30,965 nucleotides of DNA from a virus: IMG/VR virus record IMGVR_UViG_3300036795_000172, positions 1 to 30,965 of that record, one strand, 5' to 3'. Positions 1 to 30,965 of this stretch are shown here, piece by piece. The notes beneath the pieces are model-generated. The model was not told the DNA's origin and ran no database searches. It saw only the letters and a list, made by a program, of their open reading frames with translations. The stretch's first letter is position 1. The number at the start of each line of letters is the position of its first letter. A program made the position numbers and the translations under genes.

Positions 1-402
1 TCACTTCTTCTTGGCGCCCTTGCTGGTGGTCTTGGTGACGGCGATGCCCGGGTAGCGGCGTGCGACCCGGGTGCGGACCTGCTTCTGCTGTGCGGGTGTG
101 CCGTTCTGCGCGACGCGGCCGAGTGCGTTGCGGGCGTGTGCGGCGTCGTCGATCCGGTACTTCTTGTCCTGGGGCAGGGCGAAGTCGGCGGCCGGCATCT
201 GCGCGCGGCCGGTTTTCGTGTTCCGCTTCTGGTCGGTTTTCGCCGAGAGCTTCGATTTCCCGGTCGGCGCCGGGCTCTTCCGTGCTGTCGATCCGGACGA
301 CTTCGAACCGGAGCTCTTCCCGCTGGCCGTGCTCATTGACGCGCCTGTGTTCCCGGTCAGCCGCCGATCCGCTGACGTGCCCCTGCTCGGCTTGCCACCC
401 AT
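1..402 (-). CDS. Lys/Ser-rich basic protein with conserved C-terminal domain
   Basis: 133 aa. The N-terminal 70 residues are low complexity and strongly basic (Ser, Lys, Thr, Pro, with blocks such as SGKSSGSKSSGSTARKSP), like a histone H1 tail. The C-terminal half (DKKYRIDDAAHARNALGRVA onwards) resembles short domains I recall from phage and actinobacterial proteins, where a helix 'HxRNAxxR' is followed by a basic stretch. The last residues are again Lys-rich. ATG at 400-402 overlaps the previous stop by one base and has a GAAGGGA ribosome site 6 bases upstream; a longer frame to 504 lies inside the previous gene. The position after the neck genes suggests a virion or DNA-packaging-associated protein, but the function is inferred only. 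Confidence 0.75.
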   Translation of the reverse strand: MGGKPSRGTSADRRLTGNTGASMSTASGKSSGSKSSGSTARKSPAPTGKSKLSAKTDQKRNTKTGRAQMPAADFALPQDKKYRIDDAAHARNALGRVAQNGTPAQQKQVRTRVARRYPGIAVTKTTSKGAKKK

Positions 403-656
403 CACGATCCCTTCCTCGGGTCCCGGAACTGGCTGCGGTCCAGTTCGCCGTTCGGCCCCCATTGCACGGACGCGAAGTCGGGCATGTACCGCAGCGGGAA
501 GCACTGGTCCTCGGGCACGTCACCGGGGACTTCGCGGGCCTGGACGCCGGGCACCAGGAATTCGGCCTGTTCCGCGGACGGGTGGGTGATGATCCGGCCC
601 TGGTAGGTCAGGAAATCCCTGGTCGTGACGGGCTCGTACAGCCCGTACCGGCTCAC
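402..656 (-). CDS. Hypothetical protein, neck/tail gene block
   Basis: 84 aa, GTG start at 654-656 overlapping the previous stop in a GTGA junction. I do not recognise the family. The sequence is compact and mixed, without signal peptide or membrane segment, and contains VTTRDFLTYQGRIITHPSAE and several aromatic residues, consistent with a small beta-rich protein. The open frame extends upstream to 1175, but that part is the antisense/frame shadow of the tail terminator gene. Its place between the putative tail terminator and the basic protein suggests a small virion or tail-assembly role; this is inferred from order only. Confidence 0.7.
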   Translation of the reverse strand: MSRYGLYEPVTTRDFLTYQGRIITHPSAEQAEFLVPGVQAREVPGDVPEDQCFPLRYMPDFASVQWGPNGELDRSQFRDPRKGS

Positions 657-1105
657 CGCTGCACCCACTTCAGCTGCAGGTCCAGCCGGAAATGCGCGTA
701 GTTCCCCTGGTCCCCGTACGCCCGTCGGGGGGTGCCGAGCGTCCACGCGCCGGTAACCCGGGCGGCCGGGTAACCGGCGGGCAGGGTGACGTCTTTCGCG
801 GGGACGTCGCGGTCGCGGGCGGCCCACCAGATCGCGGACGCCAGGTTGTTGGCCTGCGCCCACGGTGGCCGCGCGGAACCGAGCTGGTAGGCGTAGACGT
901 CGAGGAGGACCACCGGGCCGTTGAGCGGATAATCCGGCTGGTCGCCGCCGGCTGTGGCCATAGCGGTGACGAACCCCTGCTTGTCCGCCCACGCCTGCGG
1001 TTCGGGCAGGGTCGCGCCAACCATGTCCGCGGTGATCCCCGGCACCGTGGCCAACCACGCTTGGGCGACGAGATCGGTGTTCGCGTACAACGTCGGCGCG
1101 GTCAC
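653..1105 (-). CDS. Putative tail terminator protein
   Basis: 150 aa from a GTG at 1103-1105 in a GTGA overlap with the gene before it. Central 'GPVVLLDVYAYQLG' and C-terminal 'GAWTLGTPRRAYGDQGNYAH' followed by an alternating hydrophobic strand (FRLDLQLKWV) look like the minor-capsid/tail-terminator fold that closes siphovirus tails. Size (about 130-160 aa) and position, downstream of the HK97-gp10-like gene and before where the tail tube gene should lie, agree with this. No diagnostic motif exists for the family, so the call rests on context and overall pattern. The extra 50 residues of open frame before the GTG are Arg-rich and lie over upstream genes, so I left them out. Confidence 0.6.
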   Translation of the reverse strand: MTAPTLYANTDLVAQAWLATVPGITADMVGATLPEPQAWADKQGFVTAMATAGGDQPDYPLNGPVVLLDVYAYQLGSARPPWAQANNLASAIWWAARDRDVPAKDVTLPAGYPAARVTGAWTLGTPRRAYGDQGNYAHFRLDLQLKWVQR

Positions 1106-1254
1106 GACACGCCACCGATAGGTCGATGGGCCGCCAGCACCCCGGTGTGCTGACTGCGGGGTGCGGGCAGACCACCGTGGTGCCCGGCCACGGCGCCGGC
1201 AGCGGCGGCGTCGAGGTGCGGGCACGCCTGGTGCCCTGTGCCGGGGGCGGTCAC
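1102..1254 (-). CDS. Small hypothetical protein (50 aa)
   Basis: 50 aa, beginning VTAPGTGHQACPHLDAAAAG and ending GVS. It starts at a GTG (1252-1254) and is joined to its neighbours by GTGA overlaps at both ends, which is the main evidence that it is translated. It has Cys/His residues (QACPH, GHHGG) that could bind a metal, but no family is recognised. It sits between the HK97-gp10-like gene and the putative tail terminator, so it is co-expressed with neck genes. Confidence 0.5.
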   Translation of the reverse strand: MTAPGTGHQACPHLDAAAAGAVAGHHGGLPAPRSQHTGVLAAHRPIGGVS

Positions 1255-1580
1255 AGTGCACGCTCCCGGTACAGGGCTGGCTTCATGTAGGGCTGCGGCT
1301 CGACGAACCGGCCGGTGCGGACCTTCCGCCCGGCCGCGTCGACGTAGACGATCTCGTGGCCTTCCTCGACGTACACCGAATAGTCCAGGTCGCGGCTGCC
1401 CACGCGGGTGATGGTGTCGTCGATGCGGCCTTCGTCCAGGGACTCCAACAACGCACCGGTGTCGACCGGGCAACCGGCCCGCATGTCGACCAGGACGTCC
1501 TTGGACACCTGGTCCTGCTTGTCGCGTTCGATGCCCATCACGTGGTCGTGCCAGCCGGGTTCAGCGACGAATTGGGCCAT
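1251..1580 (-). CDS. HK97 gp10-like head-tail joining protein
   Basis: 109 aa. The order of elements matches HK97 gp10-like proteins: an N-terminal helix, the central motif CPVDTGALLESL, a strand pair ending in YVEEGHE, and a C-terminal PYMKPAL segment. Family members act at the neck in head-tail joining or tail completion of siphoviruses. Length is usual for the shorter members. ATG at 1578-1580. It follows two connector-type genes and precedes the putative tail terminator, the standard siphovirus order. Confidence is high for the family and moderate for the exact structural role. Confidence 0.82.
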   Translation of the reverse strand: MAQFVAEPGWHDHVMGIERDKQDQVSKDVLVDMRAGCPVDTGALLESLDEGRIDDTITRVGSRDLDYSVYVEEGHEIVYVDAAGRKVRTGRFVEPQPYMKPALYRERAL

Positions 1581-1586
1581 GGCCGC

Positions 1587-1946
1587 TCACCCGCCCAACT
1601 CGCCGAAGTCGAGCCGCTTCAGGTCGATGTTCAGGTCGGACGTCCACGCCCACCCACCGCCCTGGCTGGCCGAACTGACCTGGAATGTGCGGCCGCCGGG
1701 GCCGTCCTCGACGACGACGTCGTTGGTGCGCAGGTCGATGTCGGACTGGCAGGAGCATTCGTAGAGCCGTACGACCTGCCAGGTTTGGGTGGCGGGGTCC
1801 TTGACGGTGTGGCGGCTCTCCTGGATGGACACCAGCACTCCGGTCGCGACGATGTGCCCGTCGTCGATCGCGGAGATCTGGTCGCCGTAGGCGTTTGTCG
1901 CGGTGCCGCGGTAGATGGTCGCGGTGCCGGTCGCGAGGGAGTACAC
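1587..1946 (-). CDS. Putative head closure (stopper) protein
   Basis: 119 aa, GTG start at 1944-1946, close behind the previous stop at 1950. The sequence is beta-rich: TATIYRGTATNAYGD at the start, then an alternating central part and a Gly-rich loop (SASQGGGWAW). Small beta-barrel proteins of 100-130 aa at this position in siphovirus head modules normally act as the head closure or stopper ring between the adaptor and the tail. I see no unique motif, so the assignment depends on gene order and composition. Confidence 0.6.
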   Translation of the reverse strand: MYSLATGTATIYRGTATNAYGDQISAIDDGHIVATGVLVSIQESRHTVKDPATQTWQVVRLYECSCQSDIDLRTNDVVVEDGPGGRTFQVSSASQGGGWAWTSDLNIDLKRLDFGELGG

Positions 1947-1949
1947 GGC

Positions 1950-2411
1950 TCACCACCGGCCCATGGGGGTCCACGACTCGTAGAAGTCGTTCGCGGCGCT
2001 GTCGGGGTTGGGGCTGAGCGGGGACATGCCGTCCTGGAACGGGGAGCGGACGTGCAGGGACCGGGTGCGCAGCCAGGACACGCGGCGCAGCGCCATTTTC
2101 GCCATCGGCGCGAGGATCATCGAGAGTTCCTTCACGCCGATCGACCTGCGGCCTTCGGTGATGGCGTTGACGTCCAGGCGGGTGAAGAAGTCGGGTTGCC
2201 CGGTGATCCACACGGCTTCGAACGCCACGGCGCGTTTCATCCACTCGATGTCCCGGGTGCCGGTCCGGGGTGCGGCGAGGGTGTAGATCCGGGCGGACAG
2301 GATCTCGATGATCGTGTTCGCGACGATCACCAGACTGTTGGTGACCTCCTGGTCGAGGAGGTTCAGGACGTCAGCTGGTGTCGCCCACGTCGTCTGTGTC
2401 GGGGTCGTCAC
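1950..2411 (-). CDS. Putative head-tail connector (adaptor) protein
   Basis: About 153 aa. It is helical, opening with TWATPADVLNLLDQEVTNSL and continuing with a long 'WMKRAVAFEAVWITGQPDFF' helix, a pattern typical of gp6/gp15-like adaptor proteins that bind under the portal. The open frame reaches a GTG at 2420, but the GTG at 2411 has GGGAGG placed 8-9 bases upstream and is the better start. The gene overlaps the end of the gene before it by about 40 bases. The order (capsid, unknown, adaptor, stopper, gp10-like) supports the call. Confidence 0.62.
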   Translation of the reverse strand: MTTPTQTTWATPADVLNLLDQEVTNSLVIVANTIIEILSARIYTLAAPRTGTRDIEWMKRAVAFEAVWITGQPDFFTRLDVNAITEGRRSIGVKELSMILAPMAKMALRRVSWLRTRSLHVRSPFQDGMSPLSPNPDSAANDFYESWTPMGRW

Positions 2412-2949
2412 GGCGGCCACCTCCCGCCCTGGCCTGGTGAATGACGGTCGGGGCCGTGGTGTCCTGCGGGTGGGTGTCGATCGATGCGGGGATGACGGCG
2501 ACCTCGTAGGTGAGGTCCGTCCACTGCGACCGGCGGGTCCCGGTGTCGTTGAGGGCCTGGTCGTGTTCGTCGACGTCGACGAGGTAGATGTCGCCGCGGG
2601 CGTGCAGGCCGCGTTGCATCGCCTCTTGGACCAGGCCTACGGCGTTGGCCTGGTGGATGGGGTCGTTGTCGGTGGGTACGAGGCGGCCGACGCGGTAGGT
2701 CTTGACGAGGCGGCCGGGGGTGTCGCCGTCGGCGGATCGTTGGGCGATTTCTCGGTCGCGGCCGTCCGGCGTGCCGTCGGTGGCGGGGAACTGGTGTGTG
2801 CGAGGCTCGACGGGCAGGTCGCGGTCGTTACCTGACAAATCCAGGTCATTATCCGTCGTGATTTCAGTGGTCGTTGAAATTGTCTCTGTCGACGGCTTCC
2901 GCGCCCGACTCCGCGTACCCCGCGTCGTCCCCGGCTTGGTCTCCGCCAT
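2371..2949 (-). CDS. Hypothetical protein after major capsid gene
   Basis: 192 aa, ATG at 2947-2949. The first 60 residues are disordered-looking, Thr/Arg/Asp-rich (TRGTRSRARKPSTETIS, then DNDLDLSGNDRDL). The middle holds a structured segment (VKTYRVGRLVPTDNDPIHQA, then GDIYLVDVDEHDQAL) and the tail is again Asp/Gly-rich. I do not recognise a family. Genes at this position often encode decoration or head fibre-like proteins, but nothing here proves that. A strong hairpin separates it from the capsid gene, so it is probably made in smaller amount than capsid. Confidence 0.65.
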   Translation of the reverse strand: MAETKPGTTRGTRSRARKPSTETISTTTEITTDNDLDLSGNDRDLPVEPRTHQFPATDGTPDGRDREIAQRSADGDTPGRLVKTYRVGRLVPTDNDPIHQANAVGLVQEAMQRGLHARGDIYLVDVDEHDQALNDTGTRRSQWTDLTYEVAVIPASIDTHPQDTTAPTVIHQARAGGGRRDDPDTDDVGDTS

Positions 2950-3001
2950 CACACTTCCGCCTTCCACACGTTCACGTGGCCTCGAACAACAGGGGAGGGT
3001 G

Positions 3002-3036
3002 GCGGCGGGCGCACGACCACCACGTGCGCCCGCCGC
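3002..3036 (-). terminator. Strong hairpin after major capsid gene
   Basis: Perfect 13-bp inverted repeat, GCGGCGGGCGCAC (3002-3014) and its complement (3024-3036), with a 9-base loop, starting 10 bases after the capsid stop. There is no T-run, so it could be a partial terminator/attenuator or a 3' end that protects the capsid mRNA. It would favour high capsid output relative to the connector genes downstream. Confidence 0.7.
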
Positions 3037-3045
3037 GATCGCGGG

Positions 3046-4104
3046 TCAGCTCCCGGAGGTGTCCTCGAAGACGCTGAAGGCGTTCTCGTGGCCGGGCGCG
3101 AACGCCCGGCGGGAACGCATCTTGAGGATCGACTCGTCCGTCAGCGCCGCGAGTCCGCCGCGGCCGTCAATGAACACCGACTCGGGGCCCGACCGGACGC
3201 CCAGCAGCAGGAACATCTTGTTGCAGACGATGAACAGCGGGTTCCCGCCCGGAGTCGCCGTCGGGGCGGCCGATGTGCGCGCACCCAGCGCCCAGTGGAT
3301 GGGGTAGCCGAACACGCGGTCCGGGGTTGCGCCCTGGCCACCGCCGGGGAACCCGCCGGTGCCTTCCTGGAAGATCGGGCGCTGGTTGGTGTCCTTGATG
3401 CCGCGCAGCTTCCGCTTGTACCGGGGGTGCGCGATGACGAGCGAGTCACCTTCGTCCCAGTAGTCGCCCTCTTCGACCTTGCCGACAGCCGTGTTGAGGC
3501 CGTCGTAGGAGGTGCCGCCGGAGCCGGACTGGGTGATGTTCGCGTTGGCCGAGTACCCGGTTTCGGCGTCGGCCTGGGTGAGGATGTAGTACAGCGAGTC
3601 GAACGCACACCCGGTGGTGCCCTTCGCGGCGGTGACCGCGAGACACGCGTTGTCCAGGCCCTTCGCGTAGGCGGTGGCCCAGTCGGTCATCTTGGTGTTG
3701 ATGATGTCCGCGAGGGAGTCGTCGATGTCCTCTTCGGCGACTCTCACCGCCTTGCCGAACTTCTGCACCCGTAGCACGACGTCGTCGTTGGTGTTGGTGT
3801 CCTCGCCGTACGTGCCGCCCTTGGCGACGATGTCGACACCGACACCACCCGACCGGGGCGTGGACCGGGTCTGGGTCTGCATCGCGACCCGCTGGCCGTA
3901 GGCCTCGACAGCCGAGTTCTGCCGCACCTTCGTGATCACGTCGGAGGCGAATTCCTCCGGGATCCAGGCGTCGAAGTTGTCGCGCGCGCCACCACCGACC
4001 GCGCGAATCGGCCGGCCGTCCGGCGTGAAACCGATGATGTCGCCCGCGTCGACGTCCTCGACGCGCGGATCGAACAGGGTGCGAGAACGCAGGATCGCGG
4101 ACAC
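3046..4104 (-). CDS. Major capsid protein, HK97 fold
   Basis: 352 aa from a GTG at 4102-4104, chosen because GGAAGG lies 9 bases upstream; the frame is open to 4209 but the added residues are Arg-rich and non-conserved in type. Features typical of HK97-fold capsids: 'FDAWIPEEFASDVI' near residues 44-57, a long spine-helix region at about 125-160, 'DSLVIAHPRYKRKLRGIKD' (about 220-238) leading to PIFQEG, 'VFGYPIHWALG' (264-274), and the C-terminal strand NPLFIVCNKMFLLLGVR. There is no long delta domain fused at the N-terminus; a separate scaffold gene is upstream. It forms the icosahedral shell. Regulated by the leader and hairpins on either side. Confidence 0.9.
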   Translation of the reverse strand: MSAILRSRTLFDPRVEDVDAGDIIGFTPDGRPIRAVGGGARDNFDAWIPEEFASDVITKVRQNSAVEAYGQRVAMQTQTRSTPRSGGVGVDIVAKGGTYGEDTNTNDDVVLRVQKFGKAVRVAEEDIDDSLADIINTKMTDWATAYAKGLDNACLAVTAAKGTTGCAFDSLYYILTQADAETGYSANANITQSGSGGTSYDGLNTAVGKVEEGDYWDEGDSLVIAHPRYKRKLRGIKDTNQRPIFQEGTGGFPGGGQGATPDRVFGYPIHWALGARTSAAPTATPGGNPLFIVCNKMFLLLGVRSGPESVFIDGRGGLAALTDESILKMRSRRAFAPGHENAFSVFEDTSGS

Positions 4105-4270
4105 GGCGATGCGCCTTCCGAGGATGGGAACTGGGGACTTGCGTCCGCGTCCCATCCGGGGCGCCGGGCGGAAAACACGACCTCGACCTAGATCGAGGGT
4201 TGTGCCCATCCGGGCGAATCACCGGGGACCAGCAGCCCATCCGGGCGCCGATCCCAACACCAAGGACCGT
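4105..4270 (-). promoter_or_regulatory. Capsid gene leader with three repeats
   Basis: Non-coding stretch between the terminator at 4277 and the capsid start. It holds three copies of a motif, seen on the plus strand as CCCATCCGGG, at 4204-4216 and 4235-4247 (both GCCCATCCGGGCG) and a variant at 4150-4163. A small inverted repeat (CCTCGA/TCGAGG, about 4187-4198) lies between them. A frame open through this region gives only Arg/Pro-rich sequence. I infer a dedicated promoter or leader control for capsid; no clear -35/-10 pair was found. Confidence 0.45.
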
Positions 4271-4294
4271 AAAACACGGCTCTGCCACGAGCCG
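4271..4294 (-). terminator. Intrinsic terminator before capsid leader
   Basis: On the minus strand a 6-bp stem CGGCTC/GAGCCG with a 6-base loop (4277-4294) is followed directly by TGTTTTA. It sits just after the stop of the gene ending at 4306 and ahead of the capsid gene, so it should end part of the transcription coming from the scaffold/cargo block. Confidence 0.6.
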
Positions 4295-4305
4295 GACCAG
4301 CAGGA

Positions 4306-4512
4306 TTAGCGAAAAATCCAGTTGGGTGGGTCGTACTCGTACCCCTCGACAGCGGCGGGCAACGTCGGCCAGGAACGGCCGGCTGTAGAAGTCCGCCACC
4401 GCCGGCGGCAGGTCTGGTCGGCGAGGTCGGTCAAGCTGCGCACGGCGTCCTTCCATGTCCCGTGCTCGGTCTTGTCCGGCCGACAGCGGAATCCCACCGG
4501 CGGCCGGGTCAC
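4306..4512 (-). CDS. Small hypothetical protein, possibly frameshifted
   Basis: 68 aa from the GTG at 4510-4512 (a second GTG follows directly). It begins VTRPPVGFRCRPDKTEHGTW and ends EGYEYDPPNWIFR. No family recognised. The first and last thirds have strong G/C third positions in this frame, but a middle stretch (about 4365-4427) codes better in another frame, where it would read AVADFYSRPFLADVA. This suggests two compensating indels or a decaying gene. It follows the frameshifted metallopeptidase, supporting local decay, or sequence error. Confidence 0.45.
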   Translation of the reverse strand: MTRPPVGFRCRPDKTEHGTWKDAVRSLTDLADQTCRRRWRTSTAGRSWPTLPAAVEGYEYDPPNWIFR

Positions 4513-4555
4513 CACCCTCTGCCCGTCGGAGCGCCGCGACTGGGCTTGGCGCGCA

Positions 4556-5024
4556 TCAGACCGACCCGTTGAGCTTGGACTGCATGTCGGCGGCCAGTTC
4601 GCCGTAGATGTAGGCGAAGTCCTCCTCGTGCTCGTGCGCCTTGCCGCGCCCCGCACCGAGGTTGATGGTGTGCGCCACCGCGATCCGGTAGATCGTGGCT
4701 GCTGCGTGGACGAGCTCGTGCGCGACGATCTCGGTGAACGACAGTTCGTTGCCCTCGGCATCCATACTGAGCGCGTCGGGCTCGACAAGTCGCAGCGTGC
4801 CGGCGTACCCCGTTGCTCGGATGGCGGATCGCGCCCGTCTCCGCGTTCCGTACGTAGCTGGTCGGATGGAAGCAGCCATAGCACTGGTCCCAGCGCGCCG
4901 GGCCTTCCGGATGCGGCCGCAGCGCGTGTGCTGCGGCGCGCAGTGCCGGCACGTCGAGATACAGCCGTACTCGGACCCAGCGGCGCGGGCCGACACAGTT
5001 CGTGGAAATCGCGAACGACCGCAT
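4556..5024 (-). pseudogene. Zinc metallopeptidase-like gene with frameshift
   Basis: Two frames join into one plausible 155-residue protein. Residues 1-72 (start ATG 5022-5024, MRSFAISTNC, then WDQCYGCFHPTSYVRNAETG) are in one frame. At a run of four G (plus-strand C run 4808-4811) the reading must skip one base to continue as YAGTLRLVEPDALSMDAEGN, then FTEIVAHELVHAAATIY. HELVH is a zinc-binding HExxH motif (about residues 102-106), with a possible third ligand in the later HEHEEDFAYIYGEL. Without the shift the product runs on to 4509 and loses the zinc site. Cause may be a real mutation, programmed +1 shift, or sequencing error. Cargo role unknown; it lies between scaffold and capsid genes. 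Confidence 0.7.
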
Positions 5025-5031
5025 CGTGGGA

Positions 5032-5619
5032 CTACCGGTCGCAGTTGTCGGGCCAGTGCCACGTGCCACCGAGCAGCCGCGTCTCGTCGTGCGGGCACTC
5101 GTGCATGAACACGCCTGTGGGGTTGTTGACGTGCAGCGCGGCGATCTCGGCGTCCCAGACCTGGCTCAACGTCCGTGCCAGCGGGTGCCCCAACCGTTCC
5201 TCTTCCGCCGCAGTGTCGCTGTCGGCCGGTGCGACACGCTGGTCGGTGATGGTGCGCCAGCCGCCGACCTGGGTGACAGACGCGGCCCGGCACGTCGAGG
5301 GGTACTCGCCTGCCGGGGTGCCGTAGGCGACGTAATGCACGGGGGAGTGCAGGCGCAACTGCGGCGCGCGGGGCTCGGACTGGTCGGCGTGCATGGTGGT
5401 CTCCCTGGATGGTGGTGGGTCGAGGTCGTCCAGCCACGCCCGTACCCGGTCCCGCCACCAGTCGATGTGCTGGTCAGAGATCCAGTACGTGCGGTGGCAT
5501 GGCTCCCCGGGGTGGCCCTGTTCGCCGTTGGCGATCGCGCCGAGCAGTTCGCGGGCCAGGGCGCGGGCGTCGTGGGTGCGGCGCCGTTCGAGGTTCAGCG
5601 CGTCGTGCAGGTGGGTCAT
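5032..5619 (-). CDS. Conserved hypothetical protein, VHY...GTWHWP type
   Basis: 195 aa, ATG at 5617-5619 in an ATGA overlap with the gene before. It looks two-part. Residues 1-75 are helical and charged (MTHLHDALNLERRRTHDARA, then HIDWWRDRVRAWLDDL). From residue 76 the sequence resembles a family I recall from actinobacteria: 'SPVHYVAYGTPAGEYPSTCR', 'NPTGVFMHECPHDE' and terminal 'GGTWHWPDNCDR'. The internal ATG at 5392-5394 has its own GGGAG ribosome site, so the second part could also be made separately or be an in-frame fusion of two genes. Function unknown; it shares the VHY start and GTWxWP ending with its upstream neighbour. Confidence 0.72.
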   Translation of the reverse strand: MTHLHDALNLERRRTHDARALARELLGAIANGEQGHPGEPCHRTYWISDQHIDWWRDRVRAWLDDLDPPPSRETTMHADQSEPRAPQLRLHSPVHYVAYGTPAGEYPSTCRAASVTQVGGWRTITDQRVAPADSDTAAEEERLGHPLARTLSQVWDAEIAALHVNNPTGVFMHECPHDETRLLGGTWHWPDNCDR

Positions 5620-5897
5620 GCGCGGAGCGGCCACGCCCACGTGCCGGGCTCGGTTCCCTCGATGCGGGAGGTGGCCCAGTAGGCGCAGTTCCCGTCGAGC
5701 TTGACCTGCAGGTTCGCGGTGTTGGCCGACGAGGCGACGCCGAACACGGCGACGACGTCAGCGGGGAACTTCTGGCCGGCACGTACCGGGTTGCGGCGCA
5801 CGGTGGGATCGCCGATGGGGTACTGCTCGCCGATCTCGGCGACATCGCCCTCGGTGAGGGTGTAGTGCACGACACGACCGATGCTGACCTGCGTCAT
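5616..5897 (-). CDS. Conserved hypothetical protein, VHY...GTWAWP type
   Basis: 93 aa, ATG at 5895-5897 with AGGAGA 6-7 bases upstream. 'GRVVHYTLTEGDVAEI', 'ADVVAVFGVASSANTANLQV', 'LDGNCAYWATSRIEG' and the ending 'PGTWAWP' match a small beta-rich family I have seen in actinophages and actinobacteria, of unknown function. It resembles the second half of the next gene in its VHY opening and GTWxWP end, so the two may be distant paralogs. It belongs to the block placed between scaffold and capsid genes. Confidence 0.75.
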   Translation of the reverse strand: MTQVSIGRVVHYTLTEGDVAEIGEQYPIGDPTVRRNPVRAGQKFPADVVAVFGVASSANTANLQVKLDGNCAYWATSRIEGTEPGTWAWPLRA

Positions 5898-6400
5898 CCA
5901 TCTCTCCTATCGAAATCGGGTGAACTGTTGCGGAAGTCGATCCGGTCTGACACGACGAGATCGACGACCCTGCGGGCTGCTCCGAACTCGCGGCGTGTCA
6001 CAGCGAACTGCTGCCACGGGTAGGTGATCATCTGCTTCCATTCGGCCTCCAAGGTCACCTTGGCGGTGTCCACCACGGTCAACCTCGGTGGCCGGCGGGT
6101 GGCCAGCCAACGCAGCCACCACGTTCCGGCGTGCTGCTGCTTGAACATCTGCCACGTCGACGCTGGCTGGGAGATCGGCACCTCGACGGTCCGGTGCACG
6201 ACGTGAGGCGGCAGTTTCGTGCTGAGCACGTATGCCTTCAGCTTGACCAGGATGTCGTTGGTGAGGAAGGACATGAAGCTGCTACCGGCGGTCAGCTCGA
6301 TGTCGACCACGCCTGCCGGTATGGCCCCGACGTCGGTGATCTTCTGCCACTCCACCAGCAGTGATTCCTGGAGAGCGGCGACCGGGTCGCGGTCGACCAT
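5894..6400 (-). CDS. Hypothetical protein after scaffold gene
   Basis: 168 aa, ATG at 6398-6400, overlapping the scaffold stop by one base. It opens with a helix (MVDRDPVAALQESLLVEWQK) and continues with beta-rich sequence; notable parts are 'SSFMSFLTNDILVKLKAYVL', 'STWQMFKQQHAGTWWLRWLA' and 'WKQMITYPWQQFAVTRREFG'. No membrane segment or catalytic motif is evident. I do not recognise the family. One-base ATGA coupling to the scaffold suggests late expression along with head proteins. Confidence 0.7.
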   Translation of the reverse strand: MVDRDPVAALQESLLVEWQKITDVGAIPAGVVDIELTAGSSFMSFLTNDILVKLKAYVLSTKLPPHVVHRTVEVPISQPASTWQMFKQQHAGTWWLRWLATRRPPRLTVVDTAKVTLEAEWKQMITYPWQQFAVTRREFGAARRVVDLVVSDRIDFRNSSPDFDRRDG

Positions 6401-7203
6401 CAGGACCGGCCGAGAATCCGAGCGGCGTGCTTCTCACCAGTCGTCTTCGGCACCGGCCGTTCGTTCTTCTTGTCCGCACCCGCGATCCGGCCGGCCCGCC
6501 GACGCGGCCGTTCCTCCCGGTCACCCTGGTCGACTGCGGGTTCGGTGAACAGTTCGGGGAAGTCCTCGACGAAGTCCGCGATCTGGTCGTCGAGGCCATC
6601 GACCTCACCGGTTTCGGGGTCGACCTCGATCTCCTCCATGTCGAGCCGTTTGATCATCTTGTTGAGGCGGCCATCAGTCGGGTTCTGAAAATGCGCCGCC
6701 AACAGGGCCGCCTTCGCCGCCGAGCGCACTGCGACTGGCTTCAGTTTCGCCATCGCGCGCTCCTCGGCGTCCTCGGCGCGCTTCGCGGCGTCGAGGTCGT
6801 CCTGGTCGCCCGTCTTCGCTGCGGTGGCGGCGGCCTCGCGCTTCGCCTTGCGTGCTGCCTGCGCGGACTGCCGGTGTTTCTTGGCTTCCTCGTTGGCGGC
6901 TTTCAGGCTGGTCTGGACCTTTTCCCATTCCTCTTTCGAGGGGGGTTTCCACTCGTCGGCGTCCTTGCTGTCGGCGTCGTCGGAGTCCTCCTCGTCGTCG
7001 CCGTCGTCATCGTCTGCGTCGTCGCCCTTCCCGCCAGCGCCCGCGCGGCCGGCTTTCTTGCCGCCTTCGAGGTCCATACCGGTGTCGCCGTCGTCATCAT
7101 CATCGTCGGCCGCGCCCCACACCGGCCAGACGGGCACGCCGTCGACCAAGCCGATCGCGGTGAACCCGGTGACCGGGTGAACGGGCAGTTCGGTGGTGGT
7201 CAT
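6400..7203 (-). CDS. Capsid scaffolding protein
   Basis: 267 aa, ATG at 7201-7203 with AAAGGGA upstream. Layout is that of phage scaffolds: short N-terminal strand segment (VTGFTAIGLVDGVPVWPVWG), then very acidic Asp-rich tracts (about residues 32-80, with runs of 5-6 Asp), a long charged helical/coiled-coil region rich in Ala, Lys, Glu and Arg (about 88-165), an acidic hydrophobic segment (MEEIEVDPETGEVDGLDDQI) and a basic C-terminus that would touch the capsid (RPRRRAGRIAGADKKNERPV). It guides procapsid assembly. The frame is open to 8157, but that part is a shadow of the MuF-like gene. Unusually, five non-structural genes separate it from the capsid gene. Confidence 0.85.
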   Translation of the reverse strand: MTTTELPVHPVTGFTAIGLVDGVPVWPVWGAADDDDDDGDTGMDLEGGKKAGRAGAGGKGDDADDDDGDDEEDSDDADSKDADEWKPPSKEEWEKVQTSLKAANEEAKKHRQSAQAARKAKREAAATAAKTGDQDDLDAAKRAEDAEERAMAKLKPVAVRSAAKAALLAAHFQNPTDGRLNKMIKRLDMEEIEVDPETGEVDGLDDQIADFVEDFPELFTEPAVDQGDREERPRRRAGRIAGADKKNERPVPKTTGEKHAARILGRS

Positions 7204-7217
7204 GGTGGTCGTCCCTT

Positions 7218-8339
7218 TCACTTCGAGGCAGTTGAGGAAGGCGTTGTGGCCGCCCGGGGCGGCGGGTCGAACCGGCCGTGGACCAACGCGCGGCGGGCAC
7301 GCTGCTGGACCGACACGGGCAGCCGGCTGCCACGGGCGAGGGCCTTGCGGGCGGCGTAGAGGCGTATGGAGACGCGTTCGCTGGGCAACGCCCAGCCGGA
7401 CAGCACGGACCGTTCCGCTTCGCGGCGGAGCGCTGCTGGGAGGTCGGGGCCGGTGTAGCCGGGTACGGAGCCACGCCAGATTTCGGCGCGGCAGCGGCAC
7501 CAGGGGTGTCGGGGGGGTTGGAGCAGCGCGCCGGGCGGGTAGACGCCGGGGGCGTGGTGGCCGTAGGTGGCGGTCGCGTCGAACTCCTGGTCCACGGACA
7601 CGGTGCCGGACAGCGCGAGGCAGACCACGCACGCATTCCGTTCGGCGACCCACACCCGTTCGAACCCCAACTTCACCGCGGTGTCCCGGGCTCCCTGGTT
7701 CGCCGCGGCGTTCACCGCCCACGCCGCGATCCGCTCGCCACCGGTCGCGGCCTGCGTAGCCCTGGCCACCACGTCGGCGACTTCGGTCCACCGGCCGGTC
7801 TCCCCCAGCCGGTACGCCTGCCGGGCGGCGTCGGCGATGTGGGCGCGCATGACCTGCTCGATACGCTGGATCTCCCTGCGGACCACCGGGTCGACCGGGA
7901 GCCAGCCGAGGTCGACGTGCCGGGTCAGGTCGTCGACCTCGTCGGACAACTCGACCCCGGGGAATGCGTCCAGGGCGCGGACTTCGTCGAGGGTGTGCCG
8001 CCACCCGGTGTCCACCGCCCGTTGCACGACCTGTCCGACCTTGTCCTGGACGTCGCCGACGTCGAGGTCGTCCAGTTCGCCAAGGACCACCGCGGTGACA
8101 GCGGCCATTTGCAGCGGGTCCGCTGGGACGTGCAGGCCACCGGTGGTGCGGACCCACGCGGCCATCGCCGTGCGCATCAGGCGTTGCAGGCGTTTCCGGA
8201 ACGGCGTGAACGCTGTCTTCGCGGCCTGCTCGAGGGCGAGGATCTCGGCGGCGCGTACGGTGAGGACCTCCCAGCCGGGTGGCGTGGCAGGCGGTTGCGG
8301 CGGGGTGTCCGGTGTGGCCGGGGCGGTGGTGGTGGCCAT
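7218..8339 (-). CDS. MuF-like minor head protein
   Basis: 373 aa, ATG at 8337-8339, directly after the portal stop. A Pro/Thr-rich start is followed by helical sequence. The diagnostic part is near residue 230 onwards: 'ERNACVVCLALSGTV' and, about 40 residues later, 'HPWCRCRAEIW', the conserved Cys/His pattern of the phage Mu F-type head morphogenesis domain, probably a zinc or disulfide site. These proteins are packaged inside the head near the portal and some carry fused toxin domains; here the remaining C-terminal 85 residues are basic and helical with no toxin motif I can identify. Position between portal and scaffold is standard. Confidence 0.85.
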   Translation of the reverse strand: MATTTAPATPDTPPQPPATPPGWEVLTVRAAEILALEQAAKTAFTPFRKRLQRLMRTAMAAWVRTTGGLHVPADPLQMAAVTAVVLGELDDLDVGDVQDKVGQVVQRAVDTGWRHTLDEVRALDAFPGVELSDEVDDLTRHVDLGWLPVDPVVRREIQRIEQVMRAHIADAARQAYRLGETGRWTEVADVVARATQAATGGERIAAWAVNAAANQGARDTAVKLGFERVWVAERNACVVCLALSGTVSVDQEFDATATYGHHAPGVYPPGALLQPPRHPWCRCRAEIWRGSVPGYTGPDLPAALRREAERSVLSGWALPSERVSIRLYAARKALARGSRLPVSVQQRARRALVHGRFDPPPRAATTPSSTASK

Positions 8340-8346
8340 CAGCGGG

Positions 8347-10119
8347 CTACGTGGTTTCGCTGAGGTGCACGTCGTCCGCCAGGGACGGGGCGTTCCCGGC
8401 GCCTACGGAGGGCGGTTCCCAGGCGGGGGAGCCGTCAGTCTCACCAGCGGTGTTGATGCCGACCTCGCCGAGGAAGGCGATGATGACGCTGCGGATCTCC
8501 TCCTCGGAGAACATCCCGGTCGCCGCAGCCGCACTGAAGGCCTGCAGGGCGGCGGCGATCTTGACCAGTTGGGCGACGCGCTGCTCAGGGTCGTCACCGG
8601 GGTCGTCACCGAACCACTCGTCGACCTGCGCCTGCGTGTAGCCGGCCTCGATGAACGCCTCTTTCACGGGCATCCCGTTGGCGATCTTTTGGGCGACGAC
8701 CTGCCACCCCTCAAGGTCGTCGACGATGGCCGCGGACTTCCACTGGACCTGGACCTTGACGTCCTCGAACTGGCCGGGCAGGTCCGGGTTGTTCGGGTCC
8801 CGGCCGGCGATCACCAGGACGAACTGGGTGATCTGCCGCCACGTCGCACCGAACGACCGCATGATCGACTCGACGTTTTTCACGAACGGCCCGTCCTCCC
8901 GGCGGCGGGCCTCACCGGAGGGCGGGTTCCCGTCCGGGTCCATCAACCAGATCGGTGTCTCGGAGATCTGCGCCCCACCCCGCAGGTACAGCTGGATGGG
9001 CTTGAGGAACACGTCGGGGTTGGCTTCGGCGAACTGGCCGACGGCTTTGATCCTTTGCAACCACCACATCGACCCCGGCTCACCCGACAGTTGCGACTGG
9101 GCGTCGGACGACCGGGACGTGGCACCGGTTTCCTCGCTGAACGCAAACTCGTCCTCGTCGGAGTCGGCGGCCTCACTGGAGTCGGCGTCGTCGCTGCCGA
9201 TCGCGTACCGCTGGGGGAGGGACTGGTAGTCGACACCGGACATGTGCGAGACGATCAGCTTGTGGATCGCGGCCTGTGCGCCGTAAAAGTCCTTGTGCAC
9301 GGGCCGCCCGTAGGGCCGGCGGGTGCGGAAGTGGAACACGGGGATCTGCCCGAACGGGTTGTCGATCACCGCGTCCTGGTCGTCACCGGTGAACGGCTCC
9401 AGTTGTTTCGCGTTGGGGCTGCGGATGCCTTTCTTCGCGATGTACCGCTCGATCCGGTCCGGGTAGTACAGGTCGACACGGACCTGGTCGACGTTGGACA
9501 GGTGCCACCGTTTCACCGCGAACGCCTTCTGTCGTGGCCGCTCGGGGTCGTAGAACACCCGCACCGACATCGGGGAGTTGTAGAAGACGTCCACGTTGAC
9601 GAGGCCATCGCCGTCGGTGTCGACCAACGCCGGGTAGTTCTCACCCTCGAACGTGTCGGCGCTGGTGGCCCGGTAGTCGTCGTCATCATCCGCCGAGCAG
9701 GGCCACACGATCACATAGGCGTCGCCGTACTCGCAGGCCTTCTCGTGGATGTCGGGGGCCTCGATGTCCAGGTCGTTGTCCTCCCACACGTCCTGGATGA
9801 CCCTGTTCGCTTCGTCGTTGTCGCTGGTGATCGCGGAGATCTCCAAACGGTCCGCGACCGCCCGCACCGGGCACCGAGCGAAGTTCAAGCGGAAGTTCGC
9901 ACCGGTCCGGGCCATCGCCCGCCGCACCCGGATCGACGCGAAAAACTCGCCGTACGTGCCCTCGAAGTACTCCTCAGCTGTCTGATACCCCGGGTACGAC
10001 GCCGCCAACTCATCCAACGCCGCCTGCAGGTCCGACTCCGGCGGCCCACCCTGCGCGTCCTCGGCGTACAGCAGTGCCGCGGTCGTCTGGGGTGTGCCGG
10101 CGGCCATGTCGATCGTCAA
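8347..10119 (-). CDS. Portal protein
   Basis: 590 aa, SPP1 gp6-like portal type by size and pattern. N-terminal part: 'GYQTAEEYFEGTYGEFFASI' and 'NFARCPVRAVADRLEI'. Middle: DKWxxN-like region 'EKACEYGDAYVIVWP', strand-rich clip/wing sequence, 'NPFGQIPVFHFRTRRPYGRP', and the helix 'IHKLIVSHMSGVDYQSLPQR'. An Asp/Ser/Glu-rich insertion follows (about 300-320). It forms the dodecameric vertex through which DNA enters. The start is a TTG at 10117-10119, favoured by GGGAGG 9 bases upstream; an ATG four codons later is the alternative. A plus-strand gene lies between it and the large terminase gene. Confidence 0.88.
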   Translation of the reverse strand: MTIDMAAGTPQTTAALLYAEDAQGGPPESDLQAALDELAASYPGYQTAEEYFEGTYGEFFASIRVRRAMARTGANFRLNFARCPVRAVADRLEISAITSDNDEANRVIQDVWEDNDLDIEAPDIHEKACEYGDAYVIVWPCSADDDDDYRATSADTFEGENYPALVDTDGDGLVNVDVFYNSPMSVRVFYDPERPRQKAFAVKRWHLSNVDQVRVDLYYPDRIERYIAKKGIRSPNAKQLEPFTGDDQDAVIDNPFGQIPVFHFRTRRPYGRPVHKDFYGAQAAIHKLIVSHMSGVDYQSLPQRYAIGSDDADSSEAADSDEDEFAFSEETGATSRSSDAQSQLSGEPGSMWWLQRIKAVGQFAEANPDVFLKPIQLYLRGGAQISETPIWLMDPDGNPPSGEARRREDGPFVKNVESIMRSFGATWRQITQFVLVIAGRDPNNPDLPGQFEDVKVQVQWKSAAIVDDLEGWQVVAQKIANGMPVKEAFIEAGYTQAQVDEWFGDDPGDDPEQRVAQLVKIAAALQAFSAAAATGMFSEEEIRSVIIAFLGEVGINTAGETDGSPAWEPPSVGAGNAPSLADDVHLSETT

Positions 10120-10150
10120 CGCGTGACACCTCCCAGGGGTATGACCCGAC

Positions 10151-10180
10151 GTGGCGGACCGTAACCGCGTGGTCCGCCAC
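10151..10180. terminator. Perfect inverted repeat upstream of portal gene
   Basis: GTGGCGGACC (10151-10160) and its exact complement (10171-10180) with a 10-base loop, between the portal start and the divergent plus-strand gene at 10255. No T-run on either side. It may be a bidirectional terminator, an operator, or a leader hairpin of the portal mRNA. A second small repeat (GCCGG-aac-CCGGC) is at 10193-10205. Confidence 0.5.
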
Positions 10181-10254
10181 GAGCCTGGGCCTGCCGGAAC
10201 CCGGCGTTACGGTGGCCGCCACGACCCGACCACCTGCACCACCGAGAGGCCCCG

Positions 10255-10827
10255 ATGAAGCTCCGCTTCAACCCCACCACCGGCCGGTTCGCCGAACGGC
10301 TACCCGCCGACGTCGACGTGCACGACGGGAAGTGTTGGTTCACCTACCGGTGGGACGAGGGCGCTGGCCTGACCGTCGAACTGCTCGCTGACGAGGACGT
10401 AGCCGACTGGCCGGAAGCCACCCTTACCCCGAAACCAACCGACCCGGAGTTCGCGTACGCGCTCGCCTGCGGCAGTTGCCCGACGCATCCCATGACCACC
10501 GACGTCGACGAACGGGAACGCCTCGCGACCGCCCACGAGGACCTGGACTGCGCCGCGGACACGAGCCGCTATGCGGTGAAGGTGCGGCATCCCAACCTCG
10601 ACCCGGAAGTGTCAGCAGTGGACGCCATCGCACCGGGCTCGGAGGTGACGTTCTGGGGGTCCACCACGGGCGAGGTCGCGCACCTGGTCGACGCTGTTGT
10701 CATTGAGGCGGATCCGGGTCATGTGACCAGCGACGGTGAGACGGTGGCCGGCTACGACGTCAGCGTGCAGGGCAGGACGTTGTTCGTGCCGGACACGGCG
10801 CTGGCCGCATTCAAGCCGAGCGCCTGA
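10255..10827 (+). CDS. Plus-strand hypothetical protein between terL and portal
   Basis: 190 aa, ATG with GAGAGG just upstream. 'MKLRFNPTTGRFAERLPADV', 'DGKCWFTYRWDEGAG', and a C-terminal beta-rich part 'SEVTFWGSTTGEVAHLVDAV', 'VAGYDVSVQGRTLFVPDTAL'. A Cys/His group (ALACGSCPTHPM) is in the middle. No family recognised. It is transcribed against the late operon, ends 3 bases before the large terminase stop, and has its own upstream region, features of a moron gene added to a phage and possibly expressed in the prophage state. G/C third-position bias clearly supports this strand. Confidence 0.8.
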   Translation: MKLRFNPTTGRFAERLPADVDVHDGKCWFTYRWDEGAGLTVELLADEDVADWPEATLTPKPTDPEFAYALACGSCPTHPMTTDVDERERLATAHEDLDCAADTSRYAVKVRHPNLDPEVSAVDAIAPGSEVTFWGSTTGEVAHLVDAVVIEADPGHVTSDGETVAGYDVSVQGRTLFVPDTALAAFKPSA

Positions 10828-10830
10828 GGG

Positions 10831-12495
10831 TCAATCCTCGTCGAGGTCGATGCCGGGCATCGTGATCCGCAAGCCCATCTTCTTCCGCCGGCCCAGGAAG
10901 ATGTCCGTGCCGGTGCCGACGGCGTCAACCAGGTCGTCGTGTGCCGCATTCGGGAACCCCACGAGCTGTTCCTCAAGGGCCGGGATCGGCTTCTCGTGCA
11001 CCACGAACGGCAGATCCGCGTACGGCGACGCCGGCCCCGGTTCAGCAGCTGCGTCCGCTGGCGGACGTGCGGCACCCGGCCGGCGGCGGATGGACGGTTT
11101 CGTCTGGTAGTAGTTCAACAACCTTGCGGCGCGGACTTCCTTGGGTTCGTGTTGGTGGACCGTCTTCACGGGGACCGGCATGTCGGTCAGCACGCTGGCT
11201 TTCCAGGTGTCGCCGCCCTGGTTGTCCTCCACGACGATCCCACGGGTCTCCGGGAACAACGCCAGGATGGCCAGCATCCGCTGCCGTAGCGGCTCGCCGG
11301 GTTGGATGCGGATCGCCCACGCCGCGCGGACGACGACCCGCTGGTGGTGCGCGGAGTAGGCGACAACGGCGATGGCGGTGTAGTCGGAGGTGCCTTTGCT
11401 GGTGACGGCGGGGTCGACGGAGATCAGTTGGTGGGTCAGGGCCGGCAACTCGTGGTGGACGATGTCCTCTTCGTTCCAATAGACACCGTCCCTCGCCATG
11501 GGGTCGTTCGCGTAGTTCTTCTTGTACGACCGGGTATGCGCGATCGACAGCAGCCACTTTAGGGACCACTTCGCCGGCCACAACGACCGCTGCTCACCCG
11601 TCTCGTCGTCGGTGAGGATCGCGGGGTAGTAGTGGACCCGCCAGTTTTCGTCGGCGATCCAGTCCGGTGCGTCCTCCCCGGGTTTGGTGATCGTTTTGAC
11701 CAGGTCGTGCACGATGCTGCCGGGCATCGTCACCGTCCCGACCAGCACGACCCGCGCGAACACCGACAACGGCAGGATCGCGTCGAGCAGCGTCGAGAGC
11801 CTTTTCTGCTTCTGGTACGGGCTGTAGTTCGACTCGTCGGGCTCGATGTCGTCCAGGACCAACAGATCCGGACGTCTGCGGCCGACCTTCATGCCCAGCG
11901 ACGACGAGTCGATCCCCTTGGCGGCGAAGATGAATCCCGACGCGGCCATGTACATGCCCTGCCGGTTCGCGACGGCACCGCCGCTGCGGGTCCTCTTCGG
12001 CGTGCACAGCTCGGGGAAGTCCTCACGGAGGCGTTCGTTGTTCTCCAGTTCCAGCTTGAACGAGGCCAGGTGTAGTTCGGCCTGGCTGCCGCTGTCCGCG
12101 AACGCGCCGATGAACCCCCGATGGTTGTGGGCGGCTGCCCACAACGGCAGGATCAGGAAGAACCACGTGCTCTTACCCACCGACCGCGGCCCCACGTAGC
12201 AGTCCCGGTTCGCCGCCGGCTCCGTGTCCGGTCGCGCCCACTGCAACGCTTCCTCGGCCACCGACAGGTGGAACTCGGAGAACGTGACCCGCTCACCGGT
12301 CTCCGCGCCCCGCAAATGGTGCGGCAGGTACGTGAGCGCGAACAGCAACGGATCCAGCCGCGTCAGCAGCCGCCGGCACTCGCCGATCAGGAACATGCGC
12401 GGGTCGAACCCACGCAGATAACCGTCCAGGTCGAACAGGCCGGCCTGCTCCCCGTAGAGCGGGCCGGCCTGCGCCGAGTCCTGGACAGCCGTCAC
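10831..12495 (-). CDS. terL: Terminase large subunit
   Basis: 554 aa from the GTG at 12493-12495, 4 bases after the previous stop; the open frame to 12609 adds only Arg-rich shadow sequence. ATPase domain: Walker A 'GPRSVGKST' (residues 102-110), Walker B 'LLVLDDIEPDE' (211-221), followed by 'VVLVGTVTMPGS' as motif III-like coupling segment. Nuclease domain: 'ISVDPAVTSKGTSDYTAIAV' with Asp 361, 'GIVVEDNQGGD' (about 419-429), and 'NAAHDDLVDAVG' near the C-terminus, giving the RNase H-type acidic triad. It translocates and cuts genomic DNA into the head. A Pro/Ala-rich linker near residue 470 is somewhat unusual. Confidence 0.93.
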   Translation of the reverse strand: MTAVQDSAQAGPLYGEQAGLFDLDGYLRGFDPRMFLIGECRRLLTRLDPLLFALTYLPHHLRGAETGERVTFSEFHLSVAEEALQWARPDTEPAANRDCYVGPRSVGKSTWFFLILPLWAAAHNHRGFIGAFADSGSQAELHLASFKLELENNERLREDFPELCTPKRTRSGGAVANRQGMYMAASGFIFAAKGIDSSSLGMKVGRRRPDLLVLDDIEPDESNYSPYQKQKRLSTLLDAILPLSVFARVVLVGTVTMPGSIVHDLVKTITKPGEDAPDWIADENWRVHYYPAILTDDETGEQRSLWPAKWSLKWLLSIAHTRSYKKNYANDPMARDGVYWNEEDIVHHELPALTHQLISVDPAVTSKGTSDYTAIAVVAYSAHHQRVVVRAAWAIRIQPGEPLRQRMLAILALFPETRGIVVEDNQGGDTWKASVLTDMPVPVKTVHQHEPKEVRAARLLNYYQTKPSIRRRPGAARPPADAAAEPGPASPYADLPFVVHEKPIPALEEQLVGFPNAAHDDLVDAVGTGTDIFLGRRKKMGLRITMPGIDLDED

Positions 12496-12499
12496 CGGG

Positions 12500-13252
12500 C
12501 TACCCCGACGACGTCGCCGTGCCGGCCGCCGACGTGGGCAGCGGGATGAGGATCGGCCCGTTGTGGCGGTTCTCCCACAGCGGCCAGTTCGCCTCGATAT
12601 CGGCCTCACGCTCGGCGACTGTTTTCCCGTCCGACGATGGCGGATCCAGGATGTCGGTCGTCAACCCGAGATCGCCTGGCAGGCACGGGAAGCCCTTGTG
12701 TGGGCCAGTCAATCCGGCCCGGATGCATCGGATTGCCCACGTGCCGTCATCGAGGCCGTAGCGGTCCCCGAACGCCGGGTCCCACCCGCCGACGGTGTCC
12801 AGCACTGTCCGGTGCATGGCCACGAGGACGCAGCCCATGTTCGGCCGCCACCCCACGGTAAGACCCGACTCGAACTCCTGCGTTGTCAGCAGCCCGTGGA
12901 TCGCACTGAGCGCGAGGCACACCTTCACCGGGGTTCGGGTGACGACGTCCACGTAGGGCTGCTCCCAGCTGTCGACGACGGGTTTGTGGTCGTCCTCGAT
13001 CAGGATGATGACCTCGTGGTCCCGCAACGCGGCCAGCACGGCGTTGCGGTTCGCCGGGATGCCCCGCTCGACGGGTTCGACGGTCCGGACTCCACGGTCT
13101 GCCAGGACGGTGAGGGTGTCGTCGTCGGAGTGGTCGACACCGACGACCAGGTCGTAGTCCGCGACGGTGTGCAGCCTCACGCGGCGGACGACTTCGAGGA
13201 CACAGTCACGGCGGTTGCGGGTGATGATGCCGATGCCCAAGGTGGGCCTCAC
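12500..13252 (-). CDS. Glycosyltransferase, GT-A fold, family 2-like
   Basis: 250 aa, GTG at 13250-13252 in a GTGA overlap. N-terminal nucleotide-sugar fold: 'PTLGIGIITRNRRDCVLEVV' (4-22), 'YDLVVGVDHSDDDT' (33-46), 'GIPANRNAVLAALRDHEVII' and the DxD-type metal motif 'LIEDDHKP' (84-91). 'PNMGCVLVAMHRTVLDTVGG' and 'DRYGLDDGTWAIRCIRAG' resemble the acceptor-side region of family 2 enzymes. No membrane helix, so it is cytosolic. Possible roles: modifying phage DNA bases, virion proteins, or host surface sugars; the sequence does not decide. Placed immediately before the large terminase, it should be made late in infection. Confidence 0.82.
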   Translation of the reverse strand: MRPTLGIGIITRNRRDCVLEVVRRVRLHTVADYDLVVGVDHSDDDTLTVLADRGVRTVEPVERGIPANRNAVLAALRDHEVIILIEDDHKPVVDSWEQPYVDVVTRTPVKVCLALSAIHGLLTTQEFESGLTVGWRPNMGCVLVAMHRTVLDTVGGWDPAFGDRYGLDDGTWAIRCIRAGLTGPHKGFPCLPGDLGLTTDILDPPSSDGKTVAEREADIEANWPLWENRHNGPILIPLPTSAAGTATSSG

Positions 13253-13458
13253 GCCTGCTCTCCCAGCGTTGTAAGCGCTTCCAGGAGACAGCACCGCTCC
13301 TCACTCCAGCCCTCGGACATGGCTTCGAGCAAGGCAATCGCCTGCGACTCGTCAATCTCGTGGGGGACTGTGTAGCCGGCGTGGAAGTAGTTCACGGCCG
13401 GGTCGATGTGGCCGTAGCAACGAACCTGCACGCACCGGACCTCATCGGGTGTCGTCAC
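13249..13458 (-). CDS. Small hypothetical protein (69 aa)
   Basis: 69 aa, GTG start at 13456-13458, GTGA overlaps at both ends. It begins 'MTTPDEVRCVQVRCYGHIDP' and has a helical acidic second half with 'GWSEERCCLLEALTTLGEQA'. Four Cys residues are present but not in a clear CxxC zinc pattern. No family recognised. Co-translated with the glycosyltransferase. Confidence 0.65.
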   Translation of the reverse strand: MTTPDEVRCVQVRCYGHIDPAVNYFHAGYTVPHEIDESQAIALLEAMSEGWSEERCCLLEALTTLGEQA

Positions 13459-13805
13459 GGTGCGGCGCCGACCAACACTGACTGCAGCAGTTCCGTCTGC
13501 TCGCGGATCCGGGACGCGAACGAGTGCTGCCCGGCGTCCATCAGGTCAGAGACGACGGTGTCGATCCCGTCGAGGGCCTGCCGGGCGTGGATCCGCTCGA
13601 CCAGCACCTGCCGTAGGTAGCAGGTCGCGTCCAGCAGTTCCTCGTACAGGTCCCGGGCGGCGTCGCGGCCGTTGCGGGCCTGCAACGCGGTGCCGTATCG
13701 GTGGACACCAACCTGTTCGCGGAGTTCCAGGTCGGCGCGGACGAGGGACTGGATCGTCGGTGTGCCGTTCGGCACGGGCAGCGGCTGGTTGACGTGGGTG
13801 GTCAT
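13455..13805 (-). CDS. Small helical hypothetical protein
   Basis: 116 aa, ATG at 13803-13805 in an ATGA overlap. After a short leader (MTTHVNQPLPVPNGTPTIQS) the protein is almost entirely helical: 'LVRADLELREQVGVHRYGTA', 'NGRDAARDLYEELLDATCYL'. This HRYGT...RDAxxDLYEELLDA pattern recurs in a phage/actinobacterial small protein family that I recognise by look only, of unknown function and resembling MazG-type helices without clear metal ligands. It is part of the run between the two terminase genes. Confidence 0.72.
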   Translation of the reverse strand: MTTHVNQPLPVPNGTPTIQSLVRADLELREQVGVHRYGTALQARNGRDAARDLYEELLDATCYLRQVLVERIHARQALDGIDTVVSDLMDAGQHSFASRIREQTELLQSVLVGAAP

Positions 13806-14140
13806 GGTTCCTCCGGATGTTCGTAGGGCAGCGACCGCGCGCACGGCGTGCACACGAGGTGGGACAGGCCGGCGTCGGTGCGGTCCGGGACTGTCTTGCT
13901 GGTCTCGTGGCCACCGAATTCGCGGCCACACAGCGGGCACGGCAGCCAGAAGAACCCGTTCTCGACGGCGTAGGAGTGGTGAAACCGGCGCCACCGGTAG
14001 GGCAGGAGCCGCACCCACCGCGCGCTGGGTGGCCAGGCACGGCTGACCGACCAGGGTGGCTTCATCCGGATGCGGCGGTACCAGATCCGGTCCAGCACCG
14101 TCGGCCGTCTGGTTCGGATGGTCAGTCGGTGCCGCGTCAC
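13802..14140 (-). CDS. Small zinc-ribbon-like protein
   Basis: 112 aa, GTG at 14138-14140 in a GTGA overlap. Very basic N-terminus (VTRHRLTIRTRRPTVLDRIW). The C-terminal part holds 'LPCPLCGREFGGHETSKTVP' and 'HLVCTPCARSLPYEHPEEP', giving a CxxC ... CxxC pair fitting one zinc ribbon. A nucleic-acid binding role is likely by analogy, but no family is named. A tail of 'EHPEEP' overlaps the next start. Confidence 0.68.
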   Translation of the reverse strand: MTRHRLTIRTRRPTVLDRIWYRRIRMKPPWSVSRAWPPSARWVRLLPYRWRRFHHSYAVENGFFWLPCPLCGREFGGHETSKTVPDRTDAGLSHLVCTPCARSLPYEHPEEP

Positions 14141-14448
14141 CACGGACCGTCCTCGTGGGTCACCGCGGCCGCGGGCACCGTCTCCAACTCCCACCGCTGC
14201 ACCGGTGCCGGCCGATCCCGTGCCGCAACCGACCGGGCCACGGCTTCGGTGGTTGGCGTGATGCAGTACACCGAACCTGGGGAGTAGAACTGGGTCGCGG
14301 CCGCCGTGGTGTCATCGCCGGGGATGTCAAGCCGCAGGAAGCCCTTACCGGCGATCTCCTGCTCGGTGAGGCGGCCGGCCAGGCGGCGGTGGCCCATCAG
14401 TTCGACGATGGCCCAGGTCGCGAACGGTTCGGCCGTCTCGTCAGGCAT
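14137..14448 (-). CDS. Conserved hypothetical, AIVELMGHRRLAG family
   Basis: 103 aa, ATG at 14446-14448. 'FATWAIVELMGHRRLAGRLT', 'GFLRLDIPGDDTTAAATQFY', 'SVYCITPTTEAVARSVAA' are hallmarks of a small protein family common in phages and plasmids of many bacteria. Its function is not established as far as I know; the compact beta-rich fold suggests binding rather than catalysis. The open frame to 14676 upstream is a shadow. It overlaps the end of the upstream gene by 8 bases. Confidence 0.8.
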   Translation of the reverse strand: MPDETAEPFATWAIVELMGHRRLAGRLTEQEIAGKGFLRLDIPGDDTTAAATQFYSPGSVYCITPTTEAVARSVAARDRPAPVQRWELETVPAAAVTHEDGPW

Positions 14449-14767
14449 CGGGCACCGCCGGGTCGGCCGGGTGCAGGCAGTCGGGTAGTTGGCACTCGGC
14501 GCTCGGCTCGGTGTGCACACTGCCCTCATGGCCTCGGTGGAGCATGAACGGCTGAACGAGGCCTTCCGACGCGAGAGACTCGAGCGGCACTGGGGCGTTG
14601 GCCCGCAACTGGACACCGACGTCGAGGATCGCGTGCACAGCGGCTGTGAGCAGGCCCGCCATGGTCCGGGGTGCACCGTCTTGGGGGTAGCCGCCCGTGT
14701 TGGTGGCTGCTCGGAGGTTCTCCAGTGCTTCGGCCTGGTGGTCGATGGGCGGGTGGTCGTCCGTCAC
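14441..14767 (-). CDS. Hypothetical protein (108 aa)
   Basis: 108 aa from the GTG at 14765-14767 in a GTGA overlap with the exonuclease gene. First half is helical (DDHPPIDHQAEALENLRAAT, then GLLTAAVHAILDVGVQLRAN); the end 'AECQLPDCLHPADPAVPDA' carries two Cys and a His that could take part in metal binding. No family recognised. Confidence 0.65.
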   Translation of the reverse strand: MTDDHPPIDHQAEALENLRAATNTGGYPQDGAPRTMAGLLTAAVHAILDVGVQLRANAPVPLESLASEGLVQPFMLHRGHEGSVHTEPSAECQLPDCLHPADPAVPDA

Positions 14768-15282
14768 AGGGTCGCTCCGAGCACGGCCACCACGTGGCGT
14801 TCGCACATCAGCCACAGGTCACGGTTCCACCGGGCGTCGACGAGCGCGTCATGCTCACCGACCGGGTCACCGGGTTTCGGGGGCCGGCCGACGTCTTCCC
14901 ACCGCTGTTGCAGGTCGTGGGTGAACATCGGCACCCCACGCGGCAGGTCGATCATCCGGGGCCCGAGCAACTGGGCCAGCGCGACGTGGTCGTATGCGGC
15001 GTAGTAGGCCCACAGTTCCAGGTCTTCCCAGTTCGGTGGGGGCGCGAGGAAGTCCAACACCATCTGGCGGATCTCCGTGCGCGGCATCCACACCGGGGAC
15101 GACCGGTCGGGGAGCAGGTCCAGCACGTTCTGCCGGACCCACGGGTTGGCGCGGTCGGGGTCGAACTCGGTGGACACGGCGTACGCCTCGCGGCCGTGGT
15201 CGTCGACCAGGCCGATGGAGACGAGGTCGATGGTGGTGCCGTCTTCGATGAATTCGGTGTCGTAGAAGATCCGTCGGGACAC
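14764..15282 (-). CDS. DEDDh 3'-5' exonuclease, Rv2179c-like
   Basis: 172 aa. It matches the pattern of the mycobacterial Rv2179c-type exoribonucleases: 'RRIFYDTEFIEDGTTIDLVS' with D8 and E10, 'WAYYAAYDHVALAQLLG' with D98, and 'GEHDALVDARWNRDLW' with H144 and D149, giving the full DEDDh set, so it should be active. Family members digest single-stranded or structured RNA from the 3' end in the cytosol. The GTG at 15280-15282 is preferred because GGAGG lies 8 bases before it; an ATG at 15297 overlaps that site. Possible roles are RNA turnover or nucleotide recycling during late infection. Confidence 0.88.
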   Translation of the reverse strand: MSRRIFYDTEFIEDGTTIDLVSIGLVDDHGREAYAVSTEFDPDRANPWVRQNVLDLLPDRSSPVWMPRTEIRQMVLDFLAPPPNWEDLELWAYYAAYDHVALAQLLGPRMIDLPRGVPMFTHDLQQRWEDVGRPPKPGDPVGEHDALVDARWNRDLWLMCERHVVAVLGATL

Positions 15283-15340
15283 AGCAACTACCTCCATGAT
15301 CGTTCTTACCGGCCGGTGGGGAAATGAGACTTTCCGCAGG

Positions 15341-15709
15341 TCACGGCGATGCCCGATTCGGGGGCTGCTCCCTGGTTGCGATGGTCGTCAGCGCGGTGAG
15401 GAGCTTGTCCACTCGGCCGCGTTCGTGGGTGTAGTCGGCGCGCTGCTCCCGCTGGCCGCCGGTGCCCCCGAAGTGCTCGGACAACGCGTCGAGCAGGGCG
15501 TGCGCTACTTCCAACTGGATCGTCAAGGTCGGGATGTCAGCGAGGCCAGGCTCGACGTCGACCAGTTCAAGGCCAGTGCCGGTGAGCGCGGTGACGTAGC
15601 GGCGCACCTGGTGCCCGCGGTACCCGAGGCACAAGCGGATGCCGTCCATCACGGGGTCCTCGTAGAGGACTCTGGCCCGCCAACCAGGCCGCCCGTCGGG
15701 GACGGTCAT
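15341..15709 (-). CDS. Hypothetical protein (122 aa)
   Basis: 122 aa, ATG at 15707-15709 in an ATGA overlap. Beta-rich start 'MTVPDGRPGWRARVLYEDPV' and 'IRLCLGYRGHQVRRYVTALT', then a long helix 'TIQLEVAHALLDALSEHFGG'. No catalytic motif visible and no family recognised. The 58-base gap before the exonuclease gene shows no terminator. Confidence 0.68.
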   Translation of the reverse strand: MTVPDGRPGWRARVLYEDPVMDGIRLCLGYRGHQVRRYVTALTGTGLELVDVEPGLADIPTLTIQLEVAHALLDALSEHFGGTGGQREQRADYTHERGRVDKLLTALTTIATREQPPNRASP

Positions 15710-16062
15710 CGCGACCGACCAGTTTCCGCTGCGCTGGTGTGCACCTCGGACTCGTTGTCGTTGACCAGTGTGTAGGTCTTGCCGCCATCCGTGGACATCG
15801 CACGGCCGTCGCGCACCGACTGCCACAGCGGGGTTCCGCTGATCTCCGACCGGTCGACCCACTCCGCTGGGTCGTCGGTGAGCGGCGCCAGCGGTTCGAA
15901 GTTGAGCAGTTGGGTCAACCTGGGCAGGCAGATTGAGTGTGACCCGCCGGAGTGGCCGTACTCGGCGTACTTCGCGACGACGGACACCATCCAGTCGACG
16001 ACGTCCTGGTCTTCGCCTATGAGCGCCAACTCGCGTTTGGCGTGGTCAACAAGGTTGCTCAC
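15706..16062 (-). CDS. Conserved hypothetical, SNLVDHAKREL family
   Basis: 118 aa. 'SNLVDHAKRELALIGEDQDV', 'GHSGGSHSICLPRLTQLLNF', 'PLAPLTDDPAEW' and 'DGGKTYTLVNDNE' identify a family widespread in actinophages and some firmicute phages, function unknown. The GTG at 16060-16062 gives the start typical of the family and has CGGAG closely upstream; another GTG at 16095 would add 11 residues over the end of the terminase small subunit gene. No catalytic residues are evident. Confidence 0.82.
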   Translation of the reverse strand: MSNLVDHAKRELALIGEDQDVVDWMVSVVAKYAEYGHSGGSHSICLPRLTQLLNFEPLAPLTDDPAEWVDRSEISGTPLWQSVRDGRAMSTDGGKTYTLVNDNESEVHTSAAETGRSR

Positions 16063-16072
16063 GGTGCTCCGA

Positions 16073-16678
16073 TCACTGGGGTGGTGGTTGTTCACCGAGT
16101 CGTGTGGCGTTCGCGGCGTCCGTCGCCTTCGCCGTGTTGATCAAATCCATCACTTCGAGCGTGAACTCGGACGGGTTCTCGGTGACGGTGGCGTCGACCT
16201 TCAACGGCGCCTTCAACCCGTGCAGGTCCGCCAGGCGGGCGAGGATCGACTCACCGCGGGCGATCGCCGCCAGCGTGACACCGTGGTCGATGATCGGGTC
16301 CCCGTAGACCGGTTTCCCCGCCCTCGGGTTCGGCTCCCCGTCCGGCAGCCGGCCAGGTTCCTCACCGACCACCTCGCGGACCACGCGCCCGTCGGACACC
16401 ACCGGGTGCGGCGTGTCGATGACCTGCACGGTCCGCCGCCACAACGCCTCATACCGGTCATGCACCACCCGCTTGTACTCGGCGCGCAACGGGTCGACAG
16501 TCTCCCGGACCTCGCACTCCAGGCGCCGCGCAACGGTCGACTTCGACAGGCCAGTCAGGTCAGCGATCTGCCGGATCGTGTTCCCAGCCAAATACAACTG
16601 GTAGCAGACACGCTGCTCCTCAGCGAAGTGCGCGTTCGTGTACCGGGGTGTCCGCCACGGTTCAACGCCGCCGGGCAT
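16073..16678 (-). CDS. Putative terminase small subunit
   Basis: 201 aa, ATG at 16676-16678 with AAGGA 8 bases upstream (an in-frame GTG lies 21 bases earlier). Contains a helix-turn-helix 'NTIRQIADLTGLSKSTVARR' (about residues 33-52), a long central helix region 'RAEYKRVVHDRYEALWRRTV', a variable linker, and 'GESILARLADLHGLKAPLKV', a C-terminal pattern common in actinophage small terminases. It would recognise the packaging site and regulate the large subunit. Against the call: it lies about 3.6 kb from terL instead of next to it, so a transcription regulator remains possible. Confidence 0.7.
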   Translation of the reverse strand: MPGGVEPWRTPRYTNAHFAEEQRVCYQLYLAGNTIRQIADLTGLSKSTVARRLECEVRETVDPLRAEYKRVVHDRYEALWRRTVQVIDTPHPVVSDGRVVREVVGEEPGRLPDGEPNPRAGKPVYGDPIIDHGVTLAAIARGESILARLADLHGLKAPLKVDATVTENPSEFTLEVMDLINTAKATDAANATRLGEQPPPQ

Positions 16679-16718
16679 GTCCCGGGTCCTTCGTCCCACG
16701 CTGGGTGTGAGTGGTCAA
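16662..16718 (-). other. Possible 18-codon leader ORF overlapping terS start
   Basis: A TTG at 16716-16718 follows AGGAGG by 6 bases and opens an 18-codon frame (LTTHTQRGTKDPGHARRR) ending at 16662-16664, past the start of the next gene in a different frame. The strong ribosome site is otherwise unexplained. It may be a coupling or leader peptide; TTG starts are uncommon, so confidence is low. Confidence 0.3.
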
Positions 16719-16777
16719 CGTGTTCCTCCTGGTGGTGGCCGGTGGTGGTCCGGGAGGGGAAGCGGTACGCGGCGGGT

Positions 16778-16972
16778 CTACGTGGCCGGCGGGTCAGCGG
16801 TGGGCGGGTCAATGGCGTCGGCCGCCGCGCGCAACAAGCCAGCCATGCGGGTGTGCGCGAGCCGCACGGTCGACTCGCCGGGTTCGCGGGCCATGTCGAG
16901 TGAGCCGATCTCGTATTCGCGGCTGTCACCGATCCGTACGCGGATCGGGAGCCGGCCGGGGTCGGCCATCAC
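16778..16972 (-). CDS. Small hypothetical protein (64 aa)
   Basis: 64 aa, GTG at 16970-16972 followed by an ATG, in a GTGA overlap with the gene before; GAGG lies 6 bases upstream. 'MADPGRLPIRVRIGDSREYE' then 'HTRMAGLLRAAADAI': a short strand and an amphipathic helix, with Pro/Thr-rich end. No family recognised. Second gene of the late operon. Confidence 0.68.
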   Translation of the reverse strand: MMADPGRLPIRVRIGDSREYEIGSLDMAREPGESTVRLAHTRMAGLLRAAADAIDPPTADPPAT

Positions 16973-17250
16973 AGGCGGCCTCGTGCCTTCGCGGCGTGCA
17001 GCTCGGCCGTCGTGTGCGGGTGGTCCTTGCCCTCACCGCCTAGGAGCTTCGTGTGCTCCGCCGTGGACATCCCGGTGGCCTCTTGGTGCAGGTTCCCGCA
17101 CAGGCCATGCAGCATCTCGGCTGGGACGTGCGGGCCCAGCACAGCGAGGCACCGGTAGTAGTCGTCGCCGGCGCCCCATCCGATCTCCCCGGCACCTGCC
17201 CCGTGCAGTGCCCACTTCTTGAGTTGGGGTGGCATGTCGCTGTGCGCCAC
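16969..17250 (-). CDS. Conserved hypothetical, first late gene
   Basis: 93 aa, GTG at 17248-17250 with GGGAGG 6 bases upstream. 'MPPQLKKWALHGAGAGEIGW', 'GDDYYRCLAVLGPHV', 'HGLCGNLHQEATGMSTAEHT'. This LKKW-(W)-G..D..RC...L...L...LC..LH.EATG pattern is shared with small actinophage proteins of unknown function; the Cys/His residues (RC, LCGNLH) could hold a metal. It is the first gene after the promoter at 17299-17327 and so probably heads the late operon. Confidence 0.75.
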   Translation of the reverse strand: MAHSDMPPQLKKWALHGAGAGEIGWGAGDDYYRCLAVLGPHVPAEMLHGLCGNLHQEATGMSTAEHTKLLGGEGKDHPHTTAELHAAKARGRL

Positions 17251-17274
17251 AGTGCACCTCCCGCTCGCCTGGTG

Positions 17275-17296
17275 GGTGACGGAGCGTCACGTCACC
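17275..17296. promoter_or_regulatory. Palindrome at late promoter start site
   Basis: GGTGACG (17275-17281) and its exact complement (17290-17296) with an 8-base spacer. It begins 3 bases downstream of the -10 box in the minus direction, where transcription should start, so it is well placed for an operator or as a 5' leader hairpin controlling the late operon. Confidence 0.5.
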
Positions 17297-17298
17297 GG

Positions 17299-17327
17299 AC
17301 CATACGAGCGGGGTCCGCCACAGTCAG
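17299..17327 (-). promoter_or_regulatory. Putative late-operon promoter
   Basis: On the minus strand: -35 CTGACT (17322-17327), 17-base spacer, -10 TATGGT (17299-17304), followed by the palindrome at 17275-17296 and the ribosome site and GTG of the gene at 17250. The boxes resemble TTGACA/TAnnnT of actinobacterial housekeeping promoters. It lies directly after a terminator, as expected for a new transcription unit. Confidence 0.5.
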
Positions 17328-17335
17328 CGGGCATA

Positions 17336-17378
17336 GAGAAAGCGCCCGGACCTGTGGGAACTAGTCCGAGCGCTTCTC
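17336..17378 (-). terminator. Terminator between early and late blocks
   Basis: Imperfect 15-16 bp inverted repeat: GAGAAAGCGCCCGGAC (17336-17351) against GTCCGAGCGCTTCTC (17364-17378), with a 12-base loop; one mismatch and one bulge. On the minus strand the stem ends in GCGCTTTCTCT, a weak U-rich tail. It sits about 100 bases after the stop of the gene at 17481. The stretch 17379-17480 shows nothing else I can name. Confidence 0.65.
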
Positions 17379-17480
17379 CTGGCGCGGTCAGGATCGCACG
17401 GTTGGGGGCTTGCCGCTCCCCACCATCACCACTGGCTCTAACCGGTCGTCAGTGTAGACGCTGTCACCGCCGTCGCACGG

Positions 17481-18059
17481 TCATCGGTCCTGGCCGGTTG
17501 GGACCGGGGGAAGGTCGGCGTTGCCGCTGCGGATGTCCATCAACAGGTCAAACACGGCGTTCATCTCCGTGCGGTCCATCCACCCGGCCCGTTCCAGCAC
17601 CGCGCTGAACAGCGTGTCCGCCTCGGACGCCTCAGCGGCTGCCATCCAATTCCAGGCCATGTCGCGGGCATCATCAGGCAACAGCACGCCGTCTGTCTTG
17701 CCCTTGTGGAATTGGTCGCGGCGACCTATCAACACCATGCCCTGTTGCTTGGCGCTCGAACCGCCGGGCAACAGGAACATCGTGCTGTAACCGCCGAAGC
17801 TGTGGTCACGCTTGCCGCCGTCGCGCATCGTCGCCTGGATCATCGCGGTGATCAGGTGGGATTCGAAGTCCTTCCGCATCAGTTCGCTGATCATGTCGGC
17901 GTACGCGGCGCACGTGATCAGGTCCTCTGCGGTCCGCCGCACGTCAGCGACCAGAACGTACTTCTCGTGTCCGTTCCACCGCATCAGGCAATGCGGGTCC
18001 TTGCCGTTGAGGCTGCGGGTCGACTCCATCCACAGGTCGATACCCGGCACGTCAACCAT
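17481..18059 (-). CDS. Hypothetical protein, last gene before late switch
   Basis: 192 aa, ATG at 18057-18059, one base after the preceding stop region. Begins 'MVDVPGIDLWMESTRSLNGK' and contains 'NGHEKYVLVADVRRTAEDLI', 'YADMISELMRKDFESHLITA', 'RDHSFGGYSTMFLLPGGSSA', with an acidic helical end. Balanced composition, no signal peptide or membrane helix. I do not recognise the family. It is the last gene before the terminator at 17336, so it ends the early/middle transcript. Confidence 0.72.
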   Translation of the reverse strand: MVDVPGIDLWMESTRSLNGKDPHCLMRWNGHEKYVLVADVRRTAEDLITCAAYADMISELMRKDFESHLITAMIQATMRDGGKRDHSFGGYSTMFLLPGGSSAKQQGMVLIGRRDQFHKGKTDGVLLPDDARDMAWNWMAAAEASEADTLFSAVLERAGWMDRTEMNAVFDLLMDIRSGNADLPPVPTGQDR

Positions 18060-18062
18060 GGG

Positions 18063-18338
18063 TCACTGCTCTCTCCTCGTCGCTTCGTCCCAAGTGTGTG
18101 CGCAGACACGGCATTCCCTGCCAACCAGGCTGGTCGTGCTACCGACCCGGATGTGGTGCGGGACCAGGCCAGGTTCCCGGCAGCGCGGGCAGGCACCATT
18201 CAACGTGAACTCCCGCAGCACGACATCACCGGCGGCCTGTTGCATCTCGTCGCGCGCAGCCGCGATGTTCGCCGTCCGCTCCCTGACGATCCTGGCCAAC
18301 CGGTCGACCGGTGCCTCAGGTGGTTCACGGCGGCGCAT
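18063..18338 (-). CDS. Small zinc-ribbon protein
   Basis: 91 aa, ATG at 18336-18338; no clear ribosome site. Helical N-terminus 'VDRLARIVRERTANIAAARD', then a zinc ribbon with 'NGACPRCREPGLVPHHIR' and 'GRECRVCAHTW': CxxC spaced about 26 residues from a second CxxC. Such proteins usually bind nucleic acid or act as adaptors. The gene follows a strong hairpin, so it may have its own promoter, which I could not locate. Confidence 0.72.
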   Translation of the reverse strand: MRRREPPEAPVDRLARIVRERTANIAAARDEMQQAAGDVVLREFTLNGACPRCREPGLVPHHIRVGSTTSLVGRECRVCAHTWDEATRREQ

Positions 18339-18361
18339 GAGTCGGATGCTACGAGCACACG

Positions 18362-18398
18362 ACTGTGGCCCGCCAGCACCCAGCCGGCGGGCCACAGT
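18362..18398 (-). terminator. Hairpin terminator between small early genes
   Basis: Perfect 13-bp inverted repeat ACTGTGGCCCGCC (18362-18374) and complement (18386-18398), 11-base loop, just after the stop of the gene at 18410. No T-run, like the other G/C-rich hairpins in this window. Confidence 0.65.
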
Positions 18399-18409
18399 AG
18401 GAGGAGAGG

Positions 18410-18766
18410 TCAGCGTTGCTGGCCGACGGCCGTTGCCACAGCAGATGCGATGATCATCCGGTTGTGGCTGCCCATCGAAGTCAGCTTGTATCGGTTCTCG
18501 CCGAGCGCGATGGCCAGGTCGAGCACGGCCAGTTCGGTGGTGGACGACCTGTCGAACGTGCCGGCGTCGTACGCCTCGCGGGCCTTGGACCACATGATGT
18601 ACGGGCCGTCCTCGGTCTGCACCACGGCGGCGCGGGTGAAGTGGCCTTTGCGCAGCCAGTTGTCGTGTTCGATGAGCAGGTTCACGGCAGCCCGGATGTG
18701 GTCGTCGTGGTTCGCGACCCACTTCCGCAGGCCCTCGGTCAGCCGGTCCAGTTCGGTAAGTGCCAT
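18410..18766 (-). CDS. Hypothetical helical protein (118 aa)
   Basis: 118 aa, ATG at 18764-18766 with AGGAGG 8 bases upstream; that ribosome site is formed by the last codons (GAG GAC TGA) of the gene before. 'DRLTEGLRKWVANHDDHIRA', 'NLLIEHDNWLRKGHFTRAAV', 'FDRSSTTELAVLDLAIALGE'. Mostly helical, no recognised motif or family. It ends at a hairpin terminator. Confidence 0.7.
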   Translation of the reverse strand: MALTELDRLTEGLRKWVANHDDHIRAAVNLLIEHDNWLRKGHFTRAAVVQTEDGPYIMWSKAREAYDAGTFDRSSTTELAVLDLAIALGENRYKLTSMGSHNRMIIASAVATAVGQQR

Positions 18767-18769
18767 CGG

Positions 18770-19210
18770 TCAGTCCTCCTGGTGGCCGAGGTAGTTCAGG
18801 TGGCTGGCCGCCCCCTGCAACGTGGCGTGCAGTCCGGCGGCGAAGCGCAATGCCTCCGTGACTGCGGCGGCGGCGTCCTCGGCGCGCGTGACGGCCGTGT
18901 CGTGGTCGTCCCGGGCGGTGTAGTCGTACAACTTCGGGTCCGAGGTGATGGCCTGGCAGCGTTGGGCGAGCTGCCGCAGGGTCTGATCCATCAGCGCGGC
19001 GACCGACGAGAGGGAGCTGACGACGCTCTCGACGGAGTTCGCCCAGGGCAGCGCGTTGCTGGCACCTTGGCCGGTGGCGTAGTTGAGGTAGCGGATCAGT
19101 TCGTAGAGGGTCGAGCCGGCGGCGCGGGTGCGGTCGTCGCTGTAGGGGCCGTGCAGCGGCCAGTACTGGCCGACGACAGTCTCGGCGTCGGGGATCTCGG
19201 TGGTGCTCAC
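18770..19210 (-). CDS. Hypothetical helical protein (146 aa)
   Basis: 146 aa, GTG at 19208-19210 in a GTGA overlap. 'AAGSTLYELIRYLNYATGQG' and then several long helices ('SVVSSLSSVAALMDQTLRQL', 'AAAAVTEALRFAAGLHATLQ'), consistent with a helical bundle. The 'LYELIRYLNYAT' start is a pattern I have seen in small actinobacterial and phage proteins of unknown function. Ends in QED-stop, whose codons supply the ribosome site of the next gene. Confidence 0.72.
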   Translation of the reverse strand: MSTTEIPDAETVVGQYWPLHGPYSDDRTRAAGSTLYELIRYLNYATGQGASNALPWANSVESVVSSLSSVAALMDQTLRQLAQRCQAITSDPKLYDYTARDDHDTAVTRAEDAAAAVTEALRFAAGLHATLQGAASHLNYLGHQED

Positions 19211-19515
19211 GTGGTTCCTTCCTGGTTGGCGGTTGAGGGTGCGGGTTCCTGGTGTAGCGCTCTTTGGCGCTCGATCGCGTTGCGGTACCAGTCGAACGCG
19301 CCCTGCTTGCTCATGCCCAGAGCGGCGCCGATCTCGGTCCAGGTGGCGCCCTGCTCACGAGCGCGTTCCATGTCGATCCAGCGGCGGCCGATAAGCAGTT
19401 CAGCGAGGCGGTGCGCGACGGCCAGGCTTTCCAACGCGGTGACGGGGGGGAGGTCGGCCAGGGCCTTCTCGGCGAGGATGGCGGGGATGTCGAGGGCCTC
19501 GGGTGGGGTGTCCAT
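19207..19515 (-). CDS. HTH DNA-binding protein
   Basis: 102 aa, ATG at 19513-19515 with AAAGG upstream. The C-terminal half carries a helix-turn-helix: 'RAREQGATWTEIGAALGMSK' followed by 'QGAFDWYRNAI'. Such GATWxxIGxALGMSKQ(G/A) modules occur in many actinobacterial regulators. The N-terminal part is helical and acidic. It lies downstream of a hairpin and close to the integrase region, so a role in gene control of the phage is plausible, but its target is not known. Confidence 0.78.
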   Translation of the reverse strand: MDTPPEALDIPAILAEKALADLPPVTALESLAVAHRLAELLIGRRWIDMERAREQGATWTEIGAALGMSKQGAFDWYRNAIERQRALHQEPAPSTANQEGTT

Positions 19516-19535
19516 GGGTGGCCTTTCGGGTCGTG

Positions 19536-19564
19536 CCGGCGCGGCCGTGGGGAGGCCGCGCCGG
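19536..19564 (-). terminator. G/C hairpin between two early genes
   Basis: Perfect 11-bp inverted repeat CCGGCGCGGCC (19536-19546) with complement (19554-19564), 7-base loop, 10 bases after the stop of the gene at 19575. It could terminate or attenuate transcription into the HTH gene. Confidence 0.6.
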
Positions 19565-19574
19565 TCCGGGTTGG

Positions 19575-19817
19575 TCAGTCCGTCTCGGTGACCCACTGGC
19601 CGTCACGGTGGTACCGCGGGAAGGTGTCACGTAGGTGGTCATCTGGGGTGCCCGGCAGGACGACGCCCGATGAGATCGCCTTGCGGTCGGGGTGGGCGTC
19701 GTTGTATTCGGTGATCGCGCCGTACACGTTGCCGGTCGGCAGGTCCACGACTTCGTCCTTGATCAGGGCGCCTTCGAGGGGCTGGTCGTATTCGGTGGAG
19801 CTGATGAAGAACTTCAT
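19575..19817 (-). CDS. Small hypothetical protein (80 aa)
   Basis: 80 aa, ATG at 19815-19817 with GGGAGA upstream. 'MKFFISSTEYDQPLEGALIK', 'VYGAITEYNDAHPDRKAISS' and an acidic C-terminus. No family recognised. It is the first gene after the composite palindrome at 19831-19903, whose last base is only 14 bases upstream of the start codon, so its expression is probably controlled there. Confidence 0.72.
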   Translation of the reverse strand: MKFFISSTEYDQPLEGALIKDEVVDLPTGNVYGAITEYNDAHPDRKAISSGVVLPGTPDDHLRDTFPRYHRDGQWVTETD

Positions 19818-19830
19818 GGTCTCTCCCTAC

Positions 19831-19903
19831 GATGTGGTCAAGCTTTCTTGACGTTGAGTGTGCCCGCTAGCGGGTGGCTCCGTCAAGCCCACTTGACCAC
19901 ATC
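19831..19903. promoter_or_regulatory. 73-bp composite palindrome with twin operators
   Basis: Two copies of GTCAAG-N4-CTTGAC (19837-19852 and 19882-19897), each a palindrome, lie 45 bp apart. They are also arranged as a larger inverted repeat: 19831-19853 pairs with 19881-19903 at every position except the 4-base centres. A perfect palindrome CCCGCTAGCGGG (19863-19874) sits in the middle. It separates the small exported protein gene from the 80-aa gene, near the integrase. Likely an operator array, or part of an attachment region; I cannot tell which. Confidence 0.75.
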
Positions 19904-20111
19904 ACTCGTTCGGCTGCACCCGCACCAGCACGACACTGCCCAGACCAGGACTGTGCCGCTCCATCGCATCGAGCACACCCGGCCCGTTGGTCACCGTCAC
20001 GGACACCGGGGGAGACGGGACCACGACCTGCGACTGACAGCCGGCTGGGCCTCGAGCCAGGAGCAAGGGGATCGCGAGTGCGGCCAGCGCCGCGTGTTTG
20101 GTGGTCAGCAT
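19902..20111 (-). CDS. Small exported or membrane-anchored protein
   Basis: 69 aa, ATG at 20109-20111 with AGGAG 7 bases upstream. N-terminus 'MLTTKHAALAALAIPLLLAR' is a signal-type hydrophobic helix after one Lys, followed by GPAGC, an imperfect lipobox. The rest is short: 'VVVPSPPVSVTVTNGPG' and a charged end. It may be a lipoprotein or secreted peptide; small lysogeny-expressed surface proteins are known in prophages, but this one has no recognised family. Its stop codon overlaps the edge of the palindrome region. Confidence 0.65.
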   Translation of the reverse strand: MLTTKHAALAALAIPLLLARGPAGCQSQVVVPSPPVSVTVTNGPGVLDAMERHSPGLGSVVLVRVQPNE

Positions 20112-20150
20112 GGTGGTGCTCCTGTTCTGATCATGTGGTGACGGATGGTG

Positions 20151-21209
20151 TTACAACCCGGCCGCGGCCTTCTCCAACCGGGCAGCCAACGTCGCGGTCA
20201 ACGCAGAATCCCGCTGCAGACCGCTGGACCGCTCCCAATAGCCCTGAGTGGTCGTCGCGTGCGCGTGGTCAGCCCACTTCTGCACCTCCTGCAACGGCTC
20301 ACCAGCGTTGAGGAGGTCGGTGATCGCCGAGGCGCGTAGGACGTGCGGGGTGACGGAATTCGGGTGCGGCAGACCAGCGTGCCGGGCGAGACGCCGGGTG
20401 ATGTCGATGATCTGGTGCCGGCCACGTGGCCCACCGGTTTTCGGGTCGAGCAGGACCGTCCCAGTGGTGCGGCCGGCGAGGACCTGGTCCAGGTGCTGCT
20501 GCAGGTCGGGCGTCAGCCGGCGCTGCCGCCACTGGCCGCGTTTCCGTTCGAAGTTCAGCACCGGGGGAGCCGTGGTGCGGTCCACGTTCTCCGTGAGGAG
20601 TTTCACGACCTCCGACTCACGCAACGCCAACTCGTACAACAGGGCGAACACCAGGCGTTCCTCCGGGGTGGCCGCCGCGGTGTGCATCTTCGCGGTGTCC
20701 CCCGGTTCCAACACCCTCGTCGCCCCGGCTGGCCGGCCGGTGGTGGACGTCCCGACCGCTGGGGCGTGATGCCGGTAGGACACCGGGTTCGCACGCGACC
20801 ACCCGCGAGGTGCGGCGTCCCCGAACAGACTCGACACCGCAGTCAGGACGCGCCGCTGGCTGCGGGCCGCCATCCCCCGTGACCGGGCGTACACCGTCCA
20901 CACGGTGACCGAGTCGAAGTCCAGGATCTCCAGGAACGGCACCGGCGCCACCCCGAAATGCTCGGCGGCCCACCGGGCGAACGCGGTGATGTCCTCGGTG
21001 TACCGGCGTTTCGTGTCAACCGAGGACCGGGCGGCACCGGACAGCCAGTGCAGGACCGCGCTGAACGTGGCGTCGTCGACAACCTGCCGCAGGCTGTCGA
21101 GCCGGTCGGCGCCGATCTCCGTGAGGAGCTGGTCCCGCACCGCGTCGTGCACCGACGTGGGCGCACGACGCTCTGGTAGGACAGCGTGGACGGGGACGAG
21201 GTCAGCCAC
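20151..21209 (-). CDS. int: Tyrosine recombinase / phage integrase
   Basis: 352 aa, GTG at 21207-21209 with GAGG upstream, starting inside the end of the methyltransferase gene. N-terminal SAM-like DNA-binding domain around 'SSVDTKRRYTEDITAFARWA'; catalytic domain with R197 (LALRESEVVKLL), K223 (FERKRGQW), H289 and R292 (TPHVLRAS), H315 (WADHAHATT) and nucleophile Y324 (TTQGYWE). All catalytic residues are present, so it should be active in integration and, with a directionality factor, excision. No excisionase or att core could be identified with certainty. Confidence 0.93.
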   Translation of the reverse strand: MADLVPVHAVLPERRAPTSVHDAVRDQLLTEIGADRLDSLRQVVDDATFSAVLHWLSGAARSSVDTKRRYTEDITAFARWAAEHFGVAPVPFLEILDFDSVTVWTVYARSRGMAARSQRRVLTAVSSLFGDAAPRGWSRANPVSYRHHAPAVGTSTTGRPAGATRVLEPGDTAKMHTAAATPEERLVFALLYELALRESEVVKLLTENVDRTTAPPVLNFERKRGQWRQRRLTPDLQQHLDQVLAGRTTGTVLLDPKTGGPRGRHQIIDITRRLARHAGLPHPNSVTPHVLRASAITDLLNAGEPLQEVQKWADHAHATTTQGYWERSSGLQRDSALTATLAARLEKAAAGL

Positions 21210-21933
21210 GGGCCACCTCGTCGGAGGGCCCGCTGTCGCCGCTGATCCGCTCATACACGAACAGCGCGTCGTGCAGGCCGAACCACTGGGGGATGCTGCG
21301 GGATTCGACCTCCTTGAACTTCGCCGCCGGCCACGCGCACGTGCACGGCTCGCTGTAGTGCGGGCAGTACGGGGTATCACCGAGCAGGGCATGCATCCGG
21401 TCGTCACCCGTGCAGCCGCCGGGAGGTTCCCCGATGTAGATCACCGTGTCGCCGTCGTAGAGGTCGACGGCATCACCAGTCCACGGCTCGGAGTAGGACG
21501 GCCAGCACAACAACAGAGTGCGGTCCGGGTGGCCGATCACGGAGGACTGGTCACCGACGAGAACCTCGGACCACTGGTGGCCGGCGAAATCGTTCCCCTT
21601 GCCGGCCGGGTGCGGGTCGTAGGCGACCACGTCGACACCGAGCTGGCGCAGCAGCATCGCCCAGTACCCGCCGCCAGCGCCGATCTCGACCACGCCGCGC
21701 GGCGAGTGGCCTTGGATGGCGAGCAGCGCGGCGGGTGTGGGGACGGCCCACGAGAACTGTTTCTTGATGTAGTGGTGGCCGCGGTCCTCCATCGGCCGGT
21801 GCTCCTTGAGGCATTCGATGCACGTCTCCCCGGGCTGCGGGGCGCCGTAGAGCGACGTGAGGGAACTGCCGTGGGTGCGTTGGTGTTCCAGCGCTGCGCG
21901 GTAGATGTTGAGGTACTCGATGTCGTTGAGCAC
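21202..21933 (-). CDS. SAM-dependent methyltransferase-like protein
   Basis: 243 aa, GTG at 21931-21933 with AAGGA upstream. SAM-binding motif I is clear: 'RGVVEIGAGGGYWAMLLRQL' (79-98), then 'VDVVAYDPHP' with Asp 106 as the acidic ribose ligand; 'TLLLCWPSYSEPW' and 'DTVIYIGEPPGG' follow as core strands. An N-terminal Cys pair (CIECL) and a C-terminal Cys/His cluster (PYCPHYSEPCTCAW) are extra. There is no DPPY-type DNA-methylase motif, so the substrate is unknown. Its last 8 bases overlap the integrase start, implying co-transcription. Confidence 0.78.
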   Translation of the reverse strand: MLNDIEYLNIYRAALEHQRTHGSSLTSLYGAPQPGETCIECLKEHRPMEDRGHHYIKKQFSWAVPTPAALLAIQGHSPRGVVEIGAGGGYWAMLLRQLGVDVVAYDPHPAGKGNDFAGHQWSEVLVGDQSSVIGHPDRTLLLCWPSYSEPWTGDAVDLYDGDTVIYIGEPPGGCTGDDRMHALLGDTPYCPHYSEPCTCAWPAAKFKEVESRSIPQWFGLHDALFVYERISGDSGPSDEVARG

Positions 21934-21992
21934 GTGGTGGTCCTTCGTGGTGCCGGTGGATGGGACTCATCGGGCCGGTCTCGTTCCCGGCG

Positions 21993-22006
21993 ACGCCTCA
22001 CGGCGT
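21993..22006 (-). terminator. Small hairpin after the 61-aa gene
   Basis: ACGCC (21993-21997) pairs with GGCGT (22002-22006). On the minus strand the 4-base loop reads GTGA, a stable tetraloop type. It lies 15 bases after the stop at 22021 in an 87-base gap before the methyltransferase gene. The stem is only 5 bp, so a terminator role is tentative. Confidence 0.3.
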
Positions 22007-22020
22007 TTCGTCCAGCGTGG

Positions 22021-22206
22021 TCAGGCATTCCATGCGTCGTCGCCGAGGTTTTCGCAGTCCTGTTGGAGAGAGTCCGCCTCGGCGTAGGTGAGGCCGGTGC
22101 AGTCAGGCACGGCCGCGTTGTCGCGCTCCGTGTCGAGGACGAACCAGCCGTTGGGGTTGGCCGGTGCGTCCTCGTCGCCTTCGAGATCGATCAGAAAGCG
22201 GGGCAT
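22021..22206 (-). CDS. Small hypothetical protein (61 aa)
   Basis: 61 aa, ATG at 22204-22206. 'MPRFLIDLEGDEDAPANPNG', 'WFVLDTERDNAAVPDCTGLT' and an acidic helix with 'EADSLQQDCENLGDDAWNA'. Strongly acidic, two Cys. No family recognised. It lies 13 bases after the stop of the 50-aa gene and is probably in the same transcript. Confidence 0.68.
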   Translation of the reverse strand: MPRFLIDLEGDEDAPANPNGWFVLDTERDNAAVPDCTGLTYAEADSLQQDCENLGDDAWNA

Positions 22207-22219
22207 CCGATCCTCCCGA

Positions 22220-22372
22220 TCAGTACTCGTAGTCCTCGTAGCCAGCGGGCATGCCGGTCGCGTTGCCGTTCTCGTCCTGCGGCGGCGCGGGCGGCTGCGG
22301 GTCGAGCGGTTCCAGGGTTCCGGGGGTGAACCACTCGCCGTACGCCCACATCCGGGGGTCGAGTTTGGCCAT
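22220..22372 (-). CDS. Small hypothetical protein (50 aa)
   Basis: 50 aa, ATG at 22370-22372, with CGGAG 6 bases upstream; an ATG two codons earlier is less well spaced. 'MAKLDPRMWAYGEWFTPGTL' then a Pro/Gln/Glu-rich acidic tail ending GYEDYEY. No family recognised. It is too short for similarity-based calls, but the ribosome site and third-position G/C bias support it. Confidence 0.6.
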   Translation of the reverse strand: MAKLDPRMWAYGEWFTPGTLEPLDPQPPAPPQDENGNATGMPAGYEDYEY

Positions 22373-22427
22373 GTGCATCTCCGTTCTGTCGTGATCAACT
22401 GGTGGTAACGGTTCCCGTTCCCGGCGA

Positions 22428-23000
22428 TCAGTCCTTCTCGATGTCGGGGCGGCGGACAGCGGCCACGGCGAGCTGCACAGCGCGGCTAGGTCGGCGGGCG
22501 GCGACGGTGCGGTGGGCCGTGGGGGAGGCCAGGCTGTAGCGGACGGGCGTGGCCGGTGCGGGCTCGGCGGCCGGCTGGTCGGTGACGATGGTGACCTGGT
22601 CGGCGTCGGCGTACACCACCACGTCGTCGGGTTCGCCGTCCGGGTGGACGAGGAGCCAGTCGCCGGCGTCGATGGCCTGGGCGTCGGACGGGCTGACCGT
22701 GCCGGTGCCGGGGCCGCCGCCGAGGGTGCCGGTGACGCGCTGGCCGGGCCGCGGCCGGCGGGCATCGAGTTCGTGGGTCTCACGGCGGGCCGCGGACAGG
22801 GTCCCGAAGAAATCGGGGCGCGTCTGCTCCGTCTTGAGGTTGGTGATGACCCAGGGTGAGCCGGGCATCTCCATGCGGACGTAGGCCCAGCGGCCGTCGC
22901 GGCTGACGGCTTCCCAGATCTGGCGCTTGCCGGCGCGGTAGGTCGGCGCGCGGCGGGTGCGGGTGGGGTCGAGCGGTGTCATGGGGCGCGTGTCGCGCAT
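22428..23000 (-). CDS. Hypothetical protein, start of an early operon
   Basis: 190 aa, ATG at 22998-23000 with CGGAG 6 bases upstream (another ATG six codons later). 'TYRAGKRQIWEAVSRDGRWA', 'GSPWVITNLKTEQTRPDFFG' and 'AIDAGDWLLVHPDGEPDDVV', beta-rich, with a Pro/Ala linker and basic helix at the C-terminus (RTVAARRPSRAVQLAVAAVR). No family recognised. It is the first gene after an AT-rich palindrome at 23044-23065 and probably the first gene of the unit leading to the methyltransferase and integrase. Confidence 0.7.
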   Translation of the reverse strand: MRDTRPMTPLDPTRTRRAPTYRAGKRQIWEAVSRDGRWAYVRMEMPGSPWVITNLKTEQTRPDFFGTLSAARRETHELDARRPRPGQRVTGTLGGGPGTGTVSPSDAQAIDAGDWLLVHPDGEPDDVVVYADADQVTIVTDQPAAEPAPATPVRYSLASPTAHRTVAARRPSRAVQLAVAAVRRPDIEKD

Positions 23001-23043
23001 GTGGTGCTCCGTGGGGCCGTTCTGTTGTGGTGACCCCAACTTA

Positions 23044-23065
23044 CCACATAATCTTCATTGTGTGG
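23044..23065. promoter_or_regulatory. AT-rich palindromic operator-like site
   Basis: CCACATAAT (23044-23052) and ATTGTGTGG (23057-23065) form a 9-bp inverted repeat with one mismatch and a 4-base centre. It stands out as AT-rich in a G/C-rich region. On the minus strand it is followed directly by TAAGTT, a possible -10 (TAnnnT), ahead of the gene at 23000. Best read as an operator or promoter of that operon. Confidence 0.5.
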
Positions 23066-23118
23066 CAGCCAGCGGCGGCGATCTGACCGATATTTGTCCA
23101 CCGATCGAGGATCACCGC

Positions 23119-23229
23119 CTACTGGTGCTGGTCGATCAGTTCGATGCGGTCATAGATCGCACGCAACTGCTCTTCGGTGAACGGGATCTTGGCGGCCGGG
23201 ATCTCCGGCGGCACGATGTCGTCAGTCAC
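23119..23229 (-). CDS. 36-aa microprotein
   Basis: GTG at 23227-23229, in a GTGA overlap with the end of the gene before. The product reads MTDDIVPPEIPAAKIPFTEE followed by QLRAIYDRIELIDQHQ: an acidic, Pro-rich start and one amphipathic helix. Third positions are G/C-rich and the junction style is the same as for its neighbours, so it is probably translated. No family recognised. Confidence 0.55.
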   Translation of the reverse strand: MTDDIVPPEIPAAKIPFTEEQLRAIYDRIELIDQHQ

Positions 23230-23792
23230 CTGGCGGCCTTCACTGTGACGTTCAACAACTGGATCTTCGCCCACATCGCCACAGGCCTTTCCCGCGTCGA
23301 CGCCTCATACCGGCCCTCGATCCATCCCCGCGACAGCACGATCTGACAGTCCGAAGGCGCGGGCACTGGGACCATGTGCAGGTCCTCGTCCACGTGTCGG
23401 CGGATCAACGCCGGACACACCGCTGTGGCGAACTCGGCGCAGTCCGGGCACAACCACGGCTCCGTCACCACCGGCACGTGCCGGCCGGCGACCTCGACGG
23501 TTTCGACCGACACCGAACTGACCACCAACTGCCGGTCCGGCCAGTCCACGACCCGCTTGCACACCTGGCAGAAGCCCAGGAGTACGCACTCCCGCTGCCG
23601 TTGGATGCACTGGTGCCGGAAGTCCGGCGCCTCGTCAAGGTGGTCGGCCCTGTACGCCGCGATCTCGCCGAGATTCCGGTCGAAACGGATGTGCCAGTCG
23701 GCCTCCCGCTCGCCGACGCCGATGAGGTTGACGTAGGGCACCGGCAGGCCACGCCAGGTAGCGAGGTGCGCCATGTGCGCGGGCGGCTTCAC
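23226..23792 (-). CDS. Conserved hypothetical Cys-rich phage protein
   Basis: 188 aa, GTG at 23790-23792 in a GTGA overlap. 'PYVNLIGVGEREADWHIRFD', 'DEAPDFRHQCIQRQRECVLL' then 'GFCQVCKRVVDWPDRQLVVS', 'TEPWLCPDCAEFATAVCPAL', 'DCQIVLSRGWIEGRYEASTR'. It carries two CxxC pairs (CQVC and CPDC), likely one zinc site. I recall this DW-I-FDR...APDFRHQC...CQVC architecture from actinobacterial and phage proteins without assigned function. A treble-clef-like nucleic-acid binding role is possible. Confidence 0.78.
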   Translation of the reverse strand: MKPPAHMAHLATWRGLPVPYVNLIGVGEREADWHIRFDRNLGEIAAYRADHLDEAPDFRHQCIQRQRECVLLGFCQVCKRVVDWPDRQLVVSSVSVETVEVAGRHVPVVTEPWLCPDCAEFATAVCPALIRRHVDEDLHMVPVPAPSDCQIVLSRGWIEGRYEASTRERPVAMWAKIQLLNVTVKAAR

Positions 23793-24181
23793 CCCTGGGT
23801 CTCGCCGTCCGAGGTGGCGACCAGGCCGGCCGCGATCAGTCGGTCCAGTGCGTCCTCGATGGCCTGCCACGGGCTGGGCACCGCGCTGATCGGGTCGTGG
23901 CCGAGCAGGTGCGGTTCGCCGTGGGCGATGGCCGCCAGCGCCTCCCGGTCCACTGCCGGTGCAGGCGCGGGCAGTGCGAGAATCGCCTGCGCAATCCTCT
24001 CAGCCTCGGCCCTGTAGCTGGGCTGACCGTCGTAGTCGAGCAGCCCTGGGTCGCGGCGGTGCAGGACCATCAGGTAGTCCATCCGCTGGCGCAATCCGTT
24101 CGCGATCGCCTCTGGAAGCACCGTCGGCGCACGTTCGGCCGCCTGCTCAAGCAGGTCATCGGTGCGGGACTGCTCGGTCAT
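23789..24181 (-). CDS. Hypothetical helical protein (130 aa)
   Basis: 130 aa from the ATG at 24179-24181, chosen over the ATG two codons earlier because AAGGGA is better spaced. Helical throughout: 'MTEQSRTDDLLEQAAERAPT', 'EAIANGLRQRMDYLMVLHRR', 'AEAERIAQAILALPAPAPAV', 'PWQAIEDALDRLIAAGLVAT'. No family recognised. It overlaps the end of the preceding gene by 26 bases. Confidence 0.68.
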   Translation of the reverse strand: MTEQSRTDDLLEQAAERAPTVLPEAIANGLRQRMDYLMVLHRRDPGLLDYDGQPSYRAEAERIAQAILALPAPAPAVDREALAAIAHGEPHLLGHDPISAVPSPWQAIEDALDRLIAAGLVATSDGETQG

Positions 24182-24488
24182 CACCATTTCCCTTCAGCGG
24201 GTTGAGTGCCGCAGCCGGGACCGGCAGCTGCAAGTCGACAGTGTGGCCGTCGCCGAACTCGACCGAGCAGTTGACGAGGCCGACCCAATCCCCCACCGAC
24301 GTCAACCACCACTCGATCAGTTCACCGGGCACGTCGGGACGGATCTTGAGGCCGGTCGATCGGACCCCGATCGGCGTGCTGGTCCCCCAGCGTTGGCGGG
24401 TTGGTGGGAACAGGAGCCGCAGGTCGACCAGCACCGGTTGCGGCGGGTGCACTGGCCGCCGTGACCTAAACCGGTCATCCTCGAACAC
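24156..24488 (-). CDS. Hypothetical protein (110 aa)
   Basis: 110 aa, GTG at 24486-24488 without a clear ribosome site. Arg/Pro-rich start, then 'GELIEWWLTSVGDWVGLVNC' and 'SVEFGDGHTVDLQLPVPAAA'. The GELIEW...GDWVGLVNxxV pattern resembles a small beta-rich family common in actinobacteria (unknown function). A later internal start cannot be excluded because the first 40 residues look weak. Confidence 0.62.
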   Translation of the reverse strand: MFEDDRFRSRRPVHPPQPVLVDLRLLFPPTRQRWGTSTPIGVRSTGLKIRPDVPGELIEWWLTSVGDWVGLVNCSVEFGDGHTVDLQLPVPAAALNPLKGNGDDRAVPHR

Positions 24489-24517
24489 CCGTTCGATCGT
24501 AGGTGACGAGGGGCAGG

Positions 24518-24841
24518 ATGAGCAGCATGTTCACCTGCCCCGCCTGCGACAAGACCAGCAGCCACCCGAAAGACGCCGAGGCAGGCTACTGCGGTGCCTG
24601 CCACTGGTGGACCGGTGACCCGGTCCTCGCGTCCCAACGCCCAGAACTGTTTCACCGATCGAGGACGCCCAGCGCCGGTTCTCGCGGCTGCCAGCCAATC
24701 GTCTCCTGTGCCGGGTCACCGTCCCGGCGGCACCGGTTCGACTTGACCTCTTTGACCCACCCGTCTGGTTCCGTATCCGGTCGGCCGTCCCACGCCAACG
24801 CCGCCAACACAGCGACCATCCGCGCAGTCGGCCCCGTGTAG
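24518..24841 (+). CDS. Small plus-strand zinc-finger protein
   Basis: ATG at 24518 (GAGGGG upstream) or 24527. The first 50 residues match a small actinobacterial/phage zinc-finger family: 'MFTCPACDKTSSHPKDAEAG' and 'YCGACHWWTGD', with CxxC at both ends of one zinc site. These proteins usually stop after about 45-55 residues. Here the frame runs on to 24841 over the antisense gene at 24652, and that tail looks like shadow sequence, so the stop may have been lost or the gene truncated by recombination. Confidence 0.55.
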   Translation: MSSMFTCPACDKTSSHPKDAEAGYCGACHWWTGDPVLASQRPELFHRSRTPSAGSRGCQPIVSCAGSPSRRHRFDLTSLTHPSGSVSGRPSHANAANTATIRAVGPV

Positions 24842-25005
24842 CACCAGCCACGGTCGTATTGCACCGGGTAGGCCAGGTCCGTCTCGACCAGGCGGTGGTT
24901 GCCGCCCATCATCATGAGCACGTCGACGTGACACCACTCAGTCGTTTTGATCCGCCAACCGCCCTCGATGGGCGTGACGTCGGCGAGCAGGTCAACGACG
25001 CTCAT
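24652..25005 (-). CDS. Conserved hypothetical protein (117 aa)
   Basis: 117 aa, ATG at 25003-25005 in an ATGA overlap. 'ADVTPIEGGWRIKTTEWCHV', 'DVLMMMGGNHRLVETDLAYP', 'RGWCYTGPTARMVAVLAALA', 'WVKEVKSNRCRRDG'. Compact beta/alpha sequence, no catalytic motif. The type (WRI.T..W..DV..M..N.RLV) is a small phage family I cannot name. Its 3' half is antisense to the plus-strand zinc-finger ORF. Confidence 0.72.
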   Translation of the reverse strand: MSVVDLLADVTPIEGGWRIKTTEWCHVDVLMMMGGNHRLVETDLAYPVQYDRGWCYTGPTARMVAVLAALAWDGRPDTEPDGWVKEVKSNRCRRDGDPAQETIGWQPREPALGVLDR

Positions 25006-25199
25006 CCTGCGACCCCCCCCCCGCTGTTTCGGGACTGCATGTGCTGCTTGAGGTCGTCCACGATCCCCCGCCCATCCGGGAGCCGCAGCCGCATCGCCAG
25101 GACCGGGCAGATCGTGGCGCTCGTCGCGCGCGGACCATACAACGCGGCCGTCAACAGCAGTTTCGTCGGAAGCACAGCCTTGCCGCCGCCAGCCCTCAC
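25002..25199 (-). CDS. Small hypothetical protein with G10 tract
   Basis: 65 aa, GTG at 25197-25199 with GGGAGG 4 bases upstream. 'LPTKLLLTAALYGPRATSAT', 'ICPVLAMRLRLPDGRGIVDD' and a polar end. Near the stop the coding strand has ten consecutive G (plus-strand C 25013-25022), encoding GGG. A one-base slip there would change the last residues and uncouple the overlap with the next gene. The start site lies in one copy of a 13-bp direct repeat. Confidence 0.66.
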   Translation of the reverse strand: MRAGGGKAVLPTKLLLTAALYGPRATSATICPVLAMRLRLPDGRGIVDDLKQHMQSRNSGGGVAG

Positions 25200-25208
25200 T
25201 TCGCCTCC
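25196..25208. repeat. 13-bp direct repeat, left copy
   Basis: TCACTTCGCCTCC, identical to 25713-25725. The two copies flank the plus-strand JAMM protease gene. Each copy is also a minus-strand ribosome site plus GTG start (GGAGGCGAAGTGA). Confidence 0.75.
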
Positions 25209-25276
25209 CGTTCTGTGTGGTGGTAGTCCTCAGTATCAAGGGCCGGGCGGCGGGACCGGTTCGTAGCCTCCCCGGC

Positions 25277-25678
25277 ATGTTGCGGCTCCCGATGCGTGTT
25301 CTGGACGCGATGCTCGACCACTGCCGGCGGGACCACCCGGTCGAGGCCTGCGGTGTCCTGGCCGGCCGCCGTGGCGGGGACCCGGACGAAGTGATCCGCA
25401 TGGTCAACACCGCCGCCTCGCCGACCCGGTACGGGTTCGATCCGCGTGAACAACTCGCCGTGTGGCAGCAGTTGGCCGATGCCGGCCGCGCACCGCTGGT
25501 CATCTACCACTCCCACACCGCCAGCCCCGCCAATCTCTCGCCCGTCGACATCGCGTACGCCGTTGAACCAGGTGCCGCGTACCTGGTGGTGTCCACCCAG
25601 CACGGCACGCCAGTGACCCGGGCGTGGGAGATCCGGGACGGCGTGCCGGTCGAGGTACCGATCGAGGTCCGTGCCTGA
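25277..25678 (+). CDS. JAMM/MPN metallopeptidase, Mec-like
   Basis: 133 aa. Full JAMM motif: Glu 23 in 'HPVEACGVLAGRRGG', then H78, H80, S88 and D91 in 'IYHSHTASPANLSPVD' (HxH-x7-S-x2-D). Length and sequence pattern ('AMLDHCRRDHPVEACGVLAG', 'YGFDPREQLAVWQQLADAG', 'VIYHSHTAS') are very like the actinobacterial Mec protein, which cleaves the CysO-cysteine adduct in cysteine synthesis. No cysO or cysM partner is nearby. A weak promoter (TTCTGT-17-TATCAA, 25211-25239) precedes it; the ribosome site is poor. Transcribed against its neighbours and flanked by direct repeats, it looks like an inserted cargo gene. Confidence 0.88.
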   Translation: MLRLPMRVLDAMLDHCRRDHPVEACGVLAGRRGGDPDEVIRMVNTAASPTRYGFDPREQLAVWQQLADAGRAPLVIYHSHTASPANLSPVDIAYAVEPGAAYLVVSTQHGTPVTRAWEIRDGVPVEVPIEVRA

Positions 25679-25712
25679 CCAGAGGACAGGTGACTCGTCA
25701 TCCGACGTTCGG

Positions 25713-25725
25713 TCACTTCGCCTCC
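25713..25725. repeat. 13-bp direct repeat, right copy
   Basis: TCACTTCGCCTCC, identical to 25196-25208, 517 bases away. On the minus strand it is AAGGAGGCGAAGTGA, a ribosome site and GTG with no good gene after it. A related sequence with one mismatch over 17 bases is at 29179-29195. Confidence 0.75.
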
Positions 25726-25742
25726 TTGGGGTCCGGGTGGGG

Positions 25743-26207
25743 CTACCAGAGATCGGACGCCGCGATCGCACGGACGGTGGCGTCGTAGGCGGACTGCCAG
25801 CCCTGCACTCCGGCCGAATCGGGCTGCTCGGTGATTGGCCGGCGGATGTCGTAGGGATGTAGGCGGCTTTCCGCGTCCAAGTGTGCGGCGAGGTAGCCGA
25901 GCATCGGCCAGAGGCCGTGTGCTCCTTGGTCTTCCATTTCGCTGGGCGTGGGTGGTTGGCCGTGCCGGTGGGACAGTTCCTCGCGTAGCCAGGTGGTGAC
26001 CCTGCCGTGGCGGTCGTTGTTGATGCCGGCGTAGGGCTCTCGCTGAGTGAGAGCTTGGTCGAGGAGTGATCGGATCAGGATCGCCCGGTCGGTGTCGGGG
26101 TCGGCGGCTTGGTGGTAGGCGTTGAGGCGTGCCATGAGGTCGTGGCCGATGCGGGTGTGCAGGTCGCCGCCGATCGTGGGGCGGCCGCGTCGTGGTGTCT
26201 CCGTCAT
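25743..26207 (-). CDS. RHH-type DNA-binding protein, probable repressor
   Basis: 154 aa, ATG at 26205-26207. N-terminal 55 residues have the ribbon-helix-helix pattern: 'RRGRPTIGGDLHTRIGHDLM' (strand and first helix) and 'DTDRAILIRSLLDQAL' (second helix). The remainder is a helical domain with 'TTWLREELSHRHGQPPTPSE' and 'HGLWPMLGYLAAHLDAESRL'. It is divergent from the gene at 26284 with two CGGTACCG palindromes between, the expected target of such a protein. The -10 box lies so close to the ATG that its mRNA may be leaderless. Stops at a TAG, after which the frame continues for nine sense codons. Confidence 0.75.
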   Translation of the reverse strand: MTETPRRGRPTIGGDLHTRIGHDLMARLNAYHQAADPDTDRAILIRSLLDQALTQREPYAGINNDRHGRVTTWLREELSHRHGQPPTPSEMEDQGAHGLWPMLGYLAAHLDAESRLHPYDIRRPITEQPDSAGVQGWQSAYDATVRAIAASDLW

Positions 26208-26214
26208 GAGATAG

Positions 26215-26256
26215 ACGGTACCGGCTATTGCCATGCTCCACAATAAGCGGTACCGT
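26215..26256. promoter_or_regulatory. Symmetric divergent promoter-operator
   Basis: Two CGGTACCG palindromes (26216-26223 and 26248-26255), centres 32 bp apart, lie in a larger inverted repeat. Each overlaps a -10 box TACCGT: plus strand TTGCCA (26228-26233), 17 bp, TACCGT (26251-26256); minus strand TTGTGG (26238-26243), 17 bp, TACCGT (26215-26220). A dimer bound at either palindrome would block one promoter, and cooperative binding would block both. Confidence 0.7.
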
Positions 26257-26283
26257 TAATCCATCGTCACCGAGGAGGACACC

Positions 26284-26691
26284 ATGGCCCGCCACTACGG
26301 CCCCACCAAGAGTCAGTTCGTCGACTTCGACGCCCAGACCGAGCAGGTCTACGGCGTGTGGTGCGCCCTGTGGGAGCAGCGCAAAGCCGACGCCACCCAC
26401 ACAGGACGCCCCGCCAACCGGATGGACATGAACGCCATCAACCGCGTCATCGCCGAGAACACCGACCTGGGCCAACTGCTGCGCTGGGCCATCGACGACG
26501 CCGAGGCAATGCCCGTCGACTTCGCGGTCAGCGCCGACGCGACCGCCGCCCTGTGGACCGCGCAGCAGCGCCTGCACGCCGAGTGGACCAATCTCCACCC
26601 GCCGATGCGTCTGGCGGTCGAACAGGAGACCTCGTGTCGCCACGGCGTGCCGTTCGCCGACGACTGCGGGGATTGCGACGCCGATTTCTGA
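26284..26691 (+). CDS. Plus-strand hypothetical protein, partner of RHH gene
   Basis: 135 aa, ATG with GGAGG 5 bases upstream. 'HYGPTKSQFVDFDAQTEQVY', 'GVWCALWEQRKADATHTGRP', 'NAINRVIAENTDLGQLLRWA', 'TAQQRLHAEWTNLHPPMRLA' and Cys-rich end 'SCRHGVPFADDCGDCDADF' (possible zinc binding). Mostly helical; no family recognised. Divergent control with the RHH gene suggests a regulated module in the lysogen, such as a repressor-controlled effector, but toxin/antitoxin function cannot be shown from the sequence. Confidence 0.75.
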   Translation: MARHYGPTKSQFVDFDAQTEQVYGVWCALWEQRKADATHTGRPANRMDMNAINRVIAENTDLGQLLRWAIDDAEAMPVDFAVSADATAALWTAQQRLHAEWTNLHPPMRLAVEQETSCRHGVPFADDCGDCDADF

Positions 26692-26732
26692 GCCACCTCG
26701 CGGGTCCGGGTGGGTGGTGTGGCAGTGGGTGG

Positions 26733-26966
26733 TCACGGCTGGGCCTCACGCTCGACCTGGTCGGCGAGTTCGAGCAGGGATCGGCGGTCGGTCGGGTAGT
26801 CGCCACTGGCCACGAACGGCCGCAGGGTCACGGCGACGGACCGGGCCGCGTCAGGCAGGTAGTCCCCGATGATCTGCGTGAGCAACTGGCCGTCGTCGGG
26901 CCGTAGGCCGTCCCCGAAGGCGATGTCCTCGGCGACAGCCCACGCGAGGTCTCCTGCGAGGCTCAC
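26733..26966 (-). CDS. Small hypothetical protein (77 aa)
   Basis: 77 aa, GTG at 26964-26966 in a GTGA overlap. 'SLAGDLAWAVAEDIAFGDGL', 'GQLLTQIIGDYLPDAARSVA', 'RRSLLELADQVEREAQP': a helical acidic protein, no motif recognised. It is the last gene of the operon that starts beyond the right edge; the 41 bases between it and the convergent gene at 26284 hold no clear terminator. Confidence 0.68.
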   Translation of the reverse strand: MSLAGDLAWAVAEDIAFGDGLRPDDGQLLTQIIGDYLPDAARSVAVTLRPFVASGDYPTDRRSLLELADQVEREAQP

Positions 26967-28228
26967 GCCTGCCCCCCGGTCCCAGTGGAGTCGGCGCCGG
27001 GGGTGTCGACGTGCAGCCCGAGGCGTTCGTTCCACTCGCGCACCTCACGCCAACCCTCGGGCGTCAACTTCGGCATGTCGCACGGGCAGTAGGCGGCTGT
27101 GACGTCGCAGCGACCGCAGGTGAGGTGATGCAGCGGATGCTCATCGTCCGAGTTGCCTCGCGCGCCCGTCACGTCGGCGTGGTACTGCTCCCACTCCTCG
27201 GCGGGTAGGTCGGCCAGTGGTGCGGCATCCACCTGAGACCGTGCGATGCCGGTGTAGACGACCAGCCGGAGCGTCTGGCAGGTCTCACAGTGCGGGTCGA
27301 GCACATGGCTAGAGCCGCCGTGCTCCTCGTCGGTGCAGGCCGCGAGCAGGTCGATGTTGTCTTCCCATGTCTCCAGCGTCCTTGCGGTCCGTTCGACCTC
27401 GGTCCGCGCCTCGTCCCGCTGCCATGCGGCTTCGGCGTGCAGCCACCGCAGGTCGGCCACGTCTTCGCAGCACTGGTGGACCACTGAGGTGAATCTCTGC
27501 CCCGCTTCGGTCCACGCCTCGTCCCGTTCCCGCCGTGCCTCGGTGAGGTCGGCGCGGATCTGGTCCCGCTCGGCCCGCAGGTGGTCGTGCGCCTGTTCGA
27601 AGCACGTCATGGCGTTCTTCGCCGCCTGGTCGCGCTGCGCCTCGATCGGTGCGACGACCTCGGCGTATAGCGACTCCGCATGGGCGGCGAGCTTCTTCGG
27701 CTTTCCCTGGTAGGCGCTGGGGGTGGATTGGAACTTGTCGGCCAGCCACGTGGCGATCTGCTCGCGCAGGGTCCCGCTGTCCGCCCGGTCGGCTGCTGCT
27801 TCGCTGTGCGCGGCGGTCCGGTCGAAGCCGTCGGCTTGCTCCAAGCCTGCTCCAACTTGCTCCAAGGCTTGGAGTTCGCTGTCCGGCTGGACACCACACG
27901 CCTCACCTACGCAGCCGCACGGCCGGACAGCGGGGACGTCGATCGCCCACGACGGGATGGCCAGTTGCAGCGCGATGTCGTCGGTCACGATCCGGGCGGC
28001 GGACTCGTAGATGTTCGCCTGACTGAGCAGGACGGCCCGCTCCGCGTCGGGCGCGCCCTTGGCGTACTCCCGGCGCCCGGCGGCGGCGAGACGCAGGCGT
28101 TCGGCGGGATCGGTTGGCAGGTCAGGCATGGTCGCCTCCTCCAACGCCCGCCCGATCACGTCGGCCGGCTGGTCTGTGCTCACTTCTGCTCCCGTGGGGT
28201 CGGTGGGTGCCGGGGGTGGGGTGGTCAT
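26963..28228 (-). CDS. Large coiled-coil protein with Cys clusters
   Basis: 421 aa, ATG at 28226-28228 in an ATGA overlap. The middle (about residues 190-295) is a charged coiled coil: 'HDHLRAERDQIRADLTEARR' and 'WQRDEARTEVERTARTLETW'. Before it is 'VRPCGCVGEACGV' and after it 'DPHCETCQTLR' and 'LTCGRCDVTAAYCPCDMPKL', so there are at least two possible zinc sites. 'TLREQIATWLADKFQSTPSA' is a recognisable helix. No family is certain; similar Cys/coiled-coil proteins occur in early regions of actinophages. The Ala/Glu/Gln segment near residue 120 contains three tandem 10-11 bp DNA repeats. Confidence 0.72.
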   Translation of the reverse strand: MTTPPPAPTDPTGAEVSTDQPADVIGRALEEATMPDLPTDPAERLRLAAAGRREYAKGAPDAERAVLLSQANIYESAARIVTDDIALQLAIPSWAIDVPAVRPCGCVGEACGVQPDSELQALEQVGAGLEQADGFDRTAAHSEAAADRADSGTLREQIATWLADKFQSTPSAYQGKPKKLAAHAESLYAEVVAPIEAQRDQAAKNAMTCFEQAHDHLRAERDQIRADLTEARRERDEAWTEAGQRFTSVVHQCCEDVADLRWLHAEAAWQRDEARTEVERTARTLETWEDNIDLLAACTDEEHGGSSHVLDPHCETCQTLRLVVYTGIARSQVDAAPLADLPAEEWEQYHADVTGARGNSDDEHPLHHLTCGRCDVTAAYCPCDMPKLTPEGWREVREWNERLGLHVDTPGADSTGTGGQA

Positions 28229-28872
28229 GCCGCACCAACCATTCGGCGCAGGCGCGCCAGCTCACCGTCGGACAACGTCCTCGTCTTGTGTTCGCCGATC
28301 AGGTCGCCACAGTCCAGGCACAACGCCGTCGAGTCCGGCTCCTGGGTGGTGATCTGCGTCCGCGCCGGACCCGTGAGACCACGCAGGGATCTCCCGTAGC
28401 AGCTCCGGCAGCTGTCGTGCGCACCGTGCTTGACGAACCCGTGCGTCCGCCACCGGTCGAAGTTTCGGGTCCGCTGCCGCACCATCAGCTGACCGCACGT
28501 GTCGCACGGCGGGAGCACCACCTCGCATTCGGCACGCAACGACGGCCTGCGACGGCCTGCCGCCATACCCGCACGTCCGCACCGCAGGCTGCAATACCGG
28601 CGTGTCGACCACACCGCCAGCCCGGGGCGAAGCCGGCCAATGTCGTTCACTGTGAAGGTTCTGCCGCAGGTGGCGCAGTCGTGGGGCGGATATGTTGACC
28701 GGAGTGCCGGGATGGGGGTCCCGTTGCGTCGTCCCTGCTTGCCTGCGCGGTCACAGAGGCGGCAACGGCGCTGGTCCTTGCCGGGCCCACGGTGGATGAT
28801 CCGGATGTGCGCCGGTTCCGTAATGTCGTGGCCTCGTGGACAGTGGCCATCACGCCACCAACTGCTACTCAC
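28225..28872 (-). CDS. Multi-zinc-finger protein
   Basis: 215 aa from a GTG at 28870-28872 overlapping the previous stop; the frame is open to 28992. It has a series of Cys/His pairs: 'GHCPRGHDI' with 'RRCRLCDRAG', 'HDCATCGRTF' with 'RYCSLRCGRA', 'PPCDTCGQLM' with 'DSCRSCYGRS', and 'ALCLDCGDLIGEHKTR', giving at least three zinc sites between basic linkers. The first unit resembles the CxxGHDx...RRCRxC module found near HNH proteins, but no HNH catalytic motif is visible. Likely a nucleic-acid binding protein; role unknown. Confidence 0.75.
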   Translation of the reverse strand: MSSSWWRDGHCPRGHDITEPAHIRIIHRGPGKDQRRCRLCDRAGKQGRRNGTPIPALRSTYPPHDCATCGRTFTVNDIGRLRPGLAVWSTRRYCSLRCGRAGMAAGRRRPSLRAECEVVLPPCDTCGQLMVRQRTRNFDRWRTHGFVKHGAHDSCRSCYGRSLRGLTGPARTQITTQEPDSTALCLDCGDLIGEHKTRTLSDGELARLRRMVGAA

Positions 28873-29182
28873 CGCCGGCCCCAGTGGGCGACTGAGGGGC
28901 GAGAGCGCGTAGGCCGGCATCGAACGCGTAGGCGTGGTGGTCGGTCCAGAACGCCCGCCAGTTGGGGTTCTTCTGCCGGTACTCGTCGTCACCGGGCCAG
29001 GACACGACCACGGTGGCCTTGGTGATCAGGTCGTTGACAGCGTCGGCGTCCTGCTCGCTGATGCCTTCCGCGCCGAGGTCGTACTGCTCGCCCGCCAGTT
29101 CGGTGATCGTCAGGTACTCGACCTTGCGGGCGTGGTCGATGATCAGGGTGGCGGCGTAGTCGCGGATCTGGTCGGGCGTCAC
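28865..29182 (-). CDS. Hypothetical protein (105 aa)
   Basis: 105 aa, GTG at 29180-29182 in a GTGA overlap; ribosome site AAGGAG is formed by the last codons of the gene before. 'TPDQIRDYAATLIIDHARKV', 'EYLTITELAGEQYDLGAEGI', 'WRAFWTDHHAYAFDAGLRAL'. Helical, acidic, no recognised family. Confidence 0.7.
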   Translation of the reverse strand: MTPDQIRDYAATLIIDHARKVEYLTITELAGEQYDLGAEGISEQDADAVNDLITKATVVVSWPGDDEYRQKNPNWRAFWTDHHAYAFDAGLRALAPQSPTGAGGE

Positions 29183-29532
29183 TTCGGCTCCTTGGGCTCG
29201 GGCGGGTGGGCGCGCAACTCGGCGGCCCGCTTGGATAGCCTGCGGGCCACGGCGGACAACTCCTGGTACGACGCGATGGACGACTCGTACTGCCACTTCG
29301 GGGCGCCGTTCCGCAGTCGGTCGGAGCGCAGTCGTTCCTGTCTGGCTTCCTTGCGGTACGGCTCGGCCAGCCGGTCCAGTTCGGCAGCCACGATGAGCGG
29401 CACAGCGGCGGCCAGGGCGACTCTCGCCGATTCCGTCGCGGGCGCTGCTGCCCAGTCCGACTCCCGGTCGGCCTCCGTGATCGCGACAGCGCCGAGCACG
29501 ACCGCCTCGTCGGGGATCTCGATGCCGCTCAT
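29179..29532 (-). CDS. Hypothetical helical protein (117 aa)
   Basis: 117 aa, ATG at 29530-29532 in an ATGA overlap. 'GIEIPDEAVVLGAVAITEAD', an Ala/Val-rich stretch 'ARVALAAAVPLIVAAELDRL' that is hydrophobic but probably a soluble helix, and a basic helical end 'ELSAVARRLSKRAAELRAHP' followed by PEPKEPK. No family recognised. Confidence 0.7.
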   Translation of the reverse strand: MSGIEIPDEAVVLGAVAITEADRESDWAAAPATESARVALAAAVPLIVAAELDRLAEPYRKEARQERLRSDRLRNGAPKWQYESSIASYQELSAVARRLSKRAAELRAHPPEPKEPK

Positions 29533-29807
29533 CGCTCCACCTCGCGCTCTTCGGCCGTGGCTCCCTGGTCCGTCTCGCCGGCAGCGCGGACTCGGTAGAA
29601 CAGGCTGGCCAGCGTGCCGACCACGCTGGCGTCCCAATCAGCCAGCCAGTCGAGCAGTCGGTTGTCGTACGCGCCGAGCTGGACCGGTCCAATCGCCTCG
29701 ACCAGGGCTGTCCGGAAGTCCTGGCGGTCAGTCCGGGTCGCGTACTGGTCGAATGGCGGCCGGACACCCTTGGGTGCGCTGTCCAGCGGGCCGAGGTTGG
29801 CGGTCAT
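29529..29807 (-). CDS. Small hypothetical protein (92 aa)
   Basis: 92 aa, ATG at 29805-29807 in an ATGA overlap. 'PPFDQYATRTDRQDFRTALV', 'GPVQLGAYDNRLLDWLADWD', 'SVVGTLASLFYRVRAAGETD'. Mostly helical with several Trp/Tyr residues. The 'YDxRLLxWLADWD' helix is reminiscent of small actinobacterial proteins but I cannot name a family. Confidence 0.7.
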   Translation of the reverse strand: MTANLGPLDSAPKGVRPPFDQYATRTDRQDFRTALVEAIGPVQLGAYDNRLLDWLADWDASVVGTLASLFYRVRAAGETDQGATAEEREVER

Positions 29808-29938
29808 CGGGTCACCTCGCTGGCGTCCTGCCACTCGATCCCCTCAGGACCGTCGTCGAACTCGTCGAGGCTCGTGTCGTGATCCAGGTCGCACTCCGGG
29901 TCGTCGCAATCGATGCCGAGCGGGCAAACATCAGACAC
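29804..29938 (-). CDS. Small acidic Cys-containing protein (44 aa)
   Basis: 44 aa, GTG at 29936-29938 with GGAGG 7 bases upstream. 'VSDVCPLGIDCDDPECDLDH' then an acidic tail ending DASEVTR. Three Cys and one His (C-x5-C-x4-C-x3-H) form a plausible metal site, similar in look to a CCCH knuckle. Very acidic. Too short for confident family assignment. Confidence 0.55.
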   Translation of the reverse strand: MSDVCPLGIDCDDPECDLDHDTSLDEFDDGPEGIEWQDASEVTR

Positions 29939-29940
29939 GG

Positions 29941-30306
29941 TCAGTCCTCCTCGTCCAGTTCGTCCACCCAGGCGGTCACTGCCTCGCGGACGTTCATCCG
30001 GGTGCCGAAGTCGTTCAGGTCGATGTCTCGGCCGAGTGGGATCAGCTGGCACAGGTCCACCGTGACGTCCTTCCCGGGCTTGAGCGGGTCCCGGAACGTC
30101 AGCTCCACCGTGATCGGAGCGGACAGGGACAGGTGCTCGGGCGGGACGTCCTGGATGCCCCCGGCGCCGTCGAACTCCACCGGCACGCCGACCGGGACGG
30201 CCATGATGGCCCGGATGGTGGCGGCCTTGGCGACGGTGCCGGCCTGCTTGGTGGCCGGGCAGTAGACGCGCTGACCCGGAGTGAAACCGTGCCAGTTGGT
30301 GGTCAT
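29941..30306 (-). CDS. Hypothetical protein (121 aa)
   Basis: 121 aa, ATG at 30304-30306 overlapping the previous stop by one base. 'GFTPGQRVYCPATKQAGTVA' looks like a small barrel (KOW/SH3-like) start; later parts are 'VPVEFDGAGGIQDVPPEHLS' and 'GKDVTVDLCQLIPLGRDIDL'. It ends DELDEED-stop, and these codons supply the ribosome site of the next gene. No family recognised. Confidence 0.7.
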   Translation of the reverse strand: MTTNWHGFTPGQRVYCPATKQAGTVAKAATIRAIMAVPVGVPVEFDGAGGIQDVPPEHLSLSAPITVELTFRDPLKPGKDVTVDLCQLIPLGRDIDLNDFGTRMNVREAVTAWVDELDEED

Positions 30307-30515
30307 CAGTCCTCCTCGGGCGTGGCGGGACGGCGGCACATGATCTGGTCGGAGGTCTCCTGCAACGACGGCTTCCCGCCGGACAGGTCGAAGATCGTCA
30401 GGTACTCGTCGGGGTCCACACCGGTCACGGTCTCCCACGTGCCATCGGCCATGCGGACCTCGTCGCCCTCCTCGACGGACGAGACGGGGCGGTACTCCTC
30501 GGGCAGGGCGGTCAT
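30306..30515 (-). CDS. Small hypothetical protein (69 aa)
   Basis: 69 aa, ATG at 30513-30515 in an ATGA overlap. 'VSSVEEGDEVRMADGTWETV' is a beta-barrel-like segment (V..GD.V...DG.W..V), followed by a helix. Ends ATPEED-stop; the GAG GAG GAC codons form the ribosome site for the next gene. The 16-base sequence at its end (30306-30321) is repeated at the end of the preceding gene (30517-30532). Confidence 0.68.
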   Translation of the reverse strand: MTALPEEYRPVSSVEEGDEVRMADGTWETVTGVDPDEYLTIFDLSGGKPSLQETSDQIMCRRPATPEED

Positions 30516-30965
30516 GTCAGTCCTCCTCGGGCTGCGGCTCGCTCCGCCAACAGGTCATATGCGGCCTTGTAATCCCTCGTGTTCGGCGCGGCCTGGACAG
30601 CCAACTCGGTTACCCGGTACTGGATGGCGAACCAGTCGTTTTCGCCGATCTCCGGGTAGTCCTCCCACGATGGTTCGGCGCCGTCGTTGGCGAGGACCCG
30701 GTGCGCCACGATGTCGATGGCGATGCTCGGGTCGGTGGTGCTGTGACGGCCTGTCGGTGCCGCGTTGATCTGCGGTGTCTGCCTGGCGAGCAGGCCAGCG
30801 GCGGCAAGGGCGCGGGCGTTCCTCAGGTAGACGCCCCTCATGTCGGCCAGGGCGCCGGGTTCCAGTCGGGGATCGGCGTCCCTGGCTGCTTCCTCTGCTG
30901 TTGGCCACGACCGCTTCGGGTGCCGGGGATTGAAGGCCAGGTACAACACTTTCGCGGCCTGCTCG
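30512..30965 (-). CDS. Hypothetical protein, 5' end beyond window
   Basis: At least 150 aa; the frame stays open to the window edge (EQAAKVLYLAFNPRHPKRSW), so the true start probably lies outside, although a GTG at 30947-30949 could begin a 145-aa form. 'PTAEEAARDADPRLEPGALA', 'YLRNARALAAAGLLARQTPQ', 'NDWFAIQYRVTELAVQAAPN', 'YKAAYDLLAERAAA'. Helical, with a winged-helix-like 'LRNARALAAAGLL' segment. No family recognised. Confidence 0.68.
   Translation of the reverse strand, partial: EQAAKVLYLAFNPRHPKRSWPTAEEAARDADPRLEPGALADMRGVYLRNARALAAAGLLARQTPQINAAPTGRHSTTDPSIAIDIVAHRVLANDGAEPSWEDYPEIGENDWFAIQYRVTELAVQAAPNTRDYKAAYDLLAERAAARGGLT

Follow-up and report, generated by a model that had tools for sequence, protein, structure and literature searches.

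A twin GTCAAG-N4-CTTGAC site in a phage genome fragment resembles the predicted promoter-operators of CylR2-like repressor operons

Operators of the lambda and P22 type consist of paired dyads that are bound by a dimeric helix-turn-helix (HTH) repressor and lie over a promoter, and those recognized by P22 c2 have an AAG-N4-CTT core. Lambda-type sites are closely spaced and come in threes. In the cluster A mycobacteriophages, L5-type stoperators are many asymmetric 13-bp sites found genome-wide. The locus described here, in a 30,965-base virus record (the window), shares with the lambda/P22 operators two dyads over a predicted promoter and with the P22 c2 sites the AAG-N4-CTT core, unlike the lambda-type sites in the number and distance of its dyads; no CI-like gene was found in the window. 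It was also considered as a stoperator, a reading rejected because GATGTGGTCAAG occurs exactly only in the two arms of this one site. The closest likeness is instead to the autoregulatory-type operators in operons of CylR2-like repressors (HTH_3/XRE, 'PbsX family') that include a small membrane protein, with which it shares two copies of GTCAAG-N4-CTTGAC set 40–47 bp apart. In those operons the first copy is over the –35 box and the second just after the –10 of a promoter that faces the operon, an arrangement that is predicted for the phage site. No published statement of this architecture, in which twin dyads bracket the –35 and –10 elements, was found in the open literature.

The window comes from an actinobacterial phage and carries terminase, portal, head-protease and capsid genes, and its terminase is related to those of Streptomyces and Microbacterium phages. 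As the preliminary description had it, two 16-bp dyads with identical half-sites lie at 19837–19852 (GTCAAGCTTTCTTGAC, here O2) and 19882–19897 (GTCAAGCCCACTTGAC, here O1), 45 bp apart whether counted from start to start or from centre to centre. Each sits in a 23-bp arm of a larger inverted repeat, the left arm at 19831–19853 (GATGTGGTCAAG-CTTT-CTTGACG) and the right arm at 19881–19903 (CGTCAAG-CCCA-CTTGACCACATC), neither assigned to a strand. Compared with each other, the arms agree at 19 of 23 positions, and the four at which they differ coincide exactly with the two N4 dyad centres, so that the repeat does match everywhere outside these centres, and an outer GATGTG/CACATC pairing extends the symmetry beyond both dyads. 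The name of a 73-bp palindrome is nevertheless not deserved, since the inner 27 bp between the arms are asymmetric about the same axis; the perfect 12-bp palindrome reported in the middle exists (19863–19874, CCCGCTAGCGGG), but its centre is displaced by 1.5 bp from the main axis. The intergenic gap amounts to 84 bp (19818–19901) and not to about 100, and the right arm enters the stop codon (19902–19904) of the upstream 69-aa ORF. When the window was simulated 60 times under an order-2 Markov model, and every pair of dyads with the same 6-bp half-site (whatever its sequence) and a gap of 0–8 was counted, such twins arose at 0.033 per window, and the additional 6/6 outer match was absent from all simulated twins. 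The twin is the only one of its kind in the window, where no further copy was detected with up to 2 mismatches, in agreement with the initial report, and no comparable twin is present in 33 kb of a relative. The symmetry of 19831–19903 is real and not a product of chance.

The same twin recurs in cellular genomes. A scan of 84,980 genomes, in which the half-sites were fixed while flanks, gene association and promoter were left free, returned at least 119 further stretches with the exact twin. Among the matches listed, spacing is concentrated at 40–47 bp with a peak at 44–46 bp, and a small CylR2-like XRE repressor is encoded in 85 of 120 twin loci, or 85 of the 101 genome loci outside Bathyarchaeota. 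These proteins match Pfam HTH_3, their nearest PDB structures being 9k3w (PbsX family) and CylR2 (1utx). Up to 1.5 kb from a twin, HTH matches have a density of 0.256 per kb, against 0.005 per kb further away, a difference of about 50-fold. Again among the matches listed, the XRE gene points away from the twin in 79 of 85 loci, with a hydrophobic ORF between the twin and the HTH gene in 73 of those 79, an order that recalls the CylR1/CylR2 pair. Dyads at the listed XRE loci are preceded by T (153/170) and followed by A (154/170) in about 90% of cases. In these loci the first dyad bears the –35 box (TTGAC) and a –10 (TAnnnT) stands just before the second: a TAnnnT is found 17–18 bp past TTGACx toward the XRE gene in 53 of the 79 listed and in the other direction in only one of 79. 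The association with the gene and the directional TAnnnT together place the twin around the promoter of the repressor operon. Six genomes checked whole hold the motif 2–4 times each, nearly always at such twins. Exact twins are rare within a class (4 of 395 Actinomycetes genomes), and the listed repressors accompanied by the twin span Lysobacterales to Actinobacteria.

Twins without a nearby XRE gene also occur. Bathyarchaeota genomes (L006, L009, L011, L022, L043, L046, L047, L084 and others) bear several each, at spacings of about 32–45 bp. A Kribbella genome (L041, around position 1763) has a twin, followed 27 bp later by a third copy, with G/C-type flanks like those of the window, which precedes a GAF-like gene and has no local XRE gene. 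A different palindrome, CCACGTCAAGCCCGCTTGACGTGG, forms an intergenic-looking tandem array with a 42-bp period in an actinobacterial genome (L132, 1458–1730). Among viruses, the only other contig with the exact twin is an inovirus-like one (L003, IMG/VR, 6.9 kb, with a 98-bp terminal repeat), which resembles the window in having the twin without an XRE gene and differs from it in its spacing of 34 bp and in the lack of an apparent –35/–10 bracket. When the search pattern was relaxed, most of the cases obtained in viruses were AT-rich and unrelated, and GATGTGGTCAAGN4CTTGAC had no other viral match.

By analogy with the XRE-operon twins, a promoter can be predicted at the phage site on the minus strand. 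Its –35 (TTGACG, 19881–19886) would lie inside O1, whose minus-strand TTGAC forms it, and its –10 (CACACT, 19857–19862) would follow 18 bp later, with O2 immediately downstream after 4 bp and the 12-bp palindrome in the spacer. This geometry of 45/18/4 (centre-to-centre distance, spacer and offset) is one of the classes observed in the XRE set. The –10 lacks the leading T and is thus one base off TAnnnT; nothing resembling a –10 was seen on the plus strand of the twin, and a consensus promoter scan called no promoter at the site. About 20 bp past O2 there is a good ribosome-binding site (GGGAGAG) followed by ATG 19817, the start of an 80-aa ORF (19575–19817, minus strand) that would be the first gene of the transcript. 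The phage promoter is probably real, although its –10 is weak. A predicted start within O2 and a good ribosome-binding site at ATG 19817 make repression of the leftward operon the likeliest function, and we consider it somewhat probable that 19831–19903 is a two-site operator around a minus-strand promoter driving the leftward genes from the 80-aa ORF on. The preliminary description had proposed either a lysogeny operator with looping or integrase arm sites around an attachment core. Its operator gains from the presence of the same twin at repressor-operon promoters in many genomes. No repressor that would use the site for lysogeny was found on the fragment, and looping is unneeded, as a single promoter is enclosed by the two sites, which are about four helical turns apart.

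The phage site departs from the CylR2-like operons in several respects. It has G/C at all four flanking positions where XRE sites have T and A, a weaker –10, the extra GATGTG/CACATC symmetry, which the operator reading leaves unaccounted for, and no adjoining XRE or membrane-protein gene, in a contig that covers part of a larger genome. Moreover, any dyad over a –35 box contains GTCAA/TTGAC, so that convergence could account for some of the match. The twin could then be the operator of a phage protein outside the XRE family that shares the core only through the –35 box, such as the 102-aa HTH protein (MDTPPE...ATWTEIGAALGMSKQGAFDWY..., 19207–19515, minus strand). Its gene comes after the 80-aa ORF as the second of the predicted operon, the position that the HTH gene has in most XRE operons, its predicted fold is a small four-helix HTH bundle, and the divergent flanks would suit a different protein. 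Profiles do not place it in the XRE family, and no significant relative emerged when its fold was searched (best E 0.26); the G of the half-site, the N4 gap and the 45-bp spacing match as well, none of which a shared –35 box requires. This alternative is judged unlikely, and we infer that a dimeric HTH repressor binds the phage twin. No homologue was found for the 80-aa ORF, neither it nor the 102-aa protein has close relatives among phage records, and no useful match to the palindrome region was obtained in phage or plasmid DNA.

Elsewhere in the window (26210–26261) there is a second nested double palindrome, with two CGGTACCG cores 31 bp apart inside a larger inverted repeat. It lies between a divergent RHH-like gene (ATG at about 26208, minus strand) and a plus-strand gene at 26284, and is probably the operator of the RHH protein.

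Such an inverted repeat could also act as a nucleic acid hairpin between the 69-aa and 80-aa genes, as a terminator, a 3'-end or a 5'-leader structure. Both strands fold far better than shuffled sequences (z –5.6 and –6.2), and the outer 12-bp stem is perfect and begins at the stop codon of the 69-aa ORF (19902–20111, minus strand), whose product resembles a small lipoprotein or secreted peptide. Against a hairpin, both arms are dyads in their own right, a property that hairpin formation does not call for, and in both arms the mismatches fall exactly at the dyad centres, which a hairpin has no reason to spare and which favour the operator. There was no match to Rfam and no terminator call, and an intrinsic terminator was discarded for the lack of a U-tract after the stem-loop. 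A structural role of this kind is considered improbable.

The main rival, kept alongside binding by another phage protein, comes from the neighbouring gene. The site lies, as first reported, about 250 bp past the end of the gene for a 353-aa, Xer-like tyrosine recombinase (20151–21212, minus strand, inferred start GTG 21212), which like the 69-aa and 80-aa ORFs is encoded on the minus strand. The arms could be one or more sites for this enzyme, serving dimer resolution or integration. They can be read as 11-6-11 sites, GATGTGGTCAA-gctttc-TTGACGTTGAG and, inverted, GATGTGGTCAA-gtgggc-TTGACGGAGCC; the dimensions fit, while the inner arms are conserved over 6 bp only. The outer match is exactly 12 bp long, palindrome and recombinase cassette move together, and the closest matches of the recombinase are on Streptomyces and Kitasatospora plasmids, one of which is a phage-plasmid with terminase, portal and ParA genes; no close relatives of the recombinase, the 80-aa or the 102-aa protein were found in IMG/VR. 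Recombination between the two arms would not be possible, however, as they are inverted and differ in their spacers, and the half-site and spacing fit a repressor operator instead. In two related Streptomyces plasmids the candidate site, AGCCTCTTAA-N6-TTAAGAGGCT (one copy with a single mismatch), directly precedes the start of the recombinase gene and differs from the window arms. These copies (L159, 3901–3926; L163, 19512–19537) have different 6-bp spacers and make a plausible candidate for a Cre/lox-like recombination site, which is absent from the window. The window arms thus differ in placement from the sites of the related loci, as they are not just upstream of the recombinase gene. The integrase and excisionase arm sites of the earlier proposal are not supported: only core-binding and catalytic domains were matched in the recombinase and no arm-binding domain was detected, which led to the rejection of a tyrosine-integrase attP with arm sites; its nearest hits are plasmid and phage-plasmid recombinases; and a search for attB-like matches to GATGTGGTCAAGN4CTTGAC, allowing up to 1 mismatch, found none in 395 sampled Actinomycetes genomes. 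Recombination at the arms has a low probability in our assessment, and an operator is better supported than an attachment site.

A 75.8-kb IMG/VR contig is collinear with the window over 0.2–19.2 kb at 69–84% DNA identity and also matches it in short stretches at about 22 kb and at 24–27 kb, which indicates that the window probably represents much less than half of a genome as long as this one. Among the features kept in this relative is the JAB-domain (Prok-JAB) protein at 25217–25678 on the plus strand, labelled as a tail protein in PHROGs. Where the window has about 19.2–22.0 kb, the relative has an unrelated recombinase and other genes instead, lacking the window's recombinase, its neighbours and the whole recombinase-to-HTH cassette, and it contains no GTCAAG-N4-CTTGAC with up to 2 mismatches. 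The comparison with relatives that keep the flanking genes, proposed in the preliminary description, thus gave a mixed answer: the symmetry is gone, but the recombinase and both neighbours are gone too, and only outer genes are shared. With symmetry and genes absent together, the palindrome belongs to an exchangeable recombinase-to-HTH cassette.

The window has no XRE gene of the CylR2-like type (best HMM E 0.73; Pfam HTH_3 E 0.003, below the cut-off). The relative encodes three HTH_3 proteins, all outside the part well covered by the window, which makes the absence of a repressor here weak evidence, and in a fragment a missing regulator proves little. The INPHARED phages found to have CylR2-like XRE genes are phages of Firmicutes and of the gut; none is an actinophage.

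The model proposed for the phage promoter-operator is that O1 would cover the –35 box and O2 the transcription start, located within O2 about 33 bases before ATG 19817, so that a dimeric HTH repressor on both would shut out RNA polymerase. The promoter would drive the leftward operon, comprising the 80-aa, HTH and 146-aa genes and those beyond, but not the recombinase gene, which is located upstream. As for the repressor, its gene would belong to the host or lie in the part of the phage genome beyond the fragment, and the purpose may be control of lysogeny or of early genes. A further proposal, highly speculative, is that the phage has placed one of its early promoters under the control of a CylR2-like repressor absent from its own genome, a membrane-coupled host regulator timing the switch-on of phage genes.

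The phage site is ordinary in kind, as a promoter-operator, and unusual in matching a repressor family whose gene is absent from the fragment. Its analysis gives a symmetric sequence that had no explanation a testable reading as a promoter-operator, specifying the base pairs and the class of candidate binding protein, and assigns a precise twin-operator architecture, with dyads bracketing the –35 and –10 elements, to the CylR2-like repressor family. Should the phage have no repressor copy of its own, this would mean, if true, that a phage switch is wired to a regulator of its host.
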